From Listeria innocua (lineage in GTDB: Bacteria > Bacillota > Bacilli > Lactobacillales > Listeriaceae), in assembly GCF_028596125.1 (NCBI RefSeq), contig NZ_CP117229.1, positions 2,154,001 to 2,218,000 of the forward strand: a stretch of 64,000 bases of DNA, given 5' to 3'. Each line of letters starts with the position of its first letter. Positions within the stretch are counted from its first letter, which is position 1. Below are positions 1-64,000 of this stretch, piece by piece. The notes below the pieces were generated by a model. It saw only the letters and a list, made by a program, of their open reading frames with translations, was not told the DNA's origin and did no database searches. The translations under genes were made by a program, and so were the position numbers.

Positions 1-1935
1 AGTAAAGTCTTTTCCTTCTGTTAATACTACGCTAGTGAAATTATCTGTATAAGCACGAACAGTATAGCTTTTCAGGCTTTTTATACCTGTAGAAAATTTA
101 TCTGTAATGTTAAGATTATCCATTTTAATTTTGTCTGAATTAGCAGTGATTTTCCAACTCATTGTATTATTGAAGTAATCAATGCTTCCTGCTTCTTTTT
201 TCAGCAAATCAGGTTGAATAGCAATGGTTGCATCAGCTGAAACGCCATTTTCATCCGTAATTTCATTTTTAATTTTACGATCTTTAAAATCAGTTATTTT
301 AGTAGAATAAGTGATTTGATATGCGTTTGTATTAGTGTTTTTATACGTTAAATTAAAATTCCCATTATTTGAGATTGTTGATGTTGTCCAGTCGCTTGAT
401 GCATCACTACCAATAATTGGCACACCAGTTGTCGTATTAAATGTTACGCGTTTGATTTTGAGTGAATCTGCAACATACTCTACATCATTATCTGCTAACA
501 CATCGGTAAGTACAGTAGTAGGAGAAATTTCATCTTGGTCATAGTTGAAATTAATTACCCAATCAATACTTTGTGTCGTACCATTATAAGTAGCTTTTTT
601 CTCCAAATGTTTGTAATTGGTCATCGCTAAATAGACATAAGAAGAATTAGTTGATAGTATACCAGAATCTCCAACCGTGTAAGCTTGGGTAGACATGTAC
701 GAAAGTGAATCACTTGGTTTATTGATTGTGCGGTCATATGTTACTTGGTAGCCTTTCCCAGCAAGCCCACCATTAAGCGAAACTACTAAAGCTGTCGAAG
801 AATATGTCAATGTATAATCTGTTCCTTCAACAAGTAATTTTTTCGTACCAATGAAGGTTCCCCCAGCACTAACATCACTCGAATATACTTTGATGGTATC
901 TTTATCAATAGTTGTTGTTCCACCAGAAGCATAATCATTAAGTTTCAGCTCACCCTTAGCATCTTTTTCTTTTGTTAAGTTGAACTTGGCATCAACTTGT
1001 CCTTTTGTTGGATTAACAACTCCTGGATTTGCTGTAACAGATACTGTAGTTGGGTACGTAACAACTGGAACTACTTCGATTTGATAAACAGTATCTTTCC
1101 CAGCTGTCTTGAAAACAACTTCTTGTATTGTTTCTTCTGTTGATGTAAATACTTTGAAGGCTGTACTGATATTCACATCATAATCGCCTTCTTGAATTCC
1201 ATCTTTTAAGAAAGTAATCGTAAGTTCACGCGTTTTAACGTCAAGTGTCCATTCTGCTTCTGTGGAAGGTAAGAAGTTCCCACTTAGGTTTTTATTCCCA
1301 AAGTTGAAAGCATCTGGTAAAACAGTTGTAAACGTATCCCCCGCTTTATAATTTTTTCCAGAGAATGCAAAATTCATGTTAAGCACAACACCGCTACCAT
1401 TTTGAATCCGGTCCGATGTGTTAATTTCATCACCATTGCCATCTTTTAGCGTTACTTTGTTAAAAATATTGTCTGTAATAGCAGCTTTTAGATTTGCATT
1501 TTGTGTTGCTTTTTTAACCGGTGTTGGTGTTGCTGCTTCTTTCGTTGTTTCTTCTTGCACTTTTGCTGAAACCGAAGTAATCACTTCTTCTTTTTCTGCT
1601 AAAGTTACACTGTATTCTTTTTCATCTAGTGTGTAACCTTTTGGCGCAACTTTTTCTTTAACAAGATAGTCACCAGGTAAAAGTGAATCCATAGTCGCCT
1701 CACCATTTGCGCTGATTGTTAAATTGTTTGTTTTGCCCGTTTCTTTATTCTTTATTTCAAAGGTAGAACCGTTGATTTTTTCTTTTGTATCTTTATCTTC
1801 TTTGGTAATTTTTAATGTTGTTTTTGCTGTTTCATCGTCTGTCATTGTAGCTAGTACAGGTGAAACGTTTTGGAATACTAGCAAGCCAATAACCATTGCA
1901 ATAACTAGTTTTTTCCATTGTCTGATATTTTTCAC
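1..1935 (-). CDS. Large cell-wall-anchored adhesin-type protein, N-terminal 645 residues only (lmo2178-like)
   Basis: The gene runs off the left edge, so its C-terminus and any LPXTG anchor are not visible. It starts with GTG at 1933-1935 behind a GGAGG ribosome site at 1946-1950. A signal peptide (basic MKNIRQWKK, then a hydrophobic run ending PVLA) covers about residues 1-31. Residues about 37-115 look like a SpaA/Cna-B fold: LKITKEDKD at the start and YLVKEKVAPKGY later are the usual Lys and Glu positions for an isopeptide bond. Beyond about residue 145 are Thr/Asn-rich beta-strand segments resembling MSCRAMM-type adhesin Ig-like domains. By family this should be a sortase A-anchored surface protein. 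The ligand is unknown. Its neighbour is another LPXTG protein on the same strand, separated by 180 nt. Confidence 0.82.
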   Translation of the reverse strand, partial: MKNIRQWKKLVIAMVIGLLVFQNVSPVLATMTDDETAKTTLKITKEDKDTKEKINGSTFEIKNKETGKTNNLTISANGEATMDSLLPGDYLVKEKVAPKGYTLDEKEYSVTLAEKEEVITSVSAKVQEETTKEAATPTPVKKATQNANLKAAITDNIFNKVTLKDGNGDEINTSDRIQNGSGVVLNMNFAFSGKNYKAGDTFTTVLPDAFNFGNKNLSGNFLPSTEAEWTLDVKTRELTITFLKDGIQEGDYDVNISTAFKVFTSTEETIQEVVFKTAGKDTVYQIEVVPVVTYPTTVSVTANPGVVNPTKGQVDAKFNLTKEKDAKGELKLNDYASGGTTTIDKDTIKVYSSDVSAGGTFIGTKKLLVEGTDYTLTYSSTALVVSLNGGLAGKGYQVTYDRTINKPSDSLSYMSTQAYTVGDSGILSTNSSYVYLAMTNYKHLEKKATYNGTTQSIDWVINFNYDQDEISPTTVLTDVLADNDVEYVADSLKIKRVTFNTTTGVPIIGSDASSDWTTSTISNNGNFNLTYKNTNTNAYQITYSTKITDFKDRKIKNEITDENGVSADATIAIQPDLLKKEAGSIDYFNNTMSWKITANSDKIKMDNLNITDKFSTGIKSLKSYTVRAYTDNFTSVVLTEGKDFT

Positions 1936-2115
1936 TGCGTTTTGTCCTCCTATAATCTATTTCTAACTGTTGTTAAATCCCTTATAGACTTGTTGAATTG
2001 TAACAAACAAATGCACCCAATAATCACTTTTTGCGAAAATATAAAATAATATGTGTCTTTTTGGTGAACAAAACTAATCACAAACACCTAAAAAACGTTT
2101 AAAACACTGGTGAAA

Positions 2116-5100
2116 TCATTTTTTCTTCATAATCACAAAAGTACTTGATAGTAATAGCATTCCAAGAATAAACCATAAATTAGTTTTCTTAGAATCTCCC
2201 GTTTGTGGTAGTTTTGCCGATTTTTCCACGTTGTCAGCCCCTTTATTAGAGGATATTGAAAACGTGCTGGCTTTTTCATACACATAAGTTACTCTTTGTG
2301 AGGTGTTCGAAAATTTCCCCGATGCATTTTTGGGTGTTTGATACAATTTATATCCCGAGATTTTTTTTGCTGAAGTTCGATAACTTGAATTTAATTTTCC
2401 TGTTAAAACAATCGAATCAGCTAATTTTTCACCATTTTTATCAACATAATCGACAATGATGTTTCCGGCTGTCACTTTTTGATAAACAAAAGTAACTGTC
2501 TGTGCTTTTTCGTTAAATGTTCCACTTACATTCGCGGGTGTTTTTACAAGGGTGTAGTTAGTAATTTTCTTCTGTTTTGCAGTGAATTTTTCTCCGTAAG
2601 CTCCTGTTAGTGTTTCTGGGCTGGCAATTTGTTTGTGGTTTTGATCAACATATTGCACCGTAACTGGCGCAACACTGTCATCTAAAGCCACTCCTACTTG
2701 GGCCGGCTCAATTACTTGAGAATTATTTACAGCAACAGCAAAAGAATTCCATGCAGCTCGGTCTTCTTTTTTCGTTTGCTGATTTAAAAGTTCCTTATCT
2801 ATTTGGTTTTTCTTTGGTGTTTTTAAATCAAATTGAATTTTCATGGATTTCCCAGGAATCCACTCAATACCTTCTTTTAGCTCCATTTTAAAAGAGTGAA
2901 TTTTAGACCAATCTTGTACTTCTGAAGCGGTTAACCAATCTGCTTCTGTTGCTTCTCGGTTATCAACTAGAGGTTCTGAACCAGTTGGATAAATCGTGTG
3001 CTTATCGAGAACGCCCGAACGTTTAGGATTTTTGGCAGTACTATAAGTTACTTCGACCTTATCTTTCCATTCATTTGGAATTGCTACTGCTTTCGTTAGC
3101 TCCAAATTGAATTTACTACCACGTTCGCTGTTATCTGTAATTCCTAAATCTTTTTCACTTGGTAAAACATCCATTAATACCATGTTGGCTATTTTTTCGT
3201 CCGAATCATTTTCTAGTAATAATTGATACGATACGATGGAATTTGTTGTGGCATTTGCCAGGCCACTGTATCCTTTATCGAGATTACCCTTAGCTTTTTT
3301 ACTAATTTTCAAATGATTACTCGTATTTAAAATGTAATGGTTTCCTGATGTGATTCTAGACTCTTCCGAATTCCCATTTTGATTAATGTCATTTGAGTCA
3401 ATTTCCATTTTTGTATCAGAAATGGTTGGAGTTCCTGTCACTTCTGGCACATTAAAATCTGTATCCTGCAAGAATCCAAACATTTCAACAGACATATTAC
3501 TTGGAGTGTCTTTTGATACGGTCACATTAATTTTTGCAGTTAATTTTTCTGCTGGTAAAAGCGTCTTTTTGTCCCATTTAACTTTTAGTAATTGGCGTCC
3601 TGAATTTTGGTAATTACTATTTAACACGCTGACATTAAAGCCTTGTTGATCCGTGTTTTTCATTTTTACGCCAGAAGGTAAAAGAACCATCGCTTCAAAA
3701 GGACCTGTTAATCGTGAAATGGAAGCTTTATTGCTTTCTAAATTAACAGAAACTGAATTATCGCCAATGTTTATCAAATTTCCATCGGTATCATCAAATG
3801 CAACCGATCCTTGGACAAATTTATTTTTCCCAATTGGTTGCGGTATGATTTGAGCCGTCCGGTCTCCAGCATATTTCTGCCAATTTTCCGGCCAAGGATT
3901 TGTATCATCGAAGTAATGGATATAACCTTGACTATCTGCGCCGTACATATTAATTTTCGTGGTATTTCTAACTTCTCCCACATAGCCTTCTTTGACTGTT
4001 GTAAAGAAAGATAAATCTGCGCTGTACATTCCAGCTGGTGCATACGTGAAATGAAGCCATACTTTACTCACATGTTTATCATCTGGAATTCCAAGGTCTT
4101 TTCTCGAATACATTTTGCTCAGTTCTACATCTTCTTTTAACGTAGTCCAGTCATTATCACCATCATATTTCACGAGTAAATTGTATTTAGGTGATTTTTT
4201 CAGTTGCGGCCAACCGGGATAATTAACATTTGGTTTAAAATAAAAATCGCCACTTCGGAAATAATCCAGATTTAAATTATCATCAATATTGTAGTAAACA
4301 TCATAGTAGATGAAGTCATAGGAAGGTGAGTCATTCATTGCCGAATTTAGCATCAAACTAAAACCTAATTTCGCACTATCATATGCTTTTATATCTGGAT
4401 TTCCAGTCACAGTAGCAATTCCCCAATTTTCATCCACTGGTCCTCTGTGGGCTGGAGCATAGACGCTTCCGATAGTCGGCGGAATTGTCGCTGGATCACT
4501 TGCAGAAACTGAAACTGATGCTTTTGAAGTATCCACAATGCTATCAGTTAAAGTAATAAAGTTCGTTGTTGCAACCGCTTTGTTTTCTACAGTCGCAAAA
4601 TTCGGTATGCTTGTTTGGAAGAACGTTCTAATTTGGAAAGTCTTATTAAGTAAACTAGTTGCTTTTTCTTGTTCCAAATATGTAGGTGCTGCAATTTCCC
4701 AAGTTAGTTTTTGTCCTTCGATTTTTGTTGGCTCCGGTGTATCCCCTGCTACTCCCAAATAATCTAGCTTATCCGCTAACGTATATTCAATAATAATTTT
4801 CTTTCCTTCTTCAATAAAAAGGCTCCCTGTAGACTTTTTCGGTATATTTAAGTTGAAAGACCAAATCCCAATATCTCCTTGGCTTGGATTATTATTGATA
4901 CTATTTTCCACTTTCGTAAATTCATTTGACAAAGCTGTTGTGGCTGTTGCATTCACGGTTGTTTCAGCTTGCTCCGTTACTTTTTCTGATAAATTATCCG
5001 CGCTAAATTCCCCTGTTACTTCTAATTTCGTTCCATTTGGCGTATAACCATTTTTCGTAGACAGCTTGAGAATGACTTTATCAACCACGCCACTATTTAG

Positions 5101-5571
5101 CGTTTGGTATTTATACACAAGCTGACGGGTTGTCTTGTTATAACTAGGTGTTACTCCGGCAATCTTAAGTTCACTTAATGATTGAGTGAATTCCCCATTT
5201 TTCGGTAAATTGATTACCAATTTAGCATTTTTATAAATTGTGTTTGGTCCAGTTATTTTTAAATAGATGTTATAGTTCACTGTCTGACCAGACTCAATCA
5301 CGTCTTTTTGAGAATTAATACTAAAGTCCCCAGAATAATTCCCAGTTGGAAATGATTTTGTGCTTATTGGTTCATTTACTGTCGTTTCTTTCAAAGGCTC
5401 TGTTGTAGTTTCATTTGAAGTCGTTTCCTGCGTAACCTTTTCTTCCGTAGCTGCTTCCCCTACGTTCGTTTCAACTCCTTCTTTGTCTTCTGCCCAAACA
5501 GAAAATGGAAGAAGTGACACTATAAGCAAAGTACAAATTAATATAGTTACTAATTTTTTCAAACGATTCAC
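2116..5571 (-). CDS. LPXTG cell-wall-anchored surface protein with two MucBP repeats (lmo2179-like)
   Basis: The product is 1151 residues. GTG start at 5569-5571 follows AAAGGAGGA. Residues 1-28 form a signal peptide ending SVWAE. The long middle is Thr/Asn-rich beta-sheet sequence. Around residues 760-900 there is a DUF11/fimbrial-isopeptide-like stretch (ISKKAKGNLDKGYSG ... LLLENDSDEKIANMVLMDVLP). Two MucBP-type repeats follow at about 970-1035 and 1035-1100, each with a V.YVD.....I/L pattern and ending in VTF/YVY. The anchor is LPQTG at 1121-1125, then a hydrophobic segment and MKKK, a standard sortase A signal. Sortase B encoded nearby uses different motifs, so this should not be its substrate. 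MucBP repeats suggest binding to mucin or another glycan, which is inference only. Confidence 0.9.
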   Translation of the reverse strand: MNRLKKLVTILICTLLIVSLLPFSVWAEDKEGVETNVGEAATEEKVTQETTSNETTTEPLKETTVNEPISTKSFPTGNYSGDFSINSQKDVIESGQTVNYNIYLKITGPNTIYKNAKLVINLPKNGEFTQSLSELKIAGVTPSYNKTTRQLVYKYQTLNSGVVDKVILKLSTKNGYTPNGTKLEVTGEFSADNLSEKVTEQAETTVNATATTALSNEFTKVENSINNNPSQGDIGIWSFNLNIPKKSTGSLFIEEGKKIIIEYTLADKLDYLGVAGDTPEPTKIEGQKLTWEIAAPTYLEQEKATSLLNKTFQIRTFFQTSIPNFATVENKAVATTNFITLTDSIVDTSKASVSVSASDPATIPPTIGSVYAPAHRGPVDENWGIATVTGNPDIKAYDSAKLGFSLMLNSAMNDSPSYDFIYYDVYYNIDDNLNLDYFRSGDFYFKPNVNYPGWPQLKKSPKYNLLVKYDGDNDWTTLKEDVELSKMYSRKDLGIPDDKHVSKVWLHFTYAPAGMYSADLSFFTTVKEGYVGEVRNTTKINMYGADSQGYIHYFDDTNPWPENWQKYAGDRTAQIIPQPIGKNKFVQGSVAFDDTDGNLINIGDNSVSVNLESNKASISRLTGPFEAMVLLPSGVKMKNTDQQGFNVSVLNSNYQNSGRQLLKVKWDKKTLLPAEKLTAKINVTVSKDTPSNMSVEMFGFLQDTDFNVPEVTGTPTISDTKMEIDSNDINQNGNSEESRITSGNHYILNTSNHLKISKKAKGNLDKGYSGLANATTNSIVSYQLLLENDSDEKIANMVLMDVLPSEKDLGITDNSERGSKFNLELTKAVAIPNEWKDKVEVTYSTAKNPKRSGVLDKHTIYPTGSEPLVDNREATEADWLTASEVQDWSKIHSFKMELKEGIEWIPGKSMKIQFDLKTPKKNQIDKELLNQQTKKEDRAAWNSFAVAVNNSQVIEPAQVGVALDDSVAPVTVQYVDQNHKQIASPETLTGAYGEKFTAKQKKITNYTLVKTPANVSGTFNEKAQTVTFVYQKVTAGNIIVDYVDKNGEKLADSIVLTGKLNSSYRTSAKKISGYKLYQTPKNASGKFSNTSQRVTYVYEKASTFSISSNKGADNVEKSAKLPQTGDSKKTNLWFILGMLLLSSTFVIMKKK

Positions 5572-5715
5572 ATCCGCTCCTCCTTTGTTTACTTAACATT
5601 AATTATTTCATAGGAGGAAACCGTGAAATGTTCCCAAGATGCAAAAAAAGGGACAGTTTGTTACAAAAATGTGAACTATCTTACGTTTTAGCTTATTTAA
5701 ATAGTTATTATTAAC

Positions 5716-5763
5716 AAAAACAACCAAAATCATTAAAAACTTTAACGATTTTGGTTGTTTTAT
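5716..5763 (-). terminator. Intrinsic terminator closing the hbp-srtB operon
   Basis: Arms 5717-5731 and 5747-5761 (AACAACCAAAATC paired with GATTTTGGTTGTT) are followed on the minus strand by a T-rich tail. It lies directly after the stop of the Gp157-like gene. Confidence 0.85.
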
Positions 5764-6240
5764 TTATCTTATTCGAATCGATTCGCTTTCTACTAATCTA
5801 GCACCTTCTACTTCTTCACCAGATTTTAGTATTTCTGCAATTCGCTTTTTATCAATTTTAGGTTCTTGTAGTAAAAAGAACGGTTTTAGCAAAGCTTCAT
5901 CCACTATTTCGACACTCGCTGGATTCTTCTGTATTTGAATCGTGAAAAGTGTACTATTTATTTTTCTAATTTCCATTCGTTCCATTTCTGTTTGTAAATA
6001 GGTTTTTAATTTCTGAACATTATTTTCTAATGCTTGTTTTCGTTTTAAAAGCCGTTTTGCTTCTTTTCCTGCCATTTCGGCATCTGCTGCTAATGATTTA
6101 ATTATTTTAACGATATTTTCTGCTTTATCATGAAAACCATCTGTGAGCGCATCTAACGTATCTTCCACAGCCTCGGTTTTATTTTCTTCCAAAAGTTCTT
6201 GCACCCGTAAATAATTATCGGTTAATTGATATAATTTCAT
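5764..6240 (-). CDS. Siphovirus Gp157-family protein at the 3' end of the srtB operon (lmo2180-like)
   Basis: The product is 158 residues. I start at the ATG at 6238-6240 (MKLYQLTDNYLRV) because AAAGGG sits 8 nt upstream; an in-frame start 12 codons earlier lies in terminator sequence. Residues about 20-100 are a charged helical coiled-coil region (KEAKRLLKRKQALENNVQKLKTYL). The C-terminal part (PASVEIVDEALL...EPKIDKKRIAEILKSGEEVEGARLVES) is the typical ending of the phage Gp157 family, known from temperate phages of low-GC bacteria. No role in heme uptake is evident. It follows srtB on the same strand after a 60-nt gap containing a terminator-like hairpin, so it may be expressed more weakly than srtB. 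The family call is from pattern recognition. Confidence 0.75.
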   Translation of the reverse strand: MKLYQLTDNYLRVQELLEENKTEAVEDTLDALTDGFHDKAENIVKIIKSLAADAEMAGKEAKRLLKRKQALENNVQKLKTYLQTEMERMEIRKINSTLFTIQIQKNPASVEIVDEALLKPFFLLQEPKIDKKRIAEILKSGEEVEGARLVESESIRIR

Positions 6241-6257
6241 CGTTCGCACCCTTTCAA

Positions 6258-6302
6258 AAAAATAAAAAAGCCCCAAAAATCATCCTATTTTGGCGCTTTT
6301 TC
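6258..6302 (-). terminator. Attenuating hairpin between srtB and the Gp157-like gene
   Basis: Arms AAAAAGCCCCAAAA (6265-6278) and TTTTGGCGCTTTTT (6288-6301) pair with one mismatch. On the minus strand a T-run follows. The hairpin overlaps the srtB stop codon and sits just before the ribosome site of the next gene, so it probably limits readthrough. Confidence 0.7.
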
Positions 6303-7041
6303 ATTTTGCTACTAGTTTTCCTTGAATAACCATGCGTCCTTTTTCATAATCTTTTTCAGTATCGCAAGTAGAAAGTGTAATAATTCGGTCCTTGCCGCTT
6401 ACTTTGACATTTGATTGATAAATAGATTGTTGCTTCACTTTTTGCAAATAATTGTCAAAGTCTTTTGGTTCTGGAAATTCCGTTTCAATATAATAGAAAT
6501 CAGTCGTCGTTTCATATACAGCAAAAATTTCTACTTCATAATTCGCAAGGCCTGATTCATACGAAAATGTTGGATGTGCCGCCAAGAAATCTTTGTCCAA
6601 ATATTTTCGTAAATCCGCAAACATCGAGCCATCCTTCATATTATGCCCGTAAATAATCGTATTCTTGTCCAAAAATTCATTCGTATTCCGATAATCTTTA
6701 AAAATACTTCCCGCTCTTGCTTTTTCATTTTTGTAATTATGATGCAAATAATAGTCATTGTCCGTACTTTGCAAAATCGGGTAATCAATTTCTGTATCAG
6801 CAATCGTTAGCCAACCAGCCATATCTTTGTTCAATTTTTGCAAAGCTTTAAGTTCATCTCTCACTTCGCCGTTCACATTAGTCGTAGTCACTTCTTTCGT
6901 GTAGACTGCCTTCGCATCATCTAAAATTGTACGGTTATGGTTATTTTCATAAAGTTCTGCACCGATTTTCCAACCAGAAAAAAGAAACACAGCTAATACA
7001 ACTAAAGTCAGGCTTTTCCCCAAAAACGACTTCATTTTCAC
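6301..7041 (-). CDS. srtB: Class B sortase SrtB
   Basis: The product is 246 residues, a membrane-anchored transpeptidase that fixes NPxTN-like substrates to peptidoglycan. Residues 7-24 form the N-terminal membrane anchor. Catalytic residues are visible: His133 in YGHNM, Cys226 in LSTCD and Arg236 in GRMVIQGKL. Length and the long region between His and Cys fit class B. GTG start at 7039-7041, nine nt after GGAG; the ATG two codons later is too far from that site. The gene begins 3 nt after the ATPase gene ends. The likely substrates Hbp1 and Hbp2/SvpA are encoded at the head of the same operon, as known in L. monocytogenes, where srtB is Fur-controlled. Confidence 0.95.
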   Translation of the reverse strand: MKMKSFLGKSLTLVVLAVFLFSGWKIGAELYENNHNRTILDDAKAVYTKEVTTTNVNGEVRDELKALQKLNKDMAGWLTIADTEIDYPILQSTDNDYYLHHNYKNEKARAGSIFKDYRNTNEFLDKNTIIYGHNMKDGSMFADLRKYLDKDFLAAHPTFSYESGLANYEVEIFAVYETTTDFYYIETEFPEPKDFDNYLQKVKQQSIYQSNVKVSGKDRIITLSTCDTEKDYEKGRMVIQGKLVAK

Positions 7042-7044
7042 GTT

Positions 7045-7824
7045 CTAAAACTCCTTTCGCTTCTGAGGAACAATGTATTTCCCTGTTTTCGCGTCACAAA
7101 GCACCTCTGCAACAACTCCATACGTTTCCGCTATTAGCTCTGTTGTTAGTAAAGTCTCAGGATTCCCTTTCGCTACCACTTCTCCGTTTTTCATAACAAC
7201 TAATTGATCGCTATACGTAAGCGCTTGGTTCAAATCATGTAAAATCATTACAATAGTCAATTTCTCCTCTTGATTTAACCGCTTTACCAACTCTAAAATT
7301 TCCAGCTGAAAGTACATATCAAGAAATGTCGTTGGCTCATCCAAAAGCAAAATAGGCGTATCTTGCGCTAACGCAGTCGCAATGAAAACACGTTGTCGTT
7401 CCCCACCAGACAAACTATCAACAAATTTCTCTGCTTTTTCACTTAGCTCCGTTTGCTTCAAAGCTTTTTCTACAGCTACGTCATCCGCTTTTGTTCGTGT
7501 CATTCGCCAATTTTTATAAGGTAGCCGTCCAAAATAAAGCAATTCTTTGACCGTTAATTCACTCGGAAGAATATTATTTTGATGAACAATTGCTACATTT
7601 TGCGCAAATTCTTTCGCTTTCCATTCAAAAATCGATTTTCCTTCTAATAAAACTTCACCAGAATTAGGAGAAAGAAGTCTAGCCAAAATTTCTAACAAAG
7701 TAGATTTCCCACTACCATTTGGTCCAACAATCGTATTGATTTTATTTTTTTGGATAGTAAATGAGACATTTTTCAAAATCGCATCTGTTCCATTATAACT
7801 AAAACTAACGTCCCTTACTTCCAT
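7045..7824 (-). CDS. ABC transporter ATPase, iron-siderophore/heme (FecCD-type) system (lmo2182-like)
   Basis: The product is about 259 residues. Walker A GPNGSGKST, Q-loop region VAIVHQNN, signature LSGGERQRV and Walker B ILLLDEPT are all present, followed by the switch His in ILHDLNQAL. The length and layout match FhuC/BtuD-type ATPases of iron-complex importers. I prefer the ATG at 7822-7824 (MEVRDVSFSY), since the GTG three codons upstream overlaps the AAAGGG ribosome site. The gene overlaps the permease by 20 nt. Location in a Fur-controlled heme operon implies heme or iron-chelate import; the actual substrate cannot be read from sequence. Confidence 0.9.
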   Translation of the reverse strand: MEVRDVSFSYNGTDAILKNVSFTIQKNKINTIVGPNGSGKSTLLEILARLLSPNSGEVLLEGKSIFEWKAKEFAQNVAIVHQNNILPSELTVKELLYFGRLPYKNWRMTRTKADDVAVEKALKQTELSEKAEKFVDSLSGGERQRVFIATALAQDTPILLLDEPTTFLDMYFQLEILELVKRLNQEEKLTIVMILHDLNQALTYSDQLVVMKNGEVVAKGNPETLLTTELIAETYGVVAEVLCDAKTGKYIVPQKRKEF

Positions 7825-8794
7825 AAAAATCACCCTTTCGCATTAAAAAGATTAAGAATGGACCGCCGATAATGAGCATAATTACTGAAGCTGGAATTTC
7901 CATTTGTTGAAATAACGTTCTGCCAAGTGTATCAGCAAATAATAGCAATAAAGCACCAAATAAAATCGAAAATGGAACTAAAATTTGATAATTACCACCA
8001 ACTAATTTTCTAGCAATATGAGGTACGAGTAAACCTACAAACGCTATAACACCGACGACTGCTGTTGTAATTGAAGCAAGTAGGACAGCAATCAGCGCAA
8101 GCCATATCCTCGTTTTATTAACTGGAACGCCAAAACCTCTAGCCATTTTATTCTCAAGACCTAATACATTACACCATTTAGCAAGTACCAGCGCACAAAT
8201 AAGCCCAATCGTTACATAGATTACCAATGTCTCAACATCAGACCATTTTTTCATTGCAAGGCTAGCTGCACTGCTCGCAGATTGGCTAGAAACAAGCGCT
8301 ACTTGAGATGATAACGCATCACTCAGCCCTGTAAAAACCGCATTAATTGCAATACCTATGATAATGAAACGAAGTGGATTAAAATCAGAACGATAACTAA
8401 ATAAAAAGACTAAAAAACAAGCAAGAGCCCCACCAATAAAAGAAAAAAGTGGCAACCAAAAATACAATTCCGGTAAAAATAAAATGATAACAAAACTAAA
8501 AAACTTCGCCCCCGCTGAAATACCAATCACACCAGCATCAGCAAGCGGATTTCTCATCACAGCTTGAAGCAACAAGCCAGAAACCGAAAGCGCCGCCCCA
8601 GCGAGCAAGGCAATAATAATCCGCGGAAAACGCAAATCAATTACAACATCCACCATCTCATTTCCACCACTAAAAAGCCCTCTTAGAAAAGCCGGAATAG
8701 ACATCTGCAAACTTCCCGCCTGCACAGCCCATAAAATCGTCCCAAAGAGCAAAACAACAACTGCACCAAAATAGCTTTTTTGTTTAATTGTCAT
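7805..8794 (-). CDS. ABC transporter permease, FecCD family (lmo2183-like)
   Basis: The product is 329 residues with about nine or ten hydrophobic segments. Family hallmarks are LRFPRIIIALLAGAALSVSGLLLQAVMRNPLA near the N-terminus (only part shown here: LRFPRII, GAALSVSG, NPLA) and FVGLLVPHIARKLVG in the cytoplasmic coupling loop near residue 255. FecCD permeases carry siderophore, heme or cobalamin across the membrane as homodimers with the ATPase. The gene overlaps the binding-protein gene by 11 nt and the ATPase gene by 20 nt, indicating translational coupling. Confidence 0.92.
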   Translation of the reverse strand: MTIKQKSYFGAVVVLLFGTILWAVQAGSLQMSIPAFLRGLFSGGNEMVDVVIDLRFPRIIIALLAGAALSVSGLLLQAVMRNPLADAGVIGISAGAKFFSFVIILFLPELYFWLPLFSFIGGALACFLVFLFSYRSDFNPLRFIIIGIAINAVFTGLSDALSSQVALVSSQSASSAASLAMKKWSDVETLVIYVTIGLICALVLAKWCNVLGLENKMARGFGVPVNKTRIWLALIAVLLASITTAVVGVIAFVGLLVPHIARKLVGGNYQILVPFSILFGALLLLFADTLGRTLFQQMEIPASVIMLIIGGPFLIFLMRKGDFYGSKGR

Positions 8795-9656
8795 AAAGCA
8801 TCTTTTCCATTTCCCGTAGTGCTTCTGGAGCGTTTAAACTAGCCGTCATCCCAAATAAATTTTCATCCAAGTCATATACACGATTATTTTTCACAGCATC
8901 AAAATGTTTCCAAATATCATTTGTTTTAAATTCCTCATCGAACATTTTTACTACTTCTGCGGGCATACCATGTGCAGCTCGTAAAATAATATCTGGATTT
9001 GCGCTTTGTAAGTATTCTGTATTAGAAGCCAAGTATTCTACCTTTTGGTTCGTAATCACATTTTCTCCACCAGCAAGTTTGACCAAGTCGCCAATATAAG
9101 CATGTTCAGTTACAACCAAATAGCTTCCCGGAACGCCCATAAGTATTAGTACAGTTGGCTTTTTCTTTTTAGCTACATTCGCCTTCACCTTGTCAATCTC
9201 ACTTGTTAAATCGTTATTTAGTTTACTCGCTTCCTTGGTGCGATCAAATTCTGTACCAAGTTTCTTAATTTCAGCCTGCATAGAATCAATACTTGTAAAA
9301 TCTAAAAAGTCCGCGTTTAAATTAGCACCCTCAAAACCCGCTTTTAAGTCAGCTTCTAGCGTTTTTGTAGAAAGAACCATATCCGGCTTTAACATCCGAA
9401 TAATCTCTAAATCCGGCCCCATAGGCGACCCTGTTTCCTTTACATCAGCATACCGTTCCGGAAGTTTTTTAGAACTAGTCGGAATTCCAACAAGCGGCAA
9501 GTCCAGTTTATCCATAATTTCCGTAATTGCTACAGTAGTCGCGACAATTTTGGGATTATTCTCCGGTTTTTGTTCGGACTTTTGAACCGCTTCTTCATTC
9601 CCGCAACCAACTAAAAAAAGTAATAACACCAATAATAGGACAGCTATTTTTTTCAT
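8784..9656 (-). CDS. Iron-complex/heme ABC transporter substrate-binding lipoprotein (lmo2184-like)
   Basis: The product is about 290 residues. The signal peptide ends in lipobox LVGC (Cys18 from the chosen ATG), so the protein should be a lipoprotein on the outer face of the membrane. The body is a two-lobed FepB/BtuF-like fold (PKIVATTVAITEIMDKLDLPLVGIPTS near the start; AGGENVIT around residue 195). I choose the ATG at 9654-9656 with GGGGGA upstream; a GTG one codon earlier is equally in frame. A strong hairpin separates it from hbp2. Ligand may be heme or hydroxamate siderophore; the operon context favours iron or heme. Confidence 0.9.
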   Translation of the reverse strand: MKKIAVLLLVLLLFLVGCGNEEAVQKSEQKPENNPKIVATTVAITEIMDKLDLPLVGIPTSSKKLPERYADVKETGSPMGPDLEIIRMLKPDMVLSTKTLEADLKAGFEGANLNADFLDFTSIDSMQAEIKKLGTEFDRTKEASKLNNDLTSEIDKVKANVAKKKKPTVLILMGVPGSYLVVTEHAYIGDLVKLAGGENVITNQKVEYLASNTEYLQSANPDIILRAAHGMPAEVVKMFDEEFKTNDIWKHFDAVKNNRVYDLDENLFGMTASLNAPEALREMEKMLYDN

Positions 9657-9677
9657 CACTTATTCCCCCATTTATAA

Positions 9678-9736
9678 AATAAAATCGGTAAAGCGAGTTA
9701 AGCAAAGGATAACCCCAACCTAACTCGCTTTTACCA
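9678..9736 (-). terminator. Strong hairpin between hbp2 and the ABC importer genes
   Basis: Arms GGTAAAGCGAGTTA (9687-9700) and TAACTCGCTTTTACC (9721-9735) pair almost perfectly. The minus strand continues GATTTTATTTTAT, an imperfect U-run. It probably terminates a share of hbp1-hbp2 transcripts and lowers importer and srtB expression relative to the surface receptors. Confidence 0.8.
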
Positions 9737-9742
9737 GTTTTA

Positions 9743-11464
9743 TTAACTCAATCTTTTACGTTTTAATCGATATGCTAAATAAAGGAAGGAAGCCCCAAAT
9801 AATGTAATATACCATGCCATACTCGATGAATCACTAGTTTTCGCATTTTTTTCAGCTTTGTTATTTGTTGTCGCTGTTTTTTGAACTGAATTTGTATCAT
9901 CAAAATCTGGTTTTGCTAATTTTGGTCCAGCATTATTATTGTTTGCTAAATTGCTAGTATTCAGGTCATCATTTTTCACAGGTTCTTGTAACGTTACATC
10001 CTTCCCTGTAATATCTTTGATTGATGCAGGATCTAATTTAACTTGAACAGTATATTCATGGTCATAAGAGAAGCCTGGCATATTTTCAATTAATACATGT
10101 GTTTTTACATCCGTATTAGCCGTACCATCTTTCACAGGATATTTTACAGTTCTGGTATTTTTGTTAATATCACCAGAAACCACTTCCATATCCTTCCAAA
10201 CGCCATTTTGTTTATACTGGAAAGTCTTAATCCAACTACTATTTGTTAAAGTTAAATAAACATATGGTTGATTATTTTCTACTTTGATTATAGCTGGTTT
10301 CATTACGTAACTTTCCATCATGGAAGTTTCATTTGTTCCGTCTTTAAAAACATCAAAATCTATCGAGTACGTATGATTGTTTAGTAAATTTTTAGGGTCA
10401 ACTACTACTGGTTTGCTTGGTGTCGTAGGCGGTGTTGTCACTGGAGGATTAGTTGTGCCTGGATCTGGGTCTGGTTTCGTTACTGGTGGATTTGTTTCAC
10501 CTGGATCTACTGGAGGTGTTACATCACTACCCGGGTAAGAACTCGCCGCTTGTGCTTTCGTTGTATCAAAAACATATCGGAAGTCTGCTTGCCCTTTATA
10601 TACAGAACCATTGAATGGTGCTTCATAATTCACATGAGCCGCAAGTGGTTGATTTAAGTCCTCCACTTCAAATTCAACAATTCGTGTGTTAGCGTCTTTA
10701 TCTTCTGAAACCACTTTTACATCTTGCAAAGCTCCAGAAATTTGTGTTTTTAAAGCTGTTACTGTTTTATTATCATTAACCGTCATTGCAACAGTTTTCT
10801 TACCATTTTTCACTTTCAACCATGCAGGATTATCAAAATAATTTTGCATACTTGAATTACTGTCATCATTTGCTTTTTTCGCTACAAACGGAATCGTATA
10901 AATTCCATCTGCCAGAGTTACCGGTGTAGTAACAGCCGGTTCAGAAATAACTTTGAACGTACTCGGATCAATTGTTAAGTCCACTTGATACCAATGATCG
11001 TAACTAATTGCATCTACTTTAATGTGCATATAAGAATAAATAATATCATCTAAAGAACTAAGCTTGAATTTCTCTACACGCGTATTATTCGCTGCATCCG
11101 TACTAACAGTTTGAACATCTTGGTAGCTATCTTGATAAACTTCTGCTTGTGCTGGTTTTGCAGGACGAGTTCCATCTTTTGAAACCGCCATTGTTTGCCA
11201 ATAGTTACTGTTTGTAATAGTTAAGTACATATATGGTTGACCATTTTCAACTTTAATTGTAGCAGTATGGTCAATATATTTATCCGCTTCTGAAGATTCT
11301 TTCGTTGTCTTACCAGTGTTATCTTTATAAAAATTCACTTGAACCTGATACTCCCCGCCATCTTTTAAACGAGAATCAGCCGCACTGGCAAATCCAGGTA
11401 TCAATTGAAAAATAAGTGTCAAAGCTAAAAATGCTACTAAACCTTTTTTCCATAATTTCTTCAT
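9743..11464 (-). CDS. hbp2: Heme-binding surface protein Hbp2/SvpA with three NEAT domains
   Basis: The product is 573 residues. Signal peptide 1-28 (ends GFASA). NEAT domains lie at about 35-175, 190-305 and 360-485. Two carry the YxxxY heme strand motif (YDHWY, YDHEY) and a lip segment with Ser (TITNSNYW, TLTNSSWI). The middle one has neither in the usual form. A Pro/Thr-rich linker rich in DPG and NPP separates domains 2 and 3. The C-terminal sorting signal is NAKTS (540-544), then a hydrophobic stretch and RLKRKR, a sortase B-type substrate. ATG start behind AAAGGGGGA. By established work in L. monocytogenes, Hbp2 is both secreted and wall-bound and captures heme from hemoglobin. It sits 12 nt after hbp1; its ribosome site overlaps the hbp1 stop. 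Confidence 0.95.
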   Translation of the reverse strand: MKKLWKKGLVAFLALTLIFQLIPGFASAADSRLKDGGEYQVQVNFYKDNTGKTTKESSEADKYIDHTATIKVENGQPYMYLTITNSNYWQTMAVSKDGTRPAKPAQAEVYQDSYQDVQTVSTDAANNTRVEKFKLSSLDDIIYSYMHIKVDAISYDHWYQVDLTIDPSTFKVISEPAVTTPVTLADGIYTIPFVAKKANDDSNSSMQNYFDNPAWLKVKNGKKTVAMTVNDNKTVTALKTQISGALQDVKVVSEDKDANTRIVEFEVEDLNQPLAAHVNYEAPFNGSVYKGQADFRYVFDTTKAQAASSYPGSDVTPPVDPGETNPPVTKPDPDPGTTNPPVTTPPTTPSKPVVVDPKNLLNNHTYSIDFDVFKDGTNETSMMESYVMKPAIIKVENNQPYVYLTLTNSSWIKTFQYKQNGVWKDMEVVSGDINKNTRTVKYPVKDGTANTDVKTHVLIENMPGFSYDHEYTVQVKLDPASIKDITGKDVTLQEPVKNDDLNTSNLANNNNAGPKLAKPDFDDTNSVQKTATTNNKAEKNAKTSDSSSMAWYITLFGASFLYLAYRLKRKRLS

Positions 11465-11476
11465 AATAATCCCCCT

Positions 11477-12103
11477 TTATTTAAAAATCGCACGTCTTTT
11501 AAGTAAAACTAACCCTGTCCCCGCTGCCACAAAAATAATTCCATATAAAAACATTTTGCTAGAATCACTAGACTTTGGATTTGCTACTTTATTATTTGAA
11601 TCACTTGTAGTTGCTGGCGTTGTTGTACCATTATTATCTGAAGATTTCACAGCTGCACCCGATGATTTAACTGCCCCTTCATCAAAACGTAACTGGATTT
11701 GATATTCATGATGATAATTTAACCCGTCATCATCAATATCCACTTTAATTTTTGCATTAACAGGACTACTCAAAGTTGATACTGGGAATGACACTTTTCT
11801 AGTATCACTCGCTGTGTTTTTTGAAGTTACACTAACCGCATTTCCCTCAACCCACAGACCAGTAATCCACTTACTATGATTTACTTGCAAACTAACAGTA
11901 GATTTCCCTCCATTTACTGTCACTGTTGCAGGCTTGTCAAAATAGTCATTCGCCATTGATACTGAATCACTATCCCCTTGAAGCACTGTATAATCAACCG
12001 AATAAGTTCCGTCTTTAAGAGCAGCTTGTGCCGTTACACCAGCTGAAAGAAAAGAAAAACTAAACAAAACTACAAAAGCAACTAAGGCTAATACTTTTTT
12101 CAC
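11477..12103 (-). CDS. hbp1: Heme-binding surface protein Hbp1 with one NEAT domain
   Basis: The product is 208 residues. Signal peptide about 1-27 (ends VTAQA). One NEAT domain covers about 28-150, with lip segment VNHSKWITGL and heme-strand motif YHHEY. The end holds overlapping sorting-like motifs NKVAN (171-175) and NPKSS (175-179), then a hydrophobic segment and LLKRRAIFK. GTG start at 12101-12103 with AAGGGAG upstream. It is the first gene of the Fur-controlled operon and should be attached by SrtB deep in peptidoglycan, passing heme to the membrane importer. Confidence 0.94.
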   Translation of the reverse strand: MKKVLALVAFVVLFSFSFLSAGVTAQAALKDGTYSVDYTVLQGDSDSVSMANDYFDKPATVTVNGGKSTVSLQVNHSKWITGLWVEGNAVSVTSKNTASDTRKVSFPVSTLSSPVNAKIKVDIDDDGLNYHHEYQIQLRFDEGAVKSSGAAVKSSDNNGTTTPATTSDSNNKVANPKSSDSSKMFLYGIIFVAAGTGLVLLKRRAIFK

Positions 12104-12142
12104 TCTTAACTCTCCCTTCTTTATTAAAAAACATCTATTTAT

Positions 12143-12169
12143 AAAAAACCCCCACAGACATTTGTGGAG
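12143..12169 (-). terminator. Terminator-like hairpin in the hbp1 leader
   Basis: On the minus strand, bases 12169-12163 pair with 12156-12150 (7 bp, one G-U) around a 6-nt loop, followed by G and six U (12148-12143). It sits between the Fur-controlled promoter and the hbp1 start, so it could cause leader attenuation. Confidence 0.5.
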
Positions 12170-12203
12170 TAAAAGATTATGTAAAATTCATACGTCAACT
12201 ATC

Positions 12204-12233
12204 ATTTTAATTGATAATGATTATCATTGTCAA
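12204..12233 (-). promoter_or_regulatory. Fur operator inside the sigma-A promoter of the hbp1-hbp2-srtB operon
   Basis: On the minus strand, TTGACA (12228-12233) and TAAAAT (12204-12209) are separated by 18 nt. The spacer is filled by a near-consensus Fur box (ATGATAATCATTATCA, about 12212-12231 overall). Bound Fur-Fe would block polymerase, so the operon should be induced in iron limitation, as is known for this locus. Confidence 0.92.
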
Positions 12234-12264
12234 CCACATTTTATTTTTCAACAGCCTTCACAAC

Positions 12265-12300
12265 AAAAAAATCCATGGACGGCAACGTTTGTCCACGGAT
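12265..12300 (-). terminator. Terminator after the small winged-helix-like gene
   Basis: ATCCATGGAC (12271-12280) and GTCCACGGAT (12291-12300) pair with one mismatch. The minus strand continues with a T-run opposite 12265-12270. It separates this gene from the Fur promoter of hbp1. Confidence 0.8.
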
Positions 12301-12318
12301 TAATAAATATTTACTGTT

Positions 12319-12585
12319 CTACTCATTCTCACTTATCTTGAGAAAATGTTCATATAACAATTCACCTTTTAAAGTTATTGTATATCTTTTTTCTGTAATA
12401 TTGTTGTTTCTCGTTAAATATCCATTTTCTTCCAACCAGTACAGTGTAAGTAATACTTCATTCTTTGTATAATTGCGAAGATCCCCAAAATCAATCACTT
12501 CAAGCGACATATCATTAATTTTTGTATCTACACTTCTAGCAAAAAGAAGGACTTCTCGTAACAACTTTTCATCTTCAAATTCCAT
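12319..12585 (-). CDS. Small hypothetical protein, possible winged-helix fold (lmo2187-like)
   Basis: The product is 88 residues, with AAAGGAGG and good spacing before the ATG. The first half is helical and acidic. The second half reads YTKNEVLLTLYWLEENGYLTRNN...KRYTITLKGELLYEHF, which looks like helix-turn-helix plus a beta wing, as in DUF2513-like proteins. There are no catalytic residues or membrane segments. It has its own terminator and lies between the small RNA and the heme operon, so a regulatory role is possible but unproven. Confidence 0.75.
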   Translation of the reverse strand: MEFEDEKLLREVLLFARSVDTKINDMSLEVIDFGDLRNYTKNEVLLTLYWLEENGYLTRNNNITEKRYTITLKGELLYEHFLKISENE

Positions 12586-12626
12586 TTTTAATCCTCCTTT
12601 AATTCTAAGTTAGTAAACATAAATAA

Positions 12627-12728
12627 CGTAAAAAGCCGTAGCTAAATGCCACGGCTTCTTACAGCGCAATCAAAAGGAGAAATTCACACAATCAAATAAA
12701 GGGGGTATTTGTTTGTGATTTATTTCAC
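12627..12728 (-). ncRNA. Candidate RsaE/RoxS-family small regulatory RNA
   Basis: Transcribed on the minus strand from a TTGAAT-17-TATATT promoter (-35 at 12758-12763, -10 at 12735-12740) to a terminator at 12628-12657, about 100 nt. The 5' end can fold as GUGA/UCAC. Next comes a perfect 6-bp hairpin CAAAUA/UAUUUG displaying the loop CCCCCUU, an anti-Shine-Dalgarno sequence. A second pyrimidine site, UUUCUCCUUUU, follows. From memory this order (UCAC, ACAAA-ACCCC-UUU hairpin, UUUCUCC site, terminator) is that of staphylococcal RsaE and Bacillus RoxS. RoxS also lies near pepF (yjbG). Those RNAs respond to respiration/redox control and repress central-metabolism mRNAs at the ribosome site. No protein reading frame on this strand fits. 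Confidence 0.72.
12628..12657 (-). terminator. Intrinsic terminator of the small RNA
   Basis: AAGCCGTAGC (12633-12642) pairs with GCCACGGCTT (12648-12657), one mismatch, loop 5 nt. Five T follow on the minus strand. The opposite direction has no good T-tail, so it acts on the minus strand. Confidence 0.82.
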
Positions 12729-12773
12729 GGTTATAATATACCATATAACCTCACATAATTCAATAGTTCACAT
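12729..12773 (-). promoter_or_regulatory. Promoter and possible operators of the small RNA
   Basis: TTGAAT (12758-12763) and TATATT (12735-12740), spacer 17. An inverted repeat GGTTATA (12729-12735) / TATAACC (12744-12750) surrounds the -10. A ResD-like half site, ATGTGAACTATT on the minus strand, lies at about 12762-12773, overlapping or just upstream of the -35. The promoter is seen directly; regulator assignments are inference from RoxS/RsaE. Confidence 0.55.
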
Positions 12774-12831
12774 ACCGTTTTTTATACTTATTCTTTCCTC
12801 TACCGCTCGAATGCTTCTACTACCCAAAAAC

Positions 12832-12873
12832 AAAAAAAAAGACACGATGCATATCAGTTGCAACCGTGTCTTT
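12832..12873 (-). terminator. Terminator after pepF
   Basis: AAAGACACGATGC (12838-12850) pairs with GCAACCGTGTCTTT (12860-12873) with a small bulge. T-rich tails exist on both strands; the minus strand has the longer one. Confidence 0.85.
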
Positions 12874-12895
12874 TTTTAGTAATTTTCACAATGTA

Positions 12896-14701
12896 TTATT
12901 TGACTAGTTTTTCTAATTCATCTAATCTTTGTTCAAAAACTTTTAAAGCGTCATCCACAGGGTTCGGTGTTGCCATATCAACTCCTGCTTTTTTCAACAC
13001 CTCAATTGGATAATCAGAACTTCCTGCTTTCAAAAAGTCAATATAAGCTGTTACCGCCTCTTGACCTTCAGTTAAAATTTTCGCACTTAAAGCTGATGCT
13101 GCCGAAAACCCAGTCGCATATTGGAAAACATAATAGTTCATGTAAAAATGTGGAATACGAGACCATTCATAACCAATTTCAGCATCATAAACAATTGCAT
13201 CACCATAATATTTCTTATTAATATCAAAGTAAGTTTCTGTTAAATAATCAGCTGTTAAAGCAACTCCTTCTTGATCTGCTTGATGAATAGCATGCTCAAA
13301 CTCAGCAAATTGCGTTTGACGGAATACAGTTCCTTTAAATCCATCTAAATAATGATTTAACAAATAAGCGCGTACTTTCGGATCATCATATTTTTTCAAA
13401 AGATAGTCCGTCAGTAAATTTTCATTAGTCGTAGAAGCAACTTCTGCTAAGAAAATCGAATAATCTCCATAAACAAATGGTTGATTCTTCCTTGTATAGT
13501 AACTGTGAACACTATGTCCAAGTTCATGAGCTAGCGTATAAACATTATTAATATTATCTTGCCAATTCAATAAAATATATGGATTTGTACTATATGAACC
13601 AGAAGAGTATGCCCCGCTTCGTTTACCTTTATTTTCCATCACATCAATCCAGCGGCTATCAAAAGCTTCTTTTAAAATCGATTGATATTCATCCCCAAGT
13701 GGCTTCAAGGCTTCAAGGACAATCTCTTTTGCTTCCTTATAAGTGAATTCCAAATTAACATCATCAGAAAGCGGTGTATAAAGATCATACATATGAAGTT
13801 CTTCTAATCCAAGCAATTCTTTACGTAATTTTACATAGCGATGAAGTAAACTAGCATTATTGTTTACTGATTTTAATAAAGAGTCATAAACTGTCTCCGG
13901 AATATGATTTCCTGAAAGTGCTGCCTCACGAGCGGACTTATATCCACGTGTAGAAGCATAAAAATTAGATTTTTTCACTTGCCCATTTAAAGTAGATGCT
14001 AAGGTATTCTTTAATCCTTCATAAACAGAATACACACCAAGAAACGCGTCTTTACGAACACGCGGGTCATTACTTTCTAACAACTTACCATAACGACCAT
14101 GCGTGATTTCAATCTCTTCGCCATTTTCATCTTTAATTGTAGGGAACTTCATGTCCGCATTATTTAATGTGTTAAACGTATTAGAAGAACTACCCAAAAC
14201 TTCGCCAGCATTCGCTAATAATGCCTCTTCTTTTTCACTTAAAATATAAGGTCGGCTTAAGTTTAATTCCTCTAATAAGTGTGCATATAGTTGCAAATCT
14301 TTATTTTCATTTAAAAATTGTTTTAAAACACTCTCATCCATCGCTAAAATTTCAGGATCATAATAAGATAATGCAGACATTAGTTTTGTAACTAAACTTC
14401 CTGCCCGACTATGTAATCCTTGGTATTTCGCATTAGCTGTATCCTGGTCCATTTTCAAATGAGCATAAACATATAAATTACTAATTAAATCATAAGCTTT
14501 ATCACGAAATTGTAGTGCTTCATAAAGCGTTTGGCTACTTTCCGCTAGACGACCTTTAAATTGATCGCTTTCTTCTGTGATTTTTTGTAATTCTGTAAAG
14601 GCTTTTTCCCAAGCCTCATCATTTGGATAAATAGTAGTCAAATCCCAAGTTAAATTTTCTGGAACTTCTTCTCTTAAAGGTAATGCATTCGTTTTACTCA
14701 A
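12896..14701 (-). CDS. pepF: Oligoendopeptidase F (M3 family zinc metallopeptidase)
   Basis: The product is 601 residues. I start at TTG 14699-14701 (MSKTNALPLREEVPENLTWDL) because GGGGG lies 8 nt upstream; the open frame extends 5 codons further without a ribosome site. The zinc motif HELGH is at 392-396 in LAHELGHSVHSYY, with a downstream Glu in SIFLAEVASTTNE as third ligand. Length equals the family norm. PepF is cytoplasmic and cuts peptides of about 7-17 residues; proximity to opp suggests it uses imported peptides. The order pepF-coiA-mecA-spxA is conserved in Bacillus. Confidence 0.95.
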   Translation of the reverse strand: MSKTNALPLREEVPENLTWDLTTIYPNDEAWEKAFTELQKITEESDQFKGRLAESSQTLYEALQFRDKAYDLISNLYVYAHLKMDQDTANAKYQGLHSRAGSLVTKLMSALSYYDPEILAMDESVLKQFLNENKDLQLYAHLLEELNLSRPYILSEKEEALLANAGEVLGSSSNTFNTLNNADMKFPTIKDENGEEIEITHGRYGKLLESNDPRVRKDAFLGVYSVYEGLKNTLASTLNGQVKKSNFYASTRGYKSAREAALSGNHIPETVYDSLLKSVNNNASLLHRYVKLRKELLGLEELHMYDLYTPLSDDVNLEFTYKEAKEIVLEALKPLGDEYQSILKEAFDSRWIDVMENKGKRSGAYSSGSYSTNPYILLNWQDNINNVYTLAHELGHSVHSYYTRKNQPFVYGDYSIFLAEVASTTNENLLTDYLLKKYDDPKVRAYLLNHYLDGFKGTVFRQTQFAEFEHAIHQADQEGVALTADYLTETYFDINKKYYGDAIVYDAEIGYEWSRIPHFYMNYYVFQYATGFSAASALSAKILTEGQEAVTAYIDFLKAGSSDYPIEVLKKAGVDMATPNPVDDALKVFEQRLDELEKLVK

Positions 14702-14773
14702 TATAAAAACCCCCAACCATAGTCATTTTGTTTTTATTATGAGCCAAAATAACTAAAAATGCAAAACAGATGT

Positions 14774-15889
14774 TTACACCCGACTCACGCGATTACCAGA
14801 AAAAGTCATAACTCGCTTCACTCGGTATCGTTTTTCTGGCACTACTGATAATACTCCTACGCTTATTAAGTAAGCAATGTATGATTTTCCTAATTTCAAG
14901 CATTCATTTGGAGAAAGCCAAATTGTCATTATTTGTGTTACTACTGATTGAAACTTCTCTAAAAAACATTCTTCACTAAAAGTATCGCCTTTTTCCAACA
15001 TATTAAAAAACGTTTCCCATAAATCGAATTGCCATTCTACAGCAGGAGTAATGACTAAAAATTGTTCTTCTAAATCCACACCAATTTCTTTCGGTAAATA
15101 ATGCAAATAATAACCTGCACTATATAATTTTTGCATGAATTGTCCATGTTTTTTGAACTTCGCGTAGTAAAAACATATTTTCTGCCTTTCTAATTCTCTA
15201 TCTCGCTTTACATATGCATGGCGTGTAATAATTCGAGCTATTTTCTGCTTCCATTCATTCATCGGTGCTTTGCTAGAAAATTTCATCTCACTAGCAAAAA
15301 AGCGATTGCCTTTTTCAAATGTCAGATGATAATAAAGAGTAGTTATCTTGTCGCTTGCAGAATAATGCCAAAAATGATAACCCAACTTCTGCTCAAATTG
15401 AATAAACGCTTGTTGAAAAATAGTGAGACTAATACGTCCTTTTTCTTTTTTTATTGTTTGGCCGAGCATCCAATGAACTTCTAATCCAATTGATAAGTAA
15501 TCCATCGTCCGCTGAATCATTTCACTAATTGGGACCGATGATCTTTGAAATTCGATTACAGTAGCATCACTCACATAAATATCCGCTTGCCGGCTAATTG
15601 CAGGAAAATAATGCTCTAATTCAACAGGAATTCCTTGAAAGCCAAACCAAGCCATAATTTGCCTCTTAGCTAATAAATGCTCCTCACTCTCTCCTTCAGA
15701 AGCAAATGCACACTTAGTCGCCTTCTCATGAGCGAAATGCGGTATTTTAATCTCGCCGGCTTTTATCATTACAGGACTATCACATGATTTACAAAACAAT
15801 CTTTCTTCTTGCTTGATTCGCTCTACATTCATCTTTGTAATAGTAAAAGTATCTCCATTGTTGTTCTTAGCTGTAAAAATAAATATCAC
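14774..15889 (-). CDS. coiA: Competence protein CoiA-like, nuclease-fold protein
   Basis: The product is up to 371 residues. The N-terminal region has a zinc-finger-like CKSCDSPVMIKAGEIKIPHFAH, typical of CoiA. A restriction-endonuclease-like core follows (SEEHLLAKRQIMAWF ... ISRQADIYVSDATVIEFQRSS), with D and EFQ as candidate metal ligands. In streptococci CoiA is a late competence protein needed for recombination of incoming DNA. The GTG start at 15889 lies only 1 nt after AGGAG, so the true start may be a few codons downstream, where only rare ATA/ATT codons are available. It lies between pepF and mecA, but terminators and promoters suggest separate transcription. Confidence 0.85.
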   Translation of the reverse strand: MIFIFTAKNNNGDTFTITKMNVERIKQEERLFCKSCDSPVMIKAGEIKIPHFAHEKATKCAFASEGESEEHLLAKRQIMAWFGFQGIPVELEHYFPAISRQADIYVSDATVIEFQRSSVPISEMIQRTMDYLSIGLEVHWMLGQTIKKEKGRISLTIFQQAFIQFEQKLGYHFWHYSASDKITTLYYHLTFEKGNRFFASEMKFSSKAPMNEWKQKIARIITRHAYVKRDRELERQKICFYYAKFKKHGQFMQKLYSAGYYLHYLPKEIGVDLEEQFLVITPAVEWQFDLWETFFNMLEKGDTFSEECFLEKFQSVVTQIMTIWLSPNECLKLGKSYIAYLISVGVLSVVPEKRYRVKRVMTFSGNRVSRV

Positions 15890-15959
15890 TCTCCTATTAG
15901 CTCTTTAATACTAATATTCGACATCTTACAGCTTTATTCCTGCTTTATTTTTAAAATCG

Positions 15960-16002
15960 CAAAAAAGACCCATTTGGTTGATTTTCCAACTCAAATGGGT
16001 CC
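15960..16002 (-). terminator. Terminator after mecA
   Basis: GACCCATTTG (15967-15976) pairs with CAAATGGGTC (15992-16001); the minus strand ends in a six-T run. Confidence 0.88.
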
Positions 16003-16015
16003 TCTAAATAAAGTT

Positions 16016-16669
16016 TTAGAAATATTTTCTTACTTGCTTTAATGCAGGAACGTCAAAGATTACTTTTCCGTACTCAGCTAGCATATAACCAGTTAAATTC
16101 GACTCTAAACCGTACTCAAGCAAAATACTAACGGCATTGTCAATGTTAGATTCATCATACTTATTCTCAGGAAATTCTACGTTCAAATAATACTTCCCTT
16201 GATACGAATATAGCTTAGTTACTAAATTTTCCAGTCCTGTTGCACGTGAAAGTGAAATGAGATCTTCAAAATCACGGAACTCTAAAATAAACTCTAGCGT
16301 ATCATCTTCTCCAAGTGATTCTTTCTTCACTGGATTGAAGTTTTCTTCGAGTAGTTTTTCGATTTTTTCTTCTGCAAGCTCATCTGGGGAGCTAAGCGTG
16401 ACGTCAAAACCGTCCTCGCCTTTTCCACCAATTGTAGCTTTTGTTACGAATACTTCTAAGCCATGTTTTAAGGCTTGGACTTGTATCCAGAGCGGACCTT
16501 CAGGAGAGAACTCTTCTTCATATTTCAGCTCATCCATCATATCCCAGAAAAGTTCTTCACTTTTCTCGCGGTCATACCAAACATCTTCTTGATTAAAACC
16601 ACGCTCTTCCAAATCCAGATAAGAGATATAAAACTTGATAGTATCCTCATTAATTCGTTCAATTTCCAT
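16016..16669 (-). CDS. mecA: Adaptor protein MecA
   Basis: The product is 217 residues, MEIERINEDTIKFYISYLDLEERGF at the N-terminus. I start at ATG 16667-16669, 9 nt after GGGAG; the GTG two codons earlier is too close. MecA binds substrates (ComK in Bacillus, Spx and others) through its N-terminal domain and delivers them to ClpC through its C-terminal domain. The central acidic linker (EEKIEKLLEENFNPVKKESLGEDDT) is typical. It is next to spxA, a known type of MecA partner. Confidence 0.95.
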   Translation of the reverse strand: MEIERINEDTIKFYISYLDLEERGFNQEDVWYDREKSEELFWDMMDELKYEEEFSPEGPLWIQVQALKHGLEVFVTKATIGGKGEDGFDVTLSSPDELAEEKIEKLLEENFNPVKKESLGEDDTLEFILEFRDFEDLISLSRATGLENLVTKLYSYQGKYYLNVEFPENKYDESNIDNAVSILLEYGLESNLTGYMLAEYGKVIFDVPALKQVRKYF

Positions 16670-16833
16670 CGTCACACTCTCCCTTCCTTCTTAGTCATTG
16701 ACAATGAAGGGTGAAACTTAATTGGTTAAATTCATTGTAGCTCATATTACAAAATAGTACCACCATTTTTCCTTGGTGGATTATTATCTTAGCTGAAAAA
16801 CGAAAAAAATTCAAGAACAATTACTTAAATTAC

Positions 16834-16874
16834 AAAAAAAGTGCCAAGAATCCAATTGAATGGAATTCTCGGCA
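16834..16874 (-). terminator. Terminator after spxA
   Basis: TGCCAAGAATCC (16842-16853) pairs with GGAATTCTCGGCA (16862-16874) with one unpaired base; T-run on the minus strand opposite 16834-16840. Confidence 0.85.
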
Positions 16875-16890
16875 ACCACTTTTATCAATC

Positions 16891-17286
16891 TTAGTTAACC
16901 ATTTTTTGCGCTTCACGTAGTTGATACGTACGTACACGGCGCGGTAAGAAACGGCGAATTTCATCTTCATTGTACCCAACTTGCAAACGTTTTTCATCAA
17001 TAATGATAGGACGTCTTAATAAGCCAGGATTTTTCTGGATTAATTCAAATAGTTGTTGCAAAGGAAGACTATCTAAATCCACGTTCAATTTTTGGAAAGT
17101 TTTTGAACGAGTGGAGATAATTTCATCTGTACCATCCTCAGTCATACGAAGAATTTCTTTAATTTCATCCAAACTAAGTGGTTCAGAAAAAATGTTTCTT
17201 TCCTTATAAGGGATATCATGTTCTTCCAACCATGCACGAGCTTTTCGGCAAGATGTGCAACTAGGTGAAGTGTATAACGTTACCAT
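16891..17286 (-). CDS. spxA: Redox-responsive transcription regulator Spx
   Basis: The product is 131 residues from ATG 17284-17286 ([19 protein letters not shown]), the exact usual Spx length. The frame stays open 19 codons upstream but that part is unlike Spx. The redox switch C10xxC13 (CTSC) and the [25 protein letters not shown] region are intact. Spx binds the RNA polymerase alpha C-terminal domain and activates thiol-stress genes; it is degraded by ClpXP. A SigB-type promoter sequence lies about 190 nt upstream. In L. monocytogenes SpxA1 is reported as essential for aerobic growth. Confidence 0.96.
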
Positions 17287-17476
17287 TAGACATTCACACT
17301 CCTTATCGGGTATTGTTTCATTCATATAACGAAATTCTAGCAATATCTCTATTTGGAAAATTCATTAAAGAACTTACACTTCATTATACACTAATTTTGT
17401 GAAATTCTATATACTAATTTTAAAATTTTTCTTTCCAAATATGTAAAACCATTGTTAGCAAGCCGTTATGTATATG

Positions 17477-17502
17477 ATACCCCTACTATAACTTGTTTAA
17501 AC
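17477..17502 (-). promoter_or_regulatory. Candidate SigB promoter for spxA
   Basis: On the minus strand GTTT (17499-17502), 16 nt, then GGGTAT (17477-17482) matches the general-stress sigma-B consensus. It directs transcription toward spxA, giving a leader of about 180 nt. Expression data are needed to confirm use. Confidence 0.5.
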
Positions 17503-17566
17503 TAAAATCACATGAAAAAAACAGCTTTTTTATGAGAATTTCATGAGAATTTTAATTTTGTAAAAA

Positions 17567-17598
17567 AACACCAATCAGATTTTACCCTGATTGATGTT
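17567..17598 (-). terminator. Terminator after oppF
   Basis: CAATCAG (17572-17578) pairs with CTGATTG (17587-17593), extended by flanking ACA/TGT; the minus strand ends GTGTTTTTTTAC. Confidence 0.8.
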
Positions 17599-17605
17599 TT
17601 TATTT

Positions 17606-18574
17606 TTACTTAACAGCAGCTTCAGCAGTTAGTTTAGCATGCTTTTCTTTATACATAACTTCTTCTTCTTCTGAACAATAAACAAAGTGTCCAGGAGCAA
17701 TTTCGCGCATTTTAATTTCATCGCCATCTTTGTAATTATGAATAGTTGGATCATATGCTTTACGCACACGAGTACGTTCATAATTAGGATCTGGCAGTGG
17801 AATAGCGGATAGAAGTGACTCAGTATAAGGATGTAGCGGTGCATGATATAAATCATTTGCAGGCGCTAGCTCTACTAATTTACCGAAGTACATTACGCCA
17901 ATACGATCACTAATGTATTTAACCATTGATAAATCGTGGGCAATGAATAGGTAAGTTAGATTTTTTTCTTTTTGTAATTGACGTAATAAGTTAACTACTT
18001 GTGCTTGGATAGATACATCCAGTGCAGAAATAGGCTCATCGGCAATAATAAATTCTGGTTGAACTGCAAGCGCACGAGCAATACCGATACGTTGACGTTG
18101 ACCACCGGAAAATTCATGTGGGTAACGACCTGCATGTTCTTTGCTTAGTCCAACTGTTTCAAGTAGCTCATATACTTGTTGGTTCGTTTCTTCAGGTGTT
18201 TTAGCAAGGCCATGAATACGAATACCTTCAGCAATAATATCTTTAACTTTCATACGCGGATTTAAAGACGCATATGGATCTTGGAAAATCATTTGCATTT
18301 TACGACGGAATTCAAGCATTTCTTTACGGCTTTTACGTGCGTGCACATCTTTACCGTTATAAATAACTTCTCCACCAGTTGCATCATACAAACGAATAAT
18401 TGTACGTCCAGTTGTAGATTTACCACAACCAGATTCACCTACTAAACCAAGTGTTTCACCTTTATAAATATCAAAAGAAATATCATCAACAGCACGTACT
18501 TCACTTGCAGTACCTTTGTTAAAGTATTGCTTTAGATTATGAATCTCTAATAATTTTTCTTTTTGTTCAGTCAT
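17606..18574 (-). CDS. oppF: Oligopeptide ABC transporter ATPase OppF
   Basis: The product is 322 residues. Walker A GESGCGKST, signature FSGGQRQRIGIARAL, Walker B FIIADEPISALD, then the oligopeptide/dipeptide C-terminal extension (HPYTESLLSAIPLPDP). It pairs with OppD to power import. Its start overlaps the oppD stop as ATGA. It is the last gene of oppBCDF, with a terminator 10 nt beyond. Confidence 0.95.
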   Translation of the reverse strand: MTEQKEKLLEIHNLKQYFNKGTASEVRAVDDISFDIYKGETLGLVGESGCGKSTTGRTIIRLYDATGGEVIYNGKDVHARKSRKEMLEFRRKMQMIFQDPYASLNPRMKVKDIIAEGIRIHGLAKTPEETNQQVYELLETVGLSKEHAGRYPHEFSGGQRQRIGIARALAVQPEFIIADEPISALDVSIQAQVVNLLRQLQKEKNLTYLFIAHDLSMVKYISDRIGVMYFGKLVELAPANDLYHAPLHPYTESLLSAIPLPDPNYERTRVRKAYDPTIHNYKDGDEIKMREIAPGHFVYCSEEEEVMYKEKHAKLTAEAAVK

Positions 18575-19647
18575 TCTACTTCTACCCCTTTCGCATGGAC
18601 AGCTTGCATGCCAGGATGAAGTTCCGCAAACTGTTCTTGGCGACGTAATACAGCATCAGGAGGCGTTACTTCAGGTGCATCAGGATGAAGCAACCATGTA
18701 GCCGCATAATGTGTATCAGACACCTTAAATAGTGGTGGCTCTTCTTCAAGGTCAATTTGCATTGCATATTTATTACGCGCAGCAAATGCGTCCCCTTTTG
18801 GAGGATGAAGTAAGTCTGGTGGCGTACCTGGAATAACAAATAATTCTTCATCATCTGTATCCAAAGTAGGCATAGAACTAATTAATCCCCATGTATAAGG
18901 ATGTTGCGGATTATAGAAAATTTCATCGACTGTACCGATTTCTACAATCTTACCACCGTACATAACAGCAACACGGTCTGCAACATTCGCAACCACGCCA
19001 AGGTCATGGGTAATGAAGATAATCGATGTATCAATTTTTTTCTGTAAGTCTTTCATTAAATCCAAAATTTGCGCTTGGATTGTAACGTCTAATGCTGTTG
19101 TTGGTTCATCAGCAATTAGAATTTGCGGGTTACATGCAAGTGAAATCGCGATAACAACCCGTTGACGCATCCCACCAGAAAATTGGTGAGGATATTGTTT
19201 AATTCTTTCTTCTGCATTTGCAATACCAACTAATTGAAGTAAACGAAGAGCTGTTTTATGAGCTTCATGTTTACTAATTTTTTGGTGTTTAATAAGTGGT
19301 TCAGAAATTTGTTTTCCAATTGTCATCGTTGGATTCAAGGATGTCATTGGATCTTGGAAAATCATAGCTATATCTTTCCCACGAATTTTTTGCATTTGTT
19401 TTTCGTGAGCTTTAGCGATATCCATTCCGTTAAATAAAATTTGGCCACTTTTAATTTCTGAGTTACCTTCTGGAAGTAAACGCATAATCGATTTTGTCGT
19501 TACTGATTTACCAGAACCAGATTCGCCAACAATCGCTAAGGTTTCCCCTTTATATAAGTCAAAATTAACTCCACGAATCGCCTTAACTTCTCCGGCATAT
19601 GTGTGGAATGAAATATTTAAATCTTTAACTTCTAATAGCTTTTCCAT
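18571..19647 (-). CDS. oppD: Oligopeptide ABC transporter ATPase OppD
   Basis: The product is 358 residues. Walker A GESGSGKSV, signature FSGGMRQRVVIAI, Walker B ILIADEPTTALD, C-terminal peptide-transporter domain (HPYTWGLISSMPTLD, PPDLLHPPKGDAFAARN). The C-terminal Cys-rich Fe-S loop found in some OppD proteins is replaced by RNKYAMQ-type sequence without clustered Cys. Ribosome site AGGTGAGG precedes the ATG. Confidence 0.95.
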   Translation of the reverse strand: MEKLLEVKDLNISFHTYAGEVKAIRGVNFDLYKGETLAIVGESGSGKSVTTKSIMRLLPEGNSEIKSGQILFNGMDIAKAHEKQMQKIRGKDIAMIFQDPMTSLNPTMTIGKQISEPLIKHQKISKHEAHKTALRLLQLVGIANAEERIKQYPHQFSGGMRQRVVIAISLACNPQILIADEPTTALDVTIQAQILDLMKDLQKKIDTSIIFITHDLGVVANVADRVAVMYGGKIVEIGTVDEIFYNPQHPYTWGLISSMPTLDTDDEELFVIPGTPPDLLHPPKGDAFAARNKYAMQIDLEEEPPLFKVSDTHYAATWLLHPDAPEVTPPDAVLRRQEQFAELHPGMQAVHAKGVEVE

Positions 19648-19664
19648 TTTTCCTCACCTCTCTT

Positions 19665-20699
19665 TTAATCGCGCATTTTAGGATCAAAGGCATCACGCAA
19701 GCCATCTGCAATTAAGTTAAATGCAATCATGATGATACAAAGTACAATACATGGATAAAGAATCATATACGGTAATACTTGTAATGTTTTATATCCATCA
19801 TTTACCAAGACACCAAGAGATGCTGCTGGCGCTGGAAGACCTAACCCAATAAAGCTTAGGAAGGCTTCAAAGAAAATCGCACTAGGAATACTAAACATAA
19901 TGTTAATGATAATAATCCCAGAAATATTTGGTATTAAGTGTTTTACAAGAATTTTCGGAGTAGATTCTCCTAGAGTCATGGAAGCCATAACAAATTCTTG
20001 GTTTTTAAGTTTTAAGACTTGTCCCCTGACTACCCGAGCCATCGTTATCCAACTGGTCATGGCAATTGCTATGATAATGGAAACAATCCCTGGATCAAGT
20101 ATCAGCATCATTAAGATAACAACAACTAAGTTTGGAATTGCACCAATAACTTCTAGAATACGTTGCATAACGTTATCTACTCGACCACCAACATAACCGG
20201 AAATCAATCCGTAAGTTACACCAATGATTAAATCACATAGTGCTGCAACAACAGCAATAATAAGTGATACACGTGTACCAGCCCAAATACGAGCAAATTG
20301 GTCACGTCCGAGTGTATCACTACCTAACCAGTAGTAAGTACCCTCTTTAATGTTATTTTGTTTATAAATATCAACGTCTTCTCCACCAATAGACTGATGA
20401 CCATTCCAAAATGGCATATTTTCAAATCCTTGAACTTTCGGTGGAAGACTTGCATTTTCAGTAATTTGTCTATTAATATCATTTTTTGGTCCTAGATTTT
20501 GTGATAAATAAGGTCCAACAATCGCCATGATAATAACAAGGGCTAATACAATAAGTGAAACTAAAGCCGCTTTATTTTTACGAATACGAAGCCAAGAATC
20601 TTGCATAAATGTTAAACTTGGACGATTAATTTTTTCCGCTTCTGCATCAAGGATGTGTGCTGGCTGGAATCTTTCTTTTGCAATTTTATGTTCTGCCAT
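19665..20699 (-). CDS. oppC: Oligopeptide ABC transporter permease OppC
   Basis: The product is 344 residues. It has an N-terminal cytoplasmic stretch, a first membrane helix at about 38-60, a large external loop (about 60-140), then five membrane helices with the coupling motif MASMTLGESTPKILVKHLIPN. The end FNLIADGLRDAFDPKMRD is typical. Start overlaps the oppB stop (TAATG). Confidence 0.95.
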   Translation of the reverse strand: MAEHKIAKERFQPAHILDAEAEKINRPSLTFMQDSWLRIRKNKAALVSLIVLALVIIMAIVGPYLSQNLGPKNDINRQITENASLPPKVQGFENMPFWNGHQSIGGEDVDIYKQNNIKEGTYYWLGSDTLGRDQFARIWAGTRVSLIIAVVAALCDLIIGVTYGLISGYVGGRVDNVMQRILEVIGAIPNLVVVILMMLILDPGIVSIIIAIAMTSWITMARVVRGQVLKLKNQEFVMASMTLGESTPKILVKHLIPNISGIIIINIMFSIPSAIFFEAFLSFIGLGLPAPAASLGVLVNDGYKTLQVLPYMILYPCIVLCIIMIAFNLIADGLRDAFDPKMRD

Positions 20700-21628
20700 T
20701 ATTTTCTACCTCCAGACACACGGATTCGTGGATCAATCAATCCGTAAAGAATATCTACTACCAAGATAACAAATACAAGCATAGCAGCAAATAATAATGT
20801 AGTTCCCATAATTACTGGATAGTCATTCATTTGAATAGAAGAAACGAACTGACTTCCGATACCTGGGATACTATAAATGTTTTCAATAACAAGGGAACCA
20901 GTCATCAGTGCAACCGATAATGGTCCTAAAACAGTAATTAAAGGAATAAGTGCATTACGAATCGCATGTTTTACTGCTACTTCAGTTCTGCTATTCCCTT
21001 TTGCTTTTGCAAGTAGAACATAATCAGATGCAAATACATCGATTAATTCTGTTCTCATAAAACGAGCTGCTGTTGCAAGCGGGAACATAGCAAGTGCGAA
21101 CGCTGGCAAAATTGTATCTGCAAACGAACCCCATCCTGCCACTGGGAAAATTTGTAATTTAGCTCCTAACCAGTATTGCAACACAGTCGCAAATACAAAT
21201 GATGGAACTGATTTACCTAGTATTGCTATAAATGTACTCGTATAATCCGGCCACCTATTTTGATACATGGCCGCTACGACCCCAAGTAAAATACCAAAGA
21301 TAACACCAAAAACCATTGCCTCAAGTGCTAATTGGACAGATGGACCAATCAGTGCACCTAAAATCTCAGACACTGGTCTATTATCAAGTTGGAAGGAAAC
21401 ACCAAGATCTCCTTTTACCAAACCTGTCATATAATTTAAGTATTGGACTGGAATTGAATCATTTAGTCCATATTTTTCATTCATCATGTGAATTTGTTCG
21501 TCAGATAGTTTCTCCTGATTACGGTAAGGCGTACCAGGCAAGAATTTCATAAGAACAAACGTAACCGAAGCAATGATGAATAACGTTATAAGCATATATA
21601 ATACTCTTTTTAACGTATATTTAACCAT
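20699..21628 (-). CDS. oppB: Oligopeptide ABC transporter permease OppB
   Basis: The product is 309 residues with six membrane helices. The N-terminus MVKYTLKRVLYMLITLFIIASVTFVLMKFLPG and the coupling loop ASDYVLLAKAKGNSRTEVAVKHAIRNA are family hallmarks. The gene follows oppA after 277 nt and a hairpin, so it is likely expressed less than oppA. Confidence 0.95.
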   Translation of the reverse strand: MVKYTLKRVLYMLITLFIIASVTFVLMKFLPGTPYRNQEKLSDEQIHMMNEKYGLNDSIPVQYLNYMTGLVKGDLGVSFQLDNRPVSEILGALIGPSVQLALEAMVFGVIFGILLGVVAAMYQNRWPDYTSTFIAILGKSVPSFVFATVLQYWLGAKLQIFPVAGWGSFADTILPAFALAMFPLATAARFMRTELIDVFASDYVLLAKAKGNSRTEVAVKHAIRNALIPLITVLGPLSVALMTGSLVIENIYSIPGIGSQFVSSIQMNDYPVIMGTTLLFAAMLVFVILVVDILYGLIDPRIRVSGGRK

Positions 21629-21844
21629 CTATCTCTACACCTCCCAGTTTTAATAAATATATAAAAAAGTTATTCCTAACCAAATTCGCAAGTTTAGTGA
21701 GCCTTTTTCTTCGTTTCTAAACTTTTATTGCAAAAGTGCAAATTAGTTAGGAAAAAAACTTCATTTTTCGAATGTTAGGTTCTAGATAAACTAGAAAAGG
21801 ATACTTTAATTTTTTATTATAACACATCAAAATCATCAGCAAAA

Positions 21845-21880
21845 GGAGAGAGCATATCGAAATATACTCTCTCTTTCCGT
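21845..21880 (-). terminator. UUCG-capped hairpin between oppA and oppB
   Basis: On the minus strand GAGAGAGTATAT, loop TTCG, ATATGCTCTCTCC, then TTTTGC. Arms are at 21845-21857 and 21862-21873. A very stable tetraloop hairpin with a short U-run, fitting partial termination that keeps the binding protein in excess over permeases. Confidence 0.8.
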
Positions 21881-21905
21881 CAAGCATTTCTTAAAGACTA
21901 ATATT

Positions 21906-23585
21906 TTATTTAGTCAAGTATGTTTCTTTGTAAGTGTAGTCTGGACCAAATGGATTTTTTTGCAAGTTTTTAATGTAGTCTTTTTGTAGGTATGCAGTAG
22001 AACGTTGATAAAGTGGTTGAACAGCTACATCATCCGTAAGAAGGATTTTTTCTGCTTTAACCATTTCATCCCAACGTTTTTGTTCGTCAGCTGCATAAGT
22101 TACAGACGCATCATTTAAAATCTTGTCATAGTCTTTGTTAGAATAACTCATTCTGTTTTGTGCACCATCAGTTACGAATAGATCTAAGAAAGTGGATGGA
22201 TCTTGATAGTCAGGACCCCAGCCGCTCATAGAGAAGTCGTAATCTTGGTTTTGGTCATTTTGTAAACGAACTTTAAATGGTACGTTTTTAAGTTTAACTG
22301 TAAGACCATCTAAGTTCTTTTGTAGTTGGTCTTGAATGAATTCAGAAGATTTTCTCGCATTTTCAGTATCATCACTTGTGAATTCAACTGTAATTTCGTT
22401 AACTCCTAATTCTTTCAAACCAGCTTTCCATGCTTTTTGTGCTTCTTTTACATCATATTCTAAATGTGCACCAGATTCTTTTGTATAATCTTCTTTGTTA
22501 CCTGGATCAAAAGTGAATCCTTCTGGTACAAGATTGTTTGCAGGTTTAGATCCGTTTTTAAGAACTGTGTCAGTGTACGATTGTTTGTCAATCGCAAGTG
22601 CAATAGCTTTACGGATGTTTTTGTTAGCAAATACTGTGTCTTTGCCAGCACGTTTTTGGTTAAATTTAATGTAGAAAGTTGAAGAATCGTTCACTGTTAC
22701 ATAGTCTTTATTGTTTTTGTTTTGAGCTGCATAATCAGCACTTAATACTGTGCGATCAACTTTGTCAGTGTTGTATAAGTTAAGTCCAGTACCGGAGTCT
22801 TGAACAACTTGTACGTTGATTTGTTTCAACTTAACTTTATCTTTATCCCAATATTTATCATTTTTTACGTAAGTCCATTTTTTGTTTGTTCCAGTCCAAT
22901 CTTTAAGTTGGAAAGGTCCGTTGAATAACATGTTATCACTATTTTGTGCATATTTTTCGCCTTTTTCCGTAACGAATTTTTCGTTAAGTGGGAAGAAAGT
23001 TGGGAATGCGAATAGTGAGTTAATGTAAGCAGTTGGTTTAGAAAGAGTAACTTCTAAAGTATAATCATCTACTGCTTTAATTCCTAATTCTTCAGGTTTT
23101 TTCTTGCCAGCTACGATATCGCCACCGTTTTTGATTGCATCAAATAGGTAAGAATATGTTGCTGCAGTGTTAGGGTCAACCGCACGACGCCATGAGTAAA
23201 CATAGTCATTTGCAGTTACAGGATCTCCGTTAGACCATTTTGCATCTTCACGAAGTTTGATAGTATAAACTGTTTTGTCATCGCTAATTTTTGGCTCTTC
23301 AGCAGCACCGGCAATGGCAGGAATACCATCTTTGTTAAGCGCATATAGACCTTCGTTTGTTTGGTTTACAACGTTTAAACCAACTTGGTCATCCGCTTTT
23401 GTGCTGTCTGCAGAAGGAATTAATGCACTTTCTGTCAAGTTAAGTACTTGCTCTCCTGAAGCTTTTCCTGAGTTTGAGCCTTTTTTGTCGTCGGATTTGG
23501 AATCTGATCCGCCTCCACATGCTACCAAGACTAAGCTTAGTAATAGTGTTAATCCAAGTGTAAGAAATAATTTAGATTTTTTCAC
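21906..23585 (-). CDS. oppA: Oligopeptide-binding lipoprotein OppA
   Basis: The product is 559 residues. Lipobox LVAC puts the lipidated Cys at 23. A Ser/Asp/Lys linker then leads into the SBP_bac_5 fold (LREDAKWSNGDPVTANDYVYSWRRAVDP and WGPDYQDPSTFLDLF are strong matches, cited in part). GTG start behind GGGAGG. OppA captures peptides for nutrition; in L. monocytogenes it is reported to matter at low temperature and early in macrophage infection. Confidence 0.96.
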   Translation of the reverse strand: MKKSKLFLTLGLTLLLSLVLVACGGGSDSKSDDKKGSNSGKASGEQVLNLTESALIPSADSTKADDQVGLNVVNQTNEGLYALNKDGIPAIAGAAEEPKISDDKTVYTIKLREDAKWSNGDPVTANDYVYSWRRAVDPNTAATYSYLFDAIKNGGDIVAGKKKPEELGIKAVDDYTLEVTLSKPTAYINSLFAFPTFFPLNEKFVTEKGEKYAQNSDNMLFNGPFQLKDWTGTNKKWTYVKNDKYWDKDKVKLKQINVQVVQDSGTGLNLYNTDKVDRTVLSADYAAQNKNNKDYVTVNDSSTFYIKFNQKRAGKDTVFANKNIRKAIALAIDKQSYTDTVLKNGSKPANNLVPEGFTFDPGNKEDYTKESGAHLEYDVKEAQKAWKAGLKELGVNEITVEFTSDDTENARKSSEFIQDQLQKNLDGLTVKLKNVPFKVRLQNDQNQDYDFSMSGWGPDYQDPSTFLDLFVTDGAQNRMSYSNKDYDKILNDASVTYAADEQKRWDEMVKAEKILLTDDVAVQPLYQRSTAYLQKDYIKNLQKNPFGPDYTYKETYLTK

Positions 23586-24211
23586 TAAGTAGACCTCCCT
23601 TTTTTATTTTTCTGAAAAATTGTTTCGATACCTATTATACTCTAAGAATTCTGGCTTTGTAAATTATTTTTACAAGATAAATGAAAACAAGGATGAAAGA
23701 TACAAGTTATTAAAATATTAAGGCAAAATTGAAATTGCGCGAAAAATCTGAACAGAGATTGTTACGCTATCCATTATTTTGCAATAACTAGAATTAATTA
23801 TGTATACTTTGCTAAACCTTTTGATTAAGTTTTCAGAAAACATAACCATTTAAATTGATAAATTTACAATCGACTTGGCCAGTTATGTATAAATCCAACG
23901 AAGCCATCTTTTTCTGTATAAGAAAAAATATCGAACCCCTTTAAAATTTTTTAAAGGATTATTATATTTATATACTTTTTTTGAGCTGTTGTCTAGATAA
24001 AAATATCAAAAATTTAATTAAATTTTGTAATAAATTCGAAAAACGTTGGTATAGTGGGATTTTTTTGTTAATAATATGTAAAGACAGTTTAGCGATTTTT
24101 TTGCAGAAAAGGTCTAATTTCTAACATTGCATGATAGCTTCCTTCTATCATATAGTGTTTCTGTTAGAATTGTGATAAAGTGAATTATGAATTTTAATTA
24201 GAGGTGAAGTT
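23586..24211. promoter_or_regulatory. 626-nt AT-rich intergenic region with the divergent oppA and DUF3899 promoters
   Basis: No credible gene. For oppA (minus) TTTACA (23658-23663), 18 nt, TATAAT (23634-23639) gives a short leader. For the plus-strand gene TTGCAT (24127-24132), 18 nt, TATAGT (24151-24156), with a small hairpin TGATAG/CTATCA inside the spacer. A CCTTTAAAA/TTTTAAAGG inverted repeat lies near 23938-23957. The remaining 300 nt or so is low-complexity AT sequence in which I see nothing assignable. Confidence 0.5.
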
Positions 24212-24553
24212 ATGTTTTTACGAATTTCTATTTATACACTAATTCAAGAAGCTATTGTATTTGGAATCCTGCTTTTTGGAAAAAATGGTGTAAGTTTAAG
24301 CGGTTATATAGACGTCGCGTTTCTCGTCTCACTTATTACATTATTAATTGGTTTGCTAGTTTATATTATGAGGAGCGGTTTTTTAGACCGAGTTCATAAC
24401 GGCTTCCGAAGTATTTCTCGTAAAATCAAACGTGAAGAAGAAAATGAGTTCTCGGATATGCTCCTTTCAGAACTTGTTGGGCTCCGATATGCTGGGATTT
24501 TAATTAGCGCACTGCTTGTTATGCTCTCCAGTATTCTCTGTATGTTTTTATGA
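24212..24553 (+). CDS. Small membrane protein, DUF3899 family (lmo2197-like)
   Basis: The product is 113 residues with three hydrophobic segments: about 5-22, 32-53 and 93-112. Between the last two is a basic cytoplasmic loop (RSISRKIKREEENEFSDMLLSELVGLRYAG), a pattern of DUF3899 proteins that also sit between opp and trpS in Bacillus-type genomes. Ribosome site GAGGTG. Function unknown. Confidence 0.8.
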   Translation: MFLRISIYTLIQEAIVFGILLFGKNGVSLSGYIDVAFLVSLITLLIGLLVYIMRSGFLDRVHNGFRSISRKIKREEENEFSDMLLSELVGLRYAGILISALLVMLSSILCMFL

Positions 24554-24583
24554 TTGACAAGCCGTTTTGTAAACTGATAAAAT
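24554..24583 (+). promoter_or_regulatory. Promoter of the trpS T-box transcript
   Basis: TTGACA (24554-24559), 18 nt, TAAAAT (24578-24583), beginning at the stop codon of the DUF3899 gene. Transcription should start near 24590, just before the T-box. Confidence 0.7.
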
Positions 24584-24599
24584 GAACTTAATATAACTG

Positions 24600-25888
<1,289 letters not shown>

Positions 25889-25890
25889 AT

Positions 25891-25929
25891 AAAAGGCGAA
25901 TACTTGGATAACCAAGTATTCGCCTTTTT
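25891..25929. terminator. Bidirectional terminator between trpS and ohr
   Basis: Perfect arms 25891-25907 and 25912-25928 (AAAAGGCGAATACTTGG), loop ATAA, T-runs on both sides; it serves both convergent genes. Confidence 0.92.
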
Positions 25930-25937
25930 ACTATTAA

Positions 25938-26354
25938 TTAACCTACTTTAATTTCCACATCAATGTTACCGCGAGTAGCTTTAGAGTAAGGACAAACTTC
26001 ATGTGCTTTTTTAAGAAGTTCTTCTGTTTTTTCTTTATCTTGTCCTTCAATAGTTCCTTCTAATAATACTCCGATTTTGAAACCATTGTCTTCTGGGTCG
26101 CTATACAAGCTTACAGTCGCTGTTACAGTACTCTTAGCTTCAATTCCAGCTTTTCCAAGTACTAATTCTAATGCACTATTGAAACAAGCTCCATATCCTG
26201 CTGCAAATAATTGCTCAGGGTTTGTTCCACCGCCGCCGTCTCCACCAAGTTCTGTTGGTGCTGAGATTTCAAAATAAAATACGTTATCTGGAGAATGTAC
26301 TTCACCGCTTCTTCCACCAGTGTTAATAACCGTTGTTTCATAAAGTTTTTTCAT
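25938..26354 (-). CDS. ohr: Organic hydroperoxide resistance protein Ohr (OsmC family)
   Basis: The product is 138 residues. Catalytic Cys57 (YGACFNSAL) and Cys121 (EVCPYSKATRG) and the early Arg15 are in Ohr positions. The N-terminal KKLYETTVINTGGRSGEV matches Ohr rather than plain OsmC. It reduces organic peroxides using lipoylated proteins. Its start overlaps the end of the upstream ohrR, making an ohrR-ohr operon. Confidence 0.93.
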   Translation of the reverse strand: MKKLYETTVINTGGRSGEVHSPDNVFYFEISAPTELGGDGGGGTNPEQLFAAGYGACFNSALELVLGKAGIEAKSTVTATVSLYSDPEDNGFKIGVLLEGTIEGQDKEKTEELLKKAHEVCPYSKATRGNIDVEIKVG

Positions 26355-26793
26355 TTCCTATTCCTCCTAATTGATTAGTAAGTGCTTGTAATTTAGTAAG
26401 TAATTGTGTGTAATCTTGTTCCTCGAAACCTAGTAATTGAAGGCAAGTGTCCACGCTTTTTAACACAGCGGGTTGTATTTCTATTGCTTTTTCTGTTAGT
26501 TCAATATAGACACGGCGTTCATCTTCCGGATGACGACTCCGTGTTACATATCCCAAATTCTCCATTCGTTTTAACATTGGTGTTAATGTCCCGCTGTCTA
26601 AAGCTAATCTTTTTCCAAGATCAGTAACCGTTTGTTTTTCACCTTCCCATAAAACAAGTAACGTAATATATTGTGGATAGGTAAGTTGGAACGGATCTAG
26701 TGCTTCGCGGTAGAGTTTGGTAAATTGTTTGGATGCATTGTAAACAGAAAAACAAAGCTGTTCCTCTAATATACGCGTGTTCGTGTCCAACAT
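26338..26793 (-). CDS. ohrR: MarR-family peroxide sensor OhrR
   Basis: The product is 151 residues. Cys14 in EEQLCFSVYNASK is the one-Cys OhrR sensor position. The winged helix contains LALDSGTLTPMLKRMENLGYVTRSRHPEDERRVYIELT (quoted in part). Oxidation of Cys14 by organic peroxide releases DNA. A near-consensus OhrR operator lies 15 nt upstream of the start, so the gene represses itself and ohr. Confidence 0.92.
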   Translation of the reverse strand: MLDTNTRILEEQLCFSVYNASKQFTKLYREALDPFQLTYPQYITLLVLWEGEKQTVTDLGKRLALDSGTLTPMLKRMENLGYVTRSRHPEDERRVYIELTEKAIEIQPAVLKSVDTCLQLLGFEEQDYTQLLTKLQALTNQLGGIGNEKTL

Positions 26794-26807
26794 GTTCTCC
26801 TCCTTTT

Positions 26808-26838
26808 AAGTTGTGTACAATTTAATTTTATACAACTT
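26808..26838 (-). promoter_or_regulatory. OhrR operator
   Basis: Core TACAATTTAATTTTA (26816-26830) closely matches the Bacillus OhrR box. It is nested concentrically inside AAGTTGT (26808-26814) / ACAACTT (26832-26838), both centred on 26823. Confidence 0.8.
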
Positions 26839-26861
26839 TATTAATTAAAGCTAGTTTTTTG

Positions 26862-26902
26862 CTCAAAAAAAGCCTTGATTCCATTTTAGGAAACAAGGCT
26901 TT
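26862..26902 (-). terminator. Terminator after fabF
   Basis: AAAGCCTTGATTCC (26869-26882) pairs with GGAAACAAGGCTTT (26889-26902), with a T-run on the minus strand. Confidence 0.88.
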
Positions 26903-26909
26903 AGTTATT

Positions 26910-28151
26910 TTAGTCTTCTATTCTTTTGAATACTAGTGTCGCATTGTGGCCACCGAAGCCAAAAGAGTTAGACATTACGACATTTACTTCTGCTTCACGA
27001 GCTTTGTTTGGAACATAGTCCAAGTCACAAACTTCATCTTGATTTTCCAAGTGGATTGTTGGCGCGATAATATTATCACGAATACTTAATAAAGCAAAAA
27101 TAGCTTCAATACCACCTGATGCACCTAAAGTATGTCCTGTCATTGATTTGGTAGAGCTAATAGCCAATTTCTTCGCATGCTCACCGAACACAGTTTTAAT
27201 CGCTTGTGTTTCGTATTCATCATTGTAAGGAGTACTTGTTCCGTGCGCGTTAATGTAGTCAACTTTGTCAGGAGTAAGTCCCGCATCGTCAATCGCCATT
27301 TTCATTGCACGTGCAGCGCCTTCACCATTTGGCGCTGGTGCAGTAATATGATATGCATCACCTGTTGCACCGTAACCAACAACTTCTGCATAAATTTTAG
27401 CACCACGAGCTTTTGCATGTTCATATTCTTCTAAAATTACAACCCCAGCACCTTCACCAATAATAAAACCATCACGGTCTTTATCAAATGGACGACATGC
27501 TGTTTCTGGGTCTGGGTTTAATGATAAAGCTTTATTTGCTGTAAATCCTGCTAGTGACATTTTTGTAATTGGCGCCTCTGCTCCACCAGTAATCATTGCA
27601 TCTGCATCCCCGCGTTCGATAACTTTAAATGCGTCACCGATAGAGTTGGTTGCAGTCGCACATGCTGTTACTGTAGTAGAGTTAATTCCTTTTGCTCCAA
27701 AACGAATCGAAACTTGTCCTGAACCCATATCCGGAATCATCATTGGTACAAAGAACGGACTAACGCGACGATGTCCACGATTTAGGAAAACTTCATATTG
27801 CGTTTCGAATGTTTCCATTCCACCGATACCGGATCCAATCCATACACCAACACGAGTGGCATTGGAATCATCAATAATTAAGCCAGAATCTTGTACAGCC
27901 ATTTCAGCACTTGCAATGGCATAGTGGGTGAAACGGTCCATTTTACGAGCTTCTTTTTTCTCTAAATATTTTTCTACATCAAAGTCTTTTAATTCTGCTG
28001 CAATTTTAACCGGAAAGTCATCCGGATTAAGTCTTGTCATTTCTGCAACACCATTGACACCTTTTTTTGCGTTTTCCCACGAAGTTTCTGCATCATTCCC
28101 AATTGGTGTAACTGCTCCAATACCAGTAACAACTACTCTTCTTCTATCCAT
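26910..28151 (-). CDS. fabF: 3-oxoacyl-ACP synthase II FabF
   Basis: The product is 413 residues. Catalytic triad Cys164 (TACATATNS), His304 ([11 protein letters not shown]) and His341 ([12 protein letters not shown]). It elongates acyl-ACP by condensing malonyl-ACP in type II fatty acid synthesis. AAGGAG precedes the ATG. It follows fabH after 202 nt holding a hairpin, so some transcripts may stop in between. FapR control is expected through the fabH promoter. Confidence 0.97.
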
Positions 28152-28291
28152 TTACTCATCTCCTTATTTTGCAATTCATAAAAAACAACTTCTGTCTGTG
28201 CGACAGCAGCTAGTATAAAATTAAGGCTTTATTTAAAATAAAAATATTGCACAAACAAAATAAACCAAAAGCCTGCTCTATTATAACATAA

Positions 28292-28337
28292 ATAAAGAAG
28301 AGTTGCCCTAACTAAAATAAACGTTAGGGCAACTTTC
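28292..28337 (-). terminator. Hairpin between fabH and fabF
   Basis: Perfect 12-bp arms AGTTGCCCTAAC (28301-28312) and GTTAGGGCAACT (28323-28334). The minus-strand tail is CTTCTTTATTT, so termination may be partial. Confidence 0.75.
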
Positions 28338-28353
28338 CTTTTGACGTATTTTT

Positions 28354-29292
28354 TTATTTACCCCAACGAATGATTAGGGCGCCCCATGTTAAGCCGCCAC
28401 CAAAGCCGACAAGTAACACGTTATCATTATCTTTAATACGACCTTCTTCAACTGCATCCACTAAAGCAAGCGCAATAGAAGATGATGATGTATTTCCGTA
28501 TTTATGAACTGTTTTCATTAGTTTTTCTTCTGGAAGATTTAAACGTTCACGAGAAGCTTCCATAATACGAATATTAGCTTGGTGCGGAATTAGTAAATCT
28601 AAGTCTTCTTTTTCAAGTCCAGCACTTTCTAGTACGCGTAATGAAGCCTCACCCATTTGACGAACTGCGAAACGGAACACTTCACGTCCGTTCATATAGA
28701 TTTTTTTGTTTTCGTCTAAGTTCAAGTATTTACCTCCAGAACCGTCCGAACCCAAGTCAAAGGAAAGTAAACCGTGGTCATCTGATACAGGGCCCATAAC
28801 AACTGCCCCTGCTCCATCACCAAATAATACTGCTGTTGCGCGGTCGTCCCAGTTAGTAATTTTAGATAATTTATCTGCACCAACTACAACAATATTTTTA
28901 TACGCGCCAGTTTTAATGAATTGAGCTGCAGTAACAACCCCAAATGTGAATCCAGCACACGCTGCTTCAACATCCATTCCCGCAGCATTTTTTGCTCCTA
29001 AGCGATCTTGGATAATATTGGCAACGGATGGAAATGTTGCTTCTTGTGTCACAGTTGCAACGATAAACAAATCAATATCATCTGGAGTAAGACCAGCATT
29101 TTCAATTGCTACTTTTGCTGCTTCATATGCTAAATCATGTGTATACTCATCGTCACGAGCAATTCTTCTCTCTTCAATTCCAGTACGAGTACGAATCCAC
29201 TCATCAGACGTTTCCATCATTTTTTCTAAATCAAAGTTTGTTAATATTTTTTCAGGTACGTATTTACCTACTCCTAAAATTCCTGCGTTCAT
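28354..29292 (-). CDS. fabH: 3-oxoacyl-ACP synthase III FabH
   Basis: The product is 312 residues. Catalytic Cys112 ([10 protein letters not shown]), His237 (IPHQANIRI) and Asn267 (YGNTSSSS). It starts fatty acid synthesis by condensing acyl-CoA with malonyl-ACP; in Listeria the enzyme prefers branched primers, giving anteiso membranes. GGAGGAG precedes the ATG. A FapR operator sits on its promoter. Confidence 0.97.
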
Positions 29293-29347
29293 GTGTTCTC
29301 CTCCATATCAAACTACATCAGGATAAAAGTTCTTCTCCTGGATATTT

Positions 29348-29392
29348 TTATGACCTGGTGCTAATTTTAACAGAGAAACTTCAATTACGCAA
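29348..29392 (-). promoter_or_regulatory. FapR operator over the fabH promoter
   Basis: Minus strand: TTGCGT (29387-29392), 17 nt, TAAAAT (29364-29369), followed immediately by TTAGCACCAGGTCATAA (29348-29364). The latter resembles the FapR box of Bacillus fab promoters. FapR released by malonyl-CoA would derepress fabHF. Confidence 0.8.
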
Positions 29393-29407
29393 TTGGATTG
29401 CTACTTT

Positions 29408-30511
29408 TTATTTTACTTCAAGTGCTTTATTTGGATTATTTTCAGCAAATCCACCAGCTTTAGACCAGCCAATTATTTTACCATCATCTGATTTGATACG
29501 GTACCAATACTCATTTTTCACATCTGCTCGGCGGTCAATATCTAGTTCTTGACCTAAATAATCATTTAAATCTGCTACGACTTTAGAATTATCTTCTACA
29601 GGGTATGCATAGATTTTTTGATCTGAGTCAGTTACATATTTATCTAGTTTCATATTTGTTTCATTTTTAGGGGTGTAAAAAATAGTCACTGTATTACTAT
29701 TTATCCATCCAATTGATTTGCCTTGATCTTGAAGTTGATACCAAGTACCTTTTTCGGTAACTGCTTTTTGAGTTATTCGTAGCGTTTTACTTTGGTAATC
29801 TTTGGCACTTCCTACTTGTTCTGCGCCTTTTGTGTTATAAGGTTTTGTCCAAATAATTTCGTTAGCGGGTTTTGTTATTTCAGCATAAGCCAATTGGCTC
29901 TCTGATGAGGTTACTGTATCGTAAATTTGATCATAATCATCTAAATTATATGTTTCTATAGTAGAAATTAGTTTTTCTGCATAAGTCGGGTCAGTTGCAT
30001 ATCCAGCATCTTGAATCGCATGGGCTGCTTTTTTATAGTCTGTTTCTCCGATAACCGCAGAATATAAATCTGGATTTCCAGATACTCCATTAATAAAAAG
30101 TTGTGCATGATCGACTAATGATGATTTTTTATCAGGGTATTTTCTGAAATCAGCTTGTGTATGATAAGCTTTACCATTGCTAAATTCTTGTGTACCCATT
30201 GAAACTGAACTTCCTTCATAGCTGCCTTTAATTCCAAACAAGTTGTTAGCAGAAGTTGATAAGCCACTTTCACCCCAATTGGATTCTAAGATGGCTTGAG
30301 CTAAAGTAACACTCGTTAATATTTTTTCTTCTTTTTGTAAATCTTGTGCATCGCTAGCAATTGATTGTATAAATTGCTGTTGTGATAAAGTCATTCCTGC
30401 CTGACTCACTGCGGTTTGGCTTGCTTCTGCCGCTCCTACGTTAGCAAAAGGTAACAAGGTGGAACTTACGATAGCACTTGCTAGTAAAATCTGCGTGAAT
30501 TTCTTTTTCAT
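29408..30511 (-). CDS. Secreted glucosaminidase-type autolysin with two GW modules (lmo2203-like)
   Basis: The product is about 367 residues from ATG 30509-30511 (MKKKFTQILLASAIVSS), with AGGAAG upstream; the longer frame lacks a signal-like N-terminus. Signal peptide ends about residue 29 (GAAEA). A glucosaminidase/FlgJ-like lysozyme-fold domain spans about 45-190 (LAQAILESNWGESGLS with catalytic Glu; FRKYPDKKSSLVDHAQLF). Two GW repeats follow (about 205-275 and 290-355, WINSNTV and GWSKAGG), which bind lipoteichoic acid and hold the enzyme on the cell surface. It probably acts in cell separation. Confidence 0.9.
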   Translation of the reverse strand: MKKKFTQILLASAIVSSTLLPFANVGAAEASQTAVSQAGMTLSQQQFIQSIASDAQDLQKEEKILTSVTLAQAILESNWGESGLSTSANNLFGIKGSYEGSSVSMGTQEFSNGKAYHTQADFRKYPDKKSSLVDHAQLFINGVSGNPDLYSAVIGETDYKKAAHAIQDAGYATDPTYAEKLISTIETYNLDDYDQIYDTVTSSESQLAYAEITKPANEIIWTKPYNTKGAEQVGSAKDYQSKTLRITQKAVTEKGTWYQLQDQGKSIGWINSNTVTIFYTPKNETNMKLDKYVTDSDQKIYAYPVEDNSKVVADLNDYLGQELDIDRRADVKNEYWYRIKSDDGKIIGWSKAGGFAENNPNKALEVK

Positions 30512-30609
30512 TATCAGTTGGCACTTCCTATCCAAATTAGTTAATTCCCCAATTTAAATGGCTCTGTCTCTGTTAACCTTCTTCATTCTAGCATTTTCAT
30601 TCTGAGAAC

Positions 30610-30651
30610 TTACTAACTTTTTGATGAAAGGTTTATCATAAAAGTTAGTAA
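30610..30651. repeat. 42-bp inverted repeat in the 30.5-30.86 kb intergenic region
   Basis: Perfect 12-bp arms TTACTAACTTTT (30610-30621) and AAAAGTTAGTAA (30640-30651), extended inward by TGAT/ATCA. It lies about 100 nt upstream of the autolysin start and far from the next plus-strand gene. No clear T-tail follows, so it may be an operator or an RNA hairpin. The rest of the 30512-30857 gap holds only a plus-strand promoter. Confidence 0.6.
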
Positions 30652-30796
30652 ATGGCTAGTTCAAAGGATTTGAGAGTACCTATTTACTTTTGACAATATT
30701 ATGTCATTCCATTTAACCCTCTTTACACTACTATTCTCCGTTTGGTGAATTATTCCTCCCTGTTTTTCGATAATCGTATTTTCAAAAGATATATGA

Positions 30797-30825
30797 TTGG
30801 ATAATCAAGTTTTATGTGCTAAAAT
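30797..30825 (+). promoter_or_regulatory. Promoter of the DUF2929-like gene
   Basis: TTGGAT (30797-30802), 17 nt, TAAAAT (30820-30825), 33 nt before the start codon. Confidence 0.6.
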
Positions 30826-30857
30826 GTATAATGAAATAGATGAAATGGGGTGTAAGG

Positions 30858-31046
30858 ATGCGTTACGTGGTGACTGTGTTTTGGGTATTCTTACTTTCTT
30901 TAATGGCTGAATTCGTTCTTTCTTCCATGTTATATGTATCATTTGATATGACGCGGGCTATTATTTTAACAGTAGGGTTATCCTTCTTCATTATTTTAAT
31001 CACTTTCTTGATGCCTAAAGATAGCGAAGTTTATGACTTTAAGTAA
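30858..31046 (+). CDS. Small two-helix membrane protein, DUF2929-like (lmo2204-like)
   Basis: The product is 62 residues, MRYVVTVFWVFLLSLMAEFV. GGGGTG lies 5 nt before the ATG at 30858; an upstream in-frame ATG at 30840 is less well placed. Two membrane helices (about 4-24 and 30-52) and a short charged tail. The family is widespread in Bacillales with unknown function. Confidence 0.75.
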   Translation: MRYVVTVFWVFLLSLMAEFVLSSMLYVSFDMTRAIILTVGLSFFIILITFLMPKDSEVYDFK

Positions 31047-31092
31047 ACATCCAACTTTCTGATAGCGAGAACTCACTTTTCGAGTGCAGCTC

Positions 31093-31137
31093 AAAAAAAG
31101 AACCTCTTTCCACATGTTGGAAAGAGGTTCTTTTTTT
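31093..31137. terminator. Bidirectional terminator between the DUF2929-like gene and gpmA
   Basis: AAAGAACCTCTTTCC (31098-31112 region) pairs with GGAAAGAGGTTCTTT (31119-31133); A- and T-runs on both sides. Confidence 0.92.
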
Positions 31138-31825
31138 ATTTATCCAAGTAATATTTATTAACTGGTTTTAAATCATCGTTTAATTCATATACAAGCGGTA
31201 CACCTGTTGGGATTTCAAGTTCCATAATTTCGTCATCACTAATACCTTCTAAGAATTTTACCAAGGCGCGTAAACTATTACCGTGAGCTGCAATAACTAC
31301 ACGACGTCCTGCTTTAATTTCTGGTGCAATTGTATCCATCCAGTAAGGAATAACTCGTTCTAAGGTTACTTTCAAGTTTTCACCCGATGGAATTGCATGG
31401 GTATCAAGAAGTTGATAACGGCGATCATTTTTCGCTTGTCTTTCGTCGTTTTCTTCTAATAATGGTGGAAGAGTATCGTAGCTTCTGCGCCATTTTTGTA
31501 CTTGGTCTGCGCCGTATTTTTCAGCAGTTTCTTGTTTATTAAGTCCTTGAAGCGCTCCGTAATGTCGTTCGTTTAAACGCCATGATTTATGGACTGGAAC
31601 CCACATTTGATCAGATTCTTCTAAAACATAATTAAGCGTTTTAATAGCTCTAGTTAAAACGGAAGTAAAAGCTACATCAAATTCCAAGCCAGCTTCTTTA
31701 ATCCGTTTTCCTGCTGTCATTGCTTCTACAACGCCTTCTTCTGATAAGTCAACATCATGCCAACCAGTAAATAAATTCAATTTGTTCCATTCACTTTGAC
31801 CATGACGAATTAATACTAATTTCAT
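31136..31825 (-). CDS. gpmA: 2,3-bisphosphoglycerate-dependent phosphoglycerate mutase
   Basis: The product is 229 residues from ATG 31823-31825 ([14 protein letters not shown]). AAGG lies 9 nt upstream; the ATG three codons earlier overlaps it. RHG catalytic motif with phospho-His8, partner His in [10 protein letters not shown]. Interconverts 3- and 2-phosphoglycerate in glycolysis. Confidence 0.95.
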
Positions 31826-31915
31826 CTTCCTCATCCTTCCATTTTCGCTTATTTTCTAAACGACTAATCCAACAAAAGTTTTCCCTTTCGAGTCGTGAAT
31901 CAAACATTTTCCATG

Positions 31916-34516
31916 TTATTCTGTGACTTTAAAAGTAAATTCTTTATCTTGTAAATCAATTTCAACGGAAGAATGCGGCATAATTTTACCAGATACAATT
32001 TCTCTTGCAAGAGGCGTTTCGACATGACGCACAATATATCGTTTCAGTGGACGCGCACCGTATACTGGGTCATAAGCTTCTTCTGCAATAAAGGCTTTTG
32101 CGTTATCTGAAATAGTAATCGTAATTTCTTGATCAGCAAGGCGAATTTGAAGTTCTTCTACTAATTTTTCCACAATGCCTTTAATATCAGCGAGTGTAAG
32201 TGGTTTAAATAGAATAATATCATCTACCCGGTTTAAGAATTCTGGTTTAAATTCACTTTGCAAAATTTGCATTACGTCTGATTCTAGTTCAGGCGAGATT
32301 TCACCTTCTTCGGTTCTTTCAAGTAATAAATTAGAGCCGATATTAGACGTCATAATGATTACGGTGTTTTTAAAGTCAATTAAGCGCCCTTGTGAATCCG
32401 TAATCCGACCATCGTCAAGTACTTGTAAAAGGATATTAAATACGTCTGGATGGGCTTTTTCGATTTCATCAAGTAAGACAATCGAATATGGGTTGCGTCT
32501 TACAGCTTCGGTAAGTTGTCCGCCTTCCTCATATCCAACATAACCTGGAGGAGCCCCGACAAGTCTTGATACGGAATGTTTCTCCATGTATTCAGACATA
32601 TCAATTCGAATCATATGATCTTCAGAATCAAACATATTATAGGCTAATGCTTTGGCTAGTTCCGTTTTACCAACACCGGTTGGGCCTAAGAAAATAAAGG
32701 ATCCGATTGGTCGTTTTGGATCTTTAATCCCCGCACGAGCACGTAATACTGCATCACTAACTAACTGAACCGCGTCGTCTTGACCAATTACTTTTTGATG
32801 AAGAACATCGGCTAATTTAAGCAGTTTTTCGCGTTCTCCTTCTACTAACTTAGTCACTGGTATTCCAGTCCATCGTCCAACAATTTCAGCGATTTCATTT
32901 TCTGTTACTTCTTCTTGTAAAATTCGATCTTCTTGGGCTGTTTTTTCGCGATTTTCCGTTTCTAATGCTAATAATTCTTTTTCTACTGCTGGAATTTTAC
33001 CGTGGCGAAGTTCAGCAGCTTTATTTAAATCGTAGTTGTTCTCTGCTTCTTCTAATTCATGACGCAGATGATCGATTTGTTCGCGAACTTCACGAATTTT
33101 ACTGATTTCGCTTTTTTCGGATTCCCATTTAGACTTCATTTTATTTGCTTCTTCTTTATAGTCAGCTAGTTCCCGCTGTAACATCTCTAAGCGCCGTTCA
33201 CTTGCTGGATCTTTTTCTTCTTTTAGTGCAGCTTCTTCAATTTCTAGCTGCATGACTTTTCTTGTTACTTCATCAAGTTCACTTGGCATCGAGTCAATTT
33301 CGACACGAATAGTTGCACACGCTTCATCTACTAAATCAATTGCTTTATCCGGTAAAAAACGATCCGTAATGTAACGATTAGAAAGGCTAGCTGCGGCAAC
33401 TAAGGCATTATCATGAATATTTACGCCATGATGGATTTCAAAACGTTCTTTTAAACCACGTAAAATGGAAACTGTATCTTCCACTGTTGGCTCTGGAACA
33501 AGTACTTTTTGGAAACGTCTTTCTAGTGCAGCATCTTTTTCGATATATTGGCGGTATTCGTCCAAAGTTGTTGCGCCGATACAGTGAAGTTCACCTCTTG
33601 CAAGCATAGGTTTTAACATGTTTCCAGCATCCATAGCTCCATCTGTTTTACCTGCGCCGACAATTGTATGAATTTCATCTATAAAGAGCAAAATTTGTCC
33701 ATCGCTTTGTTTTACCTCTTGAAGTACTGCTTTTAAACGTTCTTCAAATTCACCGCGATACTTAGCTCCAGCAATAAGGGAACCAATATCAAGGGAGATA
33801 ATAGTTTTATCTTTCAGTCCTTCTGGAACGTCTTTTCTGACAATACGTTGTGCTAAGCCTTCAACAATTGCTGTTTTACCAACACCTGGCTCACCAATTA
33901 GAACTGGATTATTTTTTGTTTTTCTTGATAAAATTCGAATGACATTACGAATTTCTGCGTCGCGTCCAATCACTGGATCAAGTTTCCCGCTTCTTACTTC
34001 CGCGACTAAATCTCGTCCATATTTTGTTAAAGCTTCATAGTTTTCCTCTGCATTTTGAGAAGTCACTTTTTTCCCTCCTCTGATTTTTAAAATTGCTTCG
34101 TTAATTTGTTTTTTAGATTTATTTTGCTTTTTTAATTCGGCTGTGATGGGATTTGACTTTTGGTCCATTACAGCTAAGATAAGATGTTCTGTCGATACAA
34201 AATCATCGTCTAATTGTTTCTGTTCTTTTTCTGCATCTCTCATTAGTTGGAAAAGTGCTTGACTCATTGCTTGGCCATAGTTCACTCCGCTTCCTGAAAC
34301 AACAGGAATTTTTCTTAAAGATTCGTCTACTACTTTTTGAAGTGCCTCAACATTAACTTCTGCTACATCATATACGCGTTTTGCAAAGTCACTCTCCGTT
34401 AATAACACTTTAAAAACATGTATAACGTCAATTTCTTGATGTTCTGATGCAATAGCTAGATTTTGTGCGTCCGCAATTGTTTGCTGGACTTGTTGGGTAA
34501 ATTTTTGTAAATCCAT
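31916..34516 (-). CDS. clpB: Disaggregase chaperone ClpB
   Basis: The product is 866 residues. N-domain (1-150), AAA1 with Walker [11 protein letters not shown] near 205, long coiled-coil M-domain (about 410-530), AAA2 with Walker [15 protein letters not shown] near 605, Walker [15 protein letters not shown]. Works with DnaK to dissolve protein aggregates after heat. No ClpP-binding loop is expected. A perfect-looking CtsR box and sigma-A promoter precede it. Confidence 0.97.
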
Positions 34517-34542
34517 TTTTTGTCCTCCTTATAAAAGATAAG

Positions 34543-34596
34543 TCTGACCTTTTTTGACCTTAACTTTATTATAGTTTTTTATCTTGCTTTTGTCTA
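34543..34596 (-). promoter_or_regulatory. CtsR operator and sigma-A promoter of clpB
   Basis: Minus strand: TAGACA, 17 nt, TATAAT (34568-34573), then GGTCAAAAAAGGTCAGA (34543-34559), the tandem heptad of CtsR. Heat inactivates CtsR and releases clpB. No CIRCE element is seen. Confidence 0.9.
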
Positions 34597-34617
34597 ACAA
34601 AAACCATCTTTTTTTAT

Positions 34618-34655
34618 AGAAAAAGACCTACCAATTTTTAGGTTGGCAGATCTTC
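34618..34655 (-). terminator. Terminator after the Bax-inhibitor-1 gene
   Basis: AGACCTACCAA (34624-34634) pairs with TTGGCAGATCT (34643-34653), with T-run TTTTTCT on the minus strand. Confidence 0.8.
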
Positions 34656-34663
34656 AGAATTTC

Positions 34664-35341
34664 TTAATCACGACCTGTAAATAGGCGGAGTAAGAACATG
34701 AATAAGTTAAGGAAATCAAGGTATAAATTTAGCGCAAGCATTGGCACATCTGCAAGTTCCACATCGCGCTTCATAATTTGGTTAAAATCATACAAAATGT
34801 ATAATGAGAAAATAATTGTCCCACCTGCTGAAATAATAGTTGTCAGCATAGAACCTAGTGGTAAAAATACTCCAGCAAAACTAAAGATGATAAGAATAAT
34901 AATCGCAGCGAATAATGCGCTACTTAAGAAAGATAAGTCTTTTTTCATTTTTGCGCCAATAAAAGCTAGTGTTGTGAATGTAATGGTTGCTGTAACAAAT
35001 GCCATCAGAACGGCGGCACCTTGTCCTGCACCAAAATAATATGTCAAAGTTGGTCCAAGCGTTAAGCCTGTGACAAACGCAAATGCTAGTACTACTGGGT
35101 ACCCTACCACTTTATTAATTGTTTTACTTCGACGCACTACCATTGCTGTGATAAGTAACGCGACTTCTAACACGACAAGAGGCAAATAAAGTTCTGGACT
35201 TAATTTACTCCCAATCGCAGCACCGATAGATGCAAGTAGCAAAGAAAATACAAACCAATTAAGTATTTTTTGCATAATAATTTGTTTATTTGTTCTTTTC
35301 TCTGTGTTTACTCGCTCGGATGTTGGATTGATTTCGTTCAT
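34664..35341 (-). CDS. Bax inhibitor-1 (TMBIM/YetJ) family membrane protein (lmo2207-like)
   Basis: The product is 225 residues from ATG 35339-35341, 8 nt after GAGGAG. After a soluble N-terminus of about 25 residues come seven hydrophobic segments. The end LYLDFLNLFMFLLRLFTGRD is the family signature, with acidic pairs (D in ILYDFNQI and LYLDFLN) that form the pH-sensing site in BsYetJ, a calcium leak channel. Physiological role in Listeria is unknown. Confidence 0.9.
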   Translation of the reverse strand: MNEINPTSERVNTEKRTNKQIIMQKILNWFVFSLLLASIGAAIGSKLSPELYLPLVVLEVALLITAMVVRRSKTINKVVGYPVVLAFAFVTGLTLGPTLTYYFGAGQGAAVLMAFVTATITFTTLAFIGAKMKKDLSFLSSALFAAIIILIIFSFAGVFLPLGSMLTTIISAGGTIIFSLYILYDFNQIMKRDVELADVPMLALNLYLDFLNLFMFLLRLFTGRD

Positions 35342-35424
35342 GAACATTTCTCCTCTTCAATTGATTAGTTTTATTATATCAAAAGAATTATTACAATTCT
35401 ATCGGTCTTGCGTTGGAATTTCAC

Positions 35425-35454
35425 AAAAAAAGAAGCGCACGAGGCACTTCTTTA
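35425..35454 (-). terminator. Terminator after the HAD phosphatase gene
   Basis: Arms 35429-35438 and 35444-35453 form 10 bp with one G-U on the minus-strand RNA, followed by a T-run. Confidence 0.8.
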
Positions 35455-36222
35455 AATTAAATCAAATTGTTTTAAGCCAAGCATTATTCCGTCACTATTA
35501 TTATCTTTTGTAACGAATGATGCTTTTTCTTTTAATAATGGTACGGCGTTTTCCATTGCAATCGCATAATCCACAGCGCCAAACATCTCTAAGTCGTTCA
35601 TGCCATCTCCAAAAGCATAGGTTGGAACATCTTGATAGCCCATAACTTCAAGTAGTTTCGAAATACCGACAGCTTTAGATCCGCCATTTCTTAAGACGTC
35701 ATTACTAAATGGTGTATTGCGAACGAATTGTAATTCTGGAAAACGTTCTGGAAAATAGTCATCACCTGACTCGAGTAAAAGAAGCGCCATATTGATAGTT
35801 TCTTCTTTATACATATTCGGTCTTACTTCTGGCATTGGCTCGCCTAAAAAATCATAATGCGCTTTTACAACTGGTGTACTTGCAGTTGCGCCAATTCTTT
35901 TATCATTATAATAGCAAACCTCTACATTTTGTGATTTAGCTTCTTCCGTCAAACGATCAAGCAAATCAGCATCAATCACATCTTCGTACACTTTTTCTCC
36001 TTCAAAAATAGCCATTTGTCCGTTCATCATTACTGCGGATTCAATGCCGGTAATTTTCATTTGATGACTGATTTCTATAAGGGTCCGACCAGTAGCAATA
36101 ACAGGAATAATATTATTTTCTCGAAGTTTATCAAGTGCTTGAAGCGAGGTATCAAGTACTTTAGATTCACTATTTAATAGTGTTCCATCCATATCAAAAA
36201 AACAAATTCCACGTGGTTTCAC
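35452..36222 (-). CDS. Cof-type HAD-superfamily phosphatase (lmo2208-like)
   Basis: The product is 256 residues if the GTG at 36220-36222 is used, 9 nt after AAAGG; an ATG three codons upstream abuts the ribosome site. Motif I FFDMDGTLLNS gives nucleophile Asp10 and acid Asp12. Motif IV is FGDGMNDLEMF. The C2-type cap places it with Cof/YwpJ sugar-phosphate or nucleotide phosphatases. Substrate not predictable. Confidence 0.9.
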   Translation of the reverse strand: MKPRGICFFDMDGTLLNSESKVLDTSLQALDKLRENNIIPVIATGRTLIEISHQMKITGIESAVMMNGQMAIFEGEKVYEDVIDADLLDRLTEEAKSQNVEVCYYNDKRIGATASTPVVKAHYDFLGEPMPEVRPNMYKEETINMALLLLESGDDYFPERFPELQFVRNTPFSNDVLRNGGSKAVGISKLLEVMGYQDVPTYAFGDGMNDLEMFGAVDYAIAMENAVPLLKEKASFVTKDNNSDGIMLGLKQFDLI

Positions 36223-36285
36223 ATTATTCATCCTTTACTAACATAATATATCCATCATACCAATCTTACGGATGCAAAGTAAAGG

Positions 36286-37071
36286 TTATTTATACATAAC
36301 AAAATCTCCTGTGTGCTCAAAACCAAGGCGGTGATATATTTCACCAGCAACTGGGTTATCATAAAATAAACATGGTTTCTTTCCTTCTGCTAATACATCG
36401 CAACATAATTTTTTTAGAAGCGTACTTGCAAAACCGCGTTGTCGATATCCATCACTTGTCGCTACACCTGTAATCATTGCTGAAAAGGAATTTTCTGCCG
36501 ATGTTTCTGCTACGGCAACTACTTCTTGGTCTTGTTCAATATAATAAATTCGTTTAACGCCTTTTTCAATTTGGCGAATAATTAATTCTTCATTTTCATC
36601 GCGTGAACCAAATTCTTTAATGTGTTTGCGCATTTTAATAATTGGAGCTACGTCTTCTGCTACTGCCGTTCTTACAATAACGTCTTGATTTACAGAAATA
36701 CGATTTACATGTTCGCATTCGCAAAAATAAGTGTCTTGTCTTTTTTCGGCAAGCTCTGGTAAAAATGGTTCTAGTTCCTTTGTGACACGAGAAATACCGC
36801 TAACTTCATATGTATCATGCTTAGCAATAATTTCTGAGAAAGCTTTTGCATCAAAATTAGCGTCTTTTGAATAGGGTAAGAAAAACGTATCGAATCGAAG
36901 TAACAATGCATGTAATTTACCTGATGAATCGAATTCGCCCCAAAGATCTTGCACATCACTCTCGTAACCAAAATTTTCGATATCCCCAATAATAAATAAA
37001 TTGAGGGTTGCTTCGGGTTTTAAAAGTGCCATTACTTCTTCATTATCAGATACAGTTAGTTTTCTAATCAT
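36286..37071 (-). CDS. GNAT-family N-acetyltransferase (lmo2209-like)
   Basis: The product is 261 residues. The C-terminal half is a GNAT/FR47-like domain with acetyl-CoA loop VATSDGYRQRGFASTLLKKL and CLFYDNPVAGEIYHRLGFEHTG. The N-terminal 125 residues are a separate divergent domain, as in two-domain GNAT proteins. Acceptor substrate unknown. Confidence 0.85.
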   Translation of the reverse strand: MIRKLTVSDNEEVMALLKPEATLNLFIIGDIENFGYESDVQDLWGEFDSSGKLHALLLRFDTFFLPYSKDANFDAKAFSEIIAKHDTYEVSGISRVTKELEPFLPELAEKRQDTYFCECEHVNRISVNQDVIVRTAVAEDVAPIIKMRKHIKEFGSRDENEELIIRQIEKGVKRIYYIEQDQEVVAVAETSAENSFSAMITGVATSDGYRQRGFASTLLKKLCCDVLAEGKKPCLFYDNPVAGEIYHRLGFEHTGDFVMYK

Positions 37072-37161
37072 GTGTCACACTCCTATTTTGAAAATTGTCT
37101 TCATTTTACGTGAGTTAGTGAGGTTCGTCAAGCCCTGAATCTTGCTATTTTACGGCATATA

Positions 37162-37194
37162 AAAAAGCTCGGGATTATTAGTCCCAAGCTTTTT
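37162..37194 (-). terminator. Terminator after the XRE-like gene
   Basis: AAAAAGCTCGGGA (37162-37174) pairs with TCCCAAGCTTTTT (37182-37194), one mismatch. It overlaps the stop codon. Confidence 0.82.
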
Positions 37195-37537
37195 ATGATT
37201 CGTAATGAATTTCGCCAATTTTTAACATTAAGCTGATAGCATTGAATTTTTCGTCTCCAAGATGCATTTTGTTTGTATCTTGAAAAGTGATAGGTGCTGC
37301 TGTAATAGCTTCTTTTGGTTGTTCAAAGAATTTTTCGTCTAATGTCAAACTTTCTGTAATTTGTGTTATGTATTTTTGGAATTTATTTTCGTTTCTCATT
37401 TTCCCAATCATTAATGCTTTCAAAGTGTTTTGGGAAATCCCGACTGCAAGCGCGAATGTTCTATGAGTATATCCATTTATTTTCATATAAAGTGACAAAT
37501 TAGTGGCAATTCTTTGTTTTTCTGCCTTGTTTTTCAT
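37193..37537 (-). CDS. Small XRE-type helix-turn-helix protein (lmo2210-like)
   Basis: The product is 114 residues. Residues 10-65 read as a HTH: RIATNLSLYMKINGYTHRTFALAVGISQNTLKALMIGK (shown in part). The rest has no known domain (FEQPKEAITAAPITF). AGGAGG precedes the ATG. A cre-like site about 90 nt upstream may link it to carbon control. Target genes unknown. Confidence 0.8.
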   Translation of the reverse strand: MKNKAEKQRIATNLSLYMKINGYTHRTFALAVGISQNTLKALMIGKMRNENKFQKYITQITESLTLDEKFFEQPKEAITAAPITFQDTNKMHLGDEKFNAISLMLKIGEIHYES

Positions 37538-37628
37538 TTGGGTGAACCTCCTGTCTTTCTATAGTTATCATTATGCCCGGCAAAGATGAGAATCTGATTA
37601 AAACTTCATAGTATTTAGCTAAAAATAT

Positions 37629-37642
37629 TGAAAACGTTTTCT
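37629..37642. promoter_or_regulatory. cre-like palindrome upstream of the XRE-like gene
   Basis: TGAAAACGTTTTCT matches 13 of 14 positions of the CcpA cre consensus. It lies between the hemH terminator and the XRE-like gene. Confidence 0.45.
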
Positions 37643-37652
37643 TTCTTTTATA

Positions 37653-37691
37653 AAAAAGTGCCGGAATAACGAATATCCCGGCGCATTTTTT
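37653..37691 (-). terminator. Terminator after hemH
   Basis: On the minus strand AATGCGCCGGGATA pairs with TATTCCGGCACTT (small mismatches), then a six-T run. Confidence 0.87.
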
Positions 37692-38620
37692 TATTTTGTG
37701 TATGCATCCCAAACGACCGTTCTTAAAACTTCTAAAAATTCAGGGTCAGCATTTGGCATTGGAGGTCGGTGGTAAGCTGCACCAACTTCATCTGTTACTA
37801 CTTTACATTCATAATCATTATCATAAAGTACTTCTAAATGTTCTGCGACAAAACCAACTGGCGTATAAATAAAATGTTTGTATTTTTCTCGGCCATGAAG
37901 TTCTCTTGTTAAATCTTGTACATCAGGTCCAAGCCAAGGTTCCCCGGTTTTCCCTTCACTTTGCCAACCTAGCGCATAATGAGGTACTGCTACTTTATCA
38001 AAAATTAAATCCGCTGTTTCTTGAAGTTGGTCTGGATACGGATCGTTATGTTGTTTAATTTTCTCTGGTAAACTGTGTGCGGAAACAATTAACACAGTGT
38101 CTATTAATTCCTCTGCTGGAATTTGTTTAGCTGTTTCATTAATTCTATCAGCCCACATTTGAATGAATTTTGGTTGTTTATACCAATCATTAATTGCTTG
38201 AATATGAATACCGCCCAATTTATCAGCAGCATCTTTCGCTCTTTTGTTATATGCTTCTACACTAAAACTGGAATAATGAGGCGCTAAAACGATGGAAATA
38301 GCTTCTTCTATACCATCTTTATGCATTGCTTCAACCGCGTCCTCAATGAATGGTTCGATATGTTTTAAACCGATATACGCTTTAAATTCTACTTCATCTT
38401 GCGCGTCGTTTAATGCTTTTTCTAGTCCATAGGCTTGTGCTTCGGTGATTTTCGCGAGTGGTGACAGGCCTCCGATAGCGTGGTATCTTCCGCGTAAATC
38501 TGCAATCATTTCTTCACTTGGCTTATGTCCGTGACGAATATCTGTGTAGTAACGTTCAATATCTTCGTCTTTATACGGAGTCCCGTATGCCATTACAAGT
38601 AAACCTACTTTTTTAGTCAT
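37691..38620 (-). CDS. hemH: Ferrochelatase, coproporphyrin III type
   Basis: The product is 309 residues. Hallmarks: LLVMAYGTP at the start, SAHSLPEKI with the metal-site His, and [15 protein letters not shown] (conserved Glu region). In Gram-positive bacteria this enzyme inserts iron into coproporphyrin III (CpfC). It begins 6 nt after hemE. hemY and hemQ are not in this window. Confidence 0.95.
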
Positions 38621-38626
38621 TTTTCA

Positions 38627-39679
38627 TCATCCTTTTTTTAATAGAATTTCGCTTCTTTCGTGGATGTACTTAGTTAATTTTTTTAGCATTTCTGGTGGTA
38701 CTTCTGGAAAAACACCGTGTCCTAAGTTGAAAATGTATCCTGGTTCTAGTATACCTTCTTGCAAAATTCGTTCCGTTTCTGCGATACATTTTTCTGGTGC
38801 AAGAAGTGTGGATGGGTCTAAATTTCCTTGAATTGCTTTTGTTGGTACTTTTTGTCTAGCAGTTGTAATCGTTTCACGCCAATCTACACCGACTACATCT
38901 AGTGGCATTGTTTCCCACTCTGCTAAAAGATGACTCGCCCCAACCGCTTGCATAATAATCGGTGTTGTTGGATGAACAGCTTTCACTTCTTTAACAATCA
39001 TTTCAATAACAGGTCGGATGTACTGCGCATAATCCGCACGGCTAAGTGCTCCTACCCAAGAATCAAACAATTGAACAGCAGAAGCCCCGGCGTTAATTTG
39101 CGCTATTAAATAATTCGCAGTCATCCGTCCAAGTTTTTCCATTAAAATTGCCCAAACTTCTGGTTCACGGTACATAAAACTTTTTGTTTGGTGATAATTT
39201 TTCGATGGACCACCTTCTATCATATAACTTGCAAGCGTGAAAGGTGCTCCAGCAAATCCAATTAAAGGTACATCTAACATATCATCAGCTAGTAATTTTA
39301 TCGTATCAAGCACATAAGGCACTTCAATTTCCGGTTTAAAAATCGTCAGTTTCTCGACATCTTGGAAAGTTCTAATTGGATTATGTATGACTGGACCAAT
39401 GCCTGACTTAATCTCTACGTCTACTCCCATCCCCGGAAGTGGTGTCATAATATCTTTATATAAAATTGCTGCATCGACTCCGTATTGATCTACTGGTAAT
39501 TTAGTAACATAAGCACATATTTCTGGTTGATGAGTAATTTCAAATAGCGAATATTTTTCTTTTAATTTACGATATTCTGGTTGAGATCTCCCTGCTTGTC
39601 TCATGTACCAAACCGGAATTCGGTCCACTTGTTCTTTTCGCGCTGCTTTTAAAAATAAATCGTTCGTTATTTTTGTCAT
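38627..39679 (-). CDS. hemE: Uroporphyrinogen decarboxylase
   Basis: The product is 350 residues. Signature [16 protein letters not shown] at about 22-37 contains the Arg pair that holds the substrate; Asp in [10 protein letters not shown] and the DVVGVDWRE region are also present. Converts uroporphyrinogen III to coproporphyrinogen III. First gene of hemEH, divergent from the heme monooxygenase gene with 196 nt between them. Confidence 0.96.
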
Positions 39680-39875
39680 TGAGTCGCTTCCCTTCTTTGT
39701 TCATTTACACACAATAGGCAACAGAACAATAAATAACTTCTCCAGATAAAAGGATACTAGAAATCTTGTATAAAACCAAACAAATTGCCTATCTACTGTT
39801 TCAATTATGAAAAACGTGGAAAACAAAGGTGTAATCATTTATCTTAATTGAATAAAACTGAAAGAAGGACTTATC

Positions 39876-40379
39876 ATGAAAAAAGTATTTATCACAACTG
39901 GAACAGAACATTATCTTCGTCAACTAATGGAAAACTATATTGGCGAGAATGTGACACTTCTGCAAAACTTTTCGCAATCTCTTTTGTATCAAGAGTCAAC
40001 TGGAGAAAAACTTTTCCAAGAAGGTAAAGAGTATCGAGTTTTACAAAGTAGTGGTTCTTTAAAAGGTTTTGGAATTGTTGTGTTTGAATATATTCAACTT
40101 CGCGATGAAGAGATTCCGATTTTCTTACAAATGTATCAACATGCTAGCTTACATTTTAGTGAAACACCTGGGTTACAAAGCACAAAACTTACCAAAGCGA
40201 TGAATACAAATCAGTTTTTAATTGTTTCTTTTTGGGATTCCGAAGTTTTCTTTCAAGAATGGAAAAAAACTCCTTTACACAAAGAAATTACAAGCATCAT
40301 GAAAAAAAATAATACGCAAGTTGGTTTCTCACATGAAGATATTTATCATTATCCAGAATTCTCACATGATGCTAAATAG
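39876..40379 (+). CDS. Heme-degrading monooxygenase, HmoB/Isd type (lmo2213-like)
   Basis: The product is 167 residues. The C-terminal half (about 65-160) is an antibiotic-biosynthesis-monooxygenase (ABM) ferredoxin-like fold: FLQMYQHASLHFSETPGLQSTKLTKAMNTNQFLIVSFWDS (in part). The N-terminal half is an additional domain, as in Bacillus HmoB. The L. monocytogenes homologue is described as an Isd-type heme oxygenase that frees iron. GAAGGA precedes the ATG. No Fur box is seen in its leader. Confidence 0.88.
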   Translation: MKKVFITTGTEHYLRQLMENYIGENVTLLQNFSQSLLYQESTGEKLFQEGKEYRVLQSSGSLKGFGIVVFEYIQLRDEEIPIFLQMYQHASLHFSETPGLQSTKLTKAMNTNQFLIVSFWDSEVFFQEWKKTPLHKEITSIMKKNNTQVGFSHEDIYHYPEFSHDAK

Positions 40380-40418
40380 GAAAAAGCGATTTGGACCAAA
40401 AATCCAAATCGCTTTTTT
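40380..40418. terminator. Bidirectional terminator between the heme monooxygenase gene and ecsB
   Basis: Perfect arms AAAAAGCGATTTGGA (40381-40395) and TCCAAATCGCTTTTT (40403-40417). Confidence 0.92.
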
Positions 40419-41641
40419 TATTCGTACATTTTTTTCATTCTGATTGGAGCATAAAGGAAAGTAAAAATCGCTACAAAAGCTAAATTTATTCCTAATATCA
40501 CCATCCCGCCGATTGTTCCATTTTGGGCAATTCCAATAAGGCTAAAGAGTATTGCTTGGCCAAGTAGTAAAATTCGTAAAAAGTGAATAAAACTACGGTG
40601 GCGATAAGCATCATCAATCGGATAAAGACGTAACATAATTTGTGCATCATAATGTTTTAGCATCGGGATAAATTGAAAGCCAGTTAAATATAAGAATAAC
40701 AATGAAAAAATAATATTCAAATAAAATCCTTGCACAAAAACGAGCAGAATAACAGCAATTACAGTGAGCCTAACGTAAAGTCCGATGTATTCATTCGTTC
40801 TTACAAAAGTGCGGCTAAACAAATAAGCAAACGTTTTTCTTTTCGCATAAGGAATTGGCTGATATAAGAAATCAAGATAGTTCCGTCTACGAACCGTCCC
40901 TCGTAAGTGTGGTACATCCGTAAATAAATTAACCAAACGATAGAAACGATTCATTCGCGCTTCTTCTTTATCTACTAAATATTCCCATCTAAGCGTCACT
41001 TTAGAAGTTTTCTTCTTAATCCAGTAATAACTCGCTAAAATTACAACTAGAACAAGCGGAATCGAAATAAAAGGCGCAGAAATTAACGAAATATAAATTA
41101 AAATAGCATTTACAATAACGCGAACAAACATCCATGTTGTATCAGCATCTTCCAATTTCATACTTTCAAAGCCAAAATAAATATTCCAAGCTTTAAGTAA
41201 AGCAAGCACGATAAATAATGTAAAGAACTGGCTATAAGGTATTCCTGTCACTTCTACATACATAGGCATACAAATACCGAGAACGATTACGAATACATAC
41301 AATTGCATAAAGAAACTGGCTATTTTTGCTTGAGAAAAATATGCATCCATTGCTTTTTCTTGAACGATTAAGTAAACTACGTCCGGTTTTTGTAGTAGCG
41401 TTGCGACTGGGCTAATTGCAATAGAAGCTGTAAGTAAAATAACCATCAGCGGAATAACTGGGAAACTAGGCTCAAGCGTTTTCACCCAACCTGCGTAATA
41501 AAAAATACCGGCACCGAGCCCAATGATAAGAACAAACAGCAGATGATCATTAAACATATAACGGAGATAGCGCATTACTTCTGTAGTATAAGCGCTAAAA
41601 CGTTCCTTCCAGAGCGCTTTACTGTCAAATATCATCTTCAT
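40418..41641 (-). CDS. ecsB: ABC transporter membrane subunit EcsB
   Basis: The product is 407 residues with about eight hydrophobic segments in two groups separated by a basic cytoplasmic region (EARMNRFYRLVNLFTDVPHLRGTVRRRNYLDFLY in part), typical of EcsB. Overlaps ecsA by 17 nt. In Bacillus EcsAB affects protein secretion, regulated intramembrane proteolysis through RasP, and competence. Confidence 0.92.
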   Translation of the reverse strand: MKMIFDSKALWKERFSAYTTEVMRYLRYMFNDHLLFVLIIGLGAGIFYYAGWVKTLEPSFPVIPLMVILLTASIAISPVATLLQKPDVVYLIVQEKAMDAYFSQAKIASFFMQLYVFVIVLGICMPMYVEVTGIPYSQFFTLFIVLALLKAWNIYFGFESMKLEDADTTWMFVRVIVNAILIYISLISAPFISIPLVLVVILASYYWIKKKTSKVTLRWEYLVDKEEARMNRFYRLVNLFTDVPHLRGTVRRRNYLDFLYQPIPYAKRKTFAYLFSRTFVRTNEYIGLYVRLTVIAVILLVFVQGFYLNIIFSLLFLYLTGFQFIPMLKHYDAQIMLRLYPIDDAYRHRSFIHFLRILLLGQAILFSLIGIAQNGTIGGMVILGINLAFVAIFTFLYAPIRMKKMYE

Positions 41642-42377
41642 CAGCTTCCTCTTCCTTTGTCAACTGGATGTAAATTTCATCAAGTGAAGCTCCTGGCATT
41701 TCAAAGTTCGTTTGTAAATCTTTCAAAGTACCTTCTGCACGAATTTCACCTTGATGAATAATGATAAAAGTATCGCAATATTTTTCAGCTGTCGCCAAAA
41801 TATGCGTTGACATTAAAATACTTGCTCCCTCACTTCGCATTTCATCCATCCAATTAAGTAGTGACTGGATTCCAAGTGGATCAAGCCCAACAAAAGGTTC
41901 GTCAATAATATATAATTTAGGCTCAATTAAAAAAGCCGACATAATCATTACTTTCTGTTTCATCCCTTTAGAAAAATGCGCTGGAAACCAATTCAATTTT
42001 TTCTCTAAGCGAAATTCTTTTAAAAGTGGGGGCATTCTTTCTTGTAATTCTTCTTGTGAAAGACCATAAGCCATTCCGGTTAATTCTAGATGTTCTTTTA
42101 ATGTTAATTCTTCATATAATACCGGGGTTTCTGGGATATAAGAAAATTGCTTTCTATATGTTTCTGTATCTTCCACTAATTGGTGACCGTTGATTTTAAT
42201 TGTCCCTTGTTTTGGATGCATTAAGCCAGTTATGTGTTTAATGGTTGTACTTTTTCCTGCTCCGTTTAGGCCGATTAATCCAACAATTTGTTTTTCTTCA
42301 ATCGCAAATGAAATATCTTTTAGGACTGGTCGCTTTGTATACCCGCCCGTCAGGTGTTCTACTTCTACTAAAGCCAT
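41625..42377 (-). CDS. ecsA: ABC transporter ATPase EcsA
   Basis: The product is 250 residues from ATG 42375-42377 (MALVEVEHLTGGY), 6 nt after AGGAGG. Walker A GLNGAGKST, signature FSKGMKQKVMIM (the KG variant usual for EcsA), Walker B LYIIDEPFVGLD. Works with EcsB. The divergent hit gene is conserved next to ecs in Bacillales. Confidence 0.94.
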   Translation of the reverse strand: MALVEVEHLTGGYTKRPVLKDISFAIEEKQIVGLIGLNGAGKSTTIKHITGLMHPKQGTIKINGHQLVEDTETYRKQFSYIPETPVLYEELTLKEHLELTGMAYGLSQEELQERMPPLLKEFRLEKKLNWFPAHFSKGMKQKVMIMSAFLIEPKLYIIDEPFVGLDPLGIQSLLNWMDEMRSEGASILMSTHILATAEKYCDTFIIIHQGEIRAEGTLKDLQTNFEMPGASLDEIYIQLTKEEEADEDDI

Positions 42378-42470
42378 TTCCATACCTCCTTACGTATCTT
42401 TAGTTAATAATAGCATATTCATACCTTGAACTGTCAAAATAATCCATTGTCCACTATCTCATACATGCTT

Positions 42471-42498
42471 TTGACTCGTTTTTATGTTAAATTAAAGT
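42471..42498 (+). promoter_or_regulatory. Promoter of hit
   Basis: TTGACT (42471-42476), 16 nt, TAAAGT (42493-42498), 39 nt before the start codon. Confidence 0.6.
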
Positions 42499-42537
42499 AG
42501 TACATAATTAATATGTTGTGAAAGGTGGTCATACTTA

Positions 42538-42960
42538 ATGGACGATTGCATTTTCTGCAAGATAGTTCGCGGTGAAATCCCTTCTGCCAAAGTGTATGAA
42601 GATGATGAAGTATACGCATTCCTTGATTTAGGACAAGTCACAGAAGGTCATACACTCGTAATTCCTAAAAAACATGCTAGGAACACATTCGATTTACCTG
42701 AAGAGACGGCTGCTGAATTATTCCGCCGCGTGCCAAAAATCGCGCGAGCTTTAAAAGAAGCTTTACCGCTACAGGGATTAAATATTTTAAATAATAATGA
42801 AGAAGTAGCTTACCAATCTGTTTTTCATTGTCATATCCATTTAATACCAAGGTATAGCAAATCAGACGACTTTGGGTTAAAATGGAAAGATAACGCAGAC
42901 TGGTATACACAAGAACGTTACCAAGAAATTGCTGAACTTATTGCAGCAAAAATAGACTAA
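42538..42960 (+). CDS. hit: HIT-family nucleotide hydrolase/transferase
   Basis: The product is 140 residues. Zinc Cys pair C4xxC7 and catalytic triad HCHIH (97-101) in SVFHCHIHLIPRY. The family acts on dinucleoside polyphosphates or AMP conjugates (Hint branch). AAAGGTGG precedes the ATG. Followed 29 nt later by the YtxH-like gene. Confidence 0.95.
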   Translation: MDDCIFCKIVRGEIPSAKVYEDDEVYAFLDLGQVTEGHTLVIPKKHARNTFDLPEETAAELFRRVPKIARALKEALPLQGLNILNNNEEVAYQSVFHCHIHLIPRYSKSDDFGLKWKDNADWYTQERYQEIAELIAAKID

Positions 42961-42989
42961 AATGACTTTATGGATGGAGTGGAGTATAA

Positions 42990-43352
42990 ATGAATAAAAA
43001 ATCACTTATTTTTGGTATTTTAGCTGGTGGGGCAATTGGAGCCGCAGCCTCGGTATTATTTGCTCCAAAATCCGGCAATGAACTTCGAAAAGATATTGTT
43101 GCTAAATCAGGTGAAGCAAGTGTCATTTTAAAAGAACTAGCATACAATGCAAATGAACTTATTCAATCTGTTCAAGTTCTTGGCACAGAAGGCTCAACAC
43201 TACTTAAAGATGTTTCTTCAGACATTATGGAATCTGTTTCTAAGTGGAACGAGGAAATGGAACCTGAAAAGAAACGCTTAAAAGACGAAATTAAAGATAT
43301 GCAAAAAACAATTTCTGATTTAGAAAAAACACTCAAAAAAGATAATAAATAA
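42990..43352 (+). CDS. YtxH-like membrane-associated protein (lmo2217-like)
   Basis: The product is 120 residues. A Gly/Ala-rich N-terminal helix (SLIFGILAGGAIGAAASVLFAPKSG) is the YtxH signature, followed by an amphipathic and coiled-coil region to the end. Likely co-transcribed with hit, as with yhaH in Bacillus. General-stress association is known for the family. Specific function unknown. Confidence 0.88.
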   Translation: MNKKSLIFGILAGGAIGAAASVLFAPKSGNELRKDIVAKSGEASVILKELAYNANELIQSVQVLGTEGSTLLKDVSSDIMESVSKWNEEMEPEKKRLKDEIKDMQKTISDLEKTLKKDNK

Positions 43353-43356
43353 GTAT

Positions 43357-43385
43357 AAAAACTGGGCGCTTGCTCAGTTTTTTTC
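43357..43385 (+). terminator. Terminator after the YtxH-like gene
   Basis: AAAACTGGGC (43358-43367) pairs with GCTCAGTTTT (43372-43381), one mismatch; T-run follows. Confidence 0.85.
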
Positions 43386-43446
43386 TGTGCTTAAAATCAC
43401 CTTCATAAAAACGTCAAAATTAGGCAATTATTTATTAAAAAAAGGG

Positions 43447-43475
43447 TTGAATTTTATTCCAATTGAGCATACAAT
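43447..43475 (+). promoter_or_regulatory. Promoter of the DUF3267 gene
   Basis: TTGAAT (43447-43452), 17 nt, TACAAT (43470-43475). A good sigma-A promoter 56 nt before the start codon. Confidence 0.7.
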
Positions 43476-43531
43476 ACTATGGTGCCTTCTGACGGAGCAC
43501 TATTTTAGCTTTAACTGGAGGAAAGTTTACA

Positions 43532-44071
43532 ATGCGCTGCTTAAAATCAATCAACACAGAGCGACGAGATGAGTTTAATCGACTTTTCCTAAAAGGTATT
43601 CTTGTTTGGCTAGCTGCCGTATGTATTTGTTTTTTAACACAACATTTAATGTACCCCGGCCAACTTACAAATGATTATCAATTCATGAGCTTTTTGGGTA
43701 TTGTTTTAATTTATCCGATTCATAAGTTGCTTCATATTATTGGGTGCTTTAAATATCGCGAAGGTACAGTCATTCAGTGGCGTATCCATTTCTTTATTCT
43801 TCCCTGTATAAAATTAAATATTAAACGGATAATTCCAAAATGGCATTACATTTTTTCATTAATTTTGCCTTTTGTCGTTATCACTACTATTCTAATCACT
43901 TTAATGCTTATAACTCCAATTGGGCACTCGGGAATGTTCCTAATTTTATTATCTGTCCACTTTGGAATGAGCTTTTCTGATTTTACTCACATTAAAAAAC
44001 TATGGAAAATGCCAAAGAATTGTTTTGTAGAAAGTGCAGAACGTGGCTTTTCGATTTTAATTTCTGACTAA
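43532..44071 (+). CDS. DUF3267 membrane protein, degenerate zincin motif (lmo2218-like)
   Basis: The product is 179 residues. GGAGGAAAG precedes the ATG. Four hydrophobic segments. The family (putative membrane zinc peptidase) usually has HExxH in the second helix. Here the site reads PIHKLLHIIG, with Lys replacing the catalytic Glu. A second conserved region, LLSVHFGMSFSDFTHI, is kept. It may therefore be a non-proteolytic member. The gene lies between hit-ytxH and prsA2. Confidence 0.78.
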   Translation: MRCLKSINTERRDEFNRLFLKGILVWLAAVCICFLTQHLMYPGQLTNDYQFMSFLGIVLIYPIHKLLHIIGCFKYREGTVIQWRIHFFILPCIKLNIKRIIPKWHYIFSLILPFVVITTILITLMLITPIGHSGMFLILLSVHFGMSFSDFTHIKKLWKMPKNCFVESAERGFSILISD

Positions 44072-44187
44072 ACCATAAGAATATCATTAAATTTCTTTCA
44101 TCTTTTCTTTTTATCTTTAATTTATGTTATGATAGTTATTGTGTTAAGCGGGAATTATTCCAACAACTAAGGAGTGTGTTTTATTTA

Positions 44188-45063
44188 ATGAAGAAGAAAT
44201 TAATTCTTGGACTTGTCATGATGATGGCATTGTTCAGTCTAGCAGCGTGTGGTGGCGGCGGTAATGTCGTTAAGACTGATTCTGGCGACGTAACGCAAGA
44301 TGAGCTTTACGACGCAATGAAAGATAAATATGGTTCTGAGTTTGTACAACAACTTACTTTCGAAAAAATCCTTGGTGATAAATACAAAGTAAGCGACGAA
44401 GATGTTGATAAAAAATTCAAAGAGTACAAATCCCAATACGGCGATCAATTCTCTGCAGTTTTAGCTCAAAGTGGCTTAACTGAGAAATCATTCAAAAGCC
44501 AACTTAAGTACAACTTGTTAGTTCAAAAAGCAACTGAAGCTAATGCTGATACTAGCGATAAAGCACTTAAAGAGTACTACAAAACTTGGCAACCAGATAT
44601 TACTGTAAGCCATATTCTAGTAGCTGATGAAAACAAAGCCAAAGAAGTTGAACAAAAACTTAAAGACGGCGCAAAATTTGCTGATTTAGCAAAAGAATAT
44701 TCTACAGATACTGCTACTAAAGAAAACGGTGGCCAATTAGCACCATTTGGTTCTGGTAAAATGGATCCTGCATTTGAAAAAGCAGCTTATGCCCTTAAAA
44801 ACAAAGGCGACATCAGCGCTCCAGTAAAAACTCAATATGGATACCACATCATCCAAATGGACAAACCAGCTACAAAAACAACTTTTGATAAAGATAAAAA
44901 AGCTGTTAAAGAAGCTTACCTTGCATCCCAATTAACTACAGAAAACATGCAAAAAACGCTTAAAAAAGAATACAAAGATGCTAACGTAAAAGTTGAAGAC
45001 AAAGACTTGAAAGATGCTTTCAAAGATTTTGACGGTTCTGCTTCAAAAGATTCATCTAAATAA
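44188..45063 (+). CDS. prsA2: Foldase lipoprotein PrsA2
   Basis: The product is 291 residues from ATG 44188. The GTG four codons upstream is nearer the GGAG site but would add residues before a standard signal peptide. Lipobox LAAC gives lipidated Cys21. N-terminal chaperone lobe, parvulin-type PPIase domain about 133-225 (VSHILVADENKAKEVEQKL ... YGYHIIQMDK), then C-terminal lobe and Lys/Ser-rich tail. Folds secreted proteins at the membrane-wall interface; in L. monocytogenes it is needed for listeriolysin and phospholipase activity and virulence. Confidence 0.94.
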   Translation: MKKKLILGLVMMMALFSLAACGGGGNVVKTDSGDVTQDELYDAMKDKYGSEFVQQLTFEKILGDKYKVSDEDVDKKFKEYKSQYGDQFSAVLAQSGLTEKSFKSQLKYNLLVQKATEANADTSDKALKEYYKTWQPDITVSHILVADENKAKEVEQKLKDGAKFADLAKEYSTDTATKENGGQLAPFGSGKMDPAFEKAAYALKNKGDISAPVKTQYGYHIIQMDKPATKTTFDKDKKAVKEAYLASQLTTENMQKTLKKEYKDANVKVEDKDLKDAFKDFDGSASKDSSK

Positions 45064-45070
45064 GTAACTA

Positions 45071-45107
45071 AAAACACGATTGGAACTAGTTTCCAATCGT
45101 GTTTTTT
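45071..45107 (+). terminator. Terminator after prsA2
   Basis: AAAACACGATTGGAA pairs with TTCCAATCGTGTTTT (right arm 45091-45105), then T-run. Confidence 0.9.
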
Positions 45108-45110
45108 TAT

Positions 45111-45150
45111 ATAGAAAAGCTGTTCAGTTACGCTCCCTGAACAGCTTTTC
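45111..45150 (-). terminator. Terminator after yhaM
   Basis: AAAAGCTGTTCAG (45115-45127) pairs with CTGAACAGCTTTT (45137-45149). It faces the prsA2 terminator back to back. Confidence 0.88.
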
Positions 45151-45152
45151 TG

Positions 45153-46094
45153 TTATTCAAAAGTTGGATTATAAAAGGAACGATTATCTAACCCAAATAC
45201 TCTTTCACTAAATTCGCCTGGTTTGGTATGTTTTAATACTTTATCCATCATATTTAGCGAAGCATCCATTAAATCAATTTGATGTAAAATTTCAGCTTCA
45301 CGAACTAGTGGCGGCTTCGGACTTCCCCACTCGCCTTTACCATGATGAGACAACAGTACGTGTTTTAAGACAACTACTTCTTCTCCATCAATCGATAGCT
45401 CTTCAGCAATTTTACTTACTTCCTCAACGATGATAGAAATATGTCCAATCAAATTACCTTCAAGTGTATAAGTGGTCGAAACTGGTCCAGAGAGTTCAAT
45501 TACTTTTCCTAAATCATGTAAAATAACGCCAGCATAAAGTAGGTCGCGATTAACTGTCGGATATAAATCAGCCACTGATTTAGCTAAACGCAACATGGAA
45601 ACCACGTGGAAACTTAATCCCGAAACAAATTCATGGTGATGGCGCATCGCAGCTGGATAATCATAAAAATCATCCTGATATTTTTTTAGCAAAGCTCGCG
45701 TAATTCGTTGCAAGTTTGCATTTTTCATTTCGAAAATATACTGGGTTATTTCGTCAGCCATTTCATCTTTATTAATAGGCGCTGTCTCCATAAATTCACT
45801 AGCGCTAACGCCATCAAGTGGTGATGCTTGTCTGATTTGGCGAATTTTCAATTGCTTTCTTCCCCGATAATTTTGAATATCTCCCATAAGGTGAACAATT
45901 TGCTGCACCCCGTAATTAATTTCATCGCTTTCTTTTACATCCCAAAGTTTTGCTTCTAATTCACCTGATTTATCTTGTAAAACAAGGCTTAAAAATGGTT
46001 TTCCATTACTCGCCGTTCCTTTTACACTTGATTTAATCAGCAAGAATAACTCAACTGTTTCCCCAACTTCATAGTCTAATAATCTTTTTTCCAT
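45153..46094 (-). CDS. yhaM: 3'-5' exoribonuclease YhaM
   Basis: The product is 313 residues from ATG 46092-46094 ([22 protein letters not shown]), 7 nt after AAGG. An OB-fold nucleic-acid domain spans 1-90 ([14 protein letters not shown]), and a C-terminal HD phosphohydrolase domain has VILHDLGKV and the downstream SHHGKGEWG. Trims RNA 3' ends and can act on ssDNA. Forms a group with yhaN and yhaO. Confidence 0.93.
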
Positions 46095-46138
46095 TGTATC
46101 GCCTTCTTTCTTTCTGTAGTAAGAAGTTTCTCCAACCA

Positions 46139-48862
46139 TTATAGCACGCGTATGTCTTCACTGGAAAAAAATTTGCGAGTTTCTTGATGACATGTGAAAA
46201 AAATAACCTGATTTGTGCTCTTTCTTTTTTGAAGCAACTGCATCATTTGCACCATTCTAGCCGAGTCAAAATGAACAAAACCATCATCAATAATTATAGG
46301 TAATGGAAAATCTTTATGAATAACATCAATTAATGCAAAACGGATTGCCAAATACAGTTGTTCTTTTGTTGCTTGACTCAGTTCTTCTGGGAAAAATGAA
46401 ATGACTTCTTTACTCTCGACTTGAATCCGGTTCTCTTGTAAGTACACTTTTGTATAATTCCCATTCGTTAAATGGTTGAAATAGTCAGTTGCTAAAGCTA
46501 ATGTTTTTGGTAATTTTCCTTCTTGCAAACTCCGCATAGTTTCTTGAAGTATTTGAAGTGCTAGTTTAGTTTCTGTCCATTCCCGAGTCATTTGTTGCAA
46601 TTTGCTTTTTTCTGAATAGAAGTCTTGCATGAGTGCAGCAAACGTTCCACCCTCTTCTAAAGTTGCTATCTCATGATTTTTTGCAGCCAATGAGGCATGA
46701 ATATTTTCTTGTTCTAATTCTATTTTGCGCAGTTTTTCTTCTAGTTGAAGTTCTTTTTCTTTAATGACTTCTTGCGCTGAAAACTGACTTAATGCTAGTC
46801 GCTTATCTGGTTCGAGTTGCGCTTCTAGTAGAATTAAACGTTCGCGCCATTGCTGTTCTTGTTTTACTCGCATTGCTGCTACACGGAATTCGTCTTCATT
46901 ATTTACTTTGGCTTGTTCTAATAAGTCCGCTTTTTCCTTTTTAACAAGTAGTAGATCTTGTTTTACTAAATTTAATTGCATTGTAACTTGTTCCATTTTT
47001 TCTGCGAGTTTGGCGTTTTCGGTCAAATTATTTCGGTAATATAGCAAACCTTGGCGTAAGAAAGATATTTTTTCTTCAATATTTGCCGATTCTATAGGTG
47101 CATCTAGTTTTTCTAATCTGAGCTGGTATGAGTGTTGTTTTTCTGCTAATGGTTCTAATTTCAATGTCAGTTCTGCAGCTAATTGATTTTTTTCGCTATG
47201 TTCTTTGTAGGTTTGAACTATAGCCTCCCAGTTTTCATCTGGAAGTTCATTAATCGCTAACGTATCAAATAAATGGTTTAGTTCTGATTGATAGTCGTAT
47301 TGTGATTTGTTTATTCTGCTTTGTCGTTCTTCTAATTGTGCTATTTGTGAAGCAATAATGTCCATTTCGCTCAGTAATTGTTGCCATTCTTGCCTGATTT
47401 TTTGCTGTTCTAAAAACGCTAAAATTTGCTGATTGCTAGAAGGCGCGGGTGTTTTAGTAAGAACTAATAAATAAACAGATATAAGAGCCACTAGAAAAAC
47501 AACAGCAACGCTCCAAATCGATTGAAAAATCACTAAAACTACTAAAGCCGCTAGAAAAATACCAACAGCTACAATCGATTTAGTTACGGGTGTTTTTTCT
47601 TTTGAATTTATTTTTTCTTTTTCTTGTTGGAATCTTTTATTATCCCACATATTTGTTTCTATTTTATCGATCTTTTGTTGCAATTTTTCTTCTGATTCTT
47701 GAGTAAGCTTTAATTCTAATTGAATATCATGCTGTTGTTGTTTGTTTATTTGCTCGAGTTCTTTTATTCGAAGTACTTTTTGATCTAGCTCTTTTGTCCA
47801 TTTCATCGGTGTTTGTTTAGCATCTGTTTGATAGTACTTGATCTCTTTTTCTAAACTTTTTTGTTGTAATTCGCGCTCATTATAGGCGCCATAAGTTTCG
47901 ATTAAATAGGTTATTTCTGCTTCGTTTTCAGCAAAAAAAGCAGTATGTTCAAAATTATTTTTGTTAATCAAGTTTTTTTGGCGTTCTTCTAATTGAATTA
48001 ATTGATTTTGCCATTCTTTTTCTCTTAGTTGCAAATGTTCCAAACGGATAATACCATCTGGTGGAAAAGTAGCTTCGGTTAGAGGTACCGCTTTTTCGCT
48101 TAGTGCCTTCCATTCTTGGTAAATGGGCCATAAATCTAGCAAGGTATTTAGTGTATCTAGTTCGACACGAATAGCGGTTTTTTCTTCTTGTAATTCAGTT
48201 TGTCTTGCTCTTTCTTCTTCTTTTCCAACCAAAAGCAACTCATATTTTGCATTTTGTTTTTTGGCTTCTTGAAACGCTAATTGGCTATCTTTTACTTTTT
48301 TGAGTTGTTGATTGATTGCAGGATTTCTTCCGCTTGGTTTAAAAAGGGCTTCCAATTTTTTTTGTAATATTTCAGCCGTTTTTAAAAGTGCATCTGATCC
48401 TGTTGTACCTGTGGCAAGCAAATATCGCTCAAATTCTTTTTTCTTCCATTGATGAATATTTTGTAGTCCATGAATATCAAAAGAAAAAATAGCTTCAAAC
48501 GTATTACGGTCGATTTCTCCAATAATTTCCGTTAATTTTTCTTCTCCAGCTACCTGGCCATCTCCGTAATAAATACGTACATCTCCAGTAGCTTTTCCTT
48601 TTAAACGTTCGACAATCACTTTACCCATAGGTGTATCCTCGAGCGTCAATCTCCCACCATAAGGTCCGCCGTTTTTAGGTTCCATACGTGGAATAGATTG
48701 TTGTCTAGTTGGGAAACCAAATAAAATACTATGTATAAAAGCCATAATAGTCGATTTTCCAGCTTCATTTTCTCCAAAAATAACTTGAAAATCCGAAATA
48801 TGATTAAAATGAGCATCGGACCATTTGCCATAACCAACTATATCAATGGACGTTATTCTCAT
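46139..48862 (-). CDS. yhaN: SbcC/Rad50-like ATPase YhaN with a membrane hairpin
   Basis: The product is 907 residues. N-terminal Walker [16 protein letters not shown]-terminal Walker [14 protein letters not shown] with [15 protein letters not shown] as signature-like part, and long coiled coils between. Midway (about residues 430-475) two adjacent hydrophobic helices ([36 protein letters not shown]) would insert the hinge end in the membrane. The start overlaps the yhaO stop (ATGA). With YhaO it likely forms an SbcCD/Mre11-Rad50-like nuclease complex. Confidence 0.88.
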
Positions 48863-50094
48863 TTCTCATCACCTTCCACTTCTTTAAGCACCGTTCCTAG
48901 TTCTGTCAAAGCTGCGTCTAACATTAACTGCCGATCTTCTTCTGATAAATCGTCTAAATATCTACTCACACCACTTTCAAAATATAGAGCCTCCACAGTT
49001 TGATAAAAAGCTGATTCATCTTGTAACTTTTCGAAAGCTTGAGTTATTTCTTTACTCGCTAAATGCTGCTCATGCCAGTTCTTTAAATCGCTTTGGTTTG
49101 TCAGTTCTATTGTGAGTTTATGAACCCAAATAAAGGTGCTTCCCGTTAAGTCTGTTTCTTCTTGAAGCATTTGTAGCCAGTCAGTTGTATTTATTTTTTG
49201 TTTATTGGCCATTTGAACAATAACATGCAGAAAAAAGGAATTACTCTGACCTTGGTATGTAGCTAAAAGTTTTGTGATTTCCCGGTAAAAAGTATTGAGT
49301 TCGCTATTTTCAGGCAAGGTAATGATTACTTCTTCCCAAATAATAGGGCTGGTTGCTATGAAATCAATGGTCGTATTTGACGCCGATAATGTGACAATAC
49401 TCGCTCCTTTTCCGCCTGACTCTTTGCGGTTTCGTCCTTGAATATTTCCCGGGTAATAAACGCTTGGGGATTCTGCTAATAATTGGCGTTTATGGATGTG
49501 TCCGAGCGCCCAGTAATCAAATCCTTTTTTAGTGATTTCCTGAATGCGAAATGGTGCGTAAACGTCATGGTCTTCACTGCTTGATAGTTCAGAACCATGT
49601 AAAAGCCCGATATGAAAATCTGCCTCTCCTTGTTTATTATATTCGTTTATACGACTAGCACGAATGTGACGTTCTCCGTAGCTAAAGCCATAAATATGAA
49701 CAATTGCTCCATTCTTTGTTTCCATGGCAGCCATTTCAACTTGTTCTGAAAAAACATGAACATTTCCAGGTAATTGAAGTTTTTCCTTATGTTTCTCTAT
49801 AAAATCATGATTTCCGTGAATAATGAATGCTTTTATCCCAGCTTGCTCTAATCGCTTCATTTCTTTTGAAAAACGAGCTTGAGCACGGACACTTTGATCC
49901 TCACTATCATAAATATCTCCTGCAATTAATACAAATTCCACCGCTTCTTTTATTGCTATCGTTATGATGCGTTCCAACGATTGAAATGTACTTTCTTGTA
50001 CGGCAGAAAAAAGTGGTTGTGGCAATGTCGAAAGCCCAATGAAAGGACTATCCAGATGCAAATCTGCTATGTGTAAAAATTTGATTTCTTTCAT
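48859..50094 (-). CDS. yhaO: SbcD/Mre11-like metallophosphatase YhaO
   Basis: The product is 411 residues. Calcineurin-type metal motifs are in order: HIADLHLDSPF, AGDIYDSED, HGNHDF, LLHGSE and LGHIHKRQ. The C-terminal third is a capping domain. Partner of YhaN; DNA end processing is the inferred role. Confidence 0.92.
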   Translation of the reverse strand: MKEIKFLHIADLHLDSPFIGLSTLPQPLFSAVQESTFQSLERIITIAIKEAVEFVLIAGDIYDSEDQSVRAQARFSKEMKRLEQAGIKAFIIHGNHDFIEKHKEKLQLPGNVHVFSEQVEMAAMETKNGAIVHIYGFSYGERHIRASRINEYNKQGEADFHIGLLHGSELSSSEDHDVYAPFRIQEITKKGFDYWALGHIHKRQLLAESPSVYYPGNIQGRNRKESGGKGASIVTLSASNTTIDFIATSPIIWEEVIITLPENSELNTFYREITKLLATYQGQSNSFFLHVIVQMANKQKINTTDWLQMLQEETDLTGSTFIWVHKLTIELTNQSDLKNWHEQHLASKEITQAFEKLQDESAFYQTVEALYFESGVSRYLDDLSEEDRQLMLDAALTELGTVLKEVEGDEK

Positions 50095-50174
50095 GACTTT
50101 CGCCTCCTTAAAAAACCGAATATACGTTCTTATTATACCTTACTATCTCTTTACGTACAAGCATTTCAAATAAA

Positions 50175-50221
50175 AAAATGGTTCTACTATTTGCTAAATA
50201 AATAACAAATAATAGAACCAC
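50175..50221 (-). terminator. Terminator after the YheA-like gene
   Basis: TGGTTCTACTATTTG (50179-50193) pairs with CAAATAATAGAACCA (50206-50220), one mismatch, seven-T tail on the minus strand. Confidence 0.88.
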
Positions 50222-50236
50222 TTCGATTAATGAAAA

Positions 50237-50590
50237 TTAGTCGTTTGCTACGTTATATAGGTCTTGTAATGGCGTCATAATAATGCGATTTAGATCATTA
50301 ATAATTGTGCTCATTGCTTGCTCTTTTTCCATTAATTTAACGATTAGTTCATTTTCTTGAACTTCTTGTGCTACTTGTTGTGCAACATTTACTGTTTCGT
50401 CGTCAATTTCTTGACCAGTCATTTGTTTTTCTTGGATTGTTACTTGAACATCACGGAAACGTTCGAATTTTGCTTTTGCGTCCGCATTTTCGTTCACTTC
50501 ACGGTATGCATCTTGTAAGCTTATGAATTCAGGTGTTTCACGAATTCCTTTGTCTAAATCATGTGCTACATCATAAATATTAACTGCCAT
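50237..50590 (-). CDS. YlbF/YmcA-family protein, YheA-like (lmo2223-like)
   Basis: The product is 117 residues from ATG 50588-50590 ([22 protein letters not shown]), GGAGG upstream. All-helical Com_YlbF domain. Relatives act in RNase Y-linked RNA processing and biofilm/competence control in Bacillus; this paralogue's task is unknown. Probably followed by its own terminator and preceded by the DUF445 gene on the same strand. Confidence 0.88.
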
Positions 50591-50671
50591 TGATAAATCC
50601 TCCAAATATCTGTATTTGTCACTTCTGTTTCACTATAACAAAAAGTCGCATGTTATTCCAGTATAAAAGAA

Positions 50672-51805
50672 CTAAATCCACATCGCGAGTATTCCTTGAA
50701 TGATTCCGATAAATCCTCCTAAAATCCCGCCTAGATAGGTTATCATTTTTAATTCTCTACCGGAAATCTCTACAACAAGTTTTTCGATTTCAGGTAATGA
50801 AAAAGTCGCTATTTGTGTTTCGACAAGTTTTGCTAAGTCCATTCGCTCCACTATTTCTGCACTATGAGTCGCTACAAAATCAAGCATTCGCTCTACTGCA
50901 AAAGGAATCATTTTTTCTGTAATGGCGGATTCATAATTGCGTAGTATGCCTTGAATGGGTTGATTAAATAGTTTTTCGTGTGGAACAGCTTGAATAATTT
51001 CTGAAGTAAGCTGCCCTGCCAAATGTGCTTGTTTTTCTGTCGGGATAAGTTCTTGTAGCTCTTTTGCTTCAAAATTATGCCATTCAGTTGTTAGCAATTG
51101 GTTGATGATATTTTTAGTGTCTTCTTGGTTAATAAGTTTTAAGCCCTCTTGTTGAATTTTTTCTGAGAAACTATCGATATTGATGAACATTCTCGCCATG
51201 CTGCCCATTTTCCCATGTTCTTCAAAGAATTTTTGAAGCATTTGTTTAATCTGAATTTTGCCTGCTTCACTCGCTATAAAAACACTCATTTTACTCGTTA
51301 TTCTGTCTGTTACATGAGGTAGTTTTTTAGTTAGTTCGTTTTCTAGCATAGAAGGAATTAACTCGCTCATTTGTGTTGATTGTTTTGTTGTTAAAAAGCG
51401 GCTAATTTCAATCTCTAGCGTTCTTTCTAACCATGAAATAGAGCGAACTTCTGCATTTTCGTATCCTAAGTGGTGCAGTAATTCGTTCGTCGTTGTTTCT
51501 AATTTCATTTTTTCATGAAACATTTTTGTGATGGTTTCTGTTACTTCTCTTTGTAAATTCTCATCCAATAGTCTGGCGCGAATAGCATCCTCTGTTAGCA
51601 AATGACTTACCACTACTTTTCCAATATGTTCCGCTAGTTCATCGCGCCTTTTTGGAATTAGACCTGGTGTAAATGGTAAACGTTTATTAAATAGGTAAAC
51701 GGCTTTGTACGGACGAAAGAGCATTCGGATAGCGATATAATTCGTCATCGCTCCAATAAATCCGCCAATCACTGCCATTAAAAGTATCGTAAATAATACT
51801 GACAT
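50672..51805 (-). CDS. DUF445 membrane protein, YheB-like (lmo2224-like)
   Basis: The product is 377 residues from ATG 51803-51805 (MSVLFTILLMAVIGGFIGAMTNYIAIRMLFRPYKA, cited in part). The earlier ATG abuts GGAG. N-terminal membrane helix with the GAxTNxxAIRMLFRP family signature, long helical middle, C-terminal membrane helix YLGGILGGFIGIIQGILAM. Function unknown. Confidence 0.9.
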   Translation of the reverse strand: MSVLFTILLMAVIGGFIGAMTNYIAIRMLFRPYKAVYLFNKRLPFTPGLIPKRRDELAEHIGKVVVSHLLTEDAIRARLLDENLQREVTETITKMFHEKMKLETTTNELLHHLGYENAEVRSISWLERTLEIEISRFLTTKQSTQMSELIPSMLENELTKKLPHVTDRITSKMSVFIASEAGKIQIKQMLQKFFEEHGKMGSMARMFINIDSFSEKIQQEGLKLINQEDTKNIINQLLTTEWHNFEAKELQELIPTEKQAHLAGQLTSEIIQAVPHEKLFNQPIQGILRNYESAITEKMIPFAVERMLDFVATHSAEIVERMDLAKLVETQIATFSLPEIEKLVVEISGRELKMITYLGGILGGFIGIIQGILAMWI

Positions 51806-51855
51806 GTTTTGCATCTCCTAATATTTGTCTAGTAAAAGTGGTTTTATTATACGTG

Positions 51856-51887
51856 AAAAATCCCTAGACAACAATTGTTTCTAGGGA
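51856..51887 (-). terminator. Terminator after fumC
   Basis: TCCCTAGA (51861-51868) pairs with TCTAGGGA (51880-51887) around a self-complementary loop; minus tail TTTTTCAC. Confidence 0.75.
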
Positions 51888-51908
51888 AGTTCATTCTAAA
51901 GTATGAGA

Positions 51909-53276
51909 TTACAAATTAGTCATTTTTAGTGGGTCTATCCATAAATCGAATTCTTTTTCTGTTACAAAACCAGTTTTAATTGCTGCTTCTTTTAAAGTCG
52001 TATTTTCATCGAAGGCTAACTTGGCAATTCTGGCAGCTTTTTCGTAACCTATATGTGGATTCAAGGCTGTAACAAGCATCAGCGAATCATTTACTTTAGC
52101 TTCAATCACACTTTCATTGGCAGTTAGTCCTTCTAAACAATGAATTCGGAAGGAGCGCATACTATCAGAAAGTAATGTGATAGATTCTAAGAAATTAAAA
52201 ATAATTACAGGCTTATAAACATTTAATTCAAAATTACCTTGGCTTGCAGCAATATTAATCGTTGTATCATTTCCCATTACTTGAGCGGCCACCATCGTAA
52301 TTGCCTCACACTGTGTAGGGTTCACTTTTCCTGGCATGATGGAGCTGCCTGGTTCGTTAGCCGGGAGCGTTAGTTCACCAATGCCACTACGAGGACCACT
52401 TGCTAGTAGACGAATATCGTTAGCAATTTTCATTAAATCAGAAGCAAGGCTGCGAATGGCTCCATGGACGAAATTAATCGGGCTATGACTCGTTAAAGCG
52501 AAATATTTATTAGAATCAGAAGTAAAAGGATAACCAGTTTGTTTCATTAGTTCTTCTGCAACTTTATCACCAAAATCTTTGGAGGCATTTAATCCCGTTC
52601 CAACTGCTGTCCCGCCAATTGCAAGTGGTAAAATTGCTTTCATACTAGACTCAAGGTAGTTTTTATTATTTGTCAGACACGCTTCCCAGCCGCTAATTTC
52701 TTGACCAAGCGTTAGTGGAGTCGCATCTTGCAAATGTGTTCTACCAATTTTAACGAGTTGCATATACTGATTTTTCTTCGTCGTTAAAACTTCTTCCATT
52801 TTAGTTATTTCTGGTAAAAGTTTCGTTACTAAAGCTTGATAAGCAGCTATATGCATCGCTGTCGGAAATGTATCATTCGAGCTTTGCGACATGTTAACAT
52901 CATCATTTGGATGAACTTTTTCCTCACCTAAAGTTAAATTGGCAACGTGCGCAATAACTTCATTAACGTTCATATTGCTTTGCGTTCCGCTTCCCGTTTG
53001 CCAAACGACTAAAGGAAAATGTTCATCTAGTTCACCTTGAATGATTTGATCACAAACGTTTCCGATTGCTACCGATTTCGCTTCGGATAACTTTCCTTCT
53101 AAGGCATTCACTTTAGCCGCAGCTTTTTTCAACTGAGCAAAAGCGTAGATAATTTCTTTCGGCATATAATTATCACCAATAGCAAAGTTTCTTCTACTTC
53201 GCTCTGTTTGGGCTCCCCAGTACTTAGTCGCATCAACTGAAATTTCTCCAAGTGTATCACGTTCAATTCGTTCCAT
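51909..53276 (-). CDS. fumC: Fumarate hydratase, class II
   Basis: The product is 455 residues. Signature [15 protein letters not shown] in the catalytic loop, [14 protein letters not shown] and [16 protein letters not shown] for the other active-site regions. Interconverts fumarate and malate. Listeria has an incomplete TCA cycle, so it likely serves the reductive branch. Confidence 0.96.
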
Positions 53277-53345
53277 TTTGCCACCCCTTTTTATTCTATT
53301 TTATTATATTCCGGATGTTTACGCAAAACCAACAAATAATGTTCG

Positions 53346-54140
53346 CTATTCTGTTTTTTGAAGTGGTTTTATTTTAATCATTACAATGGTGAGAATTATT
53401 AATAAAGCGATCCAAGCTATTGAAATGAACAGTGTTGGTATAAAGTAGTCCATTGTTTTTTCTGACATTATTAGCATGGTTGCATTTTTGCTTAAGTAAG
53501 CAGGATTAAACATTTGTATCCAACCGCCAAAACCGCTAATAACACCTAAGAGAATGGCTGTAAATACGCTAATCATTGAAACTACGGCATTGCTATCAAA
53601 TACAGCACTGGCGAAAACGACCAAACTAATAACAAAAACAAACCAAAGTGCGTAGACAAAAAATCCTTCGATCAAAGAATTCATATCTAAATCGCCAAAT
53701 AAAAAATACGTGTAATATGCTGCTAAAACATAACCAATGAATAATGAACTTAAGCCAACAATACACTGCATAACCCACTTGGATAGGACATATTCTACGG
53801 CTGATACTGGTCTAGTCATAATAAAAGCAAGCATCCCTCTAGAACGGTCATTTTGAATGCAAGCCATCGCCGCGACAATCATAATGATAACTCCAATTTG
53901 ATCAAACTGAGAGCCAAGTGTTTGCGACATTACTTCTTGCGCTGATTGATTTCCCATCAAAGCGACAACTTGCTCCGCTTCTGCGCCAGTTCCGACCGCT
54001 TTAAGTATTTCTGGTAAAAAATAAAGCATTAATGGTTGTGTAAGTCCAAGAAGTGCAAAGACAATTGGCATCCAAATGATTCTCAAACTCCGCCGCTGTT
54101 CTAACCATTCTTTTCCGAGCAAAGCACTAAAATGCGTCAT
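53346..54140 (-). CDS. ABC-2 type permease (lmo2226-like)
   Basis: The product is 264 residues with six hydrophobic segments. NDRSRGMLAFIMTRPVSAVEYVLSKWV is typical of ABC-2 permeases such as NosY or the bacitracin/nisin type. Its start overlaps the ATPase stop by 1 nt. Substrate unknown. Confidence 0.88.
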   Translation of the reverse strand: MTHFSALLGKEWLEQRRSLRIIWMPIVFALLGLTQPLMLYFLPEILKAVGTGAEAEQVVALMGNQSAQEVMSQTLGSQFDQIGVIIMIVAAMACIQNDRSRGMLAFIMTRPVSAVEYVLSKWVMQCIVGLSSLFIGYVLAAYYTYFLFGDLDMNSLIEGFFVYALWFVFVISLVVFASAVFDSNAVVSMISVFTAILLGVISGFGGWIQMFNPAYLSKNATMLIMSEKTMDYFIPTLFISIAWIALLIILTIVMIKIKPLQKTE

Positions 54141-55042
54141 TATCTCACCTTCTCCATAAAAATTTCTTCTAGACTTTGGTGTCTGTTTTCTACACGAATC
54201 AGCTCACCTTTCGTTTTTAATAGTGCCTCTAGAATAGCTTCTGAGCCAGCTTTTTTATCTATAGCATACACTTGATAAACCATGCCTACCTTTTCGATTT
54301 TTTCAATATGCTGATTTTGATTAAGAAGCGCTAACCAAGCTTCCTCATCTCCAATAAATTCAACATCAAATACCGGGGAACTTTCTTCTTGCATAAGCTG
54401 TTCAACTGTTTTATCCGCAACTAATTCACCGTTTTTTATAATTGCAATACGGTCACAAATCTCTTCCGCATCTTTTAAAATATGAGTTGAAAACAAAATT
54501 GTCATTTCACTTTTCAGTTTTTCTAAAAGCACGATAATTTCCCGGCGACCAATTGGATCCAGTGCGGATACCGGTTCGTCCAAAACAAGCAATTCCGGTC
54601 GATGTAAAATTGCCTGAGCGATCCCAAGACGTTGCCGCATTCCTCCTGAATAGGTGCTAATTTTTTTGTTAGTACTATCTGCTAATCCAACTAGTAGTAA
54701 GACTTCTTTGATTCGCTCTTCTAAATCTTGTTTTTTCATGTTAGACAGTTTTCCCATAAAACGAAGACATTCTAATGCGCTCATCCAACCATAAAATTCT
54801 GGATATTGTGGTAAAAAACCAATTTTCTCACGCACTAACTTTGCTTCTTGGCCATCTAGTTTAATTTGACCCTCGTCTTGCGCTAAGATTTGGACAATCA
54901 TGTTAATCATTGTCGACTTACCCGCGCCATTTGGTCCGATTAAAGATACACATTCTTTATTATTTATAGTTAGATCGATTCCTTTAATAACCCATTTTCC
55001 GTTATATTTTTTCTTTAGTCCTTCGATTTCTAATTTTTTCAT
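54140..55042 (-). CDS. ABC transporter ATPase (lmo2227-like)
   Basis: The product is 300 residues. Walker A GPNGAGKST, signature YSGGMRQRLGIAQ, Walker B LLVLDEPVSALD, plus a C-terminal accessory domain of about 80 residues. CcmA/multidrug type. Operon with the PLDc_N protein and the permease; overlaps both by 1 nt. Confidence 0.92.
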   Translation of the reverse strand: MKKLEIEGLKKKYNGKWVIKGIDLTINNKECVSLIGPNGAGKSTMINMIVQILAQDEGQIKLDGQEAKLVREKIGFLPQYPEFYGWMSALECLRFMGKLSNMKKQDLEERIKEVLLLVGLADSTNKKISTYSGGMRQRLGIAQAILHRPELLVLDEPVSALDPIGRREIIVLLEKLKSEMTILFSTHILKDAEEICDRIAIIKNGELVADKTVEQLMQEESSPVFDVEFIGDEEAWLALLNQNQHIEKIEKVGMVYQVYAIDKKAGSEAILEALLKTKGELIRVENRHQSLEEIFMEKVR

Positions 55043-55239
55043 TAGCTTTCATCCTCTTTTCGCCCAAAAATAAAATATGCAATTGGACCAAAGATATTAA
55101 TAAATATAATGACAATTAACCAAATAATAGGGTTTTTACGGGTTTGCCAATTTTTAGCTAAATCTATAATCGCTGTTAAAAGTAAGGCTAAATAAAGAAT
55201 TATTACGGGAATTAGTAATGCTATTTGCGTTTTATCCAA
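55042..55239 (-). CDS. Small PLDc_N-domain membrane protein (lmo2228-like)
   Basis: The product is 65 residues. I start at TTG 55237-55239 (MDKTQIALLIPVIILYLALL), 8 nt after GAGG; a GTG three codons upstream directly touches it. Two membrane helices and the family ending NIFGPIAYFIFGRKED. Resembles bacitracin/lantibiotic-type immunity helper proteins found with ABC exporters. Function unknown. Confidence 0.8.
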   Translation of the reverse strand: MDKTQIALLIPVIILYLALLLTAIIDLAKNWQTRKNPIIWLIVIIFINIFGPIAYFIFGRKEDES

Positions 55240-55298
55240 TGTATTCACCTCATTTATTTGTTATACTCATTGTATAACAGTTATAATATTAAAGCAAT

Positions 55299-55344
55299 AT
55301 AAAAAAGCACATTTTACTAAGAATAAAGTAAAATGTGCTTTTTA
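55299..55344 (-). terminator. Terminator after the class A PBP gene
   Basis: Perfect 17-bp arms 55302-55318 and 55327-55343 (AAAAAGCACATTTTACT), T-run on the minus strand. Confidence 0.92.
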
Positions 55345-57489
55345 TTAGTTACCGATAGAATCAATTAAGTTTCCAATACCATCTGAAACTTTTCCGCCAA
55401 ATTCTTTTACTTTCTCGGCGCCTTTTTTAATCGTTTCGCCTGCTTCACCTGCTTTGTCTTTTACGCCACTCCAGAAGTCGCTGCCACTATTGTTGTCGGA
55501 TTCTTCTTCTTGTTTTTTCGCAGCAGTTTCTTGTGCGGCACTTTTAGTATCAAAGTCAGCAGATTTTTGGTAACGTAAGCCACTGTTCATTACATAATGA
55601 GCTAGGCTTGATACCCCGGCAGAGCTTGTTGTAGTGAGGTAATGGTCTTTGTCTGTTTTATCAAATCCCATCCAAACAGCGCCAACTAAATTAGGCGTGT
55701 AACCTACAAACCACTGATCTTTTGTCCCATTAGTATCATTGAAAGGAACTTGAGTCGAACCAGTTTTACCTGCCATTTCGTGACCGGAAACTGCTGCACT
55801 CTGACCAGTCCCAGTATTGATTACGTCAAGTAACATCGATGTCATTTCTGTTGAAACAGTTTTTGAGATAATTTGTTTTGTTTTTGGAACATTTTCATAA
55901 ACGGTATTTCCTGATGGATCAACAATTTTAGTAATGATATGCGATTCTGGTTTTGCGCCGTTATTGGCAAATGTAGCATAGGCAGTAGCCATTTCAACAG
56001 GCGAGGCACCTTTACTCATACCACCGAGCGCTAATCCAAGTGTTTGGTCTTTTTCTGGTACTTCGATGCCAAATTTTTCTACAGATTTAACACCTTTGTC
56101 AATACCGATTTGATCTAACAACCAGACCGCTGGCGCATTGATTGAGTTTGCCACCGCTTTGTACATTGGGACTTCTCCATTATAAATTCCGCCTACGTTG
56201 GTTGGAGTATAGTTTCCTTTGTACGTTACTTTTTCATCTTTTAACATCGAATCGACATTATAACCCGATTGAAGTGCTGGCGTATAGACAGCGAGTGGTT
56301 TCATCGTGGAACCTGGCTGAGCCTTCATTTGCGTAGCTCTGTTAAATCCACGGAAAACGTGCTCTCCTCGTCCACCAACAAGCGCCCTAATTCCTCCTGT
56401 TGCTGGATCCATTAGAACAGCTCCTGATTGGACAAGCGTGCCATCGTTCGCATTTCTAGGGAATAAAGAATCGTTATTATACACTTTTTCTAAAGAGGTT
56501 TGATAGTTTTGATCTAATTCCGTATAGATTTTATATCCTTTTTGCATAATTTCATCCTGAGTGATGTCAGCTTCATTTACTGCTTCATTGATAACTGCAT
56601 CAACATACCAAGGATATTTGTTTGCAAGTGGATCTTTTGATTGGTCATTTAAAACGATTTTGGTCGCTTTATATTTGTCGCCTTCTGCTTTGGTTATATC
56701 GCCGGTTTCAACCATAGCATTAAGTACCATGTTCCGTCGATTAGTTGCCTTTTCAATATGTTGATACGGGTCATAGGCGCTCGGTGCTTGGAGCAGTCCC
56801 GCAATAGTCGCAGCTTCCGGGATGTTTAAATCAGCTGCTGGCTTTCCAAAGTATTTCAAAGAAGCGTTCTCAACACCCCACTCCCCGTTTCCAAAGTAAG
56901 AGCGGTTTAAGTACATTTCCATAATTTCATCTTTGGAGTAGGTTTTTTCAATCTCTCGAGCCATAAAAATTTCCTTCGCTTTTCGCGTAAAGGTCTGTTC
57001 TTGGGTTAGCAAGGCATTTTTGGCAAGCTGTTGTGTGATAGTACTACCACCACCCGAAATTCCCCCGTTTGTAATCAGGTTAACTCCAGCACGAGCGATT
57101 CCTTTTAAGTCAAAGCCCTTGTGTTCATAAAAACGTCGGTCTTCAATGGATACGACTGCATTTTGGAGATTTTTAGAGATTTTATCAATTGATACAAAGG
57201 TTGCGTCAGTTGATGACAATTCTCCCGCTTTATCTCCGTCTTTATCGTAAACAATCGTGGCTGATTCTAAGCCTTTTTTCAAAGCATCTATATCTGCGGA
57301 CTTTGCTACTACAACAAGATAAATAATAAAACTTAATAAAAATACGAGTCCTGCAAGTAAAAAAATCTTGCCAATATGTTTGTTTTTCCAGAAGCGTCTA
57401 AATTTCCGCCATAAGGTGCTAATCCATTTTCCAATAAATCCAAAGAATGATTTAATGTATTTAATGAGTTGTTGTTTAAATTTGTCCAT
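55345..57489 (-). CDS. Class A penicillin-binding protein (lmo2229-like)
   Basis: The product is 714 residues. N-terminal basic cytoplasmic tail and membrane anchor (about 42-62). GT51 glycosyltransferase domain has EDRRFYEHKGFD with catalytic Glu116 and GGSTITQQLAKN. Transpeptidase motifs: S394TMK397, S449IN and K575TG. C-terminal tail is Lys/Glu-rich and low complexity (about 650-714). Polymerises and cross-links peptidoglycan. It stands alone, without recU. Reported as a beta-lactam target in L. monocytogenes. Confidence 0.94.
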   Translation of the reverse strand: MDKFKQQLIKYIKSFFGFIGKWISTLWRKFRRFWKNKHIGKIFLLAGLVFLLSFIIYLVVVAKSADIDALKKGLESATIVYDKDGDKAGELSSTDATFVSIDKISKNLQNAVVSIEDRRFYEHKGFDLKGIARAGVNLITNGGISGGGSTITQQLAKNALLTQEQTFTRKAKEIFMAREIEKTYSKDEIMEMYLNRSYFGNGEWGVENASLKYFGKPAADLNIPEAATIAGLLQAPSAYDPYQHIEKATNRRNMVLNAMVETGDITKAEGDKYKATKIVLNDQSKDPLANKYPWYVDAVINEAVNEADITQDEIMQKGYKIYTELDQNYQTSLEKVYNNDSLFPRNANDGTLVQSGAVLMDPATGGIRALVGGRGEHVFRGFNRATQMKAQPGSTMKPLAVYTPALQSGYNVDSMLKDEKVTYKGNYTPTNVGGIYNGEVPMYKAVANSINAPAVWLLDQIGIDKGVKSVEKFGIEVPEKDQTLGLALGGMSKGASPVEMATAYATFANNGAKPESHIITKIVDPSGNTVYENVPKTKQIISKTVSTEMTSMLLDVINTGTGQSAAVSGHEMAGKTGSTQVPFNDTNGTKDQWFVGYTPNLVGAVWMGFDKTDKDHYLTTTSSAGVSSLAHYVMNSGLRYQKSADFDTKSAAQETAAKKQEEESDNNSGSDFWSGVKDKAGEAGETIKKGAEKVKEFGGKVSDGIGNLIDSIGN

Positions 57490-57812
57490 GTAACTCTCCT
57501 ATCTTTCTACACGGTATTAAAGAAAACTGTAAACACAGTTATACACGTATTTTACGTTAAAACACAATTTTATGCCACCAACTTTAGACCGATTTTTGTA
57601 ATATTTTTGTAATAATCCATATTTCCTACATATTTATTTACTTCTTTTTTACAATTTCTTCATTTTAATGTTTCCAGTAGTTTAAAAAGGGTAGATATTA
57701 ATGTTACCATTACTAGTGTTTTGGTAATAATAATCGCCTATATACTGTGTACAACTAGTAATGGCAGCAAGTTTTACATGGGTTCATTAATAAGCCGGAA
57801 AGGATTTGGAAT
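57490..57812. promoter_or_regulatory. 323-nt divergent promoter region between the PBP gene and the ArsC-like gene
   Basis: No gene. For the PBP gene (minus) TTGTGT (57562-57567), 18 nt, TATAAC (57538-57543). For the plus gene a SigB-type promoter: GTTT (57670-57673), 15 nt, GGGTAG (57689-57694). The L. monocytogenes homologue lmo2230 is a known SigB regulon member. The stretch 57700-57790 looks like plain leader. Confidence 0.55.
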
Positions 57813-58238
57813 ATGACGCAAAAGCTGATCTACTTTTTATCACAAACGCATATTCGAAGTGCCATTGCTGAAGCTTGGGCGAAGAAACTTTCACTTAGCA
57901 ATGTCAAATTCATTAGCGGTTCTTGGCATAAATCCAAAGCAACTCCATTTATTGCAGAAGCGTTGAATGAGTTTGCGATTGAGCCACCTGAAAGCTTGTC
58001 TTATTCCCCTAGCTCTGAACTACTGGCAGATGCTGATCTCATTGTAACAATTTATGATTCTGCACATGAAACTGCACCACAATTTCCTGCTAACATACAA
58101 GAAAAAATTATTTATTGGGACATTGATGATCCAGAACAAGAAATAGCGTTACCCAAAAAATGGGCGAGTTATCAAGAAGTCTGTGATAACATTGCCTTAT
58201 CTGTAAAAAATTTAGAGCACGTATTGATAGAGGCTTAG
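57813..58238 (+). CDS. LMW-phosphatase/ArsC-fold protein lacking the catalytic cysteine (lmo2230-like)
   Basis: The product is 141 residues. The fold is clear: RSAIAEAWAKKL after the P-loop, ISGSWHKSKATPFIAEALNEF, LADADLIVTIYDSA and YWDIDDPEQEIA with the conserved Asp-Pro. But the P-loop reads YFLSQTHIRSA, so the C-x5-R nucleophile position is Leu9 rather than Cys. The resolving Cys pair of arsenate reductase is also absent; the only Cys is near residue 128. Calling it arsenate reductase is not supported. It is probably a stress-induced non-catalytic homologue. Confidence 0.8.
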   Translation: MTQKLIYFLSQTHIRSAIAEAWAKKLSLSNVKFISGSWHKSKATPFIAEALNEFAIEPPESLSYSPSSELLADADLIVTIYDSAHETAPQFPANIQEKIIYWDIDDPEQEIALPKKWASYQEVCDNIALSVKNLEHVLIEA

Positions 58239-58245
58239 ATTTCGT

Positions 58246-58273
58246 TGTCCCGCCACTCGTAGGCGGGACTTTT
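58246..58273 (+). terminator. Terminator after the ArsC-like gene
   Basis: GTCCCGCC (58246-58253) and GGCGGGAC (58261-58268), loop 7, tail TTTTATG. Short U-run, so partial readthrough to the CDF gene is likely. Confidence 0.8.
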
Positions 58274-58300
58274 ATGTTAAAAGAAAGGGGTATACATACT

Positions 58301-59170
58301 ATGGACGGATATAATGATTTAAAAAAAGCAGAAAAAGCCGCCTTTTTAAGTATATTTGCTTACTTATTTCTTTCCGTTTTAAAAATTGCAGCTGGTCATT
58401 TCGGAAATTCTGATGCATTACTTGCAGATGGATTAAATAACACAACAGATATAGTCGCATCCGTTGCTCTTCTGATTGGCCTTAGAATTTCACGCATTCC
58501 ACCTGACGCCGATCATTCTTATGGTCACCGGCGAACAGAAACAATTAGCTCCTTAATTGCATCCATTATTATGTTTTTAGTTGGTGTTCAAGTCATTTGG
58601 AGTTCTATTGTTCATATTATTGAAAAGGAATTCACTGCACCTTCCATGTTGACTGCTATTGTAGCACTTTTTTCAGGTGTATTCATGTATGCTATTTATT
58701 TATATAATCATAGACTCGCGAAAAAACTTGATAGTCAGGCGGTCCGAGCTGCTGCTTATGATAATCGCTCGGATGCATTTGTTAGTTTTGGTGCATTCAT
58801 TGGAATTATCGGAGCAGTACTTGGAATTCCGTGGCTTGATTCAGTGACAGCCTTTTTAGTTGGTGTTTTAATTGTTTATACGGCTGTCAAAATCTTTTAT
58901 GATGCAGCTCATACATTAACAGATGGCTTTGATGTATCCAAATTAGAAACAATTCACGATTTAATCGCTTCTGTCCCCGATGTCAAAAAAGTTATTGATA
59001 TAAAGGCGCGGATGAATGGAAATCGTATTTGGATTGATGCAACTATCGCAGTTGATCCAGATTTAAATGTAGTAAAAAGCCATGAAATCACTGAAATTGT
59101 TGAACAAAAAATCCGTAATGAATACGAAGGTGCATTTACGTTAGTCCATATTGAACCTTTTTTTGAATAA
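58301..59170 (+). CDS. Cation diffusion facilitator family transporter (lmo2231-like)
   Basis: The product is 289 residues from ATG 58301 (MDGYNDLKKAEKAAFL), AAAGGGG upstream. Six membrane helices; metal sites ALLADGLNNTTDIV, HSYGHRRTE and DNRSDAFVS give the typical H/D ligands. C-terminal cytoplasmic domain about 205-289. Exports Zn, Mn, Fe or Co; the DD-type helix II and V ligands resemble manganese/iron exporters of the MntE/YdfM kind, but metal choice is inference. Confidence 0.92.
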   Translation: MDGYNDLKKAEKAAFLSIFAYLFLSVLKIAAGHFGNSDALLADGLNNTTDIVASVALLIGLRISRIPPDADHSYGHRRTETISSLIASIIMFLVGVQVIWSSIVHIIEKEFTAPSMLTAIVALFSGVFMYAIYLYNHRLAKKLDSQAVRAAAYDNRSDAFVSFGAFIGIIGAVLGIPWLDSVTAFLVGVLIVYTAVKIFYDAAHTLTDGFDVSKLETIHDLIASVPDVKKVIDIKARMNGNRIWIDATIAVDPDLNVVKSHEITEIVEQKIRNEYEGAFTLVHIEPFFE

Positions 59171-59427
59171 TATTCATTGTCAATAATCGTAAAGTCAACT
59201 ATAATTTAGATTAAAGTATCATTTGCTGGGAGGGAATATTCGATGGGGCAGAGAAACTAATTCACTTAAATTATCTAACTAGAATGAAAAGTATGCAGCA
59301 ATACATTGGAGGAGTTCTCTTCCAGAGCCGTTTTTTTCTTCTATATAGATAGTTTTATCATAAGCTTATTTATATTAAATTAGGAGGTGTTTGCCTTAGC
59401 AGAAACAGTTTCTGCCAAGGCGATTTA
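59171..59427 (+). promoter_or_regulatory. Structured leader before the CNNM/CBS gene
   Basis: Contains a hairpin TGGAGGAG/CTCTTCCA (59307-59324) followed by seven T (59331-59337). A second one, GCCTT-GCAGAAAC / GTTTCTGC-AAGGC (59393-59421), lies between the AGGAGG ribosome site (59382-59387) and the TTG start at 59428. The G-rich part 59225-59255 could be part of a leader RNA; I cannot match it to a known riboswitch. Confidence 0.5.
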
Positions 59428-60732
59428 TTGATATTAACCATTAAATTTTTAATTATAGCTTTACTTATTGCTATATCGGCGTTTTTCGTGGCAACGGAAT
59501 TTGCGATTGTAAAAATGCGACCGAGCCGTTTGGACCAATTAATTGCAGAGAAAGATAAACGTGCGGTTCTTGCTAGACATATTTACAATCATTTGAACGC
59601 TTACTTATCGGCCTGCCAACTCGGGATAACGATTAGTTCTCTTGGACTTGGTTGGTTAGGGGAATCTACGGTTGAAGCTGCATTGCATCCATTATTCAGC
59701 TTGCTAGAACTACCACAATCTGCTATTACGATTCTTTCGTTCACTATAGCCTTTCTTTTTATCACGTTCTTACACGTGGTTGTCGGGGAACTTGTACCGA
59801 AAACACTTGCGATTGATAAAACTGAAACGGTTGCTCTTGCGGTAGCACGTCCACTGCATATTTTTTATAAAGTGATGTTCCCGTTCATTTGGATTTTAAA
59901 TGGTTCTGCGGTTTTCATCGCGCGTTTATTCGGCTTAGAGCCAGCTTCTGAACATGAAATCGCTCATACAGAAGATGAGTTAAAAATAATCGTTGGCGAA
60001 AGTTATAAGAGCGGTGAAATCAATCAATCAGAATTCCGTTATGTGAATAAGATTTTTGATTTTGACGAACGTATGGCGAAAGAAGTCATGATTCCGCGAA
60101 CGGAGATTGTAACGGTTGATACGGGATCTACTATCGGCGAATTATCCGACATCATGCAAAATGAGCGTTATACGCGCTATCCAGTTATTGATGGAGATAA
60201 GGACCACGTTATTGGTGTACTTAATTTAAAAGAAATTTTGTCAGCATATGTGGAACACGGATCGAATCCAAGTTTTAGTATTGATCCTTACGTAAAACCA
60301 ATTATTCGTGTGATTGAAACAATTCCAATTAAAGAATTGCTTTTCCGAATGCAGCGCGAACGCTCCCATATTGCGATTTTACTTGACGAATATGGCGGTA
60401 CTTCCGGGCTCGTTACGGTAGAAGATATTGTCGAGGAAATCGTTGGTGATATTCGCGATGAATTTGATGCTGATGAAATTCCAGAAATCCGTAAAATCAA
60501 AGACGGTCACTACATTGTTGACGCAAAACTTCTGATTGATGAAGTAAATAATATTTTAGGTACTGAAATCGAGGAAGAAGAAGTTGACACAATCGGCGGC
60601 TGGTTCTTAACACAAAATTATGAAGTAGAAGTTGGGGACGAAATCGATTACGATGGCTTTATTTTCCGCGTGAAACAAGGCGAACCCCATCATATTGAAT
60701 ATATTGAGATTATCAAAAAAACAAATGACTAA
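59428..60732 (+). CDS. CNNM/CorC-HlyC family membrane protein with CBS pair (lmo2232-like)
   Basis: The product is 434 residues. DUF21/CNNM membrane domain about 1-185 with SAFFVATEFAIVKMRPSRL and VVGELVPKTLAI, two CBS domains about 200-330 (EVMIPRTEIVTVD; LLDEYGGTSGLVTVEDIVEEIVGDI in part), C-terminal CorC_HlyC domain about 345-430. Related to Mg exporters, though annotated as hemolysin-like. TTG start with no ribosome site immediately upstream; AGGAGG is 40 nt away across a hairpin. Confidence 0.9.
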   Translation: MILTIKFLIIALLIAISAFFVATEFAIVKMRPSRLDQLIAEKDKRAVLARHIYNHLNAYLSACQLGITISSLGLGWLGESTVEAALHPLFSLLELPQSAITILSFTIAFLFITFLHVVVGELVPKTLAIDKTETVALAVARPLHIFYKVMFPFIWILNGSAVFIARLFGLEPASEHEIAHTEDELKIIVGESYKSGEINQSEFRYVNKIFDFDERMAKEVMIPRTEIVTVDTGSTIGELSDIMQNERYTRYPVIDGDKDHVIGVLNLKEILSAYVEHGSNPSFSIDPYVKPIIRVIETIPIKELLFRMQRERSHIAILLDEYGGTSGLVTVEDIVEEIVGDIRDEFDADEIPEIRKIKDGHYIVDAKLLIDEVNNILGTEIEEEEVDTIGGWFLTQNYEVEVGDEIDYDGFIFRVKQGEPHHIEYIEIIKKTND

Positions 60733-60735
60733 TAA

Positions 60736-60774
60736 TAAAGGTAGCTATCCATTCACTTGGATAGCTACCTTTTT
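60736..60774. terminator. Bidirectional terminator between the CNNM/CBS gene and the LysR gene
   Basis: Perfect arms AAAGGTAGCTATCC (60737-60750) and GGATAGCTACCTTT (60759-60772), A/T-runs outside. Confidence 0.92.
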
Positions 60775-61651
60775 AAATGCGATGTTCTAGCATAAATTGT
60801 TTGAATCGCTCTGCTGCTGGAGTTAACGTTTGGTTTTTTACAACCGCTAAATAAAAGAAACGTTCCCAGTTTGGACTTCTAATTGGTAAAACTTTAACGT
60901 CCACATAATTTAAAATCGGCATATTTGGAACAACGGCAATCCCAAAATTTTGCGCAACCATCCCTGCAATCACTTGATCTACTTCGATTTCATAGGCAAT
61001 TTTGTAATCCTCGCCAATTTTTCTAAATAAATCATCAATAATTGGTCGTAAGCCGCTTTTCTTTGAGAAAGCAATATGCGGGTATGGCACGGTTTCAATT
61101 AAATCAATCCAATCTTTTTCAGCTAATGGATGACTTTTTGGTACAATCAGCACTAATTCTTGTTTTGCAATCGGTGTAAAATGAATATTTCGTTCATTCT
61201 CGAGCTTAGAGCATATCCCAATATCGTATTTCTTTTCTTTTAGTCCTTGAATAATATCAATCGAAACACCCGTATGAAAAACGAAATCAATTTTCTTTTC
61301 TGGTTCTGTTTGTATGAATTCTTGAACAAGCTTAGGCACAAGTGAGGTTCCAAGCGTTTGTAAAAATGCTAAATCAATCTGCCCTTCTCCGTTTGCGGCT
61401 TTTTTGGTAGTTGCTACTCCGGCATCAATCATGTCTAACGATTCTTCTACATAATCCAGAAATACTTTTCCAGCCTTGCTTAATCCAATGTTTCGTCCCT
61501 CTTTTTCAAATAAAGGTATACCTAATTCTTGTTCTAACGAAGAAATTGCGTGACTTAAACTCGGTTGAGTGATGAGTAATTTTTCAGCTGCTTTTGTGTA
61601 ATGTTCCATGTGCGCCAATGTGACGAAATAACGTAAATGGTGTAAATTCAT
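60773..61651 (-). CDS. LysR-family transcription regulator (lmo2233-like)
   Basis: The product is 292 residues. N-terminal HTH MNLHHLRYFVTLAHMEHYTKAAEKLLITQPSLSHAISSLE (in part), then a periplasmic-binding-like effector domain about 92-290. Similar to CynR/YofA-type proteins. Divergent from the isomerase-reductase operon, so it is the probable regulator; effector unknown. Confidence 0.9.
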   Translation of the reverse strand: MNLHHLRYFVTLAHMEHYTKAAEKLLITQPSLSHAISSLEQELGIPLFEKEGRNIGLSKAGKVFLDYVEESLDMIDAGVATTKKAANGEGQIDLAFLQTLGTSLVPKLVQEFIQTEPEKKIDFVFHTGVSIDIIQGLKEKKYDIGICSKLENERNIHFTPIAKQELVLIVPKSHPLAEKDWIDLIETVPYPHIAFSKKSGLRPIIDDLFRKIGEDYKIAYEIEVDQVIAGMVAQNFGIAVVPNMPILNYVDVKVLPIRSPNWERFFYLAVVKNQTLTPAAERFKQFMLEHRI

Positions 61652-62806
<1,155 letters not shown>

Positions 62807-62875
62807 TAAAATAATTAAACATGTGAAAAAAGTAACGTAACAAGAAGATTCTACCTTGAAAGGGAAGTGTTTTTT

Positions 62876-64000
62876 TTGAAATTTAATTCGATGTTCTCAC
62901 CGATTGATATCGGGCCTATGAGAGTACCAAATCGTTTTGTTGTATCTCCAATGTGTAATAACTATGCGAATACAGATGGCACTTTAACAGATACTTCATT
63001 AGCCTATTATAAAGAACGTGCGCTTGGTGGCTTTGGTCTAATTACTTTTGAAGCGACCGTTGTAGATGTTCGGGCAAAAGGCGGCGCAAATAAAGCATGT
63101 CTTTATAGCGATCATCAAATTGCCAGTTTTAAACGAGTGATAGATGCTTGTCATGACGCGGGTGCCAAAATCTCTGTGCAATTGCAACACGCTGGACCTG
63201 AAGGAAATTCTAAAGTTTCTGGTTATCCTTTAAAAGCAGCTTCCGCCATCGCTTCAGCAGAAGGACGCAATACACCGGAAGCCATTTCACGGGAAGAACT
63301 TTATGAATTAATTGAACTTTACGGGGAAGCGGCTTTACGAGCAAAAAAAGCTGGGGCTGATGCAGTAGAAGTTCACTGCGCTCATGGTTATTTAGTAAGT
63401 AGTTTCCTATCTGGACGCACGAATAAACGTGTGGATGAATTCGGCGGCTGTTTTGAAAATAGAATGCGACTACCAAGACTCATTATCGAAAGCATTCGAA
63501 AACGTGTTGGTCATTCCATCGCAATCCTATGCCGAATTAACAGTACGGATGGCGTGGATGGCGGACTAAGTGTCCAAGATAGTGCGACGGTAGCTGCTTA
63601 TTTGGAAGATTGTGGTTTAGATGGTTTGCATGTTTCTCGTAGCGTTCATATTCGCGATGAATACATGTGGGCTCCTACCGTGTTACACGCTGGTTTTAGT
63701 TCTGACCTTGTAACACAAATTAAACGCGCGGTTTCTATCCCAGTAATTACAGTTGGGCGTTTCACCGAGCCGCATTATGCTGAACTAATGGTTCGCGAAG
63801 GTCGGGCTGACTTAGTTGCTTTCGGACGACAATCGTTAGCTGATCCAGAAACACCGAATAAGGCGGCGGCTGGAAAACTAGACGAATTACTTCCTTGTAT
63901 CGCTTGTCTTCAAGGTTGTGTCGCTAACATGTATGCTGGAAAACCTATTACTTGTTTAGTGAATCCTCTACTCGGCCGCGAATCCGAAGCCTATTTGCCA
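62876..64000 (+). CDS. NADH:flavin oxidoreductase/2-enoate reductase, N-terminal 375 residues (lmo2235-like)
   Basis: Cut by the right edge. TTG start at 62876-62878 with AAAGGGAAG upstream. Residues 1-340 form an old-yellow-enzyme barrel: FVVSPMCNNYA, QLQHAGPEG, VHCAHGYLVSSFLSGRTNKR and DLVAFGRQSLADPE. Then CIACLQGCV plus a Cys 12 residues later (C-x2-C-x3-C-x11-C) would bind a 4Fe-4S cluster. The usual next domain is a FAD/NAD(P)H domain, outside the window. BaiCD/2,4-dienoyl-CoA reductase type; may reduce an unsaturated product related to the isomerase step. Confidence 0.9.
   Translation, partial: MKFNSMFSPIDIGPMRVPNRFVVSPMCNNYANTDGTLTDTSLAYYKERALGGFGLITFEATVVDVRAKGGANKACLYSDHQIASFKRVIDACHDAGAKISVQLQHAGPEGNSKVSGYPLKAASAIASAEGRNTPEAISREELYELIELYGEAALRAKKAGADAVEVHCAHGYLVSSFLSGRTNKRVDEFGGCFENRMRLPRLIIESIRKRVGHSIAILCRINSTDGVDGGLSVQDSATVAAYLEDCGLDGLHVSRSVHIRDEYMWAPTVLHAGFSSDLVTQIKRAVSIPVITVGRFTEPHYAELMVREGRADLVAFGRQSLADPETPNKAAAGKLDELLPCIACLQGCVANMYAGKPITCLVNPLLGRESEAYLP

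What the first reader, a model, noticed from the sequence alone, without database searches (positions are those of the whole stretch)
12627..12728. RsaE/RoxS-family small RNA between pepF and the heme locus
Seen: a self-contained minus-strand unit of about 100 nt with TTGAAT-17-TATATT promoter, a 6-bp hairpin showing a CCCCCUU loop, a second UUUCUCC site and a G/C terminator with U-tail. Known (from memory): RsaE of Staphylococcus and RoxS of Bacillus share this order of elements and bind ribosome sites of metabolic mRNAs; RoxS lies near yjbG (pepF). Inference: this is the Listeria orthologue, which would place a redox-linked metabolic sRNA next to Spx/MecA and heme genes.
Basis: partly seen in the sequence, partly recalled or inferred. 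Interest (0 to 1): 0.78.

Follow-up and report, generated by a model that had tools for sequence, protein, structure and literature searches.

The report
Listeria RsaE-like RNA doubling as phage site
A short Listeria RNA already catalogued as Rli61 looks like the Listeria counterpart of the metabolic regulator RsaE/RoxS of Staphylococcus and Bacillus, but it lacks one of its pairing boxes, and in some other Listeria species its second half is where viruses appear to insert into the chromosome.

Summary
Window 12624-12729(-) carries a promoter, a C-rich hairpin, UUUCUCC and a terminator. It is Rfam rli61 (RF01485, 134.8 bits) and aligns over its full length to RsaE/RoxS (RF01820) at 58 bits, E 6.7e-9, below the curated 79.

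Orthology is well supported: pepF lies directly upstream in 34 of 34 intact Listeria loci and 29 of the 30 best-scoring RsaE loci, and start palindrome, TGTGAA box, loop and UUUCUCC are shared.

Listeria lacks CCCAUCCCC after UUUCUCC (CRR3 by position), the main pairing box of B. subtilis RoxS, seen in 30 of 30 strong loci; CCCAU is in 18 of 20 weak ones. And the gene's 3' half looks like a prophage attachment site: four Listeria species carry a second, displaced 3' half, an integrase or remnant lies beside rli61 in two of them and one further genome, and outer flanks match siblings' empty sites.

Best model: a trans-acting, probably Rex-controlled sRNA pairing with Shine-Dalgarno sequences. 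Its only exact 12-nt loop complement elsewhere in the genome is the SD of neighbouring hbp2, suggestive but unproven. Nothing was measured.

The parts
12624..12729 (-). Rli61 sRNA gene (RsaE/RoxS orthologue); start at 12729/12728 inferred from the -10
   Evidence: RF01485 134.8 bits; RF01820 58 bits over 12629-12728
12735..12763 (-). promoter TTGAAT-17-TATATT, TG before the -10
   Evidence: conserved columns
12767..12772 (-). TGTGAA box just upstream of the -35; ResD/SrrA-like by recall only
   Evidence: 34 of 34 Listeria and 30 of 30 RsaE upstream regions hold TGTGA[A/C]; mononucleotide shuffles 5-6%
12715..12728 (-). Rex-like palindrome GTGAAATAAATCAC at the predicted start
   Evidence: only zero-mismatch match of GTGAAATNAATCACA in the own genome; position as reported for RoxS
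12687..12717 (-). C-rich hairpin, loop CCCCCUU (CRR1 equivalent, by position)
12676..12682 (-). UUUCUCC box (CRR2 equivalent, by position)
   Evidence: invariant in the rows
12662..12676 (-). CUUUUGAUUGCGCUG, where the other RsaE RNAs read carry CCCAU(CCCC) (CRR3 by position)
   Evidence: 21-mer TTTCTCCTTTTGATTGCGCTG: 22 stretches in the genome-contig scan, all titled Listeria
12627..12663 (-). intrinsic terminator hairpin
12624..12698 (-). rli61 nt 32 to 3' end: the segment duplicated as attachment core in other Listeria; one copy only here
12896..14716 (-). pepF, conserved upstream neighbour
12319..12585 (-). DUF3116 gene (88 aa) downstream; found in 15 of 30 Listeria loci L004-L033
11471..11482 (-). 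AAATAAAGGGGG at the SD of hbp2: 12-nt exact complement of CCCCCUUUAUUU (candidate target)
9743..11464 (-). hbp2 (lmo2185-like), candidate target gene
   Evidence: gene naming by recall of the locus and PMC5880928

Best explanation
Rli61 is the Listeria orthologue, by descent, of RsaE/RoxS: a free-standing trans-acting sRNA made from its own promoter behind pepF, probably repressed by Rex through a palindrome at the start and perhaps activated by ResD through the TGTGAA box. It would act by pairing its CCCCCUU loop and its UUUCUCC/CUUUU stretch with purine-rich Shine-Dalgarno sequences, blocking translation. It is a divergent variant because the CRR3 pairing box is missing. Its gene has a second role: the 3' half (nt 32 to terminator) is the attachment site of a tyrosine-integrase prophage lineage in several other Listeria species. 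The phage carries a copy of that half, so insertion rebuilds an intact sRNA at attL and leaves a displaced, promoterless 3' half at attR. Shown by sequence: homology, synteny, conservation, missing CRR3, duplicated 3' halves, empty-site matches. Inferred: transcription, Rex/ResD control, SD pairing, hbp2 as target, the recombination itself.
For: Full-length RF01820 alignment and RF01485. rli61 over cut-off in 34 of 36 Listeriaceae genomes. pepF upstream in 34 of 34 intact Listeria loci and 29 of 30 best RsaE loci. Shared start motif, loop and UUUCUCC and TGTGA[A/C] box. Downstream gene not conserved: DUF3116 in 15 of 30 loci. Att site: core twice in 3 of 36 genomes, plus a second copy with a deletion in L. 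goaensis. Integrase beside rli61 in L. grandensis, remnants in L. rocourtiae (76%, 51 aa) and G023 (59%, 32 aa, one stop), the highest identities in the listed part. Prophage genes follow in L. grandensis; lysis and tail genes lie near the displaced 3' half in an IMG/VR record. Outer (attR) flank against an empty sibling site 84.7, 92.5, 92.2 and 61.5%, against 47-52% for inner (attL) flanks. Rex and CRR data for RoxS: passages of PMC5419742.
Against: The RsaE score is below the curated cut-off in all 34 Listeria genomes that match. CRR3 is absent. No expression data were available. The promoter score alone equals chance. The palindrome is not a perfect Rex consensus (consensus by recall). The L. 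grandensis integrase is split into two ORFs, its element spans two contigs, and the inserts of L. kieliensis and L. goaensis hold no integrase. No Listeria record of the phage collection with only the 3' half was found, and the IMG/VR record shows no match to the integrase, though it may be a fragment. The L. kieliensis outer flank does not match L. aquatica (50.4%), whose own flank also differs from L. valentina's (46.2%). In hbp2 the AAATAA part of the match is the last codons of hbp1, so its conservation is not independent evidence.
Confidence: 0.85

Rival explanations
1. Rli61 is a cis-acting 5' leader of the downstream DUF3116 gene, as Rfam's type 'Cis-reg' suggests, rather than a trans-acting sRNA.
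For: Rfam types RF01485 as Cis-reg; in the window the DUF3116 ORF starts 38 nt after the end of the rli61 match, on the same strand.
Against: DUF3116 is found downstream in only 15 of 30 Listeria loci while the RNA is nearly invariant; a 16-pair covarying terminator separates them; DUF3116 was not found within 1500 nt in any of the 30 RsaE loci.
Confidence: 0.07
2. A non-homologous C-rich sRNA that converged on an RsaE-like form.
For: Score below the RsaE cut-off; CRR3 absent and terminator sequences dissimilar.
Against: Full-length co-linear alignment at E 6.7e-9 plus the same pepF neighbour and the same promoter-proximal elements.
Confidence: 0.04
3. The duplicated 3' halves are terminator exchanges or assembly artefacts rather than phage attachment sites.
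For: Several genomes are drafts; the L. kieliensis and L. goaensis inserts carry no integrase.
Against: Shared left boundary at TATTTGATTG in four elements, integrase and prophage genes next to rli61 in L. grandensis, an independent IMG/VR record with phage genes beside the displaced half, and sibling matches on the outer flank only.
Confidence: 0.06

Closest known systems
RsaE (Staphylococcus) / RoxS (Bacillus), Rfam RF01820
   Same: pepF-linked position, palindrome at the start, TGTGA[A/C] box upstream, C-rich hairpin loop, UUUCUCC, intrinsic terminator
   Different: Scores below the cut-off; lacks CCCAUCCCC after UUUCUCC (CRR3 by position), the box RoxS mainly uses on ppnKB and yflS; loop CCCCC instead of CCCC
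Listeria sRNA rli61, Rfam RF01485
   Same: The same locus, 134.8 bits
   Different: Typed in Rfam as Cis-reg and listed without a clan; the evidence here favours a trans-acting RsaE orthologue
Pneumococcal csRNA3 (ccnC) with prophage phiOXC141 (PMC9764711, passages)
   Same: An sRNA gene serves as attB; insertion makes a hybrid RNA at attL with a phage-derived 3' part
   Different: Unrelated RNA and host; there the hybrid was shown to act more strongly; here the attL copies compared differ from empty sites mainly in the terminator, apart from 2 changes in L. rocourtiae
Salmonella ryeA/ryeB with PhiW104 (PMC7380047, passages)
   Same: Prophage attachment in the last base pairs of an sRNA gene
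   Different: Different RNA; there an overlapping opposite-strand RNA is altered

Membership tests
RsaE/RoxS | Full-length match to the RF01820 covariance model | tested here: met
   Model 1-112, E 6.7e-9 in a 601-base search; E 7.5e-9 in the own genome
RsaE/RoxS | Score at or above Rfam's gathering cut-off (79) | tested here: not met
   58 bits. The cut-off also misses 31 of 113 matching Bacilli genomes, this one included; I read 18 of the other 30 and all 18 hold CCCAU
RsaE/RoxS | Gene directly downstream of pepF | tested here: met
RsaE/RoxS | C-rich hairpin loop CCCC(C)UUU | tested here: met
RsaE/RoxS | UUUCUCC box | tested here: met
   invariant; some low-scoring relatives vary here
RsaE/RoxS | CRR3, CCCAUCCCC(UUUG) after UUUCUCC | tested here: not met
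   34 of 34 Listeria loci read TTTCTCCTTTTGATTGCGCTG; 3 of them have CCCAT further on, in the terminator. UCUCCCAUCCCC in 30 of 30 strong RsaE loci, CCCAU in 18 of 20 weak ones
RsaE/RoxS | Rex site just downstream of the start | tested here: inconclusive
   Conserved palindrome GTGAAATAAATCAC; binding not testable here
RsaE/RoxS | Induction by NO or NADH through ResD/SrrA and Rex; pairing with metabolic mRNAs | not testable with these tools
   No expression or interaction data
Site-specific integration (gene-restoring, as at tRNA genes) | Regenerated target gene at one end, displaced fragment at the other | tested here: met
   L. grandensis, L. rocourtiae, L. kieliensis; definition from the start of the Islander abstract, PMC4383910
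Site-specific integration (gene-restoring, as at tRNA genes) | Tyrosine integrase gene within the element | tested here: met
   Next to rli61 in L. grandensis (split in two ORFs) and as a remnant in L. rocourtiae; not in the inserts of L. kieliensis and L. goaensis
Site-specific integration (gene-restoring, as at tRNA genes) | Excision shown and attP sequenced | not testable with these tools
   No Listeria phage record with the core alone

The most novel reading that the evidence does not exclude
The Listeria lineage lost the CRR3 pairing box of its core redox sRNA because a phage att exchange replaced the RNA's 3' half. Since then phages have repeatedly rewritten the 3' half of this regulator at lysogeny, while its retained loop acquired a neighbouring heme-uptake gene, hbp2, as a target.
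Probability: 0.12. Interest if true: 0.82.

Novelty: new variant of a known kind. Interest (0 to 1): 0.56.

Why it matters
It would join two Rfam entries (rli61, RsaE) into one lineage and give Listeria a redox sRNA with a testable Rex link. In the open-access library searched the link was not found: Rli61 has 0 hits; in the 6 papers holding RsaE, RoxS and Listeria the mentions of Listeria shown do not make it; a Listeria sRNA review has 0 occurrences of RsaE or RoxS in its main text. It also adds a core metabolic sRNA to the sRNA genes used as prophage attachment sites, and offers a candidate for the unexplained heme-dependent repression of hbp1-hbp2 described in PMC5880928 (passages).

Tried and rejected
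Plain RsaE membership by score: not met. Cis-regulatory leader of DUF3116: rejected on lack of conservation. Secondary RsaE or rli61 hits elsewhere in the own genome (25.1 bits or less): judged chance. Rfam Plastid-GIID1-clpP hit on the plus strand (27.5 against cut-off 140): judged chance. The L. valentina second rli61 hit (31.7 bits, L037) was dropped: no core. 'Listeria phage LM 4-11-1/4-14-1' records (5 of 93 phage records hit, 20 of 93 listed): the one read (OR846723) carries mecA, coiA, pepF, rli61 and DUF3116 in host order, so it looks like host DNA, not attP. RsaE in the order search outside Listeria: 2 of 395 genomes matched weakly (L268, L269) and lack the loop, UUUCUCC and CCCAU patterns. 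Genus g2 of the family (Brochothrix by my inference): no rli61 in 2 of 2 and no RsaE motif by simple patterns within 1500 nt of pepF in 2 of 2.

Target tests that I do not count as evidence: AAAGGGGGN{2,13}ATG gives 28 matches against 6 for the reversed pattern, but any SD-like word would be enriched; AAATAAAGGGGG with up to 1 mismatch is not enriched (19 against 28). hbp2 ranks 2 of 53 window ORFs in duplex plus opening energy, and 9 of 500 shuffled sRNAs pair as well; starts were chosen by script. GTGAAATNAATCACA with up to 2 mismatches: 64 against 33 reversed. The motif flags use simple patterns, so some 'False' rows are real variants.

Full report
What is there. On the minus strand at 12624-12729 lies a self-contained unit: TGTGAA box (12772-12767), promoter TTGAAT-17-TATATT (12763-12735), a palindrome GTGAAATAAATCAC at the predicted start, a hairpin with a CCCCCUU loop, UUUCUCC, and a 16-pair terminator. 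The fold is far below shuffles (z -6.6, 0 of 200). Rfam calls it rli61 at 134.8 bits and, in a permissive search, RsaE/RoxS over the full model at 58 bits, E 6.7e-9, under the cut-off of 79.

Conservation. rli61 passes its cut-off in 34 of 36 Listeriaceae genomes; the two misses are both members of one other genus, Brochothrix by my inference only. In 26 aligned copies (8 of the 34 intact copies left out beforehand as close relatives) nt 1-68 are almost fixed, and the terminator covaries with 6 doubly changed pairs, while helices 1 and 2 hardly vary. Of 33 loci caught by a script pattern (L. goaensis missed), there are four versions of the first 68 nt: 23, 8, 1 and 1.

Orthology with RsaE/RoxS. 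In a sample of 398 Bacilli genomes 113 match RF01820, 82 over the cut-off. Of the 30 best-scoring loci, 29 have pepF upstream on the same strand within the 1500 nt held, as do 34 of 34 intact Listeria loci. An alignment of 6 Listeria and 16 RsaE sequences, chosen by me, shows TGAA, TCACA, CCCCTTT, TTTG, GTG and ATTTCTCC invariant. TGTGA[A/C] upstream is present in 34 of 34 Listeria and 30 of 30 RsaE loci against 5-6% in shuffles, at -44 in Listeria and mostly at -56 to -68 elsewhere. RoxS in B. subtilis is repressed by Rex bound just after the start and induced through ResDE (PMC5419742 and PMC8216469, passages). The Listeria palindrome sits in the same place and is the only zero-mismatch GTGAAATNAATCACA of its genome. 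The Listeria Rex paper predicts Rex sites at 48 genes or operons; its main text has no occurrence of 'sRNA' or 'RoxS' (PMC8389512, passages).

What differs. [quoted passage not shown]). The stretch I equate with CRR3 by position, CCCAUCCCC after UUUCUCC, is in 30 of 30 strong loci; CCCAU is in 18 of 20 low-scoring stretches, the two misses being probable chance hits outside Listeria. All 34 Listeria loci read TTTCTCCTTTTGATTGCGCTG instead; 3 of them have CCCAT further on, inside the terminator. That 21-mer was found in 22 stretches of the genome collection, all titled Listeria.

An attachment site. L. goaensis has a second copy with a deletion between two TTTGATTG repeats. The second copies lack promoter and C-rich hairpin and share their left boundary with the others (TATTTGATTG, nt 32). 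They lie 1.6 kb (L. rocourtiae), 5.2 kb (L. kieliensis) and 2.8 kb (L. goaensis) from the intact gene, or on another contig (L. grandensis). In L. grandensis the ORFs after rli61 include a tyrosine integrase split in two, a repressor-like HTH protein, terminase, portal, capsid, tape measure, holin and amidase. Its second copy lies beside mntH; in five species without an insert mntH begins 0.4-1.0 kb after the rli61 core, and in L. rocourtiae it follows the displaced copy. In the listed part the integrase's highest identities after itself are remnants directly 3' of rli61 in L. rocourtiae (76% over 51 aa) and G023 (59% over 32 aa); the best longer relative is 42%, and short matches elsewhere reach 51%. 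A 22-kb IMG/VR record carries the same 3' half without the 5' half, near endolysin, holin and tail genes, and its outer flank is 92.2% identical to the empty site of L. fleischmannii. The outer flanks of L. kieliensis and L. rocourtiae match L. valentina and L. cornellensis at 92.5 and 84.7%, and that of L. grandensis matches L. cornellensis at 61.5%, against 47-52% for the inner flanks; L. kieliensis against L. aquatica gives only 50.4%, but L. aquatica also differs from L. valentina (46.2%). So the element seems to bring nt 32 to the terminator and to rebuild the sRNA at attL. No second copy was seen in the window's genome or the other 14 loci with DUF3116. sRNA genes as attachment sites are known: ccnC/csRNA3 in pneumococci (PMC9764711, passages) and ryeA/ryeB in Salmonella (PMC7380047, passages).

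How it most likely works. By analogy with RsaE/RoxS, the loop and the UUUCUCC stretch pair with SD sequences. In the own genome AAATAAAGGGGG, the complement of CCCCCUUUAUUU, occurs exactly twice: at rli61 itself and at the SD of hbp2, 1.2 kb downstream. It is kept in 12 of 15 loci with hbp2, but AAATAA is the end of hbp1, so only the G-run speaks for itself, and one locus has AGGAGG. hbp2 ranks 2 of 53 window ORFs; 9 of 500 shuffled sRNAs pair as well. LhrC4 binds this mRNA in vitro, with the SD as predicted site, and heme represses hbp1-hbp2 by an unknown route (PMC5880928, passages). Other candidates, named by my reading of the protein sequence only, include a quinol oxidase subunit I and a 5-formyltetrahydrofolate cyclo-ligase.

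Verdict. A divergent Listeria orthologue of RsaE/RoxS already catalogued as Rli61, whose 3' half looks like a prophage attachment site in several other Listeria species. I saw no report of that role in the listings or in the passages read; only open-access papers are held. Expression, control, targets and recombination remain to be tested.

Noticed in passing
window 24596-24826 (+): T-box leader (RF00230, 118.1 bits).
   Followed up: no
L034 6003-7823 (-) and L036 2945-4771 (-): Between rli61 and its displaced 3' half, L. kieliensis and L. goaensis carry a 606/608-aa toxin-like gene (the L. kieliensis one has a TNT domain by Pfam) with small genes beside it and no integrase; perhaps a relic of the prophage.
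   Followed up: partly
L033 1621-1692: A 2.1-Mb Listeria genome (G023) has a short integrase remnant directly 3' of rli61 without a second core copy.
   Followed up: partly
window 12698-12662 (-): The core holds a direct repeat TTTGATTG 22 nt apart; the second copy in L. goaensis is deleted between the repeats. Meaning unknown, possibly integrase binding sites.
   Followed up: no
L254 (G730:C14:85915-86916): Two tandem RsaE-like copies 480 bp apart in one Bacilli genome.
   Followed up: no
OR846723 and four similar phage records; NZ_LR134401, NZ_CP030101 in the plasmid collection: Records filed as Listeria phage or plasmid that match the rli61 region; OR846723 shows the host gene order, the others were not read.
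   Followed up: partly
window 12841-12870 (-): Separate terminator-like hairpin with T-run behind pepF, upstream of the rli61 promoter (by eye).
   Followed up: no
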